Assembly: GCA_025350245.1 (NCBI GenBank)
Contig: JANXYG010000059.1
Span: 1-56,225, forward strand
DNA: 56,225 nucleotides
Reading direction: 5' to 3'
From: Betaproteobacteria bacterium
GTDB lineage: Bacteria > Pseudomonadota > Gammaproteobacteria > Burkholderiales > Ga0077523
Shown: one piece after another, positions 1 to 56,225 of the stretch
Layout: each line of letters opens with the position of its first letter
How positions within the stretch are numbered: position 1 is the first letter of the stretch
Made by a program: the position numbers and the translations under genes
The notes under the pieces: generated by a model
Database searches by the model: none
What the model was told of the DNA's origin: nothing
The model's input: only the letters and a program-made list of their open reading frames with translations

Positions 1-762
1 CGCGAGAAAGGCAAGGACGCGGTGCGCACGAACTTCGCCGCACACCTGTACAGCGAGCCGTTCGCGAGGCTCGCGCGCCACCCGCGCATGGTCGAGCCGG
101 TGCAGGAGCTGCTCGGCGAATCGCTCTACATGCACCAGTTCAAGATCAACGGCAAGGCGGCATTCGACGGCGACGTCTGGCAATGGCACCAGGACTACGG
201 CACCTGGCTCAACGACGACCTGATGCCGACCGAGCGCGCGATGAATGTCGCAATCTTTCTCGACGACGTGAGCGAGTACAACGGTCCGCTGATGTTCATC
301 CCCGGCAGCCACAGGAAGGGCGTGGTCGATGCGAAGCACGACCTGACGACCACGAGCTACCCGCTCTGGACCGTCGACAACGGGCTGATCCGGCAACTGG
401 TCGAGCGCGCCGGTGGTCATGGCGGCTTCGATGCCGACGGTCGCCACGTCCCGGCCGGCATCGTCTCGCCGAAGGGACCGGCCGGCTCGATGATCCTGTT
501 CCACAGTTGCCTGGTGCACGCGTCCGGTTCCAACCTGTCGCCCCACAACCGCGTGAGCGTCTACCTGAGCCTGTGCGCGGTCAGCAATCACATCCGGCGC
601 TTCAAGCGCCCGGAGTACATCGCCCACCGCGATTTCACGCCGATCGACTGCCTGCCCGACGACTGCCTGCTGCGGGACTACGAGGTCGCGCTACCGTGGA
701 AGGACGGCGTACCGAAGAGCGCGCTCGAGACCTCGGGCGATGAGCTCACGCTCGCAGCCTGA
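1..762 (+). CDS. PhyH-family Fe(II)/2-oxoglutarate dioxygenase (5' partial)
   Basis: The frame is open to the left edge, so the N-terminus lies outside the window; 253 codons are visible. The protein resembles phytanoyl-CoA dioxygenase (PhyH) family enzymes, non-haem iron oxygenases that use 2-oxoglutarate. WHQDYGTW gives the usual His-x-Asp iron ligands (visible codons about 63 and 65). HASGSN near codon 173 gives the distal His, and the Arg in RVSVYLS shortly after is placed to bind 2-oxoglutarate. A GTG at base 22 is an internal codon rather than a convincing start. The next gene begins 18 bases downstream on the same strand, so cotranscription is likely. The substrate cannot be deduced; the family includes acyl-CoA, ectoine and small-metabolite hydroxylases. 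Confidence 0.85.
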   Translation, partial: REKGKDAVRTNFAAHLYSEPFARLARHPRMVEPVQELLGESLYMHQFKINGKAAFDGDVWQWHQDYGTWLNDDLMPTERAMNVAIFLDDVSEYNGPLMFIPGSHRKGVVDAKHDLTTTSYPLWTVDNGLIRQLVERAGGHGGFDADGRHVPAGIVSPKGPAGSMILFHSCLVHASGSNLSPHNRVSVYLSLCAVSNHIRRFKRPEYIAHRDFTPIDCLPDDCLLRDYEVALPWKDGVPKSALETSGDELTLAA

Positions 763-780
763 GGCGAGACGGACACGACC

Positions 781-2139
781 ATGAGCCTGTTCACGCAATT
801 GCAGCGACGCGCCGCCGAGAACCGGCCGATCCGCATCGGCCTGATCGGCGCCGGCAAGTTCGGCTCGATGTACCTCGCGCAGGTGCCGCGCACGCCCGGG
901 GTGCACCTCGTCGGCATTGCCGACCTGGCACCAGACACGGCCCGCGCGAACCTCGCGAGAGTCGGCTGGAGCGACGAGCGCACGCGCGCCACGAGCCTCG
1001 GCGACGCGCTCAAGACCGGCGCAACGCACATCGGCGACGACTGGCAGGCACTGGTCCGCGAACCGGCGATCGATATCGTGGTCGAGTGCACCGGCAACCC
1101 GGTCGCCGCGGTCGAACACTGCCTTGCCGCGTTCGCGCATGGCAAGCACGTCGTCAACGTGACCGTCGAGGCCGACGCGTTCTGCGGTCCGCTGCTGGCG
1201 CGGCGTGCCGCCGAAGCGGGCCTGATCTATTCGCTCGCGTTCGGCGACCAGCCGGCGCTGATCTGCGACCTCGTCGACTGGGCCCGCACCTGCGGCTTTC
1301 CGGTCGTAGCCGCTGGCCGCGGCCACAAGTGGCTGCCACACTTCAGCGAGTCGACCCCGGACACGGTCTGGGGCTATTACGGCCTGACGCCGGAGCAGGC
1401 GGCACGCGGCGGCCTGAACCCGAAGATGTTCAACAGCTTCCTCGACGGCTCGAAGCCATCGATCGAATCGACCGCGGTCGCCAACGCGACCGGACTCACG
1501 GTGCCGAGCAACGGCCTCACCTACCCGCCGGCGAGCGTGGAAGACATTCCGTTCGTCACCCGACCGATCGCCGAAGGCGGCGTCCTCGAGCGCAAGGGCA
1601 TGGTCGAGGTGATCTCGTCGCTGGAGGCCGATGGCCGCCGGATCCCGTACGACATTCGCATGGGCGTCTGGGTCACGGTCGAGGGCGAGACTGAATACAT
1701 CCGCAACTGCTTCGAGGAATACAACGCGCACACCGATCCGAGCGGCCGCTACTTCACCCTGTACAAGCGCTGGCACCTGATCGGGCTCGAGGTCGGCGTG
1801 TCGGTCGCAAGCGTCGCGTTGCGCGGCGAGGCGACCGGCGTGGCCGAATGCTGGAACGCCGATGTCGTCGCCACCGCGAAGCGCGACCTGACGCCCGGCG
1901 ACATCCTCGACGGCGAGGGCGGCTACACGGTCTGGGGCAAGCTGCTGCCCGCCGACACGTCGGTGCGGATCGGCGGCCTGCCGCTCGGCCTCGCACACAA
2001 CGTCAAGGTGACGCGCGCGGTGGCCAAGGGCCAGAGCCTGTCCTGGAACGATGTCGCGATGGACACCTCCACCGCGGCCTACAAGGTGCGCCGCGAGATG
2101 GAATCGCTGTTCGCCGCGCCGCTGCTCAAGTCGGCGTGA
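781..2139 (+). CDS. NAD(P)-binding homoserine dehydrogenase-like oxidoreductase with C-terminal SAF domain
   Basis: This is a 452-residue protein. An N-terminal Rossmann fold is shown by IRIGLIGAGKFGSMYLA (residues about 17-33), followed by a region like the nucleotide-binding part of homoserine dehydrogenases. The last 80 or so residues (LTPGDILDGEGGYTVWGKL onward, ending in KGQSLSWNDVAMD) look like a SAF/antifreeze-type domain, as found in FlgA and sialic acid synthases. Such Rossmann-SAF proteins are annotated as oxidoreductases of unknown substrate, and the homoserine dehydrogenase catalytic domain is not evident. It follows the dioxygenase gene by 18 bases, which suggests a two-step modification of one metabolite; that link is inference. 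Confidence 0.8.
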   Translation: MSLFTQLQRRAAENRPIRIGLIGAGKFGSMYLAQVPRTPGVHLVGIADLAPDTARANLARVGWSDERTRATSLGDALKTGATHIGDDWQALVREPAIDIVVECTGNPVAAVEHCLAAFAHGKHVVNVTVEADAFCGPLLARRAAEAGLIYSLAFGDQPALICDLVDWARTCGFPVVAAGRGHKWLPHFSESTPDTVWGYYGLTPEQAARGGLNPKMFNSFLDGSKPSIESTAVANATGLTVPSNGLTYPPASVEDIPFVTRPIAEGGVLERKGMVEVISSLEADGRRIPYDIRMGVWVTVEGETEYIRNCFEEYNAHTDPSGRYFTLYKRWHLIGLEVGVSVASVALRGEATGVAECWNADVVATAKRDLTPGDILDGEGGYTVWGKLLPADTSVRIGGLPLGLAHNVKVTRAVAKGQSLSWNDVAMDTSTAAYKVRREMESLFAAPLLKSA

Positions 2140-2261
2140 CCGGCGCCTGATCCGAGGCGCTGATCGCCGCTCGTGCGGCGAGACTGATCCGCGGACAACG
2201 CGTTGCGAGCTATCGACGGCTTCGACGGAAAACTCTGGCTTGAGGTTGTCCAACCTGCCGA

Positions 2262-3224
2262 TCAGGCGAGAAGCTGCGCGAACCGGGTCATGTCGACGTT
2301 ACCACCGCTCACGATTACCCCGATACGCTTGCCCGCGACCGGCAGCCCCGCTTCGAGAATGGCGGCAGCGGCGAGGCAGCCGGTAGGTTCGACGATCAAC
2401 TTCATGCGCTCGGCGAAAAAGCGCATCGCCGACACCAGTTGCGCGTCGGATACGGTGACCACCTCGTCCACCAGCGATCGCATGACCGGAAACGTGAGCT
2501 GCCCGGCGTGCTGGGTCTGGGCGCCGTCCGCGATGGTGCGCGGCACGTCGATGTGGACGATGTGCCCGGCACGCAGCGATTGCTGGACGTCGTTGCCGGC
2601 CTCGGGTTCGACCCCGATCACCCGGCAATCCGGCAGCAGGTGCTTCGCGGCCACCGCGCAGCCCGAGATCAGGCCGCCACCGCCCACGCAAACCACCAGC
2701 GCGTCCAGGGGGCCGACCTCGGCGATCAGTTCCAGCGCCGCCGTCCCCTGCCCCGCCATGACGTCGGCGTGATCATAGGGTGGGATCAGGGTCATGCCGC
2801 GTTCGGCGGCGATGGCGCGCCCGATCTGCTCCCGGTCCTGGGTGTAGCGGTCGTACCGGATGACCTCGGCGCCATACCCGCGCGTGGCCTCGATCTTCAG
2901 CGGCGGCGCGTCGAGCGGCATCACGATCGCGGCCGACATGCCCAACAGGCGGGCCGACAAGGCGATCGCCTGCGCATGGTTGCCGGATGAATAGGCGATC
3001 ACCCCGGCTTGGCGCTGGACGGCATCGAACTGCGCCAGGGCGTTGTAGGCGCCACGGAACTTGAACGCCCCGCCACGTTGCAGGTTCTCGCATTTGAAGA
3101 ACAGATCGGCGCCGCAACGCTCGTCGGCGGTGCGGCTGCGCAGGACCGGTGTCCGGTGCGCCACGCCGTCGAGGCGCGCGGCGGCGGCTTCGATATCGGC
3201 GAAGACGATCGGGAGCGGTGTCAT
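2262..3224 (-). CDS. PLP-dependent threonine/serine dehydratase family protein (fold type II)
   Basis: The 320-residue product has the fold-type II PLP signature. GGAFKFRGAYNAL holds the Schiff-base Lys, SSGNHAQAIAL is the Asn loop, and GGGGLISG is the phosphate-binding glycine loop. This points to a catabolic threonine/serine dehydratase, a threo-3-hydroxyaspartate ammonia-lyase or a serine racemase-type enzyme, all of which eliminate the beta-hydroxyl to give 2-oxo acid and ammonia. There is no C-terminal ACT regulatory domain, so it is not biosynthetic IlvA. The frame extends upstream to 3263, but the start at 3224 (MTPLPIVFADIEAAAARL) matches family N-termini. No strong ribosome site marks any of the in-frame ATG codons. 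The exact substrate is open. Confidence 0.85.
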   Translation of the reverse strand: MTPLPIVFADIEAAAARLDGVAHRTPVLRSRTADERCGADLFFKCENLQRGGAFKFRGAYNALAQFDAVQRQAGVIAYSSGNHAQAIALSARLLGMSAAIVMPLDAPPLKIEATRGYGAEVIRYDRYTQDREQIGRAIAAERGMTLIPPYDHADVMAGQGTAALELIAEVGPLDALVVCVGGGGLISGCAVAAKHLLPDCRVIGVEPEAGNDVQQSLRAGHIVHIDVPRTIADGAQTQHAGQLTFPVMRSLVDEVVTVSDAQLVSAMRFFAERMKLIVEPTGCLAAAAILEAGLPVAGKRIGVIVSGGNVDMTRFAQLLA

Positions 3225-3321
3225 CGGGAAGATCATGAAATATCGTTGCGCCATGGCATGCAATGCTCACGCCACGCGGATTCGCAAGGTAGAGTGGTGC
3301 ATCTTGCATCCGGAAAGTCTC

Positions 3322-3948
3322 ATGTCGCCATCCTCATGCCGCGCCGCGACCAAGCCCGGCACCATCATCCGACAGACGATCGCGCGGATATTGCCGGTAT
3401 TGTCGGTATTGCTGTCGCCGATCCTGCCGGCTCTGGCCGCCGGTGAATGCGATGTCTGCCAGAGGCCGCCGGCACCGACATCGGTGCCGGCGGTCGTCGA
3501 TTCGACCGAAGCCGGTACCTGCGACGTGTGCCCGAAGCCGGAGAGCCGCGACGATACCGGCGCATCAGCCGTGCCGGGCACGACAATCCGCGACTGCGCC
3601 GACTGCCCCGAACTGGTCGCGATTGCGCCGAGCGGTCTCGCCGCGAACCATGTCGTCGGCTTCGCGCTGTCGATGGCCGATATCACGTTCGAGGGCTGGG
3701 ACGCCTGCGTCGCCGCGGGCCCGTGCCCGCCCGCCGATGACCACGGGCGCGGGCGCGGAGCCAACCCGGTGACCAACATCGACCGGCACGATGCCCGTCT
3801 GTACACGGCGTGGCTGACGGGCAGGACCGGCTGGCGTTACCGCCTGCCGACGGCAGCGGAGTGGGAGTACGCGGCCAAAACCGGCGTTGCCGCGACCCCC
3901 GCGCCTGGCTCGGGCACCTTCAGAGTCGTCCGCGATCTCCCGCTCTGA
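3322..3948 (+). pseudogene. FGE-sulfatase (SUMF1/formylglycine-generating-like) protein with internal deletion
   Basis: The ATG at 3322 is preceded by GGAAAG and starts a secretory signal peptide (hydrophobic IARILPVLSVLLSPILPALAAG), so the mature protein would be periplasmic. A Cys-rich linker follows with repeated CDVC and CADC pairs. The FGE-sulfatase fold then begins (VVGFALSMADITFEGWDAC, then PVTNIDRHDARLYTAWLTG and YRLPTAAEWEYAAKTG). Immediately after this the sequence jumps to GTFRVVRDLPL, which resembles the extreme C-terminus of these proteins. About 100 residues of core, including the expected GNVWEW and GGSW blocks, are absent, yet the frame stays open (208 residues). It is probably a deletion derivative without activity. 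A short secreted FGE-like binding protein is the alternative. Confidence 0.65.
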
Positions 3949-3959
3949 TCGGCTTCCGC

Positions 3960-4301
3960 TCAACCGATGCCGAGCAGTTCGACCTCGAACACGAGGGTGG
4001 CGTGGGGGGGGATGACACCGCCGGCGCCGCGCACCCCATAGCCGAGCTGCGGCGGGATCGTGAGTTTTCTGGTGCCGCCGATTCGCATGCCCTGCACGCC
4101 TTCGTCCCAGCCGGCAATCACCTGGCGGCCACCGAGATGAAACTCGAACGGCTCCTTGCGATCCTTGCTGGAGTCGAACTTGGTGCCGTCGGCGAGCCAA
4201 CCAGTGTAATGCACGCTCACCTGCTGACCGGCGGCCGCGGTGTCGCCACCGCCCACGGCAAGTTCCTCGATGATCAGACCGCTTGCTGTCGTAGTACTCA
4301 T
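3960..4301 (-). CDS. FKBP-type peptidyl-prolyl cis-trans isomerase
   Basis: This 113-residue protein is one FKBP domain. It contains [18 protein letters not shown], the family's FPLGxxxVIxGWDEGxxGM block as [19 protein letters not shown], and [11 protein letters not shown] followed by [16 protein letters not shown]. It catalyses cis-trans isomerisation of Xaa-Pro bonds. No signal peptide is present, so it is cytoplasmic. The start at 4301 was chosen over an upstream in-frame start at 4445 because the domain begins right there and GAGGCGAAG sits just upstream. The stop lies 12 bases from the convergent FGE-like frame. Confidence 0.93.
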
Positions 4302-4505
4302 CTTCGCCTCGTTTGGTGAACAGGCCGGCATTCTATGCGTTTGCCGGCTCCCATGACGACCGTGGGGCAACGCATCGCAGTGACTTCGGAGGCATCGCGA
4401 AATCGATTGCAGCTCCGCACGCCATCTCCCGGCTCGGTCAACCAACCGACATCGCCCGCTTCCTGCTCGAAAAACTCTCAGCCTCTGAGCCCGCGGTGGA
4501 TAGCG

Positions 4506-5417
4506 CTATGCGGCCGCCGCCGGGACGATGATGGGCAGGTCGAGCTGCCGGATGACTTGCCCTAGCAGGCGCACCGCCGTCTGACGCGGGAAATCGCTGC
4601 GCCAGGCGAGCACGACCCGGCGCGACGGTCTCGGCGCGGCAAAATCGACCACTCGCACCAGCGGGCTTGTGTGGCGCGGGGTCAGCGCGGACGCCGGCAG
4701 CACCGAGATGCCCAGCCCCGAGGCGACCATGCTGCGCAGGGTCTCGAGCGAATTGCCCTGCTTGCCGCCGCTGGTCGGTCGGGAAAACTCACTGCAGGCG
4801 TCCAGCACCTGATCGCGAAAACAATGACCGATGCTGAGCAGCAGCAGGTTTTCAGCATCGAGTTCGTCCGGAGCTATCGCCTTGCGGCGCGCCCAGGCAT
4901 GCCCCGCCGGCACCACGATGCGGAACTCCTCGTCGTACAGCGGCAGTGTTTCGACACCGGCCGGCGCGTAGGGAAGCGCCAGGATCGCGACGTCGATCTG
5001 GCCCGCCCGCAGCATCTGGTCGAGATTTGCCGTGAGGTTTTCCTCGATGTCGAGCGGCATCTCGCGCGCCGCGTGGCGCAGGCCCAGCACCAGTTCGGGC
5101 AGCAGATATGGCGCGATGGTGTGGATCACGCCCACCCGCAACGGGCCGACCAGCGGATCGGTGCGCGCCTTCGCGACCGCCTTGACCCGGCCGGCCTCGT
5201 CGAGAACCCGGCGCGCCTGCGCCACCACGGCAATGCCGGTCTCGGTGAGCAGCACGTCACCCGGGCCGCGCTCGAACAGGCGCGCCCCGAGTTCTTCCTC
5301 GAGCTTCTTGACCGACGCGCTCAGGCTCGGCTGGCTCACGAAACAACGCTCGGCCGCTCGGCTGAAGTTGCGTTCATCGGCTACCGCCACCACGTATCTG
5401 AGTTCGGTGAGTGTCAT
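4506..5417 (-). CDS. oxyR: LysR-family hydrogen peroxide sensor OxyR
   Basis: A LysR-type activator of 303 residues. The winged helix-turn-helix occupies residues 1-60 (NFSRAAERCFVSQPSLSASV). The effector domain contains GHCFRDQVLDAC, whose cysteines fall at residues 199 and 208, exactly the numbering of the redox disulfide pair in Escherichia coli OxyR. This is strong evidence for a peroxide sensor and not a generic LysR protein. It is divergent from the peroxiredoxin-glutaredoxin gene, and the intergenic region contains an OxyR-type site (5441-5477). That arrangement predicts autorepression and peroxide-induced expression of the antioxidant operon. Confidence 0.95.
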   Translation of the reverse strand: MTLTELRYVVAVADERNFSRAAERCFVSQPSLSASVKKLEEELGARLFERGPGDVLLTETGIAVVAQARRVLDEAGRVKAVAKARTDPLVGPLRVGVIHTIAPYLLPELVLGLRHAAREMPLDIEENLTANLDQMLRAGQIDVAILALPYAPAGVETLPLYDEEFRIVVPAGHAWARRKAIAPDELDAENLLLLSIGHCFRDQVLDACSEFSRPTSGGKQGNSLETLRSMVASGLGISVLPASALTPRHTSPLVRVVDFAAPRPSRRVVLAWRSDFPRQTAVRLLGQVIRQLDLPIIVPAAAA

Positions 5418-5440
5418 TGGTCGGATCCGGAAGGCCCCCG

Positions 5441-5477
5441 ATAGGCGGCGCCTATCGGCCGAATCGTAACAAGGTAT
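5441..5477. promoter_or_regulatory. OxyR binding site between oxyR and the peroxiredoxin-glutaredoxin gene
   Basis: Four tetrads are spaced exactly as in the OxyR consensus ATAG-N7-CTAT-N7-ATAG-N7-CTAT. ATAG is at 5441, CTAT at 5452, ATCG at 5463 (one mismatch) and GTAT at 5474 (one mismatch). The left half is a 10+1+10 inverted repeat. The site is 24 bases from the oxyR start and about 70 bases before the start at 5548. Confidence 0.85.
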
Positions 5478-5547
5478 TGGCCGGCCATCGGTGACGTTTG
5501 CGAAACTGCGTCTACGACTTCATCGACATCTCTTCAAGGAGAATCAC

Positions 5548-6285
5548 ATGTTTCAGCACAAGGAAGGCCAGCGCGTCCCGGCAGTCACGTTTCGCATCCG
5601 CGAAAACAACGAGTGGAAGAGCGTGACGAGCGACGACATCTTCAAGGGCAAGACCGTGGTGGTGTTCTCGCTGCCCGGCGCCTTCACCCCGACCTGCTCG
5701 TCGACCCATCTGCCGCGTTACCACGAACTCGCCCCCGCGTTTCGCGCCAATGGCGTCGACACCATCGTCTGCATCTCGGTCAACGATACCTTCGTGATGA
5801 ACGAATGGGCGCGCGATCAGGAAGCCGGCAATGTGTTCCTGCTCCCGGACGGCAACGGCGACTTCAGCGCCGGCATGGGCCTGCTGGTCGACAAGTCCGA
5901 CCTGGGCTTCGGCAAGCGCTCATGGCGCTATTCGATGCTGGTCAAGGACGGCGTGATCCAGAAGCAGTTCATCGAGCCCCAGAAGGACGGTGACCCGTTC
6001 GAGGTGTCCGATGCCGACACGATGCTCAACTTCATCAACCCGACCGCGCGCAAGCCCGACCAGGTCGCGATCTTCACGCGCGTTGGCTGCGGCCATTGCG
6101 CCCGGGCCAAGGCAAAGCTGACCGAACTCGGCTACGACTACGCCGAAGTGACCTTGCCGAACACCAATCGCAGCCGGGTGGTCGGTGCCGTCAGCGAGGC
6201 GCTGACCGTGCCGCAGATCTACATCAATGGCGAGCACATCGGCGGCGCGGACGAACTCGAGCGGTGGTCGCGCCAGGCGGCTTGA
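5548..6285 (+). CDS. Peroxiredoxin-glutaredoxin fusion (hybrid Prx5/Grx)
   Basis: A 245-residue two-domain antioxidant enzyme. Residues 1-160 form a Prx5-type peroxiredoxin with peroxidatic Cys50 in PGAFTPTC. Residues about 173-245 form a glutaredoxin with FTRVGCGHC (Cys181 and Cys184) and the GSH-site block VPQIYINGEHIGGADEL. Such hybrids reduce H2O2 and alkyl hydroperoxides with glutathione in one polypeptide. The start is fixed by AAGGAGA 5 bases upstream of ATG 5548; the frame is open further upstream but that part has no homology. It is preceded by the OxyR site and followed 54 bases later by a disulfide reductase gene, so peroxide induction of both is expected. Confidence 0.94.
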   Translation: MFQHKEGQRVPAVTFRIRENNEWKSVTSDDIFKGKTVVVFSLPGAFTPTCSSTHLPRYHELAPAFRANGVDTIVCISVNDTFVMNEWARDQEAGNVFLLPDGNGDFSAGMGLLVDKSDLGFGKRSWRYSMLVKDGVIQKQFIEPQKDGDPFEVSDADTMLNFINPTARKPDQVAIFTRVGCGHCARAKAKLTELGYDYAEVTLPNTNRSRVVGAVSEALTVPQIYINGEHIGGADELERWSRQAA

Positions 6286-6339
6286 CCGACGCAAGGAGGG
6301 CTCCCCGCCCGGGGAGCCCACACACCGGGAACACCACAA

Positions 6340-7761
6340 ATGAACATCATCGATACCGATGTGGCGATCATCGGCGCCGGCACCGCCGGGCTTGCCGCCT
6401 ATCGTGCGGCAGTGGCGGCGGGCAAACAGGCGTTGCTGATCGAATCCGGCCCGCACGGCACGACCTGCGCGCGCGTCGGATGCATGCCGAGCAAGCTTCT
6501 GATCGCGGCTGCCGAGGCCGCGCATGGCCCGGCAAAGTGGAACGAGTTCGGCCTGCGGCTCGAAGGCCGGGTGCTCGTCGACGGCGTGGCGGTGATGGCG
6601 CGCATACAACGCGAGCGCGACCGGTTCGTCGGCTTCGTACTCGATGCGGTCGATCGCATTCCCCCGGGTGACCGGCTCACCGGCAAGGCACGCTTCACCG
6701 GCGATCGATCGCTACAGATCGATGGCGGTCCAGCGGTCCGGTTTCGAAGCGCCGTGATCGCGACCGGTTCCGCCCCGGCCATTCCCGGGCTGCTGCGCGA
6801 CGCGGCAGACCGGCTGGTGGTGAACGACGATGTGTTCGCCTGGAGCGATCTGCCGCGCTCGGCCGCCGTTTTCGGGCCCGGCGTGATCGGGCTCGAACTG
6901 GGGCAGGCGCTGAGCCGTCTCGGGGTCGACATTTCGATGGTGGGCCGCGGCGGCTACGTAGGACCGTTTTCCGATCCTGCCTTGCGCGATTACGCGCACA
7001 CCACCTTCGCAGCGGAATTCAGTCTCGACCCGGATGCGAAAGTCGACAACATCACCCGGGTCGAGGGCGGCGTGCGCATCGCGCGCCGCGATGCGCACAA
7101 CCGGCTCGATGAGCAGACGGTCGACTACGTCATCGCCGCAACGGGCCGCACGCCCAACGTTCGCGACCTCGGCCTCGATACCACTTCGCTCGCGCTCGAC
7201 CCTGCCGGCGTACCGCGGTTCGATCGCACCACCCTGCGTTGCGGGACCAGCACGATCTTCATCGCCGGCGATGCCAACAACGACCTGCCGCTGCTGCACG
7301 AAGCAGCGGACGAGGGCCGGATCGCCGGCGAGAACGCGGCGGCGCTGCCCGATGTTCGCCCGGGCCTTCGGCGCACGCCGCTCGCGATTGTCTTCACCGA
7401 TCCGCAGTTGGCGGTGATCGGGCAACGCTACGCCGACCTCGCCGGACAAACGTTCGTGACCGGCCGCGCGAGCTTCGAGGACCAGGGGCGCAGCCGGGTC
7501 ATGCTGCGCAATCGCGGCCTGTTGCACGTCTACGCAGCACCGGGCGATGGCCGCGTTCTCGGCGCCGAACTCATCGGCCCCGACGCGGAACATCTGGCGC
7601 ATCTGCTCGCCTGGGGCATCCAGTCGGAGATGAGCGTGGCGCGCATGCTGGAGATGCCGTTCTACCACCCGGTGGTCGAGGAGGGGCTGCGCACGGCACT
7701 GCGTGATGCCGCCGCGCAGATCGCGCATCGTCGGCAACCGGTCGATCGTCTGGCGGCATAG
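6340..7761 (+). CDS. Dihydrolipoamide dehydrogenase-like FAD/NAD(P) disulfide reductase
   Basis: This 473-residue flavoprotein belongs to the pyridine nucleotide-disulfide oxidoreductase class I family. The N-terminal FAD-binding loop is VAIIGAGTAGLAAYRAA, and the redox-active disulfide is Cys43/Cys48 in TTCARVGCMPSKLL. A degenerate NAD loop FGPGVIGLELGQALSRLG follows, then the FAD-contacting IFIAGDANND, and the C-terminal FYHPVVEEGL supplies the His-Glu pair. It lacks the lipoyl domain context of an alpha-keto acid dehydrogenase. Its place behind the peroxiredoxin-glutaredoxin gene suggests a role in thiol redox cycling in the OxyR regulon. The true electron acceptor is unknown. Confidence 0.88.
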   Translation: MNIIDTDVAIIGAGTAGLAAYRAAVAAGKQALLIESGPHGTTCARVGCMPSKLLIAAAEAAHGPAKWNEFGLRLEGRVLVDGVAVMARIQRERDRFVGFVLDAVDRIPPGDRLTGKARFTGDRSLQIDGGPAVRFRSAVIATGSAPAIPGLLRDAADRLVVNDDVFAWSDLPRSAAVFGPGVIGLELGQALSRLGVDISMVGRGGYVGPFSDPALRDYAHTTFAAEFSLDPDAKVDNITRVEGGVRIARRDAHNRLDEQTVDYVIAATGRTPNVRDLGLDTTSLALDPAGVPRFDRTTLRCGTSTIFIAGDANNDLPLLHEAADEGRIAGENAAALPDVRPGLRRTPLAIVFTDPQLAVIGQRYADLAGQTFVTGRASFEDQGRSRVMLRNRGLLHVYAAPGDGRVLGAELIGPDAEHLAHLLAWGIQSEMSVARMLEMPFYHPVVEEGLRTALRDAAAQIAHRRQPVDRLAA

Positions 7762-7874
7762 ACCCGGCGCTCGGGGGCTGGACCGACGGCACCCGACCGA
7801 CCACGGTCAATCTCCCATCGCGCGCGGCTCTCGCCGATAATCGGCGACTTTCGCAACACTGCATCGGAACCATC

Positions 7875-10520
7875 ATGCGCGACGCCAATCCCCAGATCAT
7901 CAGCCTCAAGGACTACACCCCGCCCGCCTGGCTCGTCGACGACGTGCTGCTCGATGTCGACATCCTGGCCGATCACGTGCGCATTCACGCAACCAGTCGG
8001 CTACGCCGCAACCCGGCCAGCGCTGATGCCACCGCACCGCTGATGCTCGATGGCGACGACCTGCAACACCGGTCGGTCACGATCGACGGCAAGGCGCCGA
8101 CGCCGGCGGCGCTCACCATCGACGAATCGCACCTGGTCCTGCGCGACCCGCCATCGTCGTTCGTTCTCGAAACGGTGGTCACCATCGACCCGTTCCGCAA
8201 CACCCGGCTGATGGGTTTCTTCCAGTCGAAGGACGGCCTGTTCTCGCAGTGCGAAGCGCAGGGATTCCGCCGCATCACCTGGTTTCCGGACCGTCCCGAC
8301 GTGATGGCACGCTACACCGTGACGTTGCACGCGGACCGCGCCCGATATCCGGCGCTGCTGGCCAATGGCAATCTGATCGCTTCCGGTGAGGAGCCCGGCG
8401 GCCGCCACTGGGCGCGCTGGGAAGATCCGTTCCCCAAGCCGAGCTATCTGTTCGCGATGGTCGCGGCCAGGCTCGATGTACTGGAAGACAACTTCACCAC
8501 GGCATCGGGCCGCAAGGCGCTGCTGCAGGTCTGGGTCGAGCCCGGCAAGCTCGACCAGGCCGACTTCGCCATGGCGGCGCTGAAGAAATCGATGGCGTGG
8601 GATGAGCGCGTGTTCGGCCGCGAACTCGACCTCGACCGCTTCATGATCGTCGCCGTGGGCGACTTCAACGCCGGGGCCATGGAGAACAAGGGCCTCAACA
8701 TCTTCAACACCAAATATGTGCTGGCACGCGCCGACACCGCGACCGATACCGACTACCTCAACATCGACCGGGTGGTGGCGCACGAATACTTCCATAACTG
8801 GACCGGCAACCGCGTCACCTGCCGCGACTGGTTCCAGTTGTCGCTGAAGGAAGGCCTGACGGTGTTCCGCGACCAGGAGTTCGGCGCCGACATGTATTCG
8901 CGCCCGGTGCAGCGCATCCAGGAGGTGCGCAGTCTGCGCGCCATGCAGTTTCCCGAGGACGCCGGGCCGATGGCGCACCCGGTGCGGCCCCAGGCCTATC
9001 TCGAGATCAGCAACTTCTACACGGTCACGGTGTACGAGAAAGGCGCCGAAGTCGTGCGCATGATCCACACGCTGATCGGCGCGGAGAAGTTTCGCGCAGG
9101 CATGGACCTGTACTTCCAGCGCCACGACGGCCAGGCCGTCACCTGCAACGACTTCGCGCAGGCCATGGAAGACGCGGGCGGCGTCGACCTCACGCAGTTT
9201 CGCCGCTGGTACGAGCAGGCGGGCACACCGCATCTCGACGTAGCGACGACCTACGATGCCGGGTCACGGTGCTACACGCTGACCGTGAGACAGTCGTGCG
9301 CGCCCACGCCCGATCAGCCGCAGAAGCTGCCGTTTCACATCCCGCTTGCCGTCGGGCTGGTCGGGCCGGACGGCGCCGATCTGCCGTTGCGGCTTGCGGG
9401 GGAGACCGCAGCGCTCGGCACCACGCGCGTTCTGTCGATCACCGAACCGGAGCAGCGCTTTGTCTTCGAGGACGTCGCCGTGGCGCCCGTGCCGTCGCTG
9501 CTGCGCGGCTTTTCGGCGCCGGTGATCCTGGAGTATCCATTCGACGACAACGCCCTCACCCATCTGATGGCGCACGACAGCGACGCATTCAACCGTTGGG
9601 AGGCGGGACAGCGCCTCGCGCTCGGATTGCTGTTGCGCGGCGTCGAAGCGCACGCGGCGGGCACGAGCTTCACCGTGCCGCAAAGCTATATCGACGCCTT
9701 CGGTCGCGTGCTTGCCGACGCCGGCGCGGATCCCGCCTTCGCCGCCGAGGCGCTGTCGCTGCCGTCGGAATCCTATGTGGGCGAGCAGATGGCGGTCGTG
9801 GATCCGGATGCGATCCATGCCGTGACGCTTCAGGTGATGCGGACACTGGCAGCGGCGCTGGGCACCAGGCTGCTCGACACGTATCGCGCGATGGCCGTGC
9901 CCGGAAGCTACAGCCCGGACGCCGCACCCGCCGGCCGACGCGCGTTGCGCAACCTCTGCCTGGGCTATCTGATGGAACTCGACGACCCCGGGATCCGCGC
10001 CATATGCCTGGGCCAGTTCCAGGGCGCGGACAACATGACCGACACCATGGCAGCGTTGAAGCTGCTGGCGAATGCCGATGGCCCCGAGCGAGCGCCAGCG
10101 CTCGCGCAGTTCCACGCCCGCTGGAAGCACGAGGCGCTGGTGCTCGACAAGTGGTTCACCGTCCAGGCCACGTCGCGCCTGCCGGCGACGCTCGACGAGG
10201 TCAGGCGCCTGATCGTCCACCCCGACTTCGATCTGCGAAATCCGAACCGGGTGCGCGCCGTGGTCAGTGCGTTCGCACACGCCAACCCGGTGCGCTTTCA
10301 TGCCGCGGACGGTGGCGGCTACGCCTTCGTGGCCGATCAGGTGGTGAAGCTCGACTCGCTCAATCCGCAGGTGGCGTCACGGCTGGCCCGAGCCTTCGAC
10401 CGCTGGCGCAAGTTCGACGCCGGACGCCAAGGCCGCTCGCGCGCTGCGCTGGAGCGGATCCAGCAGCACCCGGCCTTGTCGCGCGATGTCACCGAAGTGG
10501 TGACGCGCGCCCTGGCCTGA
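7875..10520 (+). CDS. pepN: Aminopeptidase N (M1 zinc metallopeptidase)
   Basis: The 881-residue product matches full-length bacterial PepN. GAMENKGLN (about residue 266) is the exopeptidase GxMEN motif. HEYFHNW (about 302) with a Glu 18 residues after the second His (LKEGLT) gives the HExxH-x18-E zinc site. The C-terminal helical domain is complete and ends at DVTEVVTRALA. It is a cytoplasmic enzyme removing N-terminal residues from peptides during protein turnover. The start follows GGAACC at a usable distance. The gene is convergent with the thioesterase gene, with only 27 bases between the stops. Confidence 0.96.
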   Translation: MRDANPQIISLKDYTPPAWLVDDVLLDVDILADHVRIHATSRLRRNPASADATAPLMLDGDDLQHRSVTIDGKAPTPAALTIDESHLVLRDPPSSFVLETVVTIDPFRNTRLMGFFQSKDGLFSQCEAQGFRRITWFPDRPDVMARYTVTLHADRARYPALLANGNLIASGEEPGGRHWARWEDPFPKPSYLFAMVAARLDVLEDNFTTASGRKALLQVWVEPGKLDQADFAMAALKKSMAWDERVFGRELDLDRFMIVAVGDFNAGAMENKGLNIFNTKYVLARADTATDTDYLNIDRVVAHEYFHNWTGNRVTCRDWFQLSLKEGLTVFRDQEFGADMYSRPVQRIQEVRSLRAMQFPEDAGPMAHPVRPQAYLEISNFYTVTVYEKGAEVVRMIHTLIGAEKFRAGMDLYFQRHDGQAVTCNDFAQAMEDAGGVDLTQFRRWYEQAGTPHLDVATTYDAGSRCYTLTVRQSCAPTPDQPQKLPFHIPLAVGLVGPDGADLPLRLAGETAALGTTRVLSITEPEQRFVFEDVAVAPVPSLLRGFSAPVILEYPFDDNALTHLMAHDSDAFNRWEAGQRLALGLLLRGVEAHAAGTSFTVPQSYIDAFGRVLADAGADPAFAAEALSLPSESYVGEQMAVVDPDAIHAVTLQVMRTLAAALGTRLLDTYRAMAVPGSYSPDAAPAGRRALRNLCLGYLMELDDPGIRAICLGQFQGADNMTDTMAALKLLANADGPERAPALAQFHARWKHEALVLDKWFTVQATSRLPATLDEVRRLIVHPDFDLRNPNRVRAVVSAFAHANPVRFHAADGGGYAFVADQVVKLDSLNPQVASRLARAFDRWRKFDAGRQGRSRAALERIQQHPALSRDVTEVVTRALA

Positions 10521-10547
10521 GCCACGCAGGTCGCGTACCGAGGCGGG

Positions 10548-10955
10548 TCAGACTCGAGCGGCCTTCGACGCGACCTTGGCGAGGAACCGGTCGCGGTCGA
10601 TGATCACCCGCTCGTGGATGCCTTCGCCGATGCGTTCGCGGGCGTCTTCGGCCCATACCTCGAAGGTCAGCAATCGCCCGTCGACCTTGATCAACCGGGA
10701 ATAGGCGTCGATGCGCACACCCGGCGGCGTGGCCGCGATGTGCCGCATGTCGATGTGCGTGCCCACGGTGGTGCGTTCGCTGCCCACCAGCGACTCGACC
10801 GAACTGCCGGCGGCTTTCTCCATCAGCACGATCATCGATGCGGTGGCGAGCACTTCGACCGAACCGCTGCCGACGAACGTGGCGGTGTGCGCCGCGCCGA
10901 CCAGCATGTCGGCGTGACCCTCGATGCCTGCCTCCAGCAGCGAGTTGCCGCTCAT
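10548..10955 (-). CDS. FlK-like hotdog-fold thioesterase family protein
   Basis: A 135-residue single hotdog domain. GSVEVLATASMIVLMEKAA and the later THIDMRHIAATPPG supply Thr, Glu and His in the arrangement of fluoroacetyl-CoA thioesterase FlK and its many relatives. It probably hydrolyses a short acyl-CoA or acts in acyl-CoA housekeeping; fluoroacetate resistance should not be assumed. The start at 10955 is preceded by AGAGGG and is preferred to a longer frame reaching 11294 that has no homology. The upstream neighbour on the same strand encodes a branched-chain-type solute-binding protein and ends 25 bases before this start, so the two may be cotranscribed. Confidence 0.85.
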   Translation of the reverse strand: MSGNSLLEAGIEGHADMLVGAAHTATFVGSGSVEVLATASMIVLMEKAAGSSVESLVGSERTTVGTHIDMRHIAATPPGVRIDAYSRLIKVDGRLLTFEVWAEDARERIGEGIHERVIIDRDRFLAKVASKAARV

Positions 10956-10980
10956 CGCAAGCCCTCTTGAAACCCTGGCG

Positions 10981-12105
10981 TCATCTTGCCTCCGGTGTGA
11001 ACTCGATGTGCCTGATGAAAGCGAGCCTGCCCTGTTCGTTGCGCACGATGCTGTAGCCATGCAGGCCGTCGCCATTGGCGTCGAAGTCGTAGGTGCCGCC
11101 GACACCCTTGAGCCCGCGGGTCGCGAGCAACGCCTTGCGGACCGCTGCTGGCTCGAGGCTGCCGGCCTGGTCGACGGCATTCTTGAGCAGATGCAGCGCC
11201 GCGTACGACCATGCCGAGTACAGATCGGCGTTGAAGGTGTATCTGGCCTTGAACTTGGTCGCGAACGCCTTGCTCTCCCGGTTGGCGTCGGCAAAGAAGT
11301 CGGTCACGACATAGGTGCCCCACAGTGCGTCGCCGGCGAGCTTGAGCGCGGTCTCGGTGGCGAGCGAGGTCGACCCGATCCAGGGCACGTCGACCCCCAA
11401 CTGTCGCATCTGCTTGGCGAAGATCCCGACGTCCGGAGAGTTGCTCATGTAGCTGCCGACGATGTCGGCGCCGGATTTCCGGATCGCCAGCACCACCGCG
11501 GTGAAATCCTGCTGGTTGCTGGTGTAGCCCTGCACCAGCACCGGCTCGATGCCCTGTGCCTTGAGTGCATCGACCAGCGCATTCTTGCCGTTGCTGCCGA
11601 AGGTATCGGTCGCATGCACGATCGCCCACTTGCGCTTCTCCAGCGACTTGACGCCGAACTCGGCCATCACCCGCGAGGAATAGAGGTCGTTGGGGCGGAC
11701 CCGGAAGATCCACGGATTGTTGACCCGGGTGAGCGTCGGGTCGCTGCCGCCGATGATGGCGGGCAGACGCGCCTTGGCGATCGTGGGCGACGCCGCCTGC
11801 ACCTGGGTGCTGCGCAGGGGACCGATGACGGCAGCCACCTTCTGGTCGACCAGCTTGGAGTAGGCCAGCACCGTGCCGGGGTTGGTGCTCTGGTTGTCTT
11901 CGACCACCAGTTCGACCGGTCGCCCGAGGATGCCGCCGGCGGCGTTGATCTCGTCCACCGCCAGCCTTGCACCGTTCAACGTCAATACGCCGGCTTCCGC
12001 CTGCGGACCGGTGGTTTCATCCACCAGGCCGATGCGGACCGGCTCCGCCGCGAGTGCCGAACCGACCACTGCCAAGGCAATAGCGCCGACCAGATGCAGG
12101 AACAT
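10981..12105 (-). CDS. Branched-chain amino acid-type ABC transporter substrate-binding protein
   Basis: A 374-residue periplasmic binding protein with a Sec signal peptide (MFLHLVGAIALAVVGSALA) and a type I periplasmic fold of the LivJ/LivK class. The family block DEINAAGGILGRPVEL near the N-terminus is diagnostic. The start at 12105 follows GGAGG. No permease or ATPase gene is adjacent; its only close partner is the thioesterase gene downstream. It is an orphan binding protein, as is common in betaproteobacteria, and may serve a distant transporter. The ligand cannot be inferred. Confidence 0.9.
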   Translation of the reverse strand: MFLHLVGAIALAVVGSALAAEPVRIGLVDETTGPQAEAGVLTLNGARLAVDEINAAGGILGRPVELVVEDNQSTNPGTVLAYSKLVDQKVAAVIGPLRSTQVQAASPTIAKARLPAIIGGSDPTLTRVNNPWIFRVRPNDLYSSRVMAEFGVKSLEKRKWAIVHATDTFGSNGKNALVDALKAQGIEPVLVQGYTSNQQDFTAVVLAIRKSGADIVGSYMSNSPDVGIFAKQMRQLGVDVPWIGSTSLATETALKLAGDALWGTYVVTDFFADANRESKAFATKFKARYTFNADLYSAWSYAALHLLKNAVDQAGSLEPAAVRKALLATRGLKGVGGTYDFDANGDGLHGYSIVRNEQGRLAFIRHIEFTPEAR

Positions 12106-12414
12106 GTGAGCCTCCGTTGCGTCGTGTGGACCTCGAACGAGTCCATCATCCGCTAGCATGACGCCGGGATCACCACATTGGAAGCCGTCGTTGCCGATCG
12201 ACGCCCGATCGGCAGTTTCGACGACCACCCGGAGCGATGACCAATCAATCCATTGCCGCCGATCTGTGGCGCGGCGGAACCGGGGGTGCGACCGCGCCGT
12301 GCCAGGGTGCATTCCACGAGTAGGCATATCCATCTGCCGGGGTAGCCGTGAGTTGGCATTCGCGACCCGTCGGCATAGCATCGCGCCACCCGATGACCCT
12401 GAGGATTCCCCGTC
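12106..12414. other. Divergent intergenic region, no gene seen
   Basis: These 309 bases separate two divergent solute-binding protein genes and must hold both promoters. I see no credible short coding frame, no recognisable operator and no terminator hairpin. Confidence 0.5.
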
Positions 12415-13149
12415 ATGTCCTGTCGTGCCCTGCTCATGCTGCTGGTTTGCGCCCCGTTCACCGCCACCGCCACGACCTTCATCGCCGATGACAATCCACC
12501 GTTCAACTACGCCGAGGGGGCCACGGTCAGCGGGCTGTCGACCGATCTCATCACCGAGATGGCGAAGCGGGCGGAGATACCGGCCAGCTTCGAGATCGTC
12601 AAATGGGGCGACGGCTACGCCAGGGCGCAGAAGGATCGCGACACCTGCCTGTATTCGACGGCGCGCCTGAACAATCGCGAGCGATTGTTCTTCTGGGTGG
12701 GGCCGCTCGGCGTCAACCGCTGGGCCGTGTTCGGCCGGCAGGATTTCGGCGCCAAGATCAATCGCATCGAGGATCTGCGCAGCTATCGCATCGGTGGCGT
12801 CGTCAACGATCCCAAGCTGGAACTGCTCGCGCAGTTCGCGGTGACCAGCATCCGGGCGGTGGCCGACGACAAGATGAATCCGCCGCGCCTGAACCTGCCG
12901 AAAGACGATCCGGCCGGTATCGATCTATGGATCACCAGCGCCTACACCGCGCAGAAGGCCTCGCGCGAGGTCGGCGGTCCGAAGCTGAAGCAGGTGCTGG
13001 TGGCGCAGGAGCTCAAGCTCTACCTCGCCTGCAGCACCTCGACGTCGCGCGCCACCGTCAAGGCCTTGCAGGCCTCGCTCGATGCGATGACCAAGGATGG
13101 CGCAGTGAAGCGGATCACGGCCTTCCACATCGCCAAGTTCGCCCGGTAG
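12415..13149 (+). CDS. Periplasmic solute-binding family 3 protein
   Basis: A 244-residue secreted protein with signal peptide MSCRALLMLLVCAPFTATA. The mature part looks like bacterial extracellular solute-binding protein family 3 (FIADDNPPFNY near the N-terminus; STDLITEMAKRAEIPASFEIV). Similar stand-alone proteins are annotated as amino-acid-type binding proteins or transporter substrate-binding domain proteins and often lack cognate ABC genes, as here. The region IGGVVNDPKLELLAQF forms the second lobe. Ligand and partner are unknown. It is convergent with the pseudopilin genes. Confidence 0.82.
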   Translation: MSCRALLMLLVCAPFTATATTFIADDNPPFNYAEGATVSGLSTDLITEMAKRAEIPASFEIVKWGDGYARAQKDRDTCLYSTARLNNRERLFFWVGPLGVNRWAVFGRQDFGAKINRIEDLRSYRIGGVVNDPKLELLAQFAVTSIRAVADDKMNPPRLNLPKDDPAGIDLWITSAYTAQKASREVGGPKLKQVLVAQELKLYLACSTSTSRATVKALQASLDAMTKDGAVKRITAFHIAKFAR

Positions 13150-13155
13150 CGACCT

Positions 13156-13677
13156 TCAACCGCCCTCGCTCGGCGGAGCCACGATGGCGCGCGGCACTAT
13201 CGTCATCGGATCGGCCCGGAACACCCGGTCGGCATAGCGCGCAACCGCGGCCAGCCCCGGATCGTCGGGCCAGTAGCCATCCGGCTTGCGCGGATGCTGC
13301 AATGACAATGAATGGATGCCCACGATGCGGCCGTTCGCATCCTGCTCGATGCCCCACTGTGCCTTGCCGGTCACCGGGTCGGAATACGCCCGGCGCAGAT
13401 GCCGGAGGGGCGGGTCCACGCGCCGGTCGAGCAGCAGGTCACCGATGCTGCCGGGGGCGGGCGGCTGCCCGGGCAGCGTGAACCCGCGATAGCTGGTCAG
13501 CGCGCGGGTGAACTCGCGCCCGACCCAGATCAGATCGCGTTCGCGATCCCGCACCAGTTCGGCCTCCCACAGGCGGGTGAGCGCGGCGACCATCACCGCC
13601 ACGGCGAAGCCCAGCATGACCACGGCCATCAGGTAGAAACCGCCCTGCGACCGCGTGCCGTTCGACCGCGTCACCAT
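13156..13677 (-). CDS. Type II secretion/type IV pilus pseudopilin-like protein
   Basis: A 173-residue protein with a short positively charged leader ending QGGFYLM, then a hydrophobic helix (AVVMLGFAVAVMVAALTRLWEAELVRDRERDL). This is the layout of a prepilin, although the residue after Gly-Phe departs from the usual GFTL. The C-terminal region has YSDPVTGKAQWGI, which resembles the conserved segment of secretion pseudopilins that precedes the calcium-loop region. Its start ATG overlaps the stop of the upstream GspG-like gene by 7 bases, so the pair is translationally coupled. No other secretion genes lie nearby. Confidence 0.7.
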   Translation of the reverse strand: MVTRSNGTRSQGGFYLMAVVMLGFAVAVMVAALTRLWEAELVRDRERDLIWVGREFTRALTSYRGFTLPGQPPAPGSIGDLLLDRRVDPPLRHLRRAYSDPVTGKAQWGIEQDANGRIVGIHSLSLQHPRKPDGYWPDDPGLAAVARYADRVFRADPMTIVPRAIVAPPSEGG

Positions 13678-14153
13678 CGGCTGTAGGGGATACCGTTGCT
13701 GCCGATCCCGGTCGAACGCGAATGGACATCGTAGACATCGGACCCCGCCGCCGGCCGATCGGCGTCGGAGGTGGAACTGCGCAGGCCCCAGGTTTCGTCG
13801 GGCGGGGTGGCATCATTGCGAAAAAATGGATCGCGCGGAATGCGCCGCAGGAAGTAGAGACGGCGCCCGCCACTGTCCAGGGCATCCGGAACCCCGGTGA
13901 CCAGCACGGCAAGGGTCGGTGGATAGGCCGTCTGCCCGGGCAGCCTCGGGATGCGTCCCTGATTGCCGGCATCCCGATAGTCGTCGACCGCCTGACGAAT
14001 CTGGCGCAGAGCGGTGCGTAGTTCGGCCTCCTTGCCGCGCTGGATCGCGGTGACGATCATCGGCGTGACCAGGGCCGCGAGCAGGACCACGACGCCGAGC
14101 GTGACCATGATCTCGACCAGGGTGAAACCGCGGATGCGGCGGGTGGCGGACAT
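13671..14153 (-). CDS. GspG-like major pseudopilin
   Basis: The 160-residue product has a classical type III signal: a basic leader MSATRRIRG cut before FTLVEIMVTLGVVVLLAALVTPMI, with the +5 Glu. The globular part (LRTALRQIRQAVDDYRD, LYFLRRIPRDPFF and ETWGLRSS) matches the GspG/PulG core family. The start at 14153 gives the shortest leader; a longer in-frame start at 14240 would place about 30 extra residues before it and is not credible. It is the first gene of a two-gene unit with the overlapping pseudopilin-like gene. Isolated GspG-like pairs occur widely in betaproteobacteria and presumably use the main pilus or secretion machinery. Confidence 0.82.
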   Translation of the reverse strand: MSATRRIRGFTLVEIMVTLGVVVLLAALVTPMIVTAIQRGKEAELRTALRQIRQAVDDYRDAGNQGRIPRLPGQTAYPPTLAVLVTGVPDALDSGGRRLYFLRRIPRDPFFRNDATPPDETWGLRSSTSDADRPAAGSDVYDVHSRSTGIGSNGIPYSRW

Positions 14154-14251
14154 GGGGGGATTATCGGCGCCGCGCAGCGGTCGGCACAGGGCGCTGCTCG
14201 GGTGCAGCCTATACTTCCCGATCCCGTCCCCTACTATCAACAGACCGCCCG

Positions 14252-15232
14252 ATGGATTACATCAATCTCGGTGCCACCGGCACCAAAGTCTCTCGCATCT
14301 GCCTTGGCTGCATGACCTATGGCTCGTCGAAGTGGCGCGACTGGGTGCTCGAAGATACCGCCGCCCAGCCGTTCCTGAAGCGCGCCCTCGAACTGGGCAT
14401 CAACTTCTTCGACACCGCCGACGTGTATTCGCTGGGTGAGAGCGAAGCCGTGCTCGGGCGGGCGCTGAAAGCATTCGGGCCGGGGCGCGACCAGGTGGTG
14501 ATCGCAACCAAGGTCTGCCAGCCCATGGGCGACGACCCGAACGCCCGCGGGCTGTCGCGCAAGCACATCATGCATTCCATCGACGCTTCGCTGCGGCGGC
14601 TCCAGACCGATTACGTCGACCTGTACCAGATCCATCGCTTCGATCCGTGGACGCCGATCGAGGAGACCATGGCGGCACTCGATGACGTCGTGCGCGCTGG
14701 CAAGGCGCTCTACATCGGCGCGTCCAGCATGTACGCGTGGCAGTTCGCCAAGATGCAGGAAACCGCACGCCGCAATGGCGGCGCCCGATTCGTGACCATG
14801 CAGAACCATTACAACCTCGTCTATCGCGAGGAGGAGCGCGAGATGATCCCGCTGTGCCTCGACCAGGGGGTAGGGTTGATTCCGTGGAGCCCGCTCGCAC
14901 GCGGATTCCTGGCGGGCAACCGTTCGAAGGAAGCGCGCGGCGAGACCACCCGGGCGAAGAGCGACGACTTTGCCCACCGGATGTACTACCAGGACAGCGA
15001 CTTCGCCGTCGTCGCCCGGGTCGGCGAGATCGCCAGGCAGCGCGGCGTCCCGAATGCCCAGGTGGCGCTGGCGTGGTTGCTGCATCAACCCGGCGTGACC
15101 TCGCCCATCATCGGCGCGAGCCGTATGCAGCATCTCGAAGACGCGATCGCCGCACTGGCGGTGAAGCTCACCGACGAGGAACTCAAGACCTTGGCGGACG
15201 CCTACCGACCGCATCCGATCCTGGGGCATTAG
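14252..15232 (+). CDS. Aldo/keto reductase
   Basis: A 326-residue (beta/alpha)8 NADPH-dependent oxidoreductase. The catalytic tetrad is visible: Asp and Tyr in FFDTADVYSLGESE (residues about 49-61), Lys in VVIATKVCQP (about 87) and His in DLYQIHRFD (about 127). The C-terminal cofactor block SPIIGASRMQHLEDAI is also present. It is of the YajO/Tas-like class that reduces aldehydes and ketones; the in vivo substrate is unknown. It is transcribed away from the pseudopilin pair across a 98-base gap and followed by GC-rich tandem repeats. Confidence 0.93.
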   Translation: MDYINLGATGTKVSRICLGCMTYGSSKWRDWVLEDTAAQPFLKRALELGINFFDTADVYSLGESEAVLGRALKAFGPGRDQVVIATKVCQPMGDDPNARGLSRKHIMHSIDASLRRLQTDYVDLYQIHRFDPWTPIEETMAALDDVVRAGKALYIGASSMYAWQFAKMQETARRNGGARFVTMQNHYNLVYREEEREMIPLCLDQGVGLIPWSPLARGFLAGNRSKEARGETTRAKSDDFAHRMYYQDSDFAVVARVGEIARQRGVPNAQVALAWLLHQPGVTSPIIGASRMQHLEDAIAALAVKLTDEELKTLADAYRPHPILGH

Positions 15233-15240
15233 GTCCACCC

Positions 15241-15557
15241 CCAGGCTGCGCTGCGCTGGAGTTGACGCCCACCCCCAGGCTGCGCTGCGCTTCGCCTTCC
15301 CCCTCGAGGGGGCGCAGCGTCCTCGGGGGACCCTGTGGGCGCTGCCCTTTCGCTCGAGAGCGTCCTTCGTTCAGCACTCCAGGCTGCGCTGCGCTTCGCC
15401 TTCCCCCAAGGGGGCGCAGCGTCCTCGGGGGACCCTGTGGGCGCTGCCCTTTCGCTCGAGAGCGTCCTTCGTTCAGCACCCCAGGCTGCGCTGCGCTTCG
15501 CCTTCCCCCAAGGGGGCGCAGCGTCCTCGGGGGACCCTGTGGGCGCTGGCGCCCGGC
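15241..15557. repeat. Tandem array of about 102-bp GC-rich repeats
   Basis: Unit starts (CCAGGCTGCGCTGCGC) are at 15241 (short partial copy), 15275 (104 bp), 15379 (102 bp) and 15481 (77 bp, truncated). Each full unit holds a hairpin with GCTGCGC pairing GCGCAGC and an inner CCCCC/GGGGG pair. The copies are nearly identical and begin 9 bases after the aldo/keto reductase stop. Related units lie at 17563-17760 and 20648-20765. Confidence 0.85.
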
Positions 15558-15603
15558 GGGCTGCTAGAATCGGGGCTTACCGTATCGCACGAAGGAGATC
15601 GTC

Positions 15604-15735
15604 ATGACCGGAGTTCTGCTGCTTGGAGGGCCATTGCTGGTGATCGTCGGATGCCTGTTCTGGGTGCTGTCGCTTGCCAACGAGCAGGCCAAGGTCAACG
15701 CGGAGATCTGGAAGCGCCACGGCGTCGACCAGTGA
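15604..15735 (+). CDS. Small single-pass membrane protein of unknown function
   Basis: A 43-residue protein that starts with ATG at 15604, 7 bases after a strong AAGGAG. A hydrophobic N-terminal segment (VLLLGGPLLVIVGCLFWVLSLA) is followed by a charged tail (NEQAKVNAEIWKRHGVDQ). Codon use is like that of neighbouring genes. It sits just upstream of the broken cytochrome bd genes and is closed by a strong terminator 13 bases after its stop. It is unlike CydX in sequence and position. I do not recognise a family. Confidence 0.6.
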   Translation: MTGVLLLGGPLLVIVGCLFWVLSLANEQAKVNAEIWKRHGVDQ

Positions 15736-15748
15736 TGCCATCGGCGGA

Positions 15749-15789
15749 GACAACAAAAAGCCCGATCGCGTATCGGGCTTTTTGTTGTC
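15749..15789. terminator. Strong bidirectional intrinsic terminator
   Basis: A perfect 18-bp inverted repeat (15749-15766 with 15772-15789) and a 5-base loop, with an A-tract on the left arm and a T-tract on the right. It terminates the small membrane protein gene and insulates the region before the cydA remnant. Confidence 0.92.
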
Positions 15790-15874
15790 TCCTCGACCTT
15801 GGTGACCTGCCGGAACCGGCAATGTATCCGGCGGTCGATCGAGGGCGGGAATCAACCCGCGAGGAGCCCGAACA

Positions 15875-16705
15875 ATGCTGTCTGATCCGCTGATCCTGGC
15901 CCGGGCGCAATTCGGGCTCAACATCGGCTTCCATATCCTGTTCCCGACCATCAGCATCGGCCTAGCCTGGGTGCTGTTGTGCCTGCGCCTGAAGGCCTCG
16001 GACGCGTCGGCAACTTGGGTGGCGGGGGCCTACCGCCTGTGGGTCAAGATCTTCGCCCTCACCTTTGCGCTCGGGGTGGTATCGGGCATCACCATGAGCT
16101 TCCAGTTCGGTACCAACTGGCCCGGTTTCATGGAGAAAGTCGGCAACATCGCCGGCCCGCTACTCGGCTACGAGGTACTCACGGCGTTCTTCCTTGAAGC
16201 GACCTTCCTCGGCGTGATGCTGTTCGGACGTGATCGCGTGCCGCCATGGCGGCATACCCTGTCCGGTTTCCTGGTGGCCGGGATTTCGGCCTTCCAGTTG
16301 CTGCACAACCCCGCGGCCGACGGACCCCGGCGGCTGCTGCGCGCGGGCGTGTTCACAGCTGCACTGCTGGCACCGATCCAGATCGTGGTCGGCGACTTCC
16401 ACGGCCTCAATACCCTGGAGCATCAACCGGCGAAGATCGCCGCCATCGAAGGCATCTGGAACACCGAGCGCGGCGCGCCGCTGTTGCTGTTCGCGGTGCC
16501 GAACGCCGCCGAGAAACGCAACGACTTCGCCATCGGCATCCCGGGCGGGGCGAGCCTGATTCTCACCCACGATGCCAACGGTGAAATCAGGGGGCTGAAC
16601 GAGTTCGCCGGCAAGACACCGCCGGTCCTGCCGGTGTTCTTCGCATTTCGCGTGATGGTTGGCATGGGTGTCGCAATGCTGCTGGCGTCGTGGCTGGGAA
16701 GCTGA
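15875..16705 (+). pseudogene. cydA: Cytochrome bd (CIO-type) oxidase subunit I remnant
   Basis: The frame starts after GAGGAG and matches the N-terminus of cyanide-insensitive-type cydA: ARAQFGLNIGFHILFPTIS with the haem b595 His, then SGITMSFQFGTNWPGF and GYEVLTAFFLEATFLGVMLFG. After FLVAGISAFQLL the sequence jumps to LLAPIQIVVGDFHGLNTLE. About 60 residues are missing, including the helix with the haem b558 His (family H186) and the SxSWMQTP region. The Q-loop and FRVMVGMG (haem b558 Met) remain. The frame stops at 16705, about 110 residues short of the family C-terminus. With 276 residues instead of about 480 and one axial ligand lost, it cannot be a working oxidase subunit. Confidence 0.85.
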
Positions 16706-16762
16706 TTCCTGCGCCGCCCCGGCGAACCACCGCGCTTCCTGCTGCCGGGGTTTGCCGGCCTC

Positions 16763-17552
16763 ATGGGGCTGGCGATTCTCGCGTACGTGATCCTCGACGG
16801 TTTCGACCTCGGCGTGGGGATCCTGATGCCGCTGGCGCCGCGTGATCAGCAAGACATCATGCTCGCATCGATCGGCCCGTTCCGGGACGCGAACGAAACC
16901 TGGCTGGTGCCGGGCGTGGGCATCCTGCTGGTTGCCTTTCCGCACGCGCACGGCGTGATCCTGACAGCGCTGTATCTCCCGGTGGCGGCGATGCCGCTGT
17001 GCCTGATCCTGCGCGGCGTCGCCGTCGAGTTCAGGGTCGAGGCCTCGGGCTGGCACCGCGAACTGTGGAACCGGCTGTTCTTCTTCGGTTCACTGGGAAC
17101 AGCCGTCGCTCAGGGCGTCATGCCGGGCGGGGTGATCACCGGATTTCGAAACGGTGGCGGGTACCGGTGGTTCAATTTCGTGGTCGGGCTCGGACTTGCG
17201 GGCGCCTACGCGATGCTCGGTGCGACCTGGCTGATCGTGAAGACCGAGGGTGACCTGCAAGGTCGGGCGATGCGGTGGGCCCGGGCGGCGACGGTGGTCG
17301 CGGCGGTGGGAGTGGCGGCCATTCGTGCTGGCGGTCTGGATCTTCGTGTTTGCCTTCGCCGGGCTCGGCCACAGCCTGTTCCCGTACCTCGTCGAAGACC
17401 GACTGACTATCTGGCAGGCAGCCGCCGCGCCGGAATCGCTGCGATTCGTGTTGGTCGGCGCGATCATCGTGATCCCGCTCATCATCGGCTACACGGTATT
17501 GTCGTATCGGGTGTTCTGGGGCAAGGCCAGGGAACTCACCTACGGCAGCTAA
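16763..17552 (+). pseudogene. cydB: Cytochrome bd oxidase subunit II remnant, frameshifted
   Basis: Translation from 16763 gives the CydB N-terminus (MGLAILAYVILDGFDLGVGIL, then IGPFRDANETWLVPGVGILL) and the middle part to GATWLIVKTEGDLQ and VGVAA near 17320. The family C-terminus (FVLAVWIFVFAFAGLGHSL, then EDRLTIWQAA and GYTVLSYRVFWGKARELTYG) continues in the next frame and stops at 17552. About 70 residues of the central region are missing at the frame change. Immediately upstream the tail of the cydA remnant runs into it without a proper intergenic segment. The gene is a decayed partner of cydA. The long open frame that reads through to 18130 is fortuitous. Confidence 0.85.
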
Positions 17553-17562
17553 CAGAGGGTCC

Positions 17563-17760
17563 ACTCCCAGCGTGCGCTGCGCGCCGGCTTCCCCCTCCAA
17601 GGGGGCGCAGCATTCCTCGGGGAACCCTGCGGAAAGTTGACGCCCACCCCCAGCCTGCGCTGCGCGCCGGCTTCCCCCTCCAAGGGGGCGCAGCATTCCT
17701 CGGGGAACCCTGCGGATGCTGCCCCTTCGCTGCTCGGGTCCCTCGGTTCAGTAGGCCCAG
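17563..17760. repeat. Two diverged copies of the GC-rich dispersed repeat
   Basis: Two copies of the unit related to 15241-15557 (core CTGCGCGCCGGCTTCCCCCT, then the complementary arm and CCTCGGGGAACCCTG) begin about 11 bases after the cydB remnant stop. They share a joining stretch GTTGACGCCCACCCCCAG with the first array. Confidence 0.8.
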
Positions 17761-17774
17761 GCTCGCGATGCTCG

Positions 17775-17802
17775 AAAAAAAGCCCGCTTGCGCGGGCTTT
17801 TT
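17775..17802. terminator. Bidirectional intrinsic terminator of the cold-shock gene
   Basis: AAAAAAAGCCCGC and GCGGGCTTTTT flank a short TTGC loop. The hairpin lies 22 bases past the cold-shock protein stop (minus strand) and has T-tracts in both directions. Confidence 0.88.
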
Positions 17803-17823
17803 CCCAACCGGAAGGGTTGAAGC

Positions 17824-18030
17824 TCAGTCGAGCGGGCGGATGTTGGTCGCCTGCTTGCCCTTCGGGCCGGTGGTGATTTCGAATTCGACTTTCTGGTTTT
17901 CACGCAACGTCTTGAAGCCGTTGCCCTGGATCGCGGAGAAATGCGCGAAGAGGTCCTCGCCGCCCCCGTCGGGTTTGATGAAGCCGAAGCCTTTGGAGTC
18001 GTTGAACCACTTCACGGTACCGGTACTCAT
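17824..18030 (-). CDS. Cold-shock domain protein (CspA family)
   Basis: A 68-residue single cold-shock domain. It contains the RNA-binding motifs KGFGFI (RNP1) and DLFAHFS (RNP2), the starting block [15 protein letters not shown] and the terminal [13 protein letters not shown]. It binds single-stranded RNA and DNA and acts as an RNA chaperone. The start at 18030 is set by AAGGAAGA upstream. Possible longer forms starting at 18150 have no family support. A strong terminator follows. The 333-base upstream gap could hold a structured leader as in other csp genes, but I see no recognisable cold-shock box. Confidence 0.95.
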
Positions 18031-18363
18031 TCGTTTGTCTTCCTTGCAAAAAATGAAAATGGGCTCGCGCCCGACGGCGGGTGCTCCAAGAACGGAAGAA
18101 CGGGGACCGGGGGTACCGCGGAAACGGTAACGACTGACCTGCCACTTCACCGACAGAGAACCTGCTTGGCGGCTTATACCTTGTCGCCGCGGTGATGGTC
18201 AAGCAATTTGCAATTTGCGGCGACATCGCCCATGCACAGCGGGCCGGTGCCGTTGGGAGCGGCCCGGCGGGCACCGAACAAAAAAAGTCTGCGGTGAACG
18301 ACCGCGGGCTTGTTGCGACACAAACCGCCAGGCATCGGCGGCTGGCGCAACCACTGCGGGGGA
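18031..18363. other. Intergenic region upstream of csp and downstream of the PEP-CTERM gene
   Basis: No credible gene is seen. A minus-strand GCGGT/ACCGC hairpin followed by a run of seven T (18280-18305) could end the PEP-CTERM transcript. The part nearest 18031 must contain the csp promoter and leader. A short direct repeat CAATTTG occurs at about 18204 and 18212. Confidence 0.45.
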
Positions 18364-19002
18364 TTACTTCTTGCCCAGGCGGCGGCGACCGGCAAGGCCG
18401 AACAGGGCCAAGCCAAAGCCCATCATGGCGTAGGTGCTCGGCTCGGGCACCGCGACCACGGCGTGGTTGTCGGTCTCGAACGCGTTGATGGACGGATTGG
18501 TGATGAACTTGACGATGTCGAACTGCTCGCTGGCACTGGCACGGATGTTCACGAACAGCCCGACGCCCTGGTTGCCGTTGGCGATAGTTCCGGCGGCGGC
18601 AGCAAAGTCGATACCGGTGTAGGTAGCCAGAAGCGACGCCCCGTTGTAGACCTCGACCACGTTGTAGGTGTCCGGTGAACCCATGTAGAAGCCGAAATAC
18701 TTGAGCGGCGTCGCAGAGAAGTTGGCGGTTCCGACCAGGCCCGTGGCGTTGTCCGGGTTGTTCGGGCCCACCGAATAGTAGTTGTCGGTGATGCCGGGAG
18801 GGGCTGCGGAGACGCCTGAAGGATTGCCGGGGCCCACGCGGATCATGCCGCCGCTGTAGTTGCCCGGCAGGCCGCCGGCAAATGTTTCGGTGATGGCGCC
18901 GGCTTCGGTCGAGAACGACTGACCCAGGGTTGCATCGATCGAGATGGCGTGCGCCTGACCGACGATACCGGTCAGCGCAATCGCGAGTGCGAGTTTCTTC
19001 AT
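18364..19002 (-). CDS. PEP-CTERM sorting domain-containing secreted protein
   Basis: A 212-residue protein with N-terminal signal peptide MKKLALAIALTGIVGQAHA and a low-complexity Gly/Asn-rich middle. The classical C-terminal sorting signal is VPEPSTYAMMGFGLALFGL followed by AGRRRLGKK: the PEP motif, a membrane segment and a basic tail. PEP-CTERM proteins are processed by exosortase and exported to the envelope or extracellular matrix. No exosortase or polysaccharide genes lie nearby. The start follows GGAGAG. The upstream region is an AT-rich island with a perfect inverted repeat (19116-19138), so its expression may have special control. Confidence 0.93.
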   Translation of the reverse strand: MKKLALAIALTGIVGQAHAISIDATLGQSFSTEAGAITETFAGGLPGNYSGGMIRVGPGNPSGVSAAPPGITDNYYSVGPNNPDNATGLVGTANFSATPLKYFGFYMGSPDTYNVVEVYNGASLLATYTGIDFAAAAGTIANGNQGVGLFVNIRASASEQFDIVKFITNPSINAFETDNHAVVAVPEPSTYAMMGFGLALFGLAGRRRLGKK

Positions 19003-19115
19003 GAACGACTCTCCAGAATGGGACTGCGTCGAAAGAGGGTGTTGTCCGACACGAACTCGGATACCGCATCGACCATGTCGAGAAAAGCTCTCATACAGTA
19101 ATATTTATACCATTC

Positions 19116-19138
19116 AAAACTAACTATTTGTTAGTTTT
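19116..19138. promoter_or_regulatory. Perfect 9-bp inverted repeat in an AT-rich island upstream of the PEP-CTERM gene
   Basis: AAAACTAAC (19116-19124) and GTTAGTTTT (19130-19138) flank a 5-base loop, about 115 bases before the PEP-CTERM start, in a segment far richer in A+T than its surroundings. It could be an operator or a hairpin terminator. AATATTTATA lies beside it. Confidence 0.5.
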
Positions 19139-19453
19139 TAGCGATTTCTATCTTGGTGGTGTTTCTTGAGCAGGACCTGTGCCAAAGCGTCGGATCCTGA
19201 GTTCCGAGCGCCGCTGCCGGTGGGTGTGGGGGCTTCGGCTCGTCACCCATCGGCACGGCGGCAGTCGCCGTCGGACGGATTGCGACATCAGGCGGCGCCG
19301 ATGGGCAGCGCCCGGCGCTCGGGCGGGTCAGGTCAGGTCAGGAGAACACGGGGGAAGAATGAGCCGCCTGTGGCGGCGCGCGATAAGAAAGCTCAGCGCT
19401 TCACCAGTTGGCGGAAGGCCCCCGAAAAGGTGAAGGGTTTACCGCCGTCGGAC

Positions 19454-19479
19454 GCGATGTACCATCGATGGTACATCGC
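19454..19479. promoter_or_regulatory. 26-bp perfect palindrome
   Basis: Half-site GCGATGTACCATC is followed directly by its exact complement, with no spacer, 30 bases past the stop of the DsrE-like gene. The core TGTACCATCGATGGTACA is typical of a dimeric repressor operator. It has no T-tract, so it is not a terminator. Confidence 0.5.
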
Positions 19480-19509
19480 CAGTGGCGGGCACGGCACCGG
19501 CCTTCGAGA

Positions 19510-19986
19510 TCACGTCGCCGCGGAACAGGCGGTCCGGATGCGCCTGAGCGACTCGACGCTGGCGGGAAGCTCATCGGGACGTTCGTCGGCATAGAACCGC
19601 TCATCGGCGGCCTTCGGCGCGGCGGCGCCAAATCCCTTCACCGGCTCGACCCACGGCAACAGATCACCGGGGACCAGACCGAGTCGCGACATGTCGTTTT
19701 CGCAGACCCTCAGGAATGCGCCGAACTGCCGCATCAGGTCGACACCCTTGACGAGCTTCCGGTCCGTGATCCCGTTCGACTTGGCCATCAAGGCCACCTG
19801 GTCGCCGGTCACCACAACCCAGAATCGGGTCAGCCGGATCGGGCGCTTCGTGACCAGGACCTCTTGCAGCACGTCTTCGAGCTGGAACTGCGCGTCGGCG
19901 ACGTAGACCGCGCCCTCTTCGGGTTCCGCCGCACCGGCGAAAGTTGCCATCAGGATCATCGACGTAGCTACCGCGGACTTGCGCAT
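19510..19986 (-). CDS. Secreted DsrE-family-like protein
   Basis: A 158-residue protein with a signal peptide (MRKSAVATSMILMATFAGA, cut before AEPEEG). The mature region ends with GVDLMRQFGAFLRVCENDM and a LGLVPGDLLPWVEPVKGFG stretch. This resembles the conserved Cys-containing part of periplasmic DsrE/DsrF-like proteins of unknown function. The start ATG at 19986 follows GGGAG 5 bases upstream; a GTG two codons earlier is less likely. It is monocistronic as far as can be seen and divergent from the TPR gene. Family assignment is tentative. Confidence 0.65.
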   Translation of the reverse strand: MRKSAVATSMILMATFAGAAEPEEGAVYVADAQFQLEDVLQEVLVTKRPIRLTRFWVVVTGDQVALMAKSNGITDRKLVKGVDLMRQFGAFLRVCENDMSRLGLVPGDLLPWVEPVKGFGAAAPKAADERFYADERPDELPASVESLRRIRTACSAAT

Positions 19987-20057
19987 CGTCACTCCCGTTC
20001 TCCCGACTGGACTCGAAGCGGAGTGTAGCCGCTAACAACGGTCCAGCGCGGCGCGCC

Positions 20058-20645
20058 ATGCGCCCCCGCAGGTGCGTCTTTTGCGTCTCGACTGGTGAAG
20101 CCGCACGGGAGTTCATCGCCTTGCAACCCACCACGATGTCGCTCATAGCCACGTCCACGCGCCGATTCCCGACGGCGGCTCTGCCGCGCGCGCTCGATCC
20201 GCTCTTTTGCCAGCTCGCGGCGTGCCGCCACGGATTGGAAGCGGAGACCACCGAAGATCGCATCTGGTCGCTATGGATGTATCACCCGAATCCCGCCGCG
20301 GCCCGGGCGCTCGATCGTGCCGCCACCGAAATCGCCCGCCAAAGCCACGACATCGCCGAAACCAGGCTCGATCGCCTGCTGCGACGACTGCCGGATTTCT
20401 GCGAGGCGTGGAACAAGCTGGCGACGCTCTACTTTCTCCAGGCGCGCGACGAAGAATGTCTCGAGAGCCTGCACCATGTGCTGCTTTTGGAACCACGGCA
20501 TTTCGGCGCAATCTGCAACGTCGCCGAACTCGCGCTGCTGCGCGGCGACGTGGACGGCGCCGAGTTCGCATTCCGGTGCGCGCTGCGCATCAACCCCCAT
20601 CTCGACAACGTCCGCCACCGGATCGCCGACCTGCGGAGCCATTGA
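20058..20645 (+). CDS. Tetratricopeptide-repeat protein
   Basis: The 195-residue frame encodes a TPR-type helical protein. The signature stretch DFCEAWNKLATLYFLQARDE, followed by LLLEPRHFGAICNVAELAL and RCALRINPH, is shared by a widespread proteobacterial family of periplasmic or cytoplasmic TPR proteins. A start at 20136 (MSLIATSTRRFPTAALP) fits the homology better than the first ATG at 20058. It is divergent from the DsrE-like gene and is followed after 3 bases by a copy of the dispersed GC-rich repeat. Specific function unknown. Confidence 0.75.
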   Translation: MRPRRCVFCVSTGEAAREFIALQPTTMSLIATSTRRFPTAALPRALDPLFCQLAACRHGLEAETTEDRIWSLWMYHPNPAAARALDRAATEIARQSHDIAETRLDRLLRRLPDFCEAWNKLATLYFLQARDEECLESLHHVLLLEPRHFGAICNVAELALLRGDVDGAEFAFRCALRINPHLDNVRHRIADLRSH

Positions 20646-20647
20646 CG

Positions 20648-20765
20648 TCCACCGCCAGGCTCCGCTGCGCTTCGCCTTCCCCCTCAAGCGGGCGCCCCGT
20701 CCTCGGGGGACCCTGTGGGCGGGGCCCCCTCGTTCAACGACAGTCCTTCGTTCACCAGCATCCCT
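20648..20765. repeat. Diverged single copy of the GC-rich dispersed repeat
   Basis: It contains the same block order as the 15241-15557 array (CGCTGCGCTTCGCCTTCCCC, a G-rich arm, then CCTCGGGGGACCCTGTGGGC and a TTCGTTCA tail), with substitutions in the right arm. It starts just after the TPR gene stop. Confidence 0.75.
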
Positions 20766-20855
20766 TCGCTCGACAGATCCGGGGCGCAAGCAACCTTGGC
20801 CAACCAAGGGGAGTGCCGAATGCCGCGCCGCGGGGGCTCGTGATAGCCTCGGGTC

Positions 20856-21623
20856 ATGACTCCCGCCACCGTGCCGGCCTGCTTCACCCGCCGCGAATCT
20901 CTCGCGGACTATCTTGCGTGCACCGACTATGTCTCGAGTTCCGCGGTACGACGGTTCCTGCGTACCGGGAGGGCACCGGCCCTGGCCCTGATCCCCGACG
21001 CCATTTCCCGCGACACGTCATTGGGCGATGCCTTCCACGCGTTGCTGCTGGAGCCAGAGCGGTTCGCCGACGATTTCGTCCAGGCGCACGAGCGCGCGCC
21101 ACCACCCGGCACTGGCGACGAGGCCAGCCTGATGGCACGAACCTGGTTGTCCGCCCGTGACTGCGAGGCGCTGCAGCGCATGCGCAACGCCGTATTGAAC
21201 TACACCCGGCTGCCGCTGGCCGGCTGGCTGATGGAGGGCGAGAAGGAACTGTCGCTCTACTGGCAGGGCGTCGCCGGCGGCAGGTGGAAGGGGCGACCGG
21301 ACTGCTTCAGCGAGGAGATCGTGCTCGAGATCAAGACCGCCGCCGATGTGCGGCCGGCGCGCTTCGGCAAGTCGCGCAAACGCTACCGCTACGATCTGCA
21401 GGCAGCCCTCTATCTGGAGGGCATCGAACTGCTCACCGGCCACAGGCCCCGATTCCTGTACGTGTCGGTCGAGACATCGCGACCCCACACCGTGTGGATT
21501 CATGAACCGTCCCCCCCGGAGCTTGCCGCCGCCGCCATGGAACTCAGCGTCGCCCGAGCACAGTTCTTGAACGGACTGGCCGCGCCACCCGCCGGCCCCG
21601 GCGTTGCCGGGCCGGCAGCGTAG
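20856..21623 (+). CDS. RecE/exodeoxyribonuclease VIII-like PD-(D/E)XK nuclease
   Basis: A 255-residue protein similar to the DUF3799/PDDEXK_12 nuclease domain of phage and plasmid RecE-like exonucleases. Family features are SSSAVRRFLRTGRAPA, GDAFHALLLEPERFADDF, and the catalytic RPDCF with EIKTAADV (Asp, then Glu-x-Lys). The Gln in RYDLQAALYLEG completes the RecB-type motif. Such nucleases resect double-stranded DNA for RecT-type annealing. No recT, integrase or phage gene lies beside it, and its base composition matches the neighbours, so it is an old orphan. The cellular role is unknown. Confidence 0.8.
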   Translation: MTPATVPACFTRRESLADYLACTDYVSSSAVRRFLRTGRAPALALIPDAISRDTSLGDAFHALLLEPERFADDFVQAHERAPPPGTGDEASLMARTWLSARDCEALQRMRNAVLNYTRLPLAGWLMEGEKELSLYWQGVAGGRWKGRPDCFSEEIVLEIKTAADVRPARFGKSRKRYRYDLQAALYLEGIELLTGHRPRFLYVSVETSRPHTVWIHEPSPPELAAAAMELSVARAQFLNGLAAPPAGPGVAGPAA

Positions 21624-21687
21624 CCGACCACGGCACGCGCTCGACTCGAACCGTCGGCGGCCGGCATCACCCCTTCGGAATCATTCC

Positions 21688-21920
21688 ATGCAGCGGATCA
21701 CGCTCACCCGTTTCCGTACCGCTACCCGAAGGGTGAATATCTGTTGCTGTTCAATCCACTGGATGTTTCGTCGAACATCGACGAATTGCTGGCCGGCGGC
21801 GCCGCGACCAACGGCCACCAGCGCATCCTGGACACCCAGCCCGCGAACCTGCACGAACGGGGCGCGGTGTTCCTGGGGTCGAAGGACGAGGTCGAGCGCG
21901 TCACGTCGTACCACGCCTGA
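21688..21920 (+). pseudogene. fbp: Fructose-1,6-bisphosphatase class 1 remnant
   Basis: Three blocks of class 1 FBPase remain in order. MQRITLTRF (from 21688) is the family N-terminus. After a frame change, [20 protein letters not shown] (from about 21711) is the metal-site region, normally [40 protein letters not shown] then leads to [17 protein letters not shown], the C-terminus, ending at TGA 21918-21920. About 90 residues between the first two blocks and about 170 between the last two are gone. Key metal ligands are changed (DPLDG to NPLDV). Only 233 bases of a roughly 1-kb gene survive, so it cannot be active. Confidence 0.85.
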
Positions 21921-21971
21921 TCGTTTCCACGTCGGGCCGGGCCGCACCAACCGGGGCGTTCCGGCATTCCA

Positions 21972-22002
21972 AAGAAAGGGCGACCATGGGCCGCCCTTTC
22001 TT
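21972..22002. terminator. Bidirectional intrinsic terminator
   Basis: AAGAAAGGGCG (21972-21982) pairs with CGCCCTTTCTT (21992-22002) around a 9-base loop. It lies between the fbp remnant and the convergent SWIB gene, whose stop is 22 bases away. Confidence 0.85.
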
Positions 22003-22023
22003 GCGTCGGGCAGTGCCCGACGA

Positions 22024-22410
22024 TCAGCTCAGATGGCCGCTGATCAGCTTGGTCATCTCGAACATCGACACCTGCTTCTTGCCGCCAAAGATCAGCTTGA
22101 GCTTGTCGTCGGCGTTGATCATGCGCTTGTTCTTGGCATCCTGAAGTTCGTGCTTCTTGATGTATTCCCAGATTTTCTTGGTAACTTCGGTACGCGGCAG
22201 ACCCTTGTCACCGACCACCGCCGCCAACGTCGGGCTCGGAGTCATCGGTTTCATGAACGCCGCGTTCGGCGTGCGCTTCGCCGCCGGCTGCTTGGCGGCC
22301 GGGGCTACCTTCTTGACAGCGGGTACCACGGCCTTCTTGGCAGGAGCCGCTTTTTTCGCGGCGGGCTTGGCGGCGGGTTTCTTCGCGGCGGGTTTCTTGG
22401 CTACGGCCAT
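22024..22410 (-). CDS. SWIB/MDM2-domain protein with lysine/alanine-rich N-terminal tail
   Basis: A 128-residue protein. Residues 1-45 are KPAAK/KKAAPAKK repeats resembling histone H1 or bacterial Hc1-like tails and should bind DNA. Residues about 55-128 form a SWIB domain (LAAVVGDKGLPRTEVTKKIW and NADDKLKLIFGGKKQVSMFE). Such fusions are common in betaproteobacteria and chlamydiae and are thought to be nucleoid-associated, but no mechanism is established. The start follows a weak GGAG upstream, and a clear terminator lies past the stop. It is intact although flanked by gene remnants on both sides. Confidence 0.93.
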   Translation of the reverse strand: MAVAKKPAAKKPAAKPAAKKAAPAKKAVVPAVKKVAPAAKQPAAKRTPNAAFMKPMTPSPTLAAVVGDKGLPRTEVTKKIWEYIKKHELQDAKNKRMINADDKLKLIFGGKKQVSMFEMTKLISGHLS

Positions 22411-22641
22411 TGATGCCTCCAGTCGGGTTATGCAGTGATCAGGCGCTGTTGTCTTTTGACATGCAATCTAGCAGTGAAGCGCGACGGAGGATGCACAATT
22501 CATCCCCATATGACAAGTGCCTTGCAGACGTTTTTCACTCTGGCAGCGAGCCTTTTGCCGCCCCCAGCGACCGGTTGGCCGGGAGGTTCGGCGAAAGTCG
22601 CGGCGCACCATCGGCCGACAAGCGGACGCCGTGGCTTGCCA

Positions 22642-22917
22642 TCAGGCCGACTTCTTCAACCGATCGAAGAATCGTTTGCGGAATTTCGCGACCTTGGGTG
22701 CCACCACGAACTGGCAATACGGCTGCTCGGGATTACGGGCGAAGTAGTCGTCATGGCAGGCCTCCGCCGCATGAAAGACCGACGCCGGCTCGATCTCGGT
22801 GACCAGCGGCGCCGGCCACCATTTTTCGGCACCGACGGCGGCCATCGCCGCGATCGCGTCCTCCCGCTGTTGCTCCGAAGGGTGGAAGATCGCCGATCGA
22901 TCTTTGATCGCCGTCAC
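22642..22917 (-). pseudogene. msrA: Peptide methionine sulfoxide reductase A C-terminal remnant
   Basis: The 91-residue frame matches only the C-terminal half of MsrA: RSAIFHPSEQQREDAIAAM, then PLVTEIEPASVFHAAEACHDDYFARNP and YCQFVVAPKVAKFRKRF. The N-terminal half with the GCFW catalytic Cys is absent. Two codons before the GTG used to open the frame there is an in-frame TAG, so the missing part was lost, not shifted. The left end abuts the opposing CIA30 remnant within about 15 bases, which marks a deletion junction. Confidence 0.85.
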
Positions 22918-22930
22918 GGCGCCCTAGACA

Positions 22931-23325
22931 CCGGTCGACGACGGCGTGATGGGTGGCCGGTCGGCCAAGCCGCGCCGTTCCAACCGGCGATTCTCCCCTC
23001 GTCTTCGTGGGCGAGGTGTCGCTCGACAACAACGGTGGGTTCGCTTCGATTCGTACCGCGCCGCAACAACACGATCTTGCGGGCGCCACCGGCATCGTGC
23101 TGCGGGTCCGCGGCGACGGCAAGCGCTATCGCGTCAATCTCCGCACCGACGCGACCTTCGACGGCATCCAGTATCAGGCCGGGTTCATCACGGTCGACGG
23201 CACCTGGCAGGATGTCGGCCTCGATTTCGCGCAGTTAGAGCTGAGCTTCCGGGGTCGCCCGGTACCCGCCGCGCCTCGACCCGGTCCGCATCCGCAGCTT
23301 CGGCCTAGCAGCCTGTCGGGCTTAG
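22931..23325 (+). pseudogene. CIA30 (NDUFAF1-like) family protein remnant, frameshifted
   Basis: The conserved CIA30 blocks are spread over more than one frame. DDGVMGGRSAK (about 22937-22969) is the family start motif. SPLVFVGEVSLDNNGGFASI continues in another frame, then TGIVLRVRGDGKRYRVNLRTD and FDGIQYQAGF to LSFRGRPVPAAP. A second frame change near 23275 leads to LDPVRIRSFGLAACRA and a stop at 23323-23325. The sequence enters the 162-bp inverted-repeat element at the conserved IRSFG position, so the element defines the 3' break. The N-terminal part is also missing. Bacterial CIA30 proteins have no settled function. Confidence 0.8.
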
Positions 23326-23469
23326 GGGTTCGATAGCGAAACGGTGGGAGAGCGAGGCCATATTTTGTCGATGTCGACGCGCATATCGGGAATATGCCAG
23401 GAGAAATCGGCGAGATGTGGACCGCTCTCCCACCGTTGCAGCCGAATCATCCTGAGTCCGACAGGCTGC
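23308..23469. mobile_element. 162-bp inverted-repeat (MITE-like) element
   Basis: Outer 12-bp perfect inverted repeats GCAGCCTGTCGG (23308-23319) and its complement (23458-23469), plus inner 15-bp perfect inverted repeats AACGGTGGGAGAGCG (23340-23354) and its complement (23423-23437). There is no coding capacity. Its left end interrupts the CIA30 remnant. No obvious target duplication is seen. It could be a miniature element or the ends left by a deleted insertion sequence. Confidence 0.65.
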
Positions 23470-23520
23470 CAGCTCTCGCCGAACGTCAGGCCGGCCGGTT
23501 CAGGCTCAAGATCGACACCA

Positions 23521-24690
23521 TCACGAGTTGGGTCGCCGACCCGCCCTGATCACCTCGGCGTACAAGGCGGCCATCCTGCGGGTGAGCCGTTCGGCGCGCC
23601 ACTCATGCGCGAACGCCACCGCTTCCACCGCGAGCCGATCCCGCAGGGCTTTGTCGCCCATCATCTTCACCATTGATTCCGCGAACGCCACCTCGTCGTC
23701 GCGCGGCACCAGCGCGCCGCGGCCAGGGCCGACAATGTCGCGGGTACCCATCACGGCGGTCGAAATCACCGGTACGCCCATGGCCATCGCTTCCAGCAGC
23801 ACCAGGCCCTGCGTTTCAGTGCGCGAGGCAAACACGAACGCGTCCGCAGCCCGGTAGCAGTCGAGCAACGCGCCCCCACGATCGAGATAGCCGACGAAGT
23901 GCACCTGCGCCGTCAGGTCGAGCTCGCGCGCGTCGCGCCGCAGGGTGGCGAGCGCCGGCCCTTCGCCCGCGATCACGAAGTGCGCTTCGGGCGTGCGATC
24001 GAGCGCCCGCCGGAACGCGCGCAGCAGGAAACCGATGTTCTTTTCATGAGCCACCCGGCCCACGAACAGCAACAGCGGCGCGCCGGGCGGCACCCCGAGG
24101 CGGTGCCGGAACGCTTCGCCGTCGCCACCGCTGAACTGCGCCAGCGGAATTCCGGTCGGGATCACGTGCAACGGTACCGTGACGCCATAGGCGGTGAGGA
24201 CATCCCGCATCGCCGAGGACGGCACCACCAGCGCGTCGACACTGTTGCCCTGGGTGCGTGAGAAGCGCCGGGCCGCCGCGCGCAACCACTCGCGTGGCAG
24301 AAACGGCACGTAGTGAAACAGGTACTCCTCGAAGAACGTGTGGTAGGTCTCGATGCACGGCACGGCGAGGCGCCGGGCGAGTTCGGTGCCGCGATAGTGG
24401 GCGACGAACGGGGTCTGGATGTGGACCAGATCGAACCGCTCGTTCGTCAGCCACGGCGTCAGCGCCCGGATCGGAGCGCTTTTCATCATGCGGTCTTCGG
24501 GATCGAGCAGCACGAAGCGCGACCGGATGCGCTCGATGCCGGTTTCCACCGGATAGCCGGCCGGATAGTCGGGCGCGAGCAGCGTGCTGGTGCAGCCGAG
24601 CGCGCCGAGTTCGCGGCGAAAGGTCTGGATGGATGTGGATACCCCGTTGACGCGGGGAAAGTACACGTCCGAGATCATGAGGATGTTCAT
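23521..24690 (-). CDS. GT4-family glycosyltransferase
   Basis: A 389-residue GT-B fold enzyme. The N-terminal acceptor domain begins MNILMISDVYFPRVNGVSTS. The C-terminal donor domain has LLLFVGRVAHEKNIGFLLRA and an EX7E motif in ETQGLVLLE followed by AMAMGVPVIST. It is close to the group that transfers hexoses to lipids or polysaccharides (MgtA/PimB/WcaI-like). No polysaccharide genes surround it. The next gene, a thiolase homologue, is divergent across about 264 bases. Donor and acceptor sugars are unknown. Confidence 0.92.
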   Translation of the reverse strand: MNILMISDVYFPRVNGVSTSIQTFRRELGALGCTSTLLAPDYPAGYPVETGIERIRSRFVLLDPEDRMMKSAPIRALTPWLTNERFDLVHIQTPFVAHYRGTELARRLAVPCIETYHTFFEEYLFHYVPFLPREWLRAAARRFSRTQGNSVDALVVPSSAMRDVLTAYGVTVPLHVIPTGIPLAQFSGGDGEAFRHRLGVPPGAPLLLFVGRVAHEKNIGFLLRAFRRALDRTPEAHFVIAGEGPALATLRRDARELDLTAQVHFVGYLDRGGALLDCYRAADAFVFASRTETQGLVLLEAMAMGVPVISTAVMGTRDIVGPGRGALVPRDDEVAFAESMVKMMGDKALRDRLAVEAVAFAHEWRAERLTRRMAALYAEVIRAGRRPNS

Positions 24691-24954
24691 GTGTCACGGC
24701 GCAGGGTAGGCACCGCGCGTGACAGTCGTGCGACGATCGCCGCCTTTCGGTACCGACCGGCAGGTGACACTGACCAACGCCGATCCGGTCACCCTGTGGT
24801 TACGGACCCACCCGGTCTGAAAACTCGCCGGTTGGGTGCAGTGCGTATCGCGCCGCCGGCGTCGGCGCCGACCATAGCGCACGGCGACGATCCGCCCTCA
24901 TCCCGCTTTCCCCTACAATCGGCGCCCCACGAGTTTCATCGCGAGCGCAACCAC

Positions 24955-26091
24955 TTGAGCTGGATCACCGGCACCGGCCTCACCCCGTTCGGCAAGCACC
25001 CGGGCCGAAGCACGCTCGACCTCATGAGTTCGGCCGCCGCCGCTGCGATCGCCGATGCGGGGCTCGAGCGCCGCGACATCGACGGGTTGCTGACCGGCTA
25101 TTCGACGACCTTTCCGCATCTCATGTTGTCGACGGTGTTCGCCGAGCACTTCGGCCTGAGCCCGCGCTACGCCCACGCCATCCAGCTCGGCGGTGCCACC
25201 GGTTTTGCCATGGTGATGCTGGCGCATCACCTGGTCGAGGCTCATCTTGCCGACCACGTTCTGGTGGTTGCCGGCGAAAACCGGCTCACCGGCCAGACCC
25301 GCGATGCCGCGGTGCAGGCTCTCGCGCAAGTGGGGCACCCCCGCTACGAAGTCCCCCTGGGAGCGACCATCCCGGCCTACTATGGCTTGGTGGCCACCCG
25401 CTACATGCACGAGTTCGGCGTCACCGAGGCCGACTTCGCCGAACTGTCGGTGCTCATGCGGGGGCACGCCTCGGAACACCCCGACGCACAGTTCCGCGAA
25501 CCGATCACCGTGGCCGACGTCCTGGCCTCGAAACCGGTGGCCTCCCCGCTCAAGCTGCTCGACTGCTGCCCGGTATCGGACGGCGGCGCGGCCTTCGTGG
25601 TCAGCCGCGAGCGCATCAACGACATCGCGGTGCGCATCGTCGGCACCGGCCAGGCCCACACCCATCAGCACATCTCGGCGGCGCCGAGCCTGACGCACTT
25701 CGGCGCAGCGGCATCGGCATCGACCGCGCTCGACGCGGCCGGCAGCACGCTCGACGACATCGGCTATCTCGCGATCTACGACAGCTTCACCATCACCATC
25801 ACCATCCTGCTCGAGGAGCTCGGCCTCGCCCCGCGTGCCGGCGCCGCGGAGATCGCGCGCACCGGCGGCTTCTCGCGCGGCGGCGCCAAGCCGCTCAACA
25901 CCCACGGCGGCCTACTGTCCTACGGACATTGCGGGGTCGGCGGGGCTATGGCCCACCTGGTCGAAGCGCATCGACAGCTCACCGGACGCTGCGGTCCGCG
26001 ACAGGTCACCGATCCACGGCGCGCCCTGCTGCACGGCGACGGTGGCGTGCTGTCGTCACACGTTTCGCTCGTGATCGAGAGTGCCGCATGA
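24955..26091 (+). CDS. Thiolase-superfamily protein lacking the nucleophilic Cys (Ltp2/SCP-x type)
   Basis: About 378 residues with the thiolase fold. The usual active-site Cys segment is replaced by AIQLGGATGFAMVMLAHHL (residues about 75-93), with Gly/Ala in place of Cys. The C-terminal loop is PLNTHGGLLSYGHCGVGGAM, in which His and Cys remain. This pattern is typical of SCP-x-like thiolases and of the Ltp2 side-chain aldolases, which pair with DUF35 proteins. A TTG at 24955 is the best start; no ATG fits and no strong ribosome site is seen. Its stop overlaps the ATG of the DUF35 gene (ATGA), which supports complex formation. The reaction is uncertain: thiolytic or retro-aldol cleavage of an acyl-CoA. 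Confidence 0.85.
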   Translation: MSWITGTGLTPFGKHPGRSTLDLMSSAAAAAIADAGLERRDIDGLLTGYSTTFPHLMLSTVFAEHFGLSPRYAHAIQLGGATGFAMVMLAHHLVEAHLADHVLVVAGENRLTGQTRDAAVQALAQVGHPRYEVPLGATIPAYYGLVATRYMHEFGVTEADFAELSVLMRGHASEHPDAQFREPITVADVLASKPVASPLKLLDCCPVSDGGAAFVVSRERINDIAVRIVGTGQAHTHQHISAAPSLTHFGAAASASTALDAAGSTLDDIGYLAIYDSFTITITILLEELGLAPRAGAAEIARTGGFSRGGAKPLNTHGGLLSYGHCGVGGAMAHLVEAHRQLTGRCGPRQVTDPRRALLHGDGGVLSSHVSLVIESAA

Positions 26092-26456
26092 GCAACGGCG
26101 ACGAGATTCTCGACTGGTCGACCGGCAGCGAGGGCATCGCCTATCAGCGATGCGACGACTGCGGTCACGTCTGGTACCTGACACGAGCGTTCTGCGCCAC
26201 TTGCGGCAGCCTCGCCGTGCGGCAGCATCAGGCCGCCGGCCTGGGTCGTGTCGCGACCACGACGCTGGTGTCGCGCCCGCCGAGCGAGAAGTGGAAGGAA
26301 TACGCTCCCTATTCCCTGGCGCTGATCGACGCCGACGAAGGTTTCCGGTTGATGGCGCACGTCGAGCGCGATGCGCGCATCGGTGATCGCGTGCGCGCAC
26401 GTTACCTCTCTTTCGAAGACACTCCGATTCCCGTTTTCATGTGTACCGACCCATGA
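26088..26456 (+). CDS. DUF35 zinc-ribbon/OB-fold acyl-CoA-associated protein
   Basis: A 122-residue protein. The rubredoxin-like zinc ribbon is CDDCGHVWYLTRAFCATCG (residues about 22-40), followed by an OB fold (VATTTLVSRPPSEKW, then PYSLALIDADEGFRLMAHV). DUF35 proteins bind acyl-CoA and stabilise thiolase-like partners, as ChsH2 does for Ltp2 and as archaeal acetoacetyl-CoA thiolase complexes do. Both ends overlap neighbours by ATGA: the thiolase stop with this start, and this stop with the synthetase start at 26453. That implies translational coupling of all three. Confidence 0.92.
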   Translation: MSNGDEILDWSTGSEGIAYQRCDDCGHVWYLTRAFCATCGSLAVRQHQAAGLGRVATTTLVSRPPSEKWKEYAPYSLALIDADEGFRLMAHVERDARIGDRVRARYLSFEDTPIPVFMCTDP

Positions 26457-28531
26457 ATGAAGGCCTGCGCGCCGCGCTCGACCCCCGCTCCATCGCCGTG
26501 ATCGGCGCGTCCGAACATCCCGACAAGATCGGCGGCCGGCCGCTCTTCTATCTCGCCCGCCACGGCTATCGGGGCAAGGTCTACGCGATCAATCCCAAAC
26601 GCACCCAAACCCAGGGATTCCCGACCGTGCCCTCGCTCGACGACCTGCCGAGCGCGCCCGATGCGGCGATTGTCGTGGTTCCGGGCGAAGCGGCGATCGC
26701 GGCGGTGGAGCACTGCGCTCGCATCGGCGTGAAAGCGTGCGTGACCATGACCTCGGGCTTCGGCGAGACCGGCACCGCGGCCGGCAAGGCAGCCGAAGCG
26801 CGCATGGTCGCAGCGGCCCGCGCCGGCGGCATGCGCATGATCGGGCCGAACGCCCAGGGTCTGGCGAACTTCGGCAACGGCGCGATCCTCTCGTTCTCGT
26901 CGATGTTCATCGAAACGCCCCCCATGGACGGCCCGGTGGGGGTGGTGAGCCAGAGCGGCGCGATGAGCGTGGTGCCCTACGGCATGTTGCGCGCCCGCGG
27001 CATCGGCGTGCGCTACGCCAATGCCACCGGCAACGACGCCGACGTGAGCGTTGCCGAGGTCGCCGCCGCGGTCGCGGAGGATCCGGCGGTGCGCCTGCTC
27101 CTGCTCTACCTCGAGAGCATCGCCGATCCAGCCGCATTGGCCGAGGCAGCGCGCATCGCGCGCGATCGCGGTCTGCCGATCGTGGCACTCAAGTCCGGAC
27201 GCACGGCCGCCGGCCAGCAGGCGGCACAGTCGCACACGGGTGCGCTTGCCAATGAAGACCGTGTCGTCGACGAATTCTTCCGGCAACACGGCATCTGGCG
27301 CGCCGCCGATCTGCGCGAACTGGTGCAGTGCACGGAGCTCTATCTCAAGGGTTGGAAACCGTCCGGCCGCAGGCTGGTGGCCATCAGCAATTCAGGCGCG
27401 GTGTGCGTGCTCGCGGCCGACGCCGCCTCCCGCCTCGGCATGCCGATGGCAGCACTCGCTGCCGACACCAAGGCAGCCATGGCGGCGGCGCTGCCGTCGT
27501 TCGCGACGTCGACCAACCCGATCGACCTCACCGCCGCGTTGCTCACCAACAGCCGCCTGTTCGGCGACATCCTGCCGATCCTGGCGCGCGACCCGGCCGC
27601 CGACGCCTTCCTGATCGGCCTGCCGGTTGCCGGTGCCGCCTACGATGTCGACGCCTTCGCGCGCGACACCGCGGCGTTCGCGGCCACGACCGGCAAACCG
27701 ACGGTCGCCGCCATCCCGCAGCCGTCGGTGGCGGCGCCGTTCCGCGCGGCCGGCATTCCGGTGTTCGAGACCGAGGGCGAGGCGGTGGCGGCATTGGCGC
27801 AGTTCGCCGCGCATCACGAACGCATGCGATGCGCCCGCGGCGGCGATGCGGCCCGACCACTGCCTGTGGCGGAGTTCCACTCGCTGAACGAAGCCGAGAG
27901 CCTTGCCGTGGTAAGCGCAGCGGGCCTGCCGGTGGTACCACATCGACAGTGCCACACCGCGGACGAAGCCGTTGCCGCGATGGCCGCGATCGGCGCACCA
28001 GTCGCCGTCAAAGGTTGTTCGAGGGAGGTCGCGCACAAGTCCGAGTTCGGCCTGGTACGGCTGCATCTGAACAACGAAGCCGCGGTTCGAGCGGCATTCA
28101 CGGACCTGCGCCATGGCCTCGAGTCGCGTGGCCTCGCTTTCGATGGCGTGATCGTCGCCGCCATGACCTCGGGCCGTCGCGAGCTCATGATCGGTGCTCA
28201 CGTCGATCCGATGTTTGGACCGGTGGTCGTGTTCGGCGACGGCGGCAAATACGTGGAGGTGCTCCCGGATGCCGCGATGCTGCTGCCGCCGTTCGCGCGC
28301 GCCGATGTGCTCGACGCGCTCTCGACCTTGAGGGTGGCGCCGTTGCTGGGTGGCGTGCGCGGCGAACCGGCGATGGATCTCACCGCCTTTGCCGATGCGG
28401 TGGTCGCCGTGGGACAACTGATGCTGGGCAAGGACCAGCCGATCGTGAGTCTCGATATCAACCCGGTCGTGATCGGCAGCGATGGCGCCGGTTGCGTCGC
28501 GCTCGACGCCGTGGCGTTCGTCGGCAAGTGA
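26453..28531 (+). CDS. ADP-forming (NDP-forming) acyl-CoA synthetase
   Basis: A 692-residue fusion of the alpha and beta parts of ADP-forming acyl-CoA synthetases. It has an N-terminal CoA-binding domain ([20 protein letters not shown]), a succinyl-CoA ligase-like flavodoxin domain with the phosphohistidine segment [17 protein letters not shown], and a C-terminal ATP-grasp_5 domain ([20 protein letters not shown], then DINPVVIG near the end). It activates a carboxylic acid with CoA and ATP, or works in reverse. The start at 26453 overlaps the DUF35 stop. Together with the thiolase-like and MaoC genes it suggests catabolism of one particular acyl chain. Confidence 0.93.
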
Positions 28532-28548
28532 ACCTGCCGCGAGAAGCA

Positions 28549-30135
28549 ATGTCACCCCTCGCCGCCGTTGGCGACCTGGACGGCCTCGTGTTCGATAACG
28601 CCTTCGTGCGTGACCTGCCCGGCGATCCGAATCCGGAACCCACCCGGCGGCAGGTGCATGGCGCCTGCTACTCGCGGGTGATGCCCACGCCGGTGGCGGC
28701 GCCGAAACTCATCGCCTGGTCACCGGAAGTCGCCGCGTCGCTCGGCCTGTCGGCCGAGACCATGCGGTCGGATGCGTTCGCGGCGGTGTTCGGCGGCAAT
28801 CGCCTGGTCGCCGGCATGCAACCGTACGCCGCCTGCTACGGCGGGCATCAGTTCGGCAACTGGGCCGGGCAACTCGGTGACGGACGCGCCATCACGCTCG
28901 GCGAAACCATCGACATCGACGGCCGGCGCCAGGAGCTTCAGCTCAAGGGTGCCGGCCCGACCCCGTATTCACGCACCGCCGACGGCCGTGCAGTGCTGCG
29001 CTCGTCGATCCGCGAGTTTCTCTGCAGCGAGGCAATGCACCATCTGGGCGTGCCGACCACCCGGGCGCTGAGCCTGGTCGCCACCGGCGAAACCGTGGTC
29101 CGCGACATGTTCTACGACGGCAACGCGCGACCCGAGCAGGGTGCGATCGTCTGCCGCGTGGCGCCGTCGTTCATCCGCTTCGGCAACTTCGAGATCCTGG
29201 CTGCCCGCGGCGATACGGCACTGCTGCGCAGGCTGGTCGAGTTCACCATCCGGCGCGACTTCGCCGGGATCGACGGCGATGCCGACACGCGCATGGCCCG
29301 CTGGTTCGAAACCGTTTGCCGTCGCACCGCCGTGATGGTTGCCCACTGGCTACGCGTGGGCTTCGTGCACGGGGTGATGAACACCGACAACATGTCGATC
29401 CTCGGTCTCACCATCGACTATGGCCCCTACGGCTGGATCGACGATTTCGATCCCGGGTGGACGCCGAACACCACGGACGCCGCGGGTCGCCGCTATCGCT
29501 TCGGCCAGCAAGCGCAGATCGCCCAATGGAATCTGGTACAGCTCGCGAATGCCCTGGTCTCCCTGTTTTCCTCGACCGCCCCGCTCGCGGCCGGGCTCGA
29601 ATGCTTCGTGGAGACGTTAGAAGCCGAGCAAAGTGCAATGACTGCCGCCAAGCTCGGGTTTACGTCATGTCGCGACACGGACGGCACGCTGGTGGGCGAT
29701 CTCTACCGGTTGATGCAGGATGCCGAAGTCGACATGACGATCTTCTTCCGCGGTCTGGCCGAGGTCGATCTCGCCAGTCCGAGCCTCGAGCCGCTGCGGG
29801 AGGCCTTCTACACCGCAGACAAGCTGGCGGCGTCCGGTCCGGCGTTCGAGCGCTGGCTCGCCGCCTATGCCGGGCGAGCGCTGGACGATGGAACCGCTCC
29901 TGCCGATCGCCGCGCGCGCATGAATGCAGCAAACCCGCGCTTCGTGCTGCGCAACTACCTTGCCCAGCAGGCCATCGATCTGGCCGAACAAGGCGATGCA
30001 TCACTGATAGCGGAGTTGCTCGATGTGCTCCGGCATCCCTACGACGACCAGCCGGGACGAGACCGATTCGCTGAACGCCGACCGGACTGGGCGCGCAATC
30101 GCGCGGGATGCTCGATGCTTTCGTGTAGTTCGTAG
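28549..30135 (+). CDS. selO: Protein adenylyltransferase SelO (YdiU family)
   Basis: A 528-residue pseudokinase-fold AMPylase. It keeps [14 protein letters not shown] (ATP-phosphate Lys), [17 protein letters not shown], and the metal-binding [20 protein letters not shown] and WIDDFDP. The C-terminus is the full family ending [10 protein letters not shown], with Cys in the place where eukaryotic SelO has selenocysteine. SelO AMPylates proteins under oxidative stress and links to glutathionylation. It follows the synthetase gene by 17 bases and is probably cotranscribed, though its function is separate. The ATG at 28549 with weak GAGAAG is preferred over any longer form. Confidence 0.95.
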
Positions 30136-30297
30136 GGACGCCACGCCACGGTCAGCCGCTCATCCGTCCGACCGGCACATCGCCACCGCCGATCAGTCCG
30201 AGCCACACCGCGGTGGCGATGACATGACCTTTCATTTACGCTGCGCCGGCATGGGCGATACTTCGGTGAGGACAGTCACGATCGAGGAGCCGTTGAC

Positions 30298-30678
30298 GTG
30301 CCGACGATGACGTTTGCCGACTTCGTGCCAGGTACCGTTCTGGGCAACGACCGCTTCACGGTCGACGCCTGGTGGCTCGCGCAATGGGCAATCGCGGTGC
30401 CGGGGGCGGCGCCGTCACCGGGTGCGATCGCCATGGCACTGGCAATGAGATCGTACCTGAGCATCCTGCGCGACCGCACGCCCGGCAACCTACATGCACG
30501 ACAGCAGCTATCGGTCCGTCGCGCGGTCGCCGCGGGCGATACCGTGATGTCGAGACTCACCTGCGAATCGGCGGAACTGCGCCACGAGCGGCGGCGTGTG
30601 GTGCTTGCGGTGGCTGCCTGTGACGCGCAGGGAGACGCGTTTTTCGAAGCACGCATGACCATATTGTGGGCGCGATGA
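30298..30678 (+). CDS. MaoC-like hotdog-fold protein, N-terminal half-type
   Basis: A 126-residue hotdog protein. It begins TFADFVPGTVLGNDRFTVDA and continues RQQLSVRRAVAAGDTVMSRL with a final ARMTILWA. This resembles the non-catalytic half of split MaoC hydratases, and I see no D-x-N-P-x-H motif in it. A GTG start at 30298 lies 8 bases after GAGGAG; an ATG at 30307 is the alternative. Its stop overlaps the ATG of the next MaoC gene (ATGA), so the two likely form a heteromeric hydratase. It sits 160 bases behind selO in the acyl-CoA module. Confidence 0.78.
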   Translation: MPTMTFADFVPGTVLGNDRFTVDAWWLAQWAIAVPGAAPSPGAIAMALAMRSYLSILRDRTPGNLHARQQLSVRRAVAAGDTVMSRLTCESAELRHERRRVVLAVAACDAQGDAFFEARMTILWAR

Positions 30679-31085
30679 AAGCACCGGATACGCTGGTCGA
30701 GGCAACGCTCGCCGTGGAACATGCGATGCTGGTTGCCTATGGGGCGCTCACTTGCGACTCGAACCCGATACATCTCGACGCCGGGTTCGCGGCGACCACG
30801 CCCTACGGCCGCTGCATCGCCCATGGCACGTTGTCGCTCAACGTGCTGTGGCAGTCCATCGCCGCGACTTTCGACGCGGCGACCGCCGCCCGCCTCGACC
30901 TCGATATCCGCTTCACGGCGCCGGTATTCGTCGGCGAACATCTGGTCGGTGGCGGTGCCCGGATGCCCGGCACCGACACGCGCTACGAGGTCTGGGTCAA
31001 GGCCGGCGATCGAACCGTGATCGCCGGCGAACTCGACCTTCAGCCGGCGGCGCTCAGGCCTTCGGGGCCAGGTATTTCTTCGTGA
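30675..31085 (+). CDS. MaoC-type enoyl-CoA hydratase (catalytic half)
   Basis: A 136-residue hotdog protein carrying the (R)-hydratase 2 motif: CDSNPIHLDAGFAATTPYGR, then CIAHGTLS, with the catalytic Asp and His. It should hydrate a trans-2-enoyl-CoA, probably together with the overlapping upstream half-type protein, as in the ChsH1-ChsH2 arrangement. The last 32 bases overlap the 3' end of the convergent formamidase gene (31054-31085). The ATG at 30675 overlaps the upstream stop, which fixes the start. Confidence 0.9.
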   Translation: MKAPDTLVEATLAVEHAMLVAYGALTCDSNPIHLDAGFAATTPYGRCIAHGTLSLNVLWQSIAATFDAATAARLDLDIRFTAPVFVGEHLVGGGARMPGTDTRYEVWVKAGDRTVIAGELDLQPAALRPSGPGISS

Positions 31086-32049
31086 TCGCCGCGCCGACCG
31101 TGTATTTGGGGTCGACGAAATTGCCCAGCCGCACCTTGCCGCACTGGCTCAGCATCATGTAGGCGTCCCATTTGTCGAAACCGTAGTCGCGCGCCATCCA
31201 CAACACCAGTTCCTTGTAGGCGATGCGGGTGGCATCCTCCAGCGGGCGGGCGCTGCCGATCGCCATGATGACCTCTTCGTTCTCGAGGCGTGGCCAGTCG
31301 ATCTTCCAGGCCTTGATGAGATCGACGTGGATGGTGGTGGTGGTCGCGTATTCGACCGCGACACCGCACACCTCGCCGTCACCCTGGCAGGCGTGGGCGT
31401 CGCCGATGAACAATCGCCCGCCGGGCGATCGCACCGGCAGATAGGTGATGCTGCCCGGGCCCATGTCGGGCAGATCCATGTTGCCGCCGTGATTGTCGGG
31501 GGTGAGCGAATTGATGGAGTCGATCTCGGGAGAGCAGCTCAAGGTCCCGATGTGCGGCTTGTAAGGCAGCGTGACACGGTCGCTCCAATAGACCCATTGC
31601 TCGTCGACGTTGATCTTGCGGATCACTTCCGGCAGCGGATCGTTCAGGGTGGCGGTGTAGGCGGTGCCGGTGAGCGCGCCGAAGTCGGGAATCATGCAGC
31701 ACGTGCCGCGCGGGTTGTGGCCCCTGGGCACCATCGACTCGATGTATACCGCGATCACGTCGCCCTTCTCGGCACCCTCGATCATGATCGGCCCGTTCTG
31801 CGGATTCAGGAACGGCACGGTCAGCTTCTCGCTGATGCTGTCCTGCTCGGTCTTGATTGCGCCATCGAAGGCGTCGCGGGTCTCGACCACCACGCGATCG
31901 CCGGGCTTGATATGCAGCACCGGGTCGGAATACGGCCCCATGGTGTAGTGATACTTGCCCTGCTTCGCTTCGGTGAGTTCGTGGGTCGCGGCGACGCGGC
32001 CCCTGGCCACGCCCCGGGTTGCCATGATCGATGTGTCGAGCCAGCTCAT
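31054..32049 (-). CDS. fmdA: Formamidase/acetamidase (FmdA/AmdA family)
   Basis: A 331-residue hydrolase of the FmdA_AmdA family. It has the blocks MGPYSDPVLHIKPGDRVVVE, PQNGPIMIEGAEKGDVIAV, PDNHGGNMDLPDMGPGSITY and LFIGDAHACQGDGEVCGVAVE. It hydrolyses formamide, acetamide or similar short amides to acid and ammonia in the cytoplasm. GAGGAGAG lies just before the ATG at 32049. It is the last gene of the operon starting at 36840, 38 bases after the ABC ATPase stop. This resembles the fmd amide utilisation clusters, where a formamidase is encoded with a Urt/Liv-like importer. Confidence 0.93.
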   Translation of the reverse strand: MSWLDTSIMATRGVARGRVAATHELTEAKQGKYHYTMGPYSDPVLHIKPGDRVVVETRDAFDGAIKTEQDSISEKLTVPFLNPQNGPIMIEGAEKGDVIAVYIESMVPRGHNPRGTCCMIPDFGALTGTAYTATLNDPLPEVIRKINVDEQWVYWSDRVTLPYKPHIGTLSCSPEIDSINSLTPDNHGGNMDLPDMGPGSITYLPVRSPGGRLFIGDAHACQGDGEVCGVAVEYATTTTIHVDLIKAWKIDWPRLENEEVIMAIGSARPLEDATRIAYKELVLWMARDYGFDKWDAYMMLSQCGKVRLGNFVDPKYTVGAAITKKYLAPKA

Positions 32050-32087
32050 GTTCTCTCTCCTCGTGACTAGGTTTGCGGGTCGAAAAA

Positions 32088-32804
32088 CTACACGGCCAGA
32101 TAGCGCCGCACAACCGAATCGTCGGCGAGCTGCGCCGGGGCCACCTGGTCGACGATGCGCCCCTTGTCCATGACGTAGCAGCGCTGCGCCATCGACAGGA
32201 TCATGTCGATGTTCTGCTCGACGAACAGCACGCTCAAGCCCAGCTCGCGATTGAGTTCGCGCACGTTGCGCGCGATCTGCTGGACGATCGACGGCTGGAT
32301 GCCCTCCGATGGTTCGTCGAGCAGCATGAGGTACGGATTACCGATCAGCGCCCGGCCGATGGCGAGTTGCTGCTGCTCGCCGCCGCTCATGGTGCCGGCC
32401 TTCTGGTCCTGCCGGCTTTCGAGGATGGGGAAGTAGCGCAGCACCAGGTCGAGCAGCTTCTCGCGGCCCGACCCGCCGATGGTTCGGCCCATCATCAGGT
32501 TCTCGCGCACCGTGAGCCGCGGAAAGATCTGCCGTCCCTGCGGGATGTAGCCGATGCCCCGCAGAGCGCGCGCATTGGCCGGCTCGCGGGTGACATCGGC
32601 ACCGGCAAAGGTGATGCCACCGCGGGTGCTCGGCAGCAGACCGATGAGACTCTTCATGAGCGTGGACTTGCCAACGCCGTTGCGGCCGATGATGGCGACG
32701 ATCTCGCCGCGCCCGACCCGGAAGTCGATGCCCTGCAGGATGGGCGTGCGGCCGTAGCCCGCATGCAGGTCCTTCACGTCGAGAATGGTGTGTTCGATGC
32801 TCAT
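32088..32804 (-). CDS. ABC transporter ATPase, LivF/UrtE type
   Basis: A 238-residue ABC ATPase with Walker A GRNGVGKST, the Q-loop region GIGYIPQGRQIFPRLTV (LivF/UrtE hallmark), signature MSGGEQQQLAIG and Walker B LMLLDEPSEG. It powers the amide/urea-type importer of this operon at the cytoplasmic face. Its ATG (32804) overlaps the stop of the upstream ATPase gene by 4 bases. Confidence 0.93.
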   Translation of the reverse strand: MSIEHTILDVKDLHAGYGRTPILQGIDFRVGRGEIVAIIGRNGVGKSTLMKSLIGLLPSTRGGITFAGADVTREPANARALRGIGYIPQGRQIFPRLTVRENLMMGRTIGGSGREKLLDLVLRYFPILESRQDQKAGTMSGGEQQQLAIGRALIGNPYLMLLDEPSEGIQPSIVQQIARNVRELNRELGLSVLFVEQNIDMILSMAQRCYVMDKGRIVDQVAPAQLADDSVVRRYLAV

Positions 32805-33514
32805 TCCTTGCCCAGATAGATGCGCGCGACATCGTCGTTGTTGACGACCTGGTCGAGCGTGCCTTCGAGGAACACCTTGCCGAAATGCAGAACGGTCACC
32901 TTGCGGGCGATCTGCCGCACGAACGTCATGTCGTGCTCGATGACCACGATGGTCATGCCGTCGGCGTTGAGACGCTTCACCAGCTCCCCGGTCTTGAAGG
33001 TTTCCTCGGGCGACATGCCGGCCGTGGGTTCGTCGAGCAGCAGCAGCTTGGGCTGCAGCGCGATCGCCATGCCGATCTCGAGCCACTGTTGCTGACCGTG
33101 CGACAGGTTGCCGGCCGCGAGATGGCGGCTGGGTGCCAGATCGAGGAATGCCAGCAGCCGCTCGGTCTCGTCGTTCATCCGCGCTGGCGCGACCTTGCGC
33201 TGCAACGCAATGCGCAGGTTCTGTTCGACACCGAGTTCGAGAAAGATGCCAGGCACCTGGAACTTGATGCTGAGTCCCTGGTTCACCCGCCGATGCGACT
33301 CGAGCGGCGTGATGTCGTGCCCGTCGAAGAACACCTGCCCGCCACTTGGCTGATAAGTGCCGATGATGAGCTTGAACAGCGTGCTCTTGCCGGCGCCGTT
33401 GGGGCCGATCAGGCAGCGCACCTCGCCGGCTTCGATGGCGAGGCTGACACCGTTGGTGGCGTAGAGGCCGCCGAAGAACTTGCTGAGGTCGCGGGTTTCG
33501 AGCAGTGCCGACAT
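32801..33514 (-). CDS. ABC transporter ATPase, LivG/UrtD type
   Basis: A 237-residue ABC ATPase. It has Walker A IGPNGAGKST, signature LSHGQQQWLEIG (the LSHGQxQWLEIG form typical of UrtD) and Walker B LLLLDEPTAGMS, with the final VLHFGKVFLEGTLDQV. It pairs with the neighbouring LivF/UrtE-type ATPase as the two nucleotide-binding subunits. Its start is one base from the stop of the upstream permease gene, so the genes are cotranslated. Confidence 0.93.
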   Translation of the reverse strand: MSALLETRDLSKFFGGLYATNGVSLAIEAGEVRCLIGPNGAGKSTLFKLIIGTYQPSGGQVFFDGHDITPLESHRRVNQGLSIKFQVPGIFLELGVEQNLRIALQRKVAPARMNDETERLLAFLDLAPSRHLAAGNLSHGQQQWLEIGMAIALQPKLLLLDEPTAGMSPEETFKTGELVKRLNADGMTIVVIEHDMTFVRQIARKVTVLHFGKVFLEGTLDQVVNNDDVARIYLGKE

Positions 33515-33515
33515 G

Positions 33516-34583
33516 TCAGAGCGCCCCGTTGTTCGAGCCTGCGGGTTGGCCGCGACGAAAAACCCGCCCGATGCCCCGCACGACCAGCAGCACCAGGCCG
33601 TCCGGCGCGAGCAGCACCACGACCAGCAGCAGCACGCCCATCAGCACCAGCGCGTATTGCGCCCCCTTTACCGCGAGCGTCTGGGACACCCACAGCAGGA
33701 AGACCGTGGCCACGAGGGTGGTCGTGATGTCCTTGCGGCCGCCGGCGGCGGTCCAGACGATCGGCAGCGCCGCGGCGGTCAGGCCCATCGCCGAGGGCGT
33801 GATGTACGAACCCCAGGTGGTGTAGAGCACGCCGCTGATGCCGGCCAGCGTGCCGCCGATGGTGAACACCGCCAGCTGGTAGAGACGCACGTTGTAGCCC
33901 AGCATCTCGGCGCGATCGGGGTTTTCGCGGATCGCCACCAGGACATTGCCGAAGCGCGAGTTCACCAGCCAGCGCAGGGCCAGGTAGACCACGACCACCA
34001 GCGCCAGCACGAACCAGTAGAACGGATTGCCGTCGAGCATGATGCTGTCGTCGCCGAACCACGGGATGGTGAGCGGTGGCATGCCCGACATGCCGTTGAA
34101 GCCGTTGAGGCGCGCGGTGCCGATGGCCCATTCGGGGCCCGCCGTCTGCGCCATGAATGTTTCCATCACCAGCGTGATCGACAGCGTGACGATGCCTACG
34201 AACACATCGCGCACGCCGCCGTAGAACATGAAGTATCCGACCACCGCCGCGAGCAGCGTCGGCAGGATCAGCGCGCCCACAAACGCGACCCAGGTGAGCC
34301 CGTGAGCGTCGCCCAGGTTGATGCTGATGACACCGTAGCCGTATCCCGCGAGCCCGAAGAACGCCGTCTGACCGAAACTCAGGATGCCCGCGTGCCCCCA
34401 GATCAGCGACAGCCCCAACGCCATGAAGGTCCAGAGCAGGAAGTAGGCAAGGTTGTTGACGATGAAGAACTCGGCGTATAGCGGCACCGTGGCGAGCACG
34501 ATCACCGTGACCACGAACAGGGACCAGAAGACGCCGCCCTCGCCGAGGGTCTGAGGGCCATTGAAGCGGGACAACCAGTTCAT
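33516..34583 (-). CDS. Branched-chain/urea-type ABC permease, LivM/UrtC class
   Basis: A 355-residue inner-membrane permease of about 9-10 helices. It contains the LivM-family blocks LGLSLIWGHAGILSFGQTAF, RFGNVLVAIRENPDRAEMLG and FTIGGTLAGISGVLYTTWGS. It should form the translocation channel with the LivH-type subunit encoded 16 bases upstream. The gene order binding protein, permease, permease, ATPase, ATPase matches urt and fmd operons. Confidence 0.93.
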   Translation of the reverse strand: MNWLSRFNGPQTLGEGGVFWSLFVVTVIVLATVPLYAEFFIVNNLAYFLLWTFMALGLSLIWGHAGILSFGQTAFFGLAGYGYGVISINLGDAHGLTWVAFVGALILPTLLAAVVGYFMFYGGVRDVFVGIVTLSITLVMETFMAQTAGPEWAIGTARLNGFNGMSGMPPLTIPWFGDDSIMLDGNPFYWFVLALVVVVYLALRWLVNSRFGNVLVAIRENPDRAEMLGYNVRLYQLAVFTIGGTLAGISGVLYTTWGSYITPSAMGLTAAALPIVWTAAGGRKDITTTLVATVFLLWVSQTLAVKGAQYALVLMGVLLLVVVLLAPDGLVLLVVRGIGRVFRRGQPAGSNNGAL

Positions 34584-34599
34584 GAAATCGAGGCCATGT

Positions 34600-35466
34600 T
34601 CAGTTCGACCCGCGCAGCATCCAGCCGCTGATGCCCTTGGGCAGCACGCGCACCACGACGATCACCGTGAGCAGCAGACCCACCTGCCCGATCAGTTGCC
34701 CGTACGACGCGGTCAGCACGCTCTGGATGAAGGCCAGCACGGCGGCGGCGGGCGCGGCGCCCAGCAGAACGTCGGCGCCACCGACCACCACCGTGACGAA
34801 GGACTGGACGATGAACGCCGACCCCATCGTCGGCACGGTCGTCATGGTCGGGGCATAGAGGGCTCCGGTAAGACCGGCGAGCGCGGCACCCAGCCCGAAC
34901 GTCAGCGCATAGACGCGGTCGGTGTCGACGCCGAGTGCCCGCGCCATGGAAGGATTCTGGATCGTGGCCCTGGCCCGCACGCCGAACGGCGTCTTCATGA
35001 ACAGCCAGTAGATGCCACCCAGGATGAGCAGCGCGATGACCGGCAGCAGGATGCGGTACCAGGAAAACGACAACCCGGCGAGATCGAAACTGCCGAACGG
35101 GGTCTTGAGGCCCTCGATGGACGGACCCACCACGATGAGCATGCCCTGAGTGGCGATGAGGCTGATGGCCCAGGTGGCGACGATGGAGTCGAACAGCCGC
35201 GTGTACAGCCGGCGGATGACGAAATATTCGATGAGCATGCCGATGATGCCGGCGGTCAGGGCGCCGAGGACCATGGCGAGCGGCAGGGGCAGCCCGGCGC
35301 GCGCGGTCAGCACCGTGACATAGGCGCCGCACATGATGAATTCGCCGTGCGCAAGGTTGATGACCCCCATCATCCCGAAGATGATGGCGAGCCCGACTGA
35401 AGACAGGATCAGGAACGCGAACGTGTCCGCGAACTGATACAGGAAGCCGATGACCGTTGCCAGCAA
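34600..35466 (-). CDS. Branched-chain/urea-type ABC permease, LivH/UrtB class
   Basis: A membrane permease of about 288 residues. It has the LivH blocks GLAIIFGMMGVINLAHGEFI and MARALGVDTDRVYALTFGLG and the late conserved GGADVLLGAAPAAAVLAFIQ. I place the start at TTG 35466 because GGAGAG lies 7 bases before it and the frame from there begins with the first membrane helix. A GTG at 35502 in the same frame would add 12 polar residues. It lies 141 bases after the binding-protein gene. Confidence 0.88.
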   Translation of the reverse strand: MLATVIGFLYQFADTFAFLILSSVGLAIIFGMMGVINLAHGEFIMCGAYVTVLTARAGLPLPLAMVLGALTAGIIGMLIEYFVIRRLYTRLFDSIVATWAISLIATQGMLIVVGPSIEGLKTPFGSFDLAGLSFSWYRILLPVIALLILGGIYWLFMKTPFGVRARATIQNPSMARALGVDTDRVYALTFGLGAALAGLTGALYAPTMTTVPTMGSAFIVQSFVTVVVGGADVLLGAAPAAAVLAFIQSVLTASYGQLIGQVGLLLTVIVVVRVLPKGISGWMLRGSN

Positions 35467-35607
35467 GGCGGAACTCTCCGACGGTTGGGAGCGGCGGCGC
35501 ACCGGCGGCGCCGCCCTGAAACGCGGCAGTTCACGAGGAAGTCGTGCACCGCCGGCAACGACGACGGGCCATGTCGGTCGGCCGCCGTTGCCTGTCCGGA
35601 TCGACGC

Positions 35608-36840
35608 CTACTTCTTGGGCGGTGAGCTCGGGGTGTATTGCGACGTGTCATCCTTCTTCGACAGGTCGCAGCCGACACTGCCCAGCCAGTAGGGCTTGAT
35701 GTCGTTCCAGACCTTCGGAATTTCCACCGAATGATCGGCCTTCACGTGCACCAGGTAGATGGTGTGGCTCTGGTGGTGGCTCTTCGGGTCGATGCAGACC
35801 TTGCCCGACGGACCGTCGGTGCAGATGTCGCCGCTCTCCAGCGCCTTGCGCACCTTCTTCATGTCGGCGCTTCCCGCCTTCTCGACGGCCATCTTGTATA
35901 GGTAGACCACGTTGTAGGCGTTGGCGGCTTCCTGGTTGATGTAGGGCGCATCGGGAAACTTGGCGTGAAAACGCTTCTTGAAGTCGTTGCTCGCGGGCGA
36001 GTCGATTTCCTCGATGTAGTTGGCGGTGACATACATATCCTTGAGCGCCGGCGCCTTGAAGCGCTTGTGCTCATAGGCCTGACCGACGTTCACCGAACTC
36101 GCCATCGGGATGTTCAGGCTGGCCGAGGCCTGCTGTTCGTAGAACGAGGCCTGGTTGGCGCCCACCAGCAAGGTCACCAGCACATCGGGCTTCGCCTTCT
36201 GGATGTTCTGGATGGTCTGGCTGAACTGCGAGACGCTGAGCGGGATGAACTCTTCGCCCACCATCGTGCCGCCCTTTTCCTTGACGATGTTGCGGACCCA
36301 TTCGGCCGAAATCTGGCCGAAGTTGTAGTCGGCCGCGATGGTGTAGACCTTCTTGCCGTACTTTTCCATCATCCACGGGATGAGCGTCGAGAACTGCTGC
36401 TCGGGCACCGCACCAGTCACGAACACGTTGGAGTCGCAGACACCGCCCTCGTACTGGTTGTTGTAGAAGTAGAGCTGCTTGTAGCGATCCATGATCGGAC
36501 GAATGGCCTCGCGCGAAGCGCTGGAAAAGGCGCCGAAGATCACGTCCACCTTGTCCCGCTGGATCAGGCGACGGGCAAATTCCTGGAAACGGGTGTTGTC
36601 CGACTGCGTGTCGTAATGGATCAGCTTGATCGGGCGGCCGAGGATGCCACCCTTGGCGTTGATCTCTTCCACCGCGAGCTGCGTGGCCTGGATCTTCGGG
36701 ATCACGGCGATCGCAAAATTGCCGGACTGATCTTCGAGCAGGCCGATCTTGACCGGATCGGCACCGATCGCCGGGGTGGTGATGCCGACGATGGCTGCGG
36801 CAATGGCCGCGATACCGACGGCTGCCTTGCGGGTTTTCAT
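35608..36840 (-). CDS. Urea/short-chain amide-type ABC substrate-binding protein
   Basis: A 410-residue periplasmic binding protein with signal peptide MKTRKAAVGIAAIAAAIVG and a mature start ADPVKIGLLEDQSGNFAI. It is of the FmdD/UrtA/AmiC-like subgroup, not LivJ (YDTQSDNTRFQEFARRLI; FYNNQYEGGVCDSNVFVTGA). The C-terminus is IKPYWLGSVGCDLSKKD and a polar tail. It is the first gene of the operon, with AGGAGA before ATG 36840. Given the formamidase at the operon end, the ligand is probably a short amide or urea. Confidence 0.92.
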   Translation of the reverse strand: MKTRKAAVGIAAIAAAIVGITTPAIGADPVKIGLLEDQSGNFAIAVIPKIQATQLAVEEINAKGGILGRPIKLIHYDTQSDNTRFQEFARRLIQRDKVDVIFGAFSSASREAIRPIMDRYKQLYFYNNQYEGGVCDSNVFVTGAVPEQQFSTLIPWMMEKYGKKVYTIAADYNFGQISAEWVRNIVKEKGGTMVGEEFIPLSVSQFSQTIQNIQKAKPDVLVTLLVGANQASFYEQQASASLNIPMASSVNVGQAYEHKRFKAPALKDMYVTANYIEEIDSPASNDFKKRFHAKFPDAPYINQEAANAYNVVYLYKMAVEKAGSADMKKVRKALESGDICTDGPSGKVCIDPKSHHQSHTIYLVHVKADHSVEIPKVWNDIKPYWLGSVGCDLSKKDDTSQYTPSSPPKK

Positions 36841-37127
36841 GTTCGGGTCTCCTGATGATCGATGTTGCATTCGAGTACGGGGTACGACGCGCGGCCCCAA
36901 TCGCCGCCTGGCACAACCATGGACTTGCGGCTCCGACTTCGACTACACCACTGACGTTGACATGCCGGACACTACGATGAATATCCCTCAAACGGGTGAA
37001 ATTCGACATCACAGCCCCGGCCGGAACCACCCAAGATTGGCGGCATGCTCGGGAGAGCATCCGTTGGCGGTGCCCGGCAACACTGCCCAGGATCCGGGGC
37101 CGGTGACGCGAGCCGGCCGCCCGGCTG

Positions 37128-37362
37128 GTGCTGCACCATTGCCTCACCGATTGGTGCGACCGGTTCAAGACCATCAACGTGCCGACGCTGATCTTCGGCG
37201 GGAAGGCGAGCTTCTTCAAGGTCTCGGCGCTGGAATGGATGCAGAGCCAGATGCCGGGATCGCGGCTCGAAGTCTTCACCGAGGAAGAAAATGGCGCCCA
37301 TTTCATGTTCATGGAGAACCCGGGCGAAGTTCAACGCGACCGTCAAAGACTTCCTGCGGTAG
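37128..37362 (+). pseudogene. Alpha/beta-hydrolase C-terminal remnant, frameshifted
   Basis: This stretch encodes LHHCLTDWCDRFKTINVPTL, then IFGGKASFFKVSALEWMQSQ and ENGAHFMFMENP, the C-terminal third of an alpha/beta hydrolase including its catalytic His (AHFMFMENP). After NPG the reading must shift by one base to continue AKFNATVKDFLR and stop at 37360-37362. The nucleophile elbow and the rest of the fold are missing upstream. It is a fragment, not a functional gene. Confidence 0.8.
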
Positions 37363-37385
37363 CGACGGGTCGCCCGAACCGCCGT

Positions 37386-38126
37386 TCACTCGACGGTCTG
37401 CGCGAGCAACGCCTCGACGACATGGCGGTGATTGGTCATCTGCCGGCTCGCGAGCGACACCCCGGGACCGACGTTTCCGACCGTCATCCGTAGTGTCGGC
37501 TGGCCGTCCGCGCAGGTCGCCCCGAGAGGATCGAACAGGAAACAGACCGGGCGCGGGTGCCGTTCGGCCAACGCGACCGGCACGATGGCAATCCCCGTCA
37601 GGGCAGCGATCCGCCGCCAGGCCACACTCCACGGGGTGCCTTCTTCGCCGGCCACACAGAGAGTGAGCGCGTCGATCGGGCAGGCGCCGATCTCCTGCAA
37701 GGTCATCAGGTCGGCCAGCATGCGCGTCGGATGACGGTCCGGCATCAGCACGTTGGAAACCGGGATCGCAGCGGCACCTTTCAGTTCGAGCATGAACGTC
37801 TGGCCCATGCCGTCGCATTCGATGGCGTCGTACAGTCGTCCGAGGACCCGGGCGGTATCGCGTCGGTCGCCCTTGGCAGCCAGACGCAAGGTATTCGGCA
37901 GGATCCGTGTCACCTGTGCGCCAAGACCGAGCGCCGCCGCGGTGAATACGTCGGTTTCGCCGCCGGGACGGCTATCACCCAGCACGGCAACGTGCTTGCC
38001 CTTGAGCGGCAAGCCTCGCCCCTGGGCCTGCTTGAGAGCACGCGCCGTCGTGAGAAGGGTCCGCGCATCGGCTGCGGACAAATCGTCGAGCGTCCACAGA
38101 CCGCGCTGATGCAATTTTTGATTCAT
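37386..38126 (-). CDS. Divergent ornithine/aspartate carbamoyltransferase-like protein
   Basis: The 246-residue protein follows the N-domain plan of ornithine carbamoyltransferase: LDDLSAADARTLLTTARALK, LPLKGKHVAVL, then DTARVLGRLYDAIECDGMG and DRHPTRMLADLMTLQEIGA, the last matching the HPxQxLxD motif. The carbamoyl-phosphate site S-T-R-T-R is replaced by SRPGGET, and the protein is about 60-80 residues shorter than active enzymes. Transcarbamoylase activity is therefore doubtful. It is divergent from the Crp/Fnr regulator gene, and an FNR-type site (38204-38217) lies about 84 bases before its start. A role under low oxygen or nitrosative stress is inferred. Confidence 0.75.
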   Translation of the reverse strand: MNQKLHQRGLWTLDDLSAADARTLLTTARALKQAQGRGLPLKGKHVAVLGDSRPGGETDVFTAAALGLGAQVTRILPNTLRLAAKGDRRDTARVLGRLYDAIECDGMGQTFMLELKGAAAIPVSNVLMPDRHPTRMLADLMTLQEIGACPIDALTLCVAGEEGTPWSVAWRRIAALTGIAIVPVALAERHPRPVCFLFDPLGATCADGQPTLRMTVGNVGPGVSLASRQMTNHRHVVEALLAQTVE

Positions 38127-38203
38127 GAACCGGCCGGCGCAGGGATGATCGCTCCAGCAGCATCGAGGCAGTGGGAGGCTACGGGCACCCCGGCGACTCG
38201 ATG

Positions 38204-38217
38204 TTGACGGGGATCAA
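38204..38217. promoter_or_regulatory. FNR/Dnr-type binding site (one mismatch)
   Basis: TTGACGGGGATCAA, compared with TTGAT-N4-ATCAA. It is centred about 84 bases before the carbamoyltransferase-like start and about 140 bases before the regulator start. Confidence 0.6.
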
Positions 38218-38349
38218 GACCGGCAACGTTTACCGCTGCCTTTACCGGGCCGATACCGTCCGTTTACCGAACGTTACGCAATGACGCCCGCGGTTGGCAC
38301 TGCGTTATCGCTGGATACCTAGACTCGCCTCCATTCACAGGAGACGAGC

Positions 38350-39069
38350 ATGCCCCCGAAGACCACGCAGAATCCGCCCCCGCGAACCCGCGTCGGCGAG
38401 CGCATCGACCGCATGCTGGCGCTGCTCGAACAACAGGTGCCGATGACCCGTCGTGTCGTGCATGCCGGCGACACGGTCTATCAGGCGAGCGATCCGCTGA
38501 CCTGCCTGTATATCATCCATTCCGGCCTCTTCAAGACCGTCAACCTGTCCCCGGACGGACGCGAACAGGTGGCCGGCCTGCACTTCAAGGGCGACTGGCT
38601 GGGATTCGACGGCATCGCCGAGAACCAGTTCGCCTGCGACGCGATCGCGATGGACACCGGCGAAGTGTGGGCGGTCCGATACGACGCCCTGCTCGCCGCC
38701 TGCACCACGATACCGCAGCTTCTGGCCGGTTTTCACATGGCGATGAGCCGGCAGATCGGACGCGATCGCGACACGATGCTGGCGCTGTGCACACTGCCGG
38801 CCGATGCGCGGGTCGCCGACTTTCTGCGCTACTGGGCGGACTCGATGGAGCAACGTGGCCTGCGCACCGACCAGATCACTTTGCGGATGACGCGCGCGGA
38901 GATCGGCAACTACCTGGGCATGAAACTCGAGACCGTGAGCCGCGCGCTGTCGCGACTCGAGCGCGACCAGGTGATCGGCTTCACCGAGAAGGGCCGGCGC
39001 GACGTGCATATCCCGAACGTGCGTGCGCTGAGCGATTTCGTGCAGCGCAGCCTCGCGCACGCGGCATGA
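38350..39069 (+). CDS. Crp/Fnr-family transcriptional regulator without Fe-S cysteines
   Basis: A 239-residue regulator with a cyclic-nucleotide-fold sensor domain (residues about 35-150) and a winged helix-turn-helix (IGNYLGMKLETVSRALSRLE, about 190-210). The E-x-x-S-R of the recognition helix is the FNR type that reads TTGAT. The N-terminal Cys cluster of oxygen-sensing FNR is absent; only isolated Cys residues in LTCLYII and FACDAIA are present. It may respond to NO (Dnr-like) or act constitutively. AGGAGA precedes the ATG. The nearby FNR-type sites are candidate targets. Confidence 0.9.
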   Translation: MPPKTTQNPPPRTRVGERIDRMLALLEQQVPMTRRVVHAGDTVYQASDPLTCLYIIHSGLFKTVNLSPDGREQVAGLHFKGDWLGFDGIAENQFACDAIAMDTGEVWAVRYDALLAACTTIPQLLAGFHMAMSRQIGRDRDTMLALCTLPADARVADFLRYWADSMEQRGLRTDQITLRMTRAEIGNYLGMKLETVSRALSRLERDQVIGFTEKGRRDVHIPNVRALSDFVQRSLAHAA

Positions 39070-39141
39070 GGGATGCCCACCTGCTCGGCCATCTTGCGGG
39101 TATCGTCGGCGCCCAGCGCGGCCTCGCGCACGCGGCATGAG
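39050..39141. repeat. 21-bp direct repeat at the regulator 3' end
   Basis: The block GCCTCGCGCACGCGGCATGA plus one G occurs at 39050-39070 and again at 39121-39141. It covers the last codons (LAHAA-stop) of the Crp/Fnr gene. The 71-base offset suggests a local duplication or recombination scar. Confidence 0.7.
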
Positions 39142-39168
39142 CACCCGGCATCGGCACCGGGCACCGGG

Positions 39169-41247
39169 TCAGCGATCCGGCGCGCCGATGCTCCTGGCAA
39201 CGGCGCGCGCCAGTTCGGCACGATCGAAGGGCTTGAGCAGCACCTCATGGCCGAGCGTGTCCCTACCCTCGATGGTCTCGGCCGAATAGCCCGACATGAG
39301 CAATACCGCCGTGGCCGGAAACCGCGCCAGGAGTTTCCGTGCGAGCTCGGTGCCGCGCATGCCCGGACCGAGCACGACATCGGTGACGAGCAGATCGTGG
39401 CCGGCCGTCGTTGCCAGACTGCCAAGCGCCAGTTCGCCGCTGCCGAACTCATCGACGACGCAACCCAGCCATTCGAGATGGCGTCGAACCACGCTGCGCA
39501 CTTCGGGCTCGTCTTCGACCAGCAGCACCTTGAGTCCGGCCGGCGCCAGGCCGGCGTCATCTCTGTCACGGGCATGGGCCGGGCCGTCGCTGCTGGGGCA
39601 GCGCAGGATGATCGTGACCGTGGTGCCGGCGCCAGGCGCACTGCGCAACCGGATCGCCCCCTTCGATTGCCGGACGAAACCGTACACCGTGCTCAGGCCG
39701 AGGCCGGTGCCGCGACCGCTCTCCTTGGTGGTGAAGAACGGCTCGAAGGCGCGTTCGCGCACGTCGTTCGACATGCCGTCGCCGGTGTCGGTGATCTCGA
39801 TCGACACGTAACCGTCCGGCGCGACCGCGCCGGCACCAAGCTCGGCCTCGACATCCGATGGCAATTCGGCGCACGGCCGGCAGGCAAAAGAAATCGTCCC
39901 CCCGTCGGACATGGCATCACGTGAATTGATCGCGATGTTGAGCAGCGCCGACTCGAGCTGTCCGGCATCGGCCAGGCAGGGCGGGCACGATGCCGGTGCG
40001 TCGACATCGATGTGGATGCGCTGGTCGAGCGTACGGCGCAGCATGTCGGCCAGCGAATGCAACAGGGCGCCGACATCGACGCGGCTCGGACTGAGCACCT
40101 GGCGACGCGAGAATGCCAGCAGCTTGCCCGTGAGTTCCGCGCCGCGCCGGCTGGCGCGGGTCGCCGTGGCCAGCATCTGCTGCGCGGCCGCGTCGGCAGC
40201 GAACGCAGGATGGTCTTCGAGCACCTGCAGGTTGCCCTGAATGACCGTCAGCAGATTGTTGAAATCGTGCGCGATGCCACCGGTCAGCTGGCCCACGGCT
40301 TCGAGACGCTGGGCGTGGCTCAGCTGCGCTTCGGCCTGCGTCCGCTGCAAGCTGGTGGCCAGGAGCGCCGACAGCGCCTCCATGAATCGGACCTCGGCGT
40401 CGGCGAAGTCGCGCGGGTGGGTTGACCACGCGGCGAGCACGCCGATGATCGAGCCCTTGTCGTTCAGCGGCACGCCCAGGGCGCTGCGCGCACCGAGCAG
40501 CGGCAGCAGCTGGTCCGGACGGTCGAAGCGGCTTTCCCGCGTGAGATCGGGCGCGATCAGCGGCGTCGACCGCGCCACCACCCAGCCGATCAGGGTGTCG
40601 GGCCGGTTCGCGTAGCGCGGGGTGGAGATATCGTCGGCGCCGGGGCCGGGGCCGAAGGCGCTGGCGACGCGCAACCACTGCCGATCGGGTTCGAGCAGGA
40701 ACACGGCCGCCGATTCGACCCCGAGCGCCTCTGCCACGACCGACGGAACACGCCCCAGCAGATCGTGCGGATTGCGGGTGTCGACCGCGAGGTGCCCCAC
40801 CTGCGCGACGAAGTCGTTGTAGCGCGCGCGCTGCAGCGCCTGACGAACTCGCGGATAGTCGGCGATCCCGCGCACCGCTGCCACGACATACGGCAACCCG
40901 AGATCCCGCAGAGGACTGAGCGCGATCTCCACCATCACTTCGGTGCCGTCGCGACGGCGGGCGACAAGTTCAGTGTGCGTTCCCATGGCGCGGGCCCGAG
41001 GTTCGCGGGCGTACGCGCCGCGATAATCGGCGTGGCGCGATCGCACGCCCTCGGGGACCAGCGCTTCGACCGCCAAGCCGGTCAGCTCGGCCGTCGTGTA
41101 ACCGAGCAGGCTCGCCGCCGCCGGGTTGGCGAGCGCAATGACGCCATGGCTATCGACCAGCAGGAGGGCGTCCGGATACGCCGCGAAGAGCGAGCGATAG
41201 ACAGCACCTTCTTCGAACCCGATCGGCGGTTCCTCGTCGTCGTTCAC
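39169..41247 (-). CDS. Hybrid sensor histidine kinase (PAS-GAF-HisKA-HATPase-REC)
   Basis: A 692-residue cytoplasmic-looking hybrid kinase without membrane helices. The order is a PAS domain (about 13-130, [20 protein letters not shown]), a GAF domain (about 150-300), HisKA with H-box [20 protein letters not shown] (about 315-335), HATPase with [16 protein letters not shown] and [13 protein letters not shown], and a C-terminal REC domain with Asp in [14 protein letters not shown] and Lys in VLLKPFD. The GTG start at 41247 overlaps the stop of the response-regulator gene (GTGA), so the two are coupled. The signal is unknown. Confidence 0.93.
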
Positions 41248-41966
41248 GCGGGTGCAACGCACGGGACGAACAGATAGCCGGCGCCACGCACCGACTTGAT
41301 GATCTGCGGATCCTCGGGGCCGTCTTCGAGCTTGCGGCGCAGACGGGCCACCTGAACGTCGATGGTGCGATCGAACGGCCCGGCTTCGCGTCCGCGCGTA
41401 CGCTCGAGCAGGAAGTCGCGCGACAGGACCCGGCCGGGATTGCGGGCAAACACGCACAGCAGATCGAATTCGCCGCCGGTCAGCACGACCGGCTGTCCGG
41501 TGGCATCGAACAGGCTGCGCGTGGCGACGTCGATCACCCAAGCGGCAAAGCAGAGTCGCTCGCGGTCGATCGGCGCCGCGGCGACGGGCTTCGATACGCC
41601 TGCCGTGCGCCGCAGCACCGCCTTGACGCGGGCCAGCAGTTCGCGCAGATCGAATGGCTTGGTCACGTAATCGTCGGCGCCGACCTCCAGACCGACCACC
41701 TTGTCGACCGCGTCGCCACGGCCGGTGACGATGACCAGTCCGCAGGTCCAATGTTCGCGCAACTGGCGGGCAATGACGAAACCATCCTCGCCGGGCAAAC
41801 CAAGATCGAGCAGAACGAGATCGGGCGGGTCGGCCGACATCAGTGCCATCAACGCACGGCCCGAGTGCAGTTCGCTGGCTCGAAAGCCCCGGCCACCGAG
41901 GTAGCCTGCCAGCAGCCGGGTGATGTCAGCCTCGTCGTCGACGACAGCAATATGGGGCGGGTTCAC
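41244..41966 (-). CDS. OmpR-family response regulator
   Basis: A 240-residue regulator. The receiver domain has the acidic pair DDEADITRLL, phospho-acceptor Asp54 in LVLLDLGLPGEDGF, and Lys in DDYVTKPFDLRELLARV. The C-terminal winged helix (VLTGGEFDLLCVFARNPGRV, RTIDVQVARLRRKLEDGP and IKSVRGAGYLFV) is of the OmpR/PhoB class. It is cotranscribed with the hybrid kinase downstream and presumably phosphorylated by it. Target genes are not identifiable. Confidence 0.95.
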   Translation of the reverse strand: MNPPHIAVVDDEADITRLLAGYLGGRGFRASELHSGRALMALMSADPPDLVLLDLGLPGEDGFVIARQLREHWTCGLVIVTGRGDAVDKVVGLEVGADDYVTKPFDLRELLARVKAVLRRTAGVSKPVAAAPIDRERLCFAAWVIDVATRSLFDATGQPVVLTGGEFDLLCVFARNPGRVLSRDFLLERTRGREAGPFDRTIDVQVARLRRKLEDGPEDPQIIKSVRGAGYLFVPCVAPA

Positions 41967-42032
41967 CCCCCGATTCTGCTACAACCTTGAGCCGCCCGGA
42001 CTTGCCCCGTCGTCCGGGGTCGCGCCGAGCCC

Positions 42033-42830
42033 TCAATGCGACATCAGCACGGGCAGTCTCATGCCCTGGAGAACCGCGCGCGACGCGCCGCCCAGAACCA
42101 GTTCGCGGGCCCTGCTGTGGCCATAGCACCCCATCACCAGGAGGTCGGCGCCGATATCGCCGGCCAGCGCGAGCAATCGGGCGCCCGCCTCCGCCGGCTT
42201 TGCCGTGGTCGTGTGGAACTCGGCGTCGATATCGTGCCGGCGCAGATAGAGTTCGATGGCGCCCGCAGGTTCGCCCTCGGCCGTGACCAGATGCACCGCA
42301 TCTGCCGTTGGTAACAGTGGCAGCGCCGCAGTCAGTGCGCGCGCGGCCTCCGGAGACGGTTTCCAGGCGATCAGCACACGGCGGCCGATCGACCCGGTTT
42401 CCCCGATGTGCGGGATCACCAGTGCCGGTTTGCCGCTGCCGATCAGCACCGATTCGACGAAGTCGCCGGGCACACTATCGGCGATCGGGTCATTCTGACC
42501 CAGCACCAGCAGGTCGGCGTAAAGCGCCGCGCCGACGAAAGCCAGTACCGGAGGCGAATCCAGCGCCTCGGCCCAGCACATGTCCTTACCCGCATGCTCG
42601 AAGAGGGCCCGCGCCCGCGCTCGCTGGACGCTGTCCTGCTCTTGCATCATCAGGGCCGGCGCAAACCCGTCGGAGAACGAATACGGCATCGGGATCAGGC
42701 ACGGATAGGTCGCGAACATCGCCGTGACAACGGCGTCGTGTGTCACGGCCAGTTCACGCGCGACGCGCAGCCGCACGGCGCTTCGCGCGCTGGCATCGAT
42801 GTGCAGCAGGACAGACCTGATGGAACCCAT
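42033..42830 (-). CDS. Universal stress protein (tandem UspA type)
   Basis: A 265-residue protein made of two Usp domains. The first, N-terminal one starts IRSVLLHIDASARSAVRLRV. The second holds the ATP-binding loop LLVMGCYGHSRARELVLGGA (G-x2-G-x9-G type), with RRVLIAWKPSPEAARAL at its start. The ATG at 42830 sits 6 bases after GGAGG and is chosen over a TTG two codons upstream. A perfect FNR-type site (42888-42901) is centred about 65 bases before the start, which predicts induction under oxygen limitation or NO, as known for several Usp genes. Confidence 0.93.
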   Translation of the reverse strand: MGSIRSVLLHIDASARSAVRLRVARELAVTHDAVVTAMFATYPCLIPMPYSFSDGFAPALMMQEQDSVQRARARALFEHAGKDMCWAEALDSPPVLAFVGAALYADLLVLGQNDPIADSVPGDFVESVLIGSGKPALVIPHIGETGSIGRRVLIAWKPSPEAARALTAALPLLPTADAVHLVTAEGEPAGAIELYLRRHDIDAEFHTTTAKPAEAGARLLALAGDIGADLLVMGCYGHSRARELVLGGASRAVLQGMRLPVLMSH

Positions 42831-42887
42831 GCGCAACCTCCGGGGTCATGTGGTGTCTGCAAACTACCGCAGTGGGTACCGGACGGC

Positions 42888-42901
42888 TTGATGCACATCA
42901 A
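42888..42901. promoter_or_regulatory. Perfect FNR/Dnr-type binding site
   Basis: TTGATGCACATCAA matches TTGAT-N4-ATCAA fully. It lies between the TauE/SafE gene and the usp gene, centred about 65 bases before the usp start. Confidence 0.82.
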
Positions 42902-42924
42902 CCCACCGCCACAAAGGCCAGCGA

Positions 42925-43620
42925 TCAGACCGTCGAACAGAAGTCCGCGACGCGTTGCCACAGGCCGTGCCCGAGTGCCCAGCCCGACGTGACCGCCAGC
43001 GCAAGACCGGCCACGCGTACCGCCCACGCACTCGCCCTGGCGCCGGACATGCGGGTACTGCAGAGTGCGGGATACACCCCCAGCCCCACAGACGAGGTGA
43101 TGGCGAACGCGGCCATGGCGGCAGCGCCGTGCACGGCCGTGCTGGCCAGGGCCGCGATCAGCAGCGCGGATTGCAGCAGTCCGCACGGCAGTGCGAGCCA
43201 CATCGCGCCCGCGACGCCCGCCCGCGTCGGCGCGCGCATGCGCTGCCATCCGCCCGGCAACGCCGCCGGTACCGGCACCGGTACTCGCGTGGTGCCGTTC
43301 CACCATGCCGGCTGGCGCCCGGTGCATAGCAACCACAGGCCGAGCGCCAGCGCGGCGGCGTGCACCACCGTCCACAGCGGTCTGAGCACAGGGGCGAACC
43401 GGCCGAGCGCGCCGAAGGCAAGCACACCCGTCGCCACCGCGGCACCGCCAGCGGCGTAGCCCAGGAGGCGGCCGGTCATGAACCCGGCCAGCGCCGAACG
43501 CGGCGTTCCGGCACCGCATCCGCGGGTGACCGCGGTGCACGGCGCGCTGCACATCGCTGTGCAATGCGGTGCCCCGACCAGACCGAGCAGGCCTGCGCTG
43601 AGGATCAGGGCGAGATCCAT
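42925..43620 (-). CDS. TauE/SafE (cycZ-like) membrane protein of the cco cluster
   Basis: A 231-residue membrane protein of about six helices, from the group often annotated as sulfite exporter TauE/SafE or cytochrome-biogenesis-like and commonly found next to ccoGHIS. It starts with a conserved GLVGAPHCTAMCSAPCTAV block whose Cys and His residues could bind metal. FMTGRLLGYAAGGA and WLALPCGLLQSALLIAALAS follow. Copper delivery to the cbb3 oxidase is a reasonable inference from context. Its start is 19 bases from the small upstream gene. Confidence 0.85.
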   Translation of the reverse strand: MDLALILSAGLLGLVGAPHCTAMCSAPCTAVTRGCGAGTPRSALAGFMTGRLLGYAAGGAAVATGVLAFGALGRFAPVLRPLWTVVHAAALALGLWLLCTGRQPAWWNGTTRVPVPVPAALPGGWQRMRAPTRAGVAGAMWLALPCGLLQSALLIAALASTAVHGAAAMAAFAITSSVGLGVYPALCSTRMSGARASAWAVRVAGLALAVTSGWALGHGLWQRVADFCSTV

Positions 43621-43639
43621 GGCGTTTCGAGTCTGCCGG

Positions 43640-43888
43640 TCAGAACGGCGGATCGTGGTTCACGTCCGGCGCCGTACGCATCAGCATCGCCGTGACGGCG
43701 GCGGCAACCGATACCACCGCCCAGAACATCATGAACGTGATCGTGTACACCGCCTGGCGCGGCCACTGGATCGAAGCCCCGCCGAACCAGTGCAGTTCAC
43801 CCGGATCGACCACGGCAAACACGAGCATCTCCAGCACCCCGGCCATCAGGAATGCCGGCCACAGAACCTGCAAGGCGAGCCGGGTCAC
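43640..43888 (-). CDS. Small two-helix membrane protein of the cco cluster
   Basis: An 82-residue protein with two hydrophobic helices: LQVLWPAFLMAGVLEMLVFAV and AVYTITFMMFWAVVSVAAAV. A VDPGELHWFGG loop joins them. I recognise it as a conserved companion of ccoG/ccoH genes in betaproteobacteria, without a defined function. The GTG at 43888 is the best start; a longer frame to 43960 adds a Cys/Arg-rich stretch with no homology. It begins 5 bases past the stop of the ccoH-like gene. Confidence 0.72.
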   Translation of the reverse strand: MTRLALQVLWPAFLMAGVLEMLVFAVVDPGELHWFGGASIQWPRQAVYTITFMMFWAVVSVAAAVTAMLMRTAPDVNHDPPF

Positions 43889-43892
43889 GGGA

Positions 43893-44108
43893 TCACGGCG
43901 GCGAGACGCCGTGATTGCGTGCGCTAAGCGCCGGTTGCATGGCCCGCACGTTCCCGGCATCCGCCGCCTCGGCCAGAACCGGATCCGCGCCGCGCCAGGC
44001 GATCACCGCGGTGATCGCACACGCACACACCACGCTCAACGGCCCACCGACCACGAGCCACATCATCGGCTCGCGCCACCACCCGCCAGCACGTGCCTTC
44101 TCGGTCAT
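43893..44108 (-). CDS. Short CcoH/FixH-like membrane protein
   Basis: A 71-residue protein with one N-terminal membrane helix (MMWLVVGGPLSVVCACAITAVIAW) and a polar tail. It is in the position of FixH/CcoH, immediately after ccoG (14 bases), but about half the length of classical CcoH. Short forms like this are common in betaproteobacterial cco clusters and are thought to help assembly of cbb3 oxidase. GAGGAG before the ATG at 44108 fixes the start. Confidence 0.75.
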   Translation of the reverse strand: MTEKARAGGWWREPMMWLVVGGPLSVVCACAITAVIAWRGADPVLAEAADAGNVRAMQPALSARNHGVSPP

Positions 44109-44122
44109 CGATCGCTCCTCGT

Positions 44123-45559
44123 TCAACGTGGGACCACAAAGGTGGACTTTTCTTGCACCGTGGCCGTCAGGTCTTTGCCCTCGGCGATGCGTTCGACCTC
44201 GAACTTCATGGGGTGCGCCCCCGGACCCAGGCTGCGGGCGGTCGCCGGCGGAATCCGCACCCCGACCGGCAGCCATCTCGCTTGCGCCGGCCCTACCTCG
44301 AACGCCGGCGCGGATGCCAGCATCGCGCCGGCGAGACCCTCGACCCGGACCCGGTAGTGCTGCACCGATTCGGTCGCGTTCATCACCTGCAGGCGATAGA
44401 CATTCTCGACCATTCCTTCGCCTACGAGGCGCGCCAGGGTGCCGCGATCACGCACGACGTCGACCTTGAACGGACTGCGCAGCGCCACGCTCGTGATGAA
44501 CGCGGCGCAGATCAGCAACAGGACCACGGTGTAGATGAGGACGCGTGGCCGCAGCACCCGCCGCAGGGTCTGCGCGCGATCCCATCGTTGCACGAGGCCG
44601 TTCTGCGTTGCGAAGCGGATCAGCCCGCGCGGATAGTTCATCTTGTCCATCACGCTGTCGCACACGTCGACGCAGGCGGCGCAGCCGATGCATTCGTATT
44701 GCAGCCCCTTGCGGATATCGATGCCCGTGGGGCACACCTGCACGCACAGGGTGCAATCGATGCAGTCGCCCAGCCCCTTGGCGCCCGCATCGGCGCCGCG
44801 CGAACGCGAGCCGCGCGGCTCGCCGCGCGTCGGGTCGTAGCTGACGATCATCGTGTCGCGATCGAACATCGCACTCTGGAAACGAGCGTACGGACACAGG
44901 TAGAGGCACACCTGCTCGCGCAGGTAGCCGGCGTTGCCATAGGTCGCGAAGCCGTAGAACAGAACCCAGAACCATTCCCAGGGACCGAAAGCCAACGTGA
45001 ACGACTCGGCCCAGAGCATCCGGACCGGGGTGAAGTAGCCCACGAAGGTGAACCCGGTCCACAGCCCGATGGCGAGCCATACCCCCTGTTTGCCACCCTT
45101 GCGCAGCAGCTTCTCGAACGACCAGGGCGCGGCGTCGAGCCGCATGCGCGCCGCGCGATCGCCCTCGAAGCGCCGCTCCACCCACAGGAAAATTTCGGTA
45201 TAGACCGTTTGCGGACAGGTGAACCCGCACCAGAGACGGCCGGCAACCGCGGTGAACAGGAACAAGCCGTAGGCGCACACGACGAGCAGCGCCGTGAGGT
45301 AGATGAAGTCCTGCGGATGCAGCACCAGACCGAAGATGTAGAAGCGCCGGGATGCCAGGTCGAACAACACCGCGGGCCGGGCGTTCCAGGTGAGCCAAGG
45401 GATTCCGTAGAACACGAGCTGGGTGAGCCACACGAAGCCCCAGCGCCAGCCCGCGAACCAGCCGGTCACCGAACGCGGATGGATCTTCTTGCGCTTCTCG
45501 TAGAGCCATACGGTTTCGCCCTCGGCGACCGGAAAAGCCGGTGAGTCCGGCGTCGCCAT
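44123..45559 (-). CDS. ccoG: Cytochrome c oxidase accessory protein CcoG (RdxA/FixG)
   Basis: A 478-residue inner-membrane iron-sulfur protein. It has an N-terminal membrane bundle with WCGFTCPQTVYTEIFLWVER and two [4Fe-4S] motifs, CIDCTLCVQVCPTG and CIGCAACVDVCDSV. A C-terminal IG-like FixG domain ends with DLTATVQEKSTFVVP. CcoG reduces Cu(II) to Cu(I) for cbb3 oxidase copper centre assembly. The start at 45559 is preferred over 45589. It lies 85 bases after ccoP. Confidence 0.94.
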   Translation of the reverse strand: MATPDSPAFPVAEGETVWLYEKRKKIHPRSVTGWFAGWRWGFVWLTQLVFYGIPWLTWNARPAVLFDLASRRFYIFGLVLHPQDFIYLTALLVVCAYGLFLFTAVAGRLWCGFTCPQTVYTEIFLWVERRFEGDRAARMRLDAAPWSFEKLLRKGGKQGVWLAIGLWTGFTFVGYFTPVRMLWAESFTLAFGPWEWFWVLFYGFATYGNAGYLREQVCLYLCPYARFQSAMFDRDTMIVSYDPTRGEPRGSRSRGADAGAKGLGDCIDCTLCVQVCPTGIDIRKGLQYECIGCAACVDVCDSVMDKMNYPRGLIRFATQNGLVQRWDRAQTLRRVLRPRVLIYTVVLLLICAAFITSVALRSPFKVDVVRDRGTLARLVGEGMVENVYRLQVMNATESVQHYRVRVEGLAGAMLASAPAFEVGPAQARWLPVGVRIPPATARSLGPGAHPMKFEVERIAEGKDLTATVQEKSTFVVPR

Positions 45560-45644
45560 CGACAATGTCAGTCTCCGGCTTCGGGGCACCGCGGGCGGCG
45601 GCCCTGCGCCGGGGGTAGCGAACGAACAGCGCCTGGCGGGGTGA

Positions 45645-46562
45645 TCATCGGGCGGTCGTGGCCGTGTTGCGCGACAGGCTCAGCACATAGGCGGCCAGAA
45701 CGTGTATCTGCTCCGCGCTCAGGCGTTGACCCTGGGCCGGCATCACGTTGGTCATGCCGTTGGTGACTATCGCGACGATGGCGTCCACGCCGTAGCCGTG
45801 CAGCCAGACCTTGTCGGTGAGGTTGGGCGAGCCGAGCGCCTGGTTGCCCTTGCCGTCCGCGCCATGGCACGCGGCGCAGATCGCGAACTTCGGTTGCCCG
45901 CGTTCTGCGGCCCCGGCATCGTGCGGGCTGCCGGAAAGGCTGAGCACAAAGTTGGCGACATTGCGCACGTCGTCGGCACTGCCGACCGCGGCGGCCAGCG
46001 GCGGCATCATGCCCTGGCGACCCTCGGTGATGGTCTTCTCGACGATCTCGGGCGACCCGCCGTGCAGCCAGTCGTCGTCGGTGAGGTTCGGAAAGCCCTT
46101 GCCGCCGTGCGCATCCGACCCGTGACACGCCGAGCAGTTGTTGACGAACAGGCGTTCGCCGATGCCCATCGCGCCGGCGTCCTTGATCAGGTCATCGGCG
46201 TCGAGCGCCGCATACCCGGCATACAGAGGCGCCATCGCGGTTTTCGCCTGCGCCTGCTCGTTCTCGTACTGGCCGATGCTGGTCCAGCCGAGCGCACCCG
46301 CGTGGCTGCCGGCGCCGGGAAAGATCACCAGGTAAGCGATACCGAACACGACGGTGATGATGAACAACCACATCCACCAGCGCGGCAACGGGTTGTTGAG
46401 CTCGGTGAGGTCTTCGTCCCAGGTGTGGCCGGTGGTGTTGCCAGCGCCCGGAACCACCTTGCGCCGCGCGGCGACCGCGAGCAGAACCAGGCACGCGATG
46501 ATCGACACCACGGTGGTGACGGCGATATAGATCGACCACCCGCTCGAATAGAAATCGCTCAT
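45645..46562 (-). CDS. ccoP: cbb3-type cytochrome c oxidase subunit III (dihaem)
   Basis: A 305-residue membrane-anchored dihaem cytochrome c. It has an N-terminal helix, the conserved NNPLPRWWMWLFIITVVFGI block, and two haem c motifs, CSACH and CAACH. It passes electrons from CcoO and soluble cytochromes to the catalytic subunit. The ATG overlaps the stop of ccoQ by 4 bases. Confidence 0.96.
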   Translation of the reverse strand: MSDFYSSGWSIYIAVTTVVSIIACLVLLAVAARRKVVPGAGNTTGHTWDEDLTELNNPLPRWWMWLFIITVVFGIAYLVIFPGAGSHAGALGWTSIGQYENEQAQAKTAMAPLYAGYAALDADDLIKDAGAMGIGERLFVNNCSACHGSDAHGGKGFPNLTDDDWLHGGSPEIVEKTITEGRQGMMPPLAAAVGSADDVRNVANFVLSLSGSPHDAGAAERGQPKFAICAACHGADGKGNQALGSPNLTDKVWLHGYGVDAIVAIVTNGMTNVMPAQGQRLSAEQIHVLAAYVLSLSRNTATTAR

Positions 46563-46711
46563 CGTTTGTCTTTCGACTCTTCCAGGAACGGCAGTTGCGC
46601 GGCTTCCGTGAAGGCAGCCTGGTTGCGCCCCGACCATGCCCATCGGACGACGCCGATGAACGCTGCCAGCGAGAGCAGGGTCACGATGATCCTCAGCGTG
46701 TTCACGTCCAT
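46559..46711 (-). CDS. ccoQ: cbb3-type oxidase small subunit CcoQ
   Basis: A 50-residue protein too short to stand out by length alone. It has one membrane helix (LRIIVTLLSLAAFIGVVRWAW) followed by SGRNQAAFTEAAQLPF and a charged end, as in CcoQ/FixQ. It lies between ccoO (10 bases) and ccoP (4-base overlap), where CcoQ is always found. It stabilises the cbb3 complex. Confidence 0.92.
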   Translation of the reverse strand: MDVNTLRIIVTLLSLAAFIGVVRWAWSGRNQAAFTEAAQLPFLEESKDKR

Positions 46712-46721
46712 TACCGTGCCC

Positions 46722-47348
46722 TCACTTCAACGCGGTGCCAAGCACCTGCAGGTAGGCGATCAGTGCATCGAGTTCGTTCCTGCCCTGCACCGCCGCGGCG
46801 GATTTTGCGATCTCTTCCTCGCTGTAGGGCACACCGAGCCGTTGCATCGCCCGCAGGTGCCGCGGCAAGGCCTCGGCGTCGACCGGGGTGCGCTCGAGCC
46901 ACGAATAGGCCGGCATGTTCGATTCGGGCACGAGATCGCGTGGACGGATCAGGTGAAGTCGGTGCCACTCGTCGCTGTACTTGCCGCCGACGCGCTGCAG
47001 GTCCGGCCCGGTGCGTTTGCTGCCCCATTGGAACGGGCGGTCGTAGACGAACTCGCCGGCCGTTGAATAGTGGCCGTAGCGCAGGGTCTCGGCACGGAAC
47101 GGCCGGATCATCTGCGAGTGGCAGTTGTAGCAACCTTCGCGCACGTAGATGTCGCGGCCGGCGAGCTGCAGCGCGGTATAGGGTTTAAGACCGGCCACCG
47201 GCTGCGTGGTCGAGCGCTGGAAGAACAGCGGCACGATCTCGACCAGACCGCCCACCGCCACCACCAGCAGGATGAGCACGATCATCAGGAAGTTGTTGGT
47301 CTCGATCTTCTCGTGACTGAAACCGGTTGGCACGGGGGGCTGGGTCAT
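46722..47348 (-). CDS. ccoO: cbb3-type cytochrome c oxidase subunit II (monohaem)
   Basis: A 208-residue membrane-anchored monohaem cytochrome c. It has an N-terminal helix ([20 protein letters not shown]) and haem motif [12 protein letters not shown]. The conserved [20 protein letters not shown] and SNMPAYSWL (axial Met) follow. It starts 10 bases after the ccoN stop. A GTG at 47372 is a possible longer start but lies before the family N-terminus. Confidence 0.96.
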
Positions 47349-47358
47349 GGTGGTTGCT

Positions 47359-48798
47359 TCAGGCGTGCGCAAGTGTCTGCGGGACCGGCACGGCGACCGC
47401 GGAGCCGCTGGCGACGGTCATTGCGACGTTCCAGGCCATGATCAGCATGCCGCCGAGGTACAGCACGCCACCCGCGAAACGCACCACATAGAATGGATAG
47501 GTGGCCTTGACGCCCTCGACGAAACTGTAGGCGAGCGTGCCGTCGGGGTTGACCGCGCGCCACATGAGCCCCTGCATCACCCCCGCGATCCACATCGCCG
47601 CGATGTAGAGCACGATGCCCACGGTGGCGATCCAGAAGTGCAGCTCGATCGCACGCACGCTGTGCATCTGGGTCTGCCCGAACATGCGCGGGATCAGGTG
47701 ATAGAGCGCCCCCATCGAGATGAACCCGACCCAGCCCAGTGCTCCGCTGTGCACGTGGCCCACCGTCCAATCGGTGTAGTGGCTGAGCGCGTTGACGGTC
47801 TTGATCGACATCATGGGCCCCTCGAAGGTGCTCATGCCGTAGAACGACAGCGCGACGATGAGAAACTTGAGGATCGGATCGTCGCGCAGCTTGTGCCATG
47901 CGCCACTCAGCGTCATCACCCCGTTGATCATCCCGCCCCAGCTCGGCGCCAGCAGGATCAGCGAGAACACCATGCCGACGCTCTGCACCCAGTCGGGCAG
48001 CGCCGTGTAGTGCAGATGATGCGGGCCGGCCCACATGTAGGTGAAGATCAGCGCCCAGAAGTGCACGATCGACAGCCGGTAGCTGTAGACCGGGCGTTCG
48101 GCCTGCTTCGGGATGTAGTAGTACATGATCCCCAGGAACCCCGCCGTGAGAAAGAATCCCACCGCGTTGTGCCCGTACCACCACTGCACCATCGCGTCCT
48201 GCACGCCGGCATAGGCCGAGTAGCTCTTCATGAAGCCGGCCGGCATGGCCATGCTGTTCACGATGTGCAGCAGCGCCACGGTCAGGATGAACGCACCGAA
48301 GAACCAGTTGGCGACATAGATGTGTCGCACCCGCCGGGTGCCGATGGTGCCGAAGAACACGACCGCGTAGGCGACCCACACCACGGCGATCAGGATGTCG
48401 ATCGGCCACTCGAGTTCGGCGTATTCCTTGCCCTGCGTGTAGCCGAGCGGCAGCGAGATCGCGGCGGCGACGATGACCGCCTGCCAGCCCCAGAACGTGA
48501 ACTTCGCCAGCGTCGGCGCGAACAGCGGCACCTGACAGGTGCGCTGCGCCACGTGATACGACGTTGCAAACAGGACGCAGCCGCCAAAGGCGAAAATCAC
48601 GGCATTGGTGTGCAACGGCCGCAGTCGGCCATAGCTCAACCACGGCACGCCCAAGTTGAGTTCGGGCCAGGCCAGCTCGGCGGCGATGAAGACGCCCACC
48701 AGCATGCCCACCACACCCCATACCACCGCGGCGAGCGCGAAGCCGCGCACGGTATCGTCCCGGTAGACCGGCGCTGCCGGCGCCGTCGAGAGGGTCAT
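47359..48798 (-). CDS. ccoN: cbb3-type cytochrome c oxidase catalytic subunit I
   Basis: A 479-residue haem-copper oxidase subunit of 12 helices. [18 protein letters not shown] gives a low-spin haem His. [20 protein letters not shown] and [20 protein letters not shown] give the CuB His residues, with the Tyr between them in the cbb3-type position. [11 protein letters not shown] and [18 protein letters not shown] hold the haem ligands near the end. It reduces oxygen with high affinity and pumps protons. GAAGGAG precedes the ATG. An FNR-type site lies about 70 bases upstream, inside the ccoS coding sequence, so ccoNOQP can have its own promoter. Confidence 0.97.
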
Positions 48799-48849
48799 GG
48801 GGGCTCCTTCTTCAGGGGGATCAAGGTGCCCCGATTGTTCTACCCCCGG

Positions 48850-49020
48850 TCACCGCCGCCCTTGATCTGCGTCAAGCGGCGGCGTGTCCGGTTCGAGAAT
48901 GCGCGCCCCCTCGCCTTCGAGTTGGTCGAACTGGCCGGTCGATATGGCCCATGCAAAGACACCCATGATGACCAGCATCAGCACGACCGACAGCGGAATC
49001 AGCAGGTAGAGAATGTCCAT
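48850..49020 (-). CDS. ccoS: cbb3-type oxidase assembly protein CcoS
   Basis: A 56-residue single-helix protein, MDILYLLIPLSVVLMLVIMG then VFAWAISTGQFDQLEGEGAR, which is the standard CcoS pattern. It is required for cofactor insertion in cbb3 oxidase. It begins 20 bases after ccoI. The FNR-type box for ccoN overlaps its 3' end. Confidence 0.94.
   Translation of the reverse strand: MDILYLLIPLSVVLMLVIMGVFAWAISTGQFDQLEGEGARILEPDTPPLDADQGRR
48862..48875. promoter_or_regulatory. FNR/Dnr-type site upstream of ccoN (one mismatch)
   Basis: TTGATCTGCGTCAA compared with TTGAT-N4-ATCAA. It is embedded in the last codons of ccoS and centred about 70 bases before the ccoN start. Confidence 0.75.
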
Positions 49021-49040
49021 GGGATCAGTCGTCGGTCGGG

Positions 49041-51275
49041 TCAGCGGCGCAGGCGCGCCGCGTTGAGCACGACGCCGAGCGAACTGAGCGCCATCCCGAG
49101 TCCGGCCGCCCAGGGCGGCAGCGCTCCAGCGAGCGCAAGCGGTACGCAAAGCGCGTTGTAGCCCGCCGCCCAGGCGATGTTCTGACGAATCACTCGCACC
49201 GTGCGCCGCGCCAGTACGCGCGCATGCACGACATCGCCGAGCCGGTTGGAAACGATCACGGCGTCGGCATTGGCGCGTGCCAGCAACGCGCCTTCGCCGA
49301 TCGCGAACGACACGTCGGCCTGCGCCAGCACCGGAGCGTCGTTGATGCCATCACCGAGCATGGCGACGACCTCTCCGGCTGCCTGCGCGCGTCGAACCTC
49401 TTCCTGCTTGCGCCACGGATCGGCAGCGCCCACAGCGGCGGCGATGCCCAGCCGCAGCGCAAGCTGGGCGACGCGCCCCGGACTGTCTCCCGACAGCAGA
49501 TGCGGCACGACGCCATCGGCCTTCAGCGCCGCGATCGCGGCGACCACATCCGGGCGCAGCGTTTCCTCGAACGTAAGGCGCAGCAGCGGTGCACCCGCGG
49601 GCCCGAACCATGTCGACAGTCCGCTCGCATCGTCGGCACCGACGGTGCCGGTCCAGGCGGCACTGCCAAGTCGCCATGCGACACCGTCGGTATCGAGCGC
49701 CTCGAGGCCTGCGCCCGCCTGCTCGCGCACCGAGCGCCAGGGCGGTTCTGCGCCGGATTGCGCCGGCACTGCCGCACACAGGGCCGACGCCAGCGGATGC
49801 CGCGACCAGGCGGCAAGCGCTGCGGCACGACGCAGGAGTTGGTCCTGATCGATGCTCGTTGCCCCGATCACATCGACACCGGCAAAGCGTGGCTGATCGG
49901 TCGTGAGCGTGCCGGTCTTGTCGACGAACAACCGGGTCACGTTCGCAAGGGTCGCGAGCGCGTCGAGCCGCCGCAGCAGCACGCCGCGCCGTGCGAGCGC
50001 CCCGCTGGCCGATAGCAACGCCGCCGGCGTGGCGAGCGAAAGAGCGCACGGGCAGGTGACGATCAGCACCGACACCGCGACCCACACCGCGCGCGACGGA
50101 TCGATCACGCTCCACACGGCGGCCGCAGCGGCGGCGAGCACCAGCACCGTCCACAGGAACGGCGCGGCCCAGCGATCCGCCCAACGCGCCGCGGCCGGTC
50201 GCAATGTCGCGGCGTCCCGCATCAATTCGACAATGGCCGCATAGCGCGTGTCGGATCCAGCCTGCTGCACCCGCATCACCACCGGCGCACCGAGGTTCAT
50301 GCTGCCTGCCACCACCCGCGCTCCGATCTCCTTGCGCACCGGCGTGGATTCACCGGTGAGCAATGCCTCGCCGGCGTCGGTTGCTCCTTCGATCACCACA
50401 CCATCGGCGGCAAAGGCCTGACCGACCGGCACGCGCACGCGATCACCGACCGTCAGGCGGCCGACATCGACACTCTCGGCCACGCCGTCATCGCGCAGGC
50501 GCATCGCCGTGTCGGGCAAGGCGTCGAGCCCGCTTTCCAGTGCCTCGGCAGCGCGATGGCGCAAGCGCAGTTCGAGGTATCGACCCAGCAGCAGGAAGCT
50601 GACGAACATCGTCAGCGAATCGAAGTACACCTCATGCCCGAACCGCCCGCCGGGATCGAATGCCGCGCCGGTGCTCGCAACGAAGGTGACGCCGATGCCG
50701 ATCGCGACCGGCAGATCCATACTGATCGCGCGACGGCGCAAAGCACGCCAGGCGCCGCTGAAGAATGGCCCGGCCGCGAACAGCACCACCGGCACCGACA
50801 GCACCCAGGCGCCCCACTCGAGCAATTGACGCAGGTCGGGGGCGATCACGCCCGGCGCGGTCAGATAGAGTGGCGTCGCGAGCATCATCACCTGCATGGC
50901 GCAGAAGCTCGCAACGAACAGGCGCCACAATGCGCTTCGATGCTCGTCGCGACGCTGCGTCCGCGCCCCAACCGCGGCATCGGGCACTGCGCCATAGCCG
51001 GCGCGACGCACGGCATCGAGCAAGGCCGCGAGCTGCGTCCGCGCCGGGTCGAAGCGTACCGAGGCACGCTGCGTGCCGGCGTTCACGCTGGCCTGCAACA
51101 CGCCGGCCTGCGCCATCAGCGCGCCTTCGATGATCCCGGCGCACGCGGCGCAGTAGATGCCGCTCAGGCGCAAAGCCGACTCGGCAGGGAGCGCCGCGCT
51201 GCCGATCGCAGGCCCGGACGCGGGCATCGTCGCGTGCGAGCCCATGCTGCGGACTCGATGGCACGTCTCGATCAT
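49041..51275 (-). CDS. ccoI: Copper-translocating P1B-type ATPase CcoI
   Basis: A 744-residue heavy-metal P-type ATPase. It has an N-terminal metal-binding segment with SGIYCAACAGIIEGAL, the transport motif TCPCALSLATPAAL, phosphorylation site DKTGTLT, TGES loop (ALLTGESTPVRKE) and hinge AMLGDGINDAPVLA. CcoI exports copper for cbb3 oxidase assembly. Its ATG (51275) overlaps the norB stop by 4 bases. ccoS follows 20 bases later, giving the order norB-ccoI-ccoS. Confidence 0.95.
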   Translation of the reverse strand: MIETCHRVRSMGSHATMPASGPAIGSAALPAESALRLSGIYCAACAGIIEGALMAQAGVLQASVNAGTQRASVRFDPARTQLAALLDAVRRAGYGAVPDAAVGARTQRRDEHRSALWRLFVASFCAMQVMMLATPLYLTAPGVIAPDLRQLLEWGAWVLSVPVVLFAAGPFFSGAWRALRRRAISMDLPVAIGIGVTFVASTGAAFDPGGRFGHEVYFDSLTMFVSFLLLGRYLELRLRHRAAEALESGLDALPDTAMRLRDDGVAESVDVGRLTVGDRVRVPVGQAFAADGVVIEGATDAGEALLTGESTPVRKEIGARVVAGSMNLGAPVVMRVQQAGSDTRYAAIVELMRDAATLRPAAARWADRWAAPFLWTVLVLAAAAAAVWSVIDPSRAVWVAVSVLIVTCPCALSLATPAALLSASGALARRGVLLRRLDALATLANVTRLFVDKTGTLTTDQPRFAGVDVIGATSIDQDQLLRRAAALAAWSRHPLASALCAAVPAQSGAEPPWRSVREQAGAGLEALDTDGVAWRLGSAAWTGTVGADDASGLSTWFGPAGAPLLRLTFEETLRPDVVAAIAALKADGVVPHLLSGDSPGRVAQLALRLGIAAAVGAADPWRKQEEVRRAQAAGEVVAMLGDGINDAPVLAQADVSFAIGEGALLARANADAVIVSNRLGDVVHARVLARRTVRVIRQNIAWAAGYNALCVPLALAGALPPWAAGLGMALSSLGVVLNAARLRR

Positions 51276-53578
51276 GGGTATCGGGTCACGCTGCTCGGAC
51301 CGGCCCCCGGGCGATTCCCATCTGCCGGCATGACCTCTCGACGCGGTGCAACCCACAGGCGGAATACGAACCAGGCGATCAGCAGGGCGCCGATACTGAA
51401 CACGGTGTCGCCAGGGACACGCATCCACACCAGCAGATGAATGATCGGCTTGCCCATGAACTCGGCCGAGCGCGCGTACCAGTAGCCGTGCTCCAGCGCG
51501 GCCTGCAACTGCAGCACGCCCATCGGCAACAGGGTGAGCAGGGCCATCAGCGCGAGGCCGATGTTGAGCGCCCAGAATGCCCCGGCCAGCACACCGTTGT
51601 TCCACTGCGCCTCGGGCTCGAGCCCGCGCAGGCAGAACAGCATCAGACCGATACCGAGCATGCCGTAGACGCCGAACAACGCCGTGTGGCCGTGCAGCGG
51701 CGTCAGGTTGAGGCCTTGCATGTAGTAGAGCGCCATCGGCGTGTTGATGAGAAACCCGAACAGGCCGGCACCGACCAGGTTCCAGAAACTGACCGCAAGG
51801 AAGAACCGGATCGGCCACCGGTAGCGCTGCATCCACGGCACGGCCTGGCCATGCCGCCAGGTTTCATGGGCCTCGAGCCCGATCAGCGCCAGCGGCACCA
51901 CTTCGAGGGCCGAGATGCTCGCGCCGAGCGCGACCACTGCCGTGGTGGTGCCGGCAAAATACAGGTGATGGAAGGTGCCCAGGATGCCACCGGCCATGAA
52001 CACGATGGTGGCGAACAGCACGTTGATCGTTGCCGATTTCGCGCGCACCAGGCCGAGTTTCACGAACAGGAAGCTGATGACGGCCACCGCGAACACCTCG
52101 AAGAAGCCCTCGACCCAGAGGTGCACCACCCACCAGCGCCAGTATTCGACCATCGACAGATGCGTGTGCTCGTTCCACATTAATCCGGCGCCGAACAGCA
52201 GACCGATGGCCGTGGTGGACAGGAACAGCAGGCCGACGATGGATGAGGTTTCGTCCTTGCGGACGATGGCAGGCCACAGCGCGCGCCCCACGAGCAACAG
52301 CCACAGCAGCAACCCGATGAACAGGAACCACTGCCAGAAGCGACCGAGATCGACATACTCCCAGCCCTGGTGGCCGAACCAGAAGTTGTGCTCGAGTCCG
52401 AGCTTCTGCATCACCGCGAGCCACTGCCCGGTGAAGGCGCCGACGACAATCACCAGCAGGCACGCGAATAGAACATTGACACCGAGACGCTGGTATCGGG
52501 GTTCATGCCCGGAGATCGCCGGACCGATGTACAGACCGGTCGCCAGCCACGCGGTCGCGATCCACAACACCGCGAGCTGCGTGTGCCAGCTGCGGGTAAG
52601 CGCGTAGGGCAGCACTTCGGAAAGCGCGATGCCGTAGGCGTTCTGGCCCTCGACCTGATAGTGCGCGGTGGTGGCGCCGAGCAGGATCTGCACGAGAAAC
52701 AGCGTGACCACGAGCCAGAAGTACTTGGCGGTGGCCTTCATCGATGGCGTCAGGACCAGGCCACGCAGCGGGTCCTGCGGCGGCGGCACCAGCGCTTCGG
52801 CCTTGTCCTTGTGGTGCCAGACCGCGTTGTGCCACGCCAGCAGACCGATACCGGCAAGCATGAACAGCACGCTGAACACCGTCCAGATGAATGCGGCCGA
52901 GGTCGGCGCATTTCCGACCAGCGGTTCATAAGGCCAGTTTTGCGTATAGCTCATCGGCTGCCCGGGTCGCTCGGTGACGGCCGCCCAACTGGTCCAGAAG
53001 AAAAACGCCCCGAGCGCACGGCGGTGTTGGGCATCGGGCACGGTGTTTTCGCGCATCGCATAGCCCACGCGCAAGGCATGCGTGGCCGGATCATTGGAGA
53101 ACAGGCTCGTGTAGTGCGCTGCGACTTGCGCGATGGCCTGTGCCCGCTCGACCGGAATCACGATGAGGCTACTGGCGGCGTCATAGGTGTTGCGCCGGAT
53201 CTGCGGCCGCAATCCGGCCTGGATGCCCGCCTGCGCGGCGGGGTCGAGATCGGCGTAGGCGATCCCGTCTTTGGCGCGGGCACGCAGATCGAGCCAGGCC
53301 ATGGTCTCGCGATGCAGCCAGTCCGCCGACCAGTCGGGCGCGACCAGTGCGCCGTGGCCCCAGATCGAGCCGAGTTGCTGACCACCGATGCTCTGCCAGA
53401 CCTGGCGGCCGAGTTCGATATCCGCACGGGTGTAGACGATATCGCCACGCTCGGTGACGACGCGTTCCGGCATCGGTGGCGCCTGCCGGAAGATCTCGCC
53501 TCCCATCCAGAGGAGCACGCCGAAGCCGGCGACCAGCAACGTGCCCAGGCTCAACCAGAGTCTGCGGGTGGTGGACAT
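51272..53578 (-). CDS. norB: Quinol-dependent nitric oxide reductase (qNOR)
   Basis: A 768-residue single-subunit NO reductase, far longer than cytochrome c-dependent NorB (about 460), with the N-terminal extension of qNOR. The extension starts with one helix and IELGRQVWQSIGGQQLGSIW, then the core of 12 helices. Conserved His-rich blocks are WHTQLAVLWIATAWLATGLY, VVHLWVEGFFEVFAVAVISF, GTFHHLYFAG and LHGHTALFGVYG. It reduces NO to N2O with quinol electrons, for detoxification or denitrification. No norC, norQ or norD genes are nearby, as expected for qNOR. A perfect FNR-type site lies about 65 bases upstream. Confidence 0.96.
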   Translation of the reverse strand: MSTTRRLWLSLGTLLVAGFGVLLWMGGEIFRQAPPMPERVVTERGDIVYTRADIELGRQVWQSIGGQQLGSIWGHGALVAPDWSADWLHRETMAWLDLRARAKDGIAYADLDPAAQAGIQAGLRPQIRRNTYDAASSLIVIPVERAQAIAQVAAHYTSLFSNDPATHALRVGYAMRENTVPDAQHRRALGAFFFWTSWAAVTERPGQPMSYTQNWPYEPLVGNAPTSAAFIWTVFSVLFMLAGIGLLAWHNAVWHHKDKAEALVPPPQDPLRGLVLTPSMKATAKYFWLVVTLFLVQILLGATTAHYQVEGQNAYGIALSEVLPYALTRSWHTQLAVLWIATAWLATGLYIGPAISGHEPRYQRLGVNVLFACLLVIVVGAFTGQWLAVMQKLGLEHNFWFGHQGWEYVDLGRFWQWFLFIGLLLWLLLVGRALWPAIVRKDETSSIVGLLFLSTTAIGLLFGAGLMWNEHTHLSMVEYWRWWVVHLWVEGFFEVFAVAVISFLFVKLGLVRAKSATINVLFATIVFMAGGILGTFHHLYFAGTTTAVVALGASISALEVVPLALIGLEAHETWRHGQAVPWMQRYRWPIRFFLAVSFWNLVGAGLFGFLINTPMALYYMQGLNLTPLHGHTALFGVYGMLGIGLMLFCLRGLEPEAQWNNGVLAGAFWALNIGLALMALLTLLPMGVLQLQAALEHGYWYARSAEFMGKPIIHLLVWMRVPGDTVFSIGALLIAWFVFRLWVAPRREVMPADGNRPGAGPSSVTRYP

Positions 53579-53984
53579 CGGATCATCTCCTGGCGGATTC
53601 ACGGGCGGATGGTCGGCCGTTCCTGCACAGCCGGGATTGATATGGATCAATGCGGGGAGCCATGGCGCCGCGGGCAGATGCGCGGCTGCGGCCAACCAGT
53701 GCCCAACAACTTGTGGGCGCCGCCAATCTCCCTGGGGGCCGAGCACCGGGCTTGTTCAGACTGGTGACGTCGTGTGACCCTGGATGATCACGATGCGCTT
53801 TGTCATGGCGTCATCCCTGTCCACGGTCTGGCCCCCGGACAGGGATCCGGCGCAAACCGGCCGTCACGGTGCGACGCGCTTCCGGCGGTCCCGCCACCTG
53901 GTAACGGCAAATGGGCCAGCCTGCGCCGCACGAGACCGTGGCGTCAGGCTGGTCCTGTCGGGGACGTCGCCGGATCGGCGCCTG
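53579..53984. other. Intergenic region upstream of norB
   Basis: About 400 bases without a convincing gene. It holds the norB promoter with the FNR-type site at 53637-53650. Near the middle is a 10-bp inverted repeat (ATCCCTGTCC at 53813-53822 with its complement at 53837-53846). It could end the transcript of the upstream amidohydrolase gene, though it lacks a T-tract. Confidence 0.55.
53637..53650. promoter_or_regulatory. Perfect FNR/Dnr-type binding site upstream of norB
   Basis: TTGATATGGATCAA matches TTGAT-N4-ATCAA exactly and is centred about 65 bases before the norB start, the same spacing as at usp. Confidence 0.88.
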
Positions 53985-55223
53985 TCACAACGCCCGCCCC
54001 AGCATCGCATGCAACAGCACATTGCACCCCGCCTCTAGGTCCTCGGGCGTGGCATTCTCGATCTCATTGTGCGAAATGCCGCCTTCGCAGGGCACGAAAA
54101 TCATCGCCGTCGGCGCGACGCGGGCGAGATAGACGGCGTCGTGACCGGCCCCGCTCACGATGTCCATGTGACGGTAGCCGAGTCGTCCGGCGCCAGCGCG
54201 GACGGCATCGATGCATGCGGGGTCGAAGGCGGTAGTCGCAAAGCTTGAATTGAGGGTGACATCGATGCTCACGCCGGTATCGGTGGCAACCTTGGCGCAG
54301 GTGCCGCGCAGCGTGGCTTCCATGGCATCGAGGTCGGGCGTTTGCGCATGCCTCAGGTCGACGGAGAAGCGCACCTCGCCGGGCACCACGTTGCGCGAGT
54401 TGGGTTTGCACTGAATAAAGCCGACGGTGCCACGACCGTTAGGGGCGTGCTCGTGGGCGATGCGGTTGACGGCCTCGATCACGCGCGCGGCGGCCAGCAG
54501 GGCGTCGCGGCGAAGATGCATCGGCGTGGGTCCGGCATGCGAATCCTGGCCGGTGACGACCACGTCGTACCAGCGCAGGCCCATCACGCCGGTGACCACG
54601 CCGATCGTGTTGCGGGTGTCTTCGAGCACCGGGCCCTGCTCGATGTGGGCTTCGAAGTAGGCCCCGACCGGACGCCCGCCGCAGGCGAGATCGCCGGCGT
54701 AACCGATGCGGGTGAGCTCGGCCCCCACGCTCAGGCCGTCGAGATCCTTGCGCGCCAGTACGTCGGCAAGATCGAACACGCCAGCGAACACGCCGGAACC
54801 CATCATCACGGGCTGGAATCGGGTGCCCTCCTCGTTGGTCCAGATCGCCACTTCAACGGGTGCGGCGGTTTGCAGGCCCTGGTCGTTCAGGGTGCGCACC
54901 ACTTCCAGTGCGGCGAGCACGCCGTAATTGCCGTCGAACCGGCCGCCTGAGGGCTGAGTGTCGATGTGGCTGCCGGATATCACCGGGCCACGTGCGGGGT
55001 CGCTGCCCGGTCGGCGGGCGAAGATGTTACCCACCTTGTCCACTGTCACCGTCATGCCGGCGTCGCGACACCAACCGGTGACCAGATCACGCCCCTGACG
55101 ATCGAGGTCGGTGAGCGCCAACCGGCGCACGCCACCCTTTTCGGTAGCGCCGATTTTTGCCAGGTCCATGAGCGAGCCCCAGAGGCGCAAGCCGTTGATG
55201 CGGATGTTCTCGGTTGCAGCCAT
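53985..55223 (-). CDS. Zn-dependent hydantoinase/N-carbamoyl amino acid amidohydrolase (M20 family)
   Basis: A 412-residue M20-type binuclear metalloenzyme of the hydantoinase/carbamoylase group. SGSHIDTQPSGGRFDGNYG gives the first His and Asp, NEEGTRF the Glu pair, and AHIEQGPVLE a His of the dimer-exchange type. GGISHNEIE near the end gives the last His. Such enzymes hydrolyse N-carbamoyl-L-amino acids, ureidoglycolate or allantoate. GAAACGGAAC lies before ATG 55223, and an AAAGG further upstream may act as ribosome site. The gene stands alone, and the substrate remains open. Confidence 0.92.
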   Translation of the reverse strand: MAATENIRINGLRLWGSLMDLAKIGATEKGGVRRLALTDLDRQGRDLVTGWCRDAGMTVTVDKVGNIFARRPGSDPARGPVISGSHIDTQPSGGRFDGNYGVLAALEVVRTLNDQGLQTAAPVEVAIWTNEEGTRFQPVMMGSGVFAGVFDLADVLARKDLDGLSVGAELTRIGYAGDLACGGRPVGAYFEAHIEQGPVLEDTRNTIGVVTGVMGLRWYDVVVTGQDSHAGPTPMHLRRDALLAAARVIEAVNRIAHEHAPNGRGTVGFIQCKPNSRNVVPGEVRFSVDLRHAQTPDLDAMEATLRGTCAKVATDTGVSIDVTLNSSFATTAFDPACIDAVRAGAGRLGYRHMDIVSGAGHDAVYLARVAPTAMIFVPCEGGISHNEIENATPEDLEAGCNVLLHAMLGRAL

Positions 55224-55474
55224 GTTCCGTTTCCTTTCCCGTCTGGTCGGCAGTTCGGTGCCGCGAAGTGGCAATGACCGGTGAAATGCGTATTCGGGGC
55301 AAGGACCGGCATTGGCGTCACCTATGGTATTCCGGTGAACACGCCATGTCGTGGGCGGGGTGGCGAAACTGCCGGTTCGCGCCAAAACGGGTAACTGAAG
55401 CCAGACCCATTGTTCGTCCGTTTGTGCCGTGACCGTGGCACCGGATGACGTGAGGAGGTCATTGCTCTAACCAA

Positions 55475-55498
55475 AATATCTACTCGTCGTTAGATATT
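55475..55498. promoter_or_regulatory. 8-bp inverted repeat in AT-rich segment at the PEP-CTERM remnant
   Basis: AATATCTA (55475-55482) and TAGATATT (55491-55498) flank 8 bases. The segment is AT-rich against a GC-rich background and lies directly before the truncated PEP-CTERM frame. It may be an operator or the scar of a deletion. Confidence 0.4.
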
Positions 55499-55500
55499 GA

Positions 55501-56148
55501 CGAAAATTCAAGACTGGCCCCGATTTCGTCAAGGCGGCCGACATCACCTTCGATGGGGTCAGCACACCGGTCATCGACGGAAGCGCCGCGAAGATTCAGT
55601 TCAAGGGTAGTCGGTTCTTCTCCATCGACTTCCTGAATGCCGGCGACGGATTCGATTTCAAGATTGCCAACGGGTCCAGCAGCGCGTTCGACGGCCTTGG
55701 CGGCAATATCGGCGGCACGTTCACGATCGGCGCCATCACCACCGTGGGGCCCATGCAAACGGCGCCGGTGACCGGCACCGGCACCTTCAGCATCTTCGAT
55801 GGCGCATCGACCCTCACCGCCGATCTCACGTGGGATTCGATCTTCAGTGTCGGCATCACCACCGCGCTCAACCTCAATGCGGTTGCCAACCTCTCCAACG
55901 TCACCTATGTCGGCAGCAACGCCGCGTTGCAATCGATCGTCACCAGCATCGGCCCGACTTTCAATCTGTCGGCGCAGTTCGGTCGCAAAACGTCGCTGAC
56001 GCAGCTCATGAGCAACGGTGCGACGACCAGCACCACCTACTCGGGCTCGTTTGCCGCCCAGCCAGTGCCGGCGCCTTCGACCTACGCGCTGATGATCGCC
56101 GGCCTGGCGGTCGCCGGTGTGGCAGCGCGCCGCCGCAAGGCTGCATAA
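55501..56148 (+). pseudogene. PEP-CTERM protein lacking N-terminus and signal peptide
   Basis: The frame is open from just after a TGA (55498-55500) to the stop at 56148, giving about 215 codons. It begins RKFKTGPDFVKAADITFDGV, mid-domain, with no start codon until a GTG at 55744. The C-terminus is a PEP-CTERM variant, VPAPSTYALMIAGLAVAGVA followed by ARRRKAA. Family-like beta-rich text before GTG 55744 (SRFFSIDFLNAGDGFDFKI) shows that the coding homology continues upstream of any possible start. The N-terminal part with the signal peptide has been deleted, so export is impossible. A terminator follows. Confidence 0.7.
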
Positions 56149-56187
56149 GGCTGCCCCCCCGTCCAGCGGACGGGCGTTCAGGACAGC

Positions 56188-56218
56188 AAGGCCGTTCCTC
56201 CGAGGACGGCCTTTTTTG
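56188..56218 (+). terminator. Intrinsic terminator after the PEP-CTERM remnant
   Basis: AAGGCCGT (56188-56195) pairs with ACGGCCTT (56206-56213), with additional inner CCT/AGG pairing, and is followed by a run of T. Confidence 0.85.
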
Positions 56219-56225
56219 TTTGGCA

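Follow-up and report, generated by a model that had tools for sequence, protein, structure and literature searches.

A cysteine-less thiolase-fold protein, its DUF35 partner and a linked MaoC pair: a putative cassette for acyl-CoA chain shortening

Introduction

What can a thiolase homologue do once it has lost the nucleophilic cysteine of its family, when its gene lies among genes for a DUF35 protein, an acyl-CoA synthetase and two MaoC-type proteins? The question is raised by positions 24955-31085 of the window, by which we mean the whole 56,225-nucleotide stretch of betaproteobacterial DNA analysed here (GenBank assembly GCA_025350245.1, contig JANXYG010000059.1). The original prediction read this run of genes as a possible Ltp2-like chain-shortening route. 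In the open-licence literature, descriptions of a retro-aldol step catalyzed by a Cys-less thiolase-fold protein were found only for the side chains of steroids and for ibuprofen, and the main text of the paper on the C5 bile acid aldolase Sal contains none of the terms YDS, 4u4e, Sphaerobacter, ibuprofen or IpfD.

Here we describe the parts of the locus, their conservation in related loci, and the predicted active site and phylogenetic placement of the thiolase-fold protein. We consider it fairly probable that five of the six genes, SelO being excluded, form a cassette that shortens CoA thioesters by activation, hydration and retro-aldol cleavage. The substrate is probably a non-steroid organic acid.

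Results

Gene content of the locus

The run comprises six genes, identified by the evidence given in brackets:

24955..26091, + strand: Cys-less thiolase-fold protein, TTG start, 378 aa (Pfam, PDB relatives, motif tables, trees, AlphaFold2 model)
26088..26456, + strand: DUF35 protein, zf-ChsH2 plus OB_ChsH2_C (Pfam, PDB relatives, Cys positions, adjacency)
26453..28531, + strand: ADP-forming (NDP-forming) acyl-CoA synthetase, single chain (Pfam, NCBIfam TIGR02717, SHTGA motif)
28549..30135, + strand: SelO protein adenylyltransferase, judged to lie outside the cassette (NF000658)
30298..30678, + strand: MaoC1, divergent hot-dog protein without D-x4-H, GTG start (AlphaFold2 model; no Pfam family)
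30675..31085, + strand: MaoC2, catalytic (R)-hydratase-type subunit (Pfam MaoC_dehydratas, D28-x4-H33, PDB PhaJ1 5cpg)

The original prediction had listed a thiolase homologue without its cysteine, an overlapping DUF35 gene, an ADP-forming synthetase and overlapping MaoC genes, one catalytic and one not; each of these parts was confirmed, as were the coordinates. The thiolase homologue has no internal stops, and four bases are shared at the thiolase/DUF35, DUF35/synthetase and MaoC1/MaoC2 junctions. The run 24955-31085 contains no acyl-CoA dehydrogenase gene. A complete SelO gene, missing from the earlier list, follows the synthetase and precedes the MaoC pair. It scores 599.7 bits against NF000658 (cut-off 431), occurs in none of 98 related loci (three duplicates among them), and is present as one copy elsewhere in nine of 11 other genomes of the genus, none being seen in two; on these grounds SelO was ruled out as a cassette member.

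The synthetase combines CoA-binding, ligase and ATP-grasp domains (Pfam CoA_binding_2, Succ_CoA_lig and ATP-grasp_5) with an SHTGA motif at residue 260, the His of which we take to be the phospho-His; these features identify an NDP-forming acyl-CoA synthetase, although its score against TIGR02717 (337.8 bits) lies under the cut-off of 567. The DUF35 protein has PDB relatives that include 6ok1_B and 9myr_B, and its zinc ribbon is of the C4 type (C22-x2-C25-x10-C36-x2-C39), in contrast to the Cys3His1 zinc site described for the DUF35 partner of Sal in PMC12329534. Its gene adjoins that of the thiolase homologue in 51 of the 53 near loci and in all 33 far ones (84 of the 86 with enough flank), so that the predicted thiolase-DUF35 neighbourhood is a conserved one.

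The MaoC pair and its linkage

MaoC2 carries the dyad as D28-SNPI-H33, with D, N, P and H invariant in seven alignment rows; it scores 55 bits to MaoC_dehydratas, and its nearest NCBIfam model is HadB (34.7 bits, under the cut-off of 203). MaoC1 has neither a Pfam family nor a D-x4-H motif, and its sequence finds chance matches only in the PDB; its kinship is read from the AlphaFold2 model (pLDDT 89), which has a hot-dog fold. The top matches of the model are HadA chains of HadAB (Z 13.2, 123 residues, 3.0 A). Several further MaoC-type chains score less than 1 Z unit away, in effect a tie, and many hot-dog thioesterases are found at Z 10 to 11. One subunit with D-x4-H and one hot-dog subunit without it is the composition of a heteromeric MaoC hydratase, and from its modelled fold MaoC1 is a probable inert, substrate-binding subunit. 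The HadAB/HadBC dehydratases likewise pair an inert hot-dog with a catalytic subunit, but HadA is only about 15-17% identical to MaoC1 and the Had substrates are ACP-bound mycolic precursors; we know of no aldolase partner for them.

Thiolase, DUF35, MaoC1 and MaoC2 genes are grouped in distant bacteria, so that the cassette is real: they are contiguous in loci L051, L103, L104, L107, L109, L136, L140, L163 and L164, and L138 has the order synthetase-MaoC1-MaoC2-thiolase-DUF35. Acyl-CoA dehydrogenases, a hydratase/isomerase and TRAP transporters also occur at L136 (annotated) and at L103 and L107 (by eye). The same linkage emerged from the MaoC1 side. A search of 369 genomes of the class, with at most 11 candidates scored per genome, gave MaoC1 matches in four, the window's own included; all five foreign matches have a thiolase homologue no more than 2.9 kb away, and the four homologues that were read are Cys-less with a YD motif. 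MaoC2 adjoins MaoC1 in nearly all MaoC1 loci, L108 having a MaoC1 (28 bits) without MaoC2.

Among closer relatives the pair is sparse. It was found in five of 15 genomes queried, the window's own included, most close orthologues being without it, and within 8 kb of the thiolase homologue in four of 48 flanked near loci. A synthetase lies within 6 kb in 30 of the 48, these locus counts resting on profile matches, with quick gene calls mis-stranded in very GC-rich loci. When the CoA-activating genes of the 48 loci were sorted, 28 had a synthetase only, 13 a CaiB-type CoA transferase only, two both and five neither. The MaoC pair is thus an optional part of the cassette: the predicted split into inert and catalytic subunits, and the linkage in distant genomes, hold good, while the pair's absence from most close orthologues speaks against a fixed membership.

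These distributions also bear on a narrower explanation, which we regard as rather unlikely: that the synthetase, aldolase and DUF35 protein suffice for a ready-made 3-hydroxy acid, the MaoC pair being a neighbour whose function is separate or optional. The synthetase is much the more frequent neighbour, a CaiB gene often replaces a missing synthetase (though all 13 CaiB-only loci are Bradyrhizobium by title, and thus one lineage), three-gene operons without MaoC genes occur on Cnuibacter and Methylobacterium plasmids, and in the window SelO intervenes between the pair and the other genes. Against it, not one of the five foreign MaoC1 matches of the class-wide sample lies away from a thiolase homologue, and in the four congeneric genomes that carry it the pair shares a contig with the thiolase gene at 5.9 to 20.6 kb, which is weaker evidence of linkage because these genomes were chosen by presence or absence of the thiolase.

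Active site and fold of the thiolase-fold protein

Pfam gives the protein 160 bits to Thiolase_C_1 and 37 bits to Thiolase_N; the thiolase models of NCBIfam all stay below their cut-offs, NF004811 scoring best at 289 of 421 bits. Its Gly80, in GGATG, aligns with the nucleophilic Cys of thiolases (ACATG, ACASG); its motif Y275-D-S277-F places Tyr275 where thiolases have the His of HD[AC]F, and H325 follows downstream. A true Cys-dependent thiolase of the SCP2 type is ruled out by these two replacements. Across a 136-row alignment the Cys is absent from all 117 rows with YD and present in all 19 with HD. Among relatives linked to MaoC genes, L051, L157 and L158 have Cys in place of the motif Ser and Ser in place of His325; in L145, a Vibrio protein of the Sal type, a Cys sits one position beside the lost nucleophile. 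Public records label the relatives, among the rows listed, as thiolase, thiolase family protein or acetyl-CoA acetyltransferase.

Replacement of Cys by Gly and of the thiolase His by Tyr is common to the window protein, Ltp2, Sal and IpfD, with Tyr275 at the place of Tyr294 in the YD motif of Ltp2, and supports the predicted aldolase-type active site. The remaining positions differ. Ser277 aligns with Cys304 of CtSal and His296 of TcLtp2, and His325 with Tyr344 of TcLtp2 and Gln352 of CtSal; the window protein therefore keeps only the Tyr of Sal's Tyr302/Cys304 dyad (YDCY) and lacks the YDHF and Tyr344 acid signature of Ltp2. Since a C304S variant of CtSal is reported to have lost its activity, the acid of the window protein must differ from that of Sal. 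A Cys at the acid position of Sal or a His or Tyr at that of Ltp2 is found in 116 of the 117 YD rows, L074 being the exception, and His325 is kept in 74 of 75 YDS rows, with Gln in L074. Cys326 of SYGHC was rejected as a relocated acid, since many YDS rows have Ser or Pro there.

An AlphaFold2 model of the protein (pLDDT 91.9) has TbSLP as its closest solved fold (Z 53.0), the Cys thiolases 6esq (Z 52.2) and 7yvy (Z 50.1), Sal (Z 50.3) and Ltp2 (Z 48.5) scoring lower. Because Cys thiolases score among or above Sal and Ltp2, the fold does not separate the functions. The closest solved sequence is 4u4e, the putative thiolase of Sphaerobacter thermophilus (199 bits).

It is quite improbable that the protein is instead another Cys-independent enzyme, such as an acyl-CoA decarboxylase, or a scaffold. 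TbSLP, a proposed aldolase, decarboxylates malonyl-CoA very slowly (0.005 per s; PMC12329534), and the Cys essential to CtSal is here Ser277; both would suit such a function. Tyr275 and Gly80, with Tyr143 and Phe278, are however invariant across the 75 YDS rows, and, with hydratases as neighbours, a 3-hydroxyacyl-CoA is the natural substrate.

Neighbouring genes and the direction of the reaction

Within 8 kb of 62 near rows we counted IclR regulators (24), tripartite tricarboxylate receptors (20), CaiB (18), dehydrogenases (15), SDR proteins (10), AtuA-like proteins (7) and AMP ligases (6), the seeds for these counts having been taken from plasmid loci, some of which are also among the 62 rows. 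The census indicates no single substrate. Plasmid loci L138 and L141 are set among sugar or polyol genes.

A synthetic direction, in which the enolate of acetyl- or propionyl-CoA is added to a carbonyl compound, is very improbable. Aldol chemistry is reversible, and some complexes of thiolase-fold and DUF35 proteins, PhlABC and the archaeal thiolase/HMG-CoA synthase among them, serve biosynthesis; the transporters, acyl-CoA dehydrogenases and CoA-activating enzymes nearby nevertheless point to catabolism.

Phylogenetic placement

A careful 43-row tree splits the YD proteins without the Cys, including TcLtp2, CtSal and the ibuprofen-plasmid gene that we read as IpfD, from the four Cys thiolases with support of 100/99. 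Lack of the Cys, a YD motif, a neighbouring DUF35 gene and this split place the window protein in a broad Cys-less YD group, whose status as a single clade depends on the root of the tree. Within it, the window protein lies outside both the branch of Ltp2, IpfD and L149 (100/99) and that of Sal (100/100), in a third, mixed Cys-less clade supported at 95/84, where its own branch has Ser at the position of Sal's Cys304 and His at that of Ltp2's Tyr344. AU tests did not reject grouping the window group with Cys thiolases (p 0.118), Ltp2 (p 0.062) or Sal (p 0.057). The YDS motif does not mark one clade, supported branches of a quick tree forcing at least two changes. Long branches affect three rows of the quick tree and one (BbsB) of the careful tree, which also has three thiolase rows of odd letter composition; the TbSLP sequence was left out of the trees. 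Membership in the Ltp2 or Sal clade is ruled out by the 43-row placement; taken narrowly, this is the outcome that the original prediction had named as refuting it, and of the predicted Ltp2-like position the shared broad group stands and the clade does not. Judged from its residues and relatives, the protein probably acts like an Ltp2-type retro-aldolase, yet is neither Ltp2 nor Sal.

That the locus is a steroid side-chain cassette like those of Ltp2 and Sal is hardly credible: its parts list is that of chsE1E2-chsH1H2-ltp2 (PMC12502768), but the protein lies outside both steroid clades, the window genome has one full-length Thiolase_C_1 match and one weak partial match, relatives stand beside tripartite tricarboxylate, TRAP and Liv transporters, and, among queries taken from a plasmid of Vibrio that carries genes of the Ltp2 and Sal types (no positive control genome), the CoA transferase found only 29-35% matches and the VOC protein none in this 96% complete genome.

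Discussion

Several known systems resemble the locus in part. The Ltp2-ChsH2 and ChsH1-ChsH2 complexes (PDB 6ok1, 4w78) share a Cys-less thiolase fold with a catalytic Tyr in YD, a DUF35 partner, an inert and a catalytic MaoC protein, and acyl-CoA dehydrogenases in related operons. Ltp2, which acts on C3 steroid side chains, forms an alpha2beta2 complex with DUF35; for the window protein the corresponding observation is the gene adjacency in 84 of 86 loci. They differ in the sequence YDHF with Tyr344 (YDSF and His325 in the window), in their separate clade, and in the fusion of DUF35 to the inert MaoC, where the window has a separate gene; the window also has an ADP-forming synthetase, and steroid genes were not found. 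The bile acid aldolase/hydratase CtSal-CtShy (PDB 9myr) is Cys-less with a DUF35 partner, and its Tyr302, Gly89, Tyr165 and Gly391 correspond to Tyr275, Gly80, Tyr143 and Gly364; its Cys304, Gln352 and Gln347 are Ser277, His325 and Leu320 in the window protein, its partner has Cys3His1 instead of C4 zinc ligands, and CtShy is a homodimer fused to DUF35 rather than a two-gene pair. IpfD-IpfE of pIBU218 offers a non-steroid parallel: according to PMC9195938, ibuprofen degradation involves a retro-aldolase and releases propionyl-CoA, and a CoA ligase, a Cys-less thiolase homologue and DUF35 make it a use of the same kind, but its dihydrodiol is made by a dioxygenase, not a MaoC hydratase. IpfD also belongs to the Ltp2 clade (YDHF..EAY). 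TbSLP, an SCP2-thiolase-like protein (PDB 5ab4-5ab7), is Cys-less with a YD motif, but is eukaryotic with YDCF, and 4u4e belongs to the third clade and has YDSF, but forms its own branch with L133 inside it.

In the chain-shortening cassette that we favour, the synthetase would convert a free acid to its acyl-CoA. An enoyl-CoA, as entered or after dehydrogenation, would then be hydrated to a 3-hydroxyacyl-CoA by a MaoC1-MaoC2 heterodimer, MaoC2 supplying the Asp/His dyad and MaoC1 the pocket. The thiolase-fold protein, which we infer to pair with DUF35, would cleave C2-C3 by retro-aldol reaction to acetyl-CoA or propionyl-CoA and an aldehyde or ketone, with Tyr275 as putative base on the 3-hydroxyl and His325 as the best candidate acid. 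Weighing against this reading are the AU tests, the fold comparison, Ser277 at the place of Sal's Cys304, the variation at His325, the occurrence of YDS in more than one clade, the sparseness of the MaoC pair, its separation by SelO and the lack of an acyl-CoA dehydrogenase in the run. The Ltp2-like route originally proposed thus survives in its aldolase-type site, its parts and their linkage, but not in its clade, Ser277 and His325 setting the protein apart from Ltp2.

A wider reading, which we advance tentatively as possible in all its parts together, is that the window exemplifies a third way in which thiolase-fold retro-aldolases achieve catalysis, by Tyr275 and His325, Ser standing where Sal has its Cys; that this type occurs in soil and marine Proteobacteria and on a plasmid of an actinobacterium; that a three-gene unit of CoA-activating enzyme, aldolase and DUF35 protein cuts small 3-hydroxy or beta-branched acids as a general route alongside beta-oxidation; and that the hydratase pair, including an unnamed family of inert hot-dog proteins, is added for unsaturated acids.

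If the retro-aldol reading holds, the Cys-less relatives are not thiolases and would be unable to perform the last step of beta-oxidation; they would cut carbon chains by retro-aldol reaction instead, and the pathways predicted for common genera of soil and sea would change. The locus would offer a non-steroid model, built of separate small subunits, for the cooperation of DUF35, inert MaoC and aldolase, as well as new aldolases for synthesis, and its Ser/His active site would show, as a clean experiment of nature, which residue delivers the proton to the enolate.

Gene order and conservation of the cassette

The cassette at 24955-31085 is real and conserved. The window is an entire contig of a 4.0 Mb genome that is 96% complete, and the run holds six genes, of which SelO does not count as a cassette member:

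24955-26091, + strand: thiolase homologue, first of the run
26088-26456, + strand: DUF35, second
26453-28531, + strand: ADP-forming acyl-CoA synthetase, third
28549-30135, + strand: SelO, a complete gene, fourth, between the synthetase and the MaoC pair
30298-30678, + strand: MaoC1, fifth
30675-31085, + strand: MaoC2, sixth

The original prediction described this set exactly, except that SelO was left unnamed. Upstream is a divergent glycosyltransferase gene and downstream a convergent acetamidase/formamidase-family gene, whose 3' end shares 32 bases with that of MaoC2 (31054-31085). SelO occurred at none of 98 related loci; nine of 11 other same-genus genomes carry one SelO elsewhere, and only the window's genome has it between the synthetase and the MaoC pair, a position that seems likely to reflect a lineage-specific rearrangement. 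Separately, 22024-22410 encodes a protein of 128 aa that begins rich in Lys/Ala and ends in a SWIB-like part (family assigned by eye); five relatives (L043-L047) also carry it close to the thiolase.

A thiolase homologue (E 1e-30 or better) was present in 19 of 59 relatives, the window's genome not counted, and 12 of these 19 hold a copy at 62% identity or above. Linkage was counted by locus where enough flank was available, thiolase matches being classed as near (over 440 bits) or far (250-440 bits). DUF35 lay within 1.5 kb of the thiolase at 51/53 near and 33/33 far loci, and a synthetase within 6 kb at 30/48 near and 4/28 far loci. MaoC1-MaoC2 occurred within 8 kb at near loci L038, L040, L057 and L081 and far loci L051, L103, L104, L107 and L109, at 20.6 kb in genome G005, and on plasmids with the thiolase at L136, L138 and L140; at L138 (Paracoccaceae La 6) synthetase, MaoC1, MaoC2, thiolase and DUF35 form a single overlapping run.

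A class-wide search for MaoC1 was positive in four of 369 genomes, our own included. All five foreign matches have a thiolase homologue 0.46 to 2.8 kb away (on the opposite strand in genome G402), and the thiolases beside four of them, a count that excludes G215 C30, are all Cys-less with YD motifs (two YDC, one YDA, one YDS). The naive chance of such proximity, 2e-9, makes the linkage look stronger than it is, since two of the three foreign genomes are congeneric. DUF35 adjoins the thiolase in 84 of 86 loci. MaoC1 is rare among relatives of the genus, present in 5 of 15 same-genus genomes asked (own included), so the MaoC pair is an optional part.

Other arrangements were also seen. A second Cys-less thiolase homologue with DUF35 and YDA motifs adjoins the first in Roseococcus (L065:11541-13216) and at two betaproteobacterial loci (L085 and L086:7225-8741). 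At the more distant YDCF locus L112 (9104-9972), two short genes, MaoC-like by eye, lie just upstream of the thiolase-DUF35 pair, and relatives of the second occur in five loci.

Active site of the thiolase-fold protein

In an alignment of 136 rows (19 HD[AC], 117 YD), the nucleophilic Cys is kept in 19/19 HD[AC] rows and missing from 117/117 YD rows. The window protein (motifs GGATG, IYDSFT and SYGHC) has Gly80 at the place of Gly89 in CtSal, where thiolases carry Cys, confirming the reading of it as a Cys-less thiolase homologue. Compared by published numbering with the steroid and bile acid side-chain aldolases TcLtp2 and CtSal, it shares the Tyr of both (Tyr275; Tyr294 and Tyr302, respectively) and the Gly of CtSal, but has Ser277 in place of His296 and Cys304, and His325 in place of Tyr344 and Gln352, a Tyr344/Gln352 pairing that matches that in PMC12329534. 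Gly80, Tyr143, Tyr275 and Phe278 are invariant in 75/75 YDS rows (PDB entry 4u4e left out) and His325 is present in 74. Because CtSal Y302F, C304A, C304S and C304H are reported to have no detectable activity (PMC12329534), the window protein, with Ser277, cannot copy the acid of Sal; His325 is its candidate catalytic acid. Cys at the position used by Sal, or His/Tyr at that used by Ltp2, is present in 116/117 YD rows, L074 alone having neither.

Phylogenetic placement

A careful tree of 43 rows, without the SCP2-thiolase-like protein TbSLP, placed the Cys-less YD rows and the four Cys thiolases on opposite sides of a 100/99 branch. The YD side resolved into a Sal clade (100/100), a clade of Ltp2 with the ibuprofen enzyme IpfD (100/99), and a third clade (95/84) of mixed YDS and YDC motifs containing the window protein and 4u4e. 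Within it, a 100/98 branch joins the window protein to MaoC-cassette rows L103, L104, L107, L109, L140 and L051, the last being its sole YDC row. Given the starred branches of a quick 68-row tree, the YDS label must have changed at least twice, so the YDS rows do not make up one clade. As to how the clades join, AU tests rejected none of three placements of the window group: with Ltp2 (p 0.062), with Sal (0.057) or with Cys thiolases (0.118). The protein is thus inside neither Ltp2 nor Sal in the 43-row tree, and in this narrow sense the Ltp2-like assignment first proposed is not supported.

Predicted folds

Modelled with AlphaFold2 from an alignment of 31 rows (pLDDT 91.9, pTM 0.93), the thiolase-fold protein was closest to TbSLP (Z 53.0, 367 residues, 1.8 A), followed by archaeal acetoacetyl-CoA thiolase (52.2), Sal (50.3), the 7yvy thiolase (50.1) and Ltp2 (48.5); fold by itself fails to tell aldolase from thiolase. 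MaoC1, assigned no family by Pfam search, was modelled as a hot-dog fold (pLDDT 89.2). Its top matches, at Z 13.2 and tied with 1q6w and others, were the HadA chains of HadAB (4rlj chain B is named HadB), and it matched chain 4w78_B of ChsH1-ChsH2 at Z 11.9. HadA, like HadC, is described as a non-catalytic partner of HadB (PMC11321319). Five further proteins were searched with Pfam: the four that are homologues or neighbours of MaoC1 had no match above a cut-off, and the MaoC2-type one matched MaoC. MaoC1 homologues share the core R-x-x-G-x-x-H-x-x-Q, and those tested had no Pfam match over cut-off; they form an unnamed hot-dog family, which may be worth a model of its own.

Steroid context and CoA activation

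As a steroid check, queries from a Vibrio plasmid carrying Ltp2- and Sal-type genes were run against the window's own genome: the CoA-transferase query gave three matches at 29-35% identity and the VOC-protein query none, both weak checks with no positive control genome. Thiolase_C_1 matched in this genome once over its full length and once weakly over a part. In Salipiger aestuarii (L103; flanking families read by eye), two acyl-CoA dehydrogenase-like genes and a hydratase-like gene accompany thiolase, DUF35, MaoC1, MaoC2, synthetase and a TRAP-like transporter, and a set of the same sort is annotated in the record of Roseovarius indicus (L136). These sets match the logic of the igr set, ChsE1E2, ChsH1H2 and Ltp2 (PMC12502768), but have no steroid context of their own.

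Near loci carried a synthetase alone (28), a CaiB-type transferase alone (13), both (2) or neither (5), which suggests that CoA activation is their fixed need; yet all 13 CaiB-only loci are Bradyrhizobium and so represent one lineage, and a Fisher p for this split carries no evidential weight. At 17 loci among L058-L080, mostly Bradyrhizobium, the Cys-less thiolase and its DUF35 gene are preceded upstream by a Cys-dependent thiolase (NACATG, HDCF), at L058 with a CaiB-type CoA transferase in between. Plasmid aldolase genes of a Paracoccaceae bacterium (L138:11162-19122) and the actinobacterium Cnuibacter (L141:3487-7206) stand beside split transketolase, glycerol dehydrogenase and dehydrogenase genes, neighbours that hint at a sugar- or polyol-derived acid.

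Proposed route

Established for the cassette are its active-site residues, the clade, the predicted fold and the linkage. The best reading is a route in which a free acid would be converted to its CoA ester, an enoyl-CoA, where formed, would be hydrated by MaoC1-MaoC2 to a 3-hydroxyacyl-CoA, and the latter would undergo retro-aldol cleavage by the thiolase-fold/DUF35 pair. A non-steroid precedent is the ibuprofen pathway, in which a retro-aldolase step is reported to release propionyl-CoA (PMC9195938); on pIBU218 an Ltp2-clade gene, read here as IpfD, adjoins DUF35. The original chain-shortening reading is partly supported: the thiolase-fold protein lies outside the Ltp2 and Sal clades, and is predicted, with fair likelihood, to work like an Ltp2-type aldolase.
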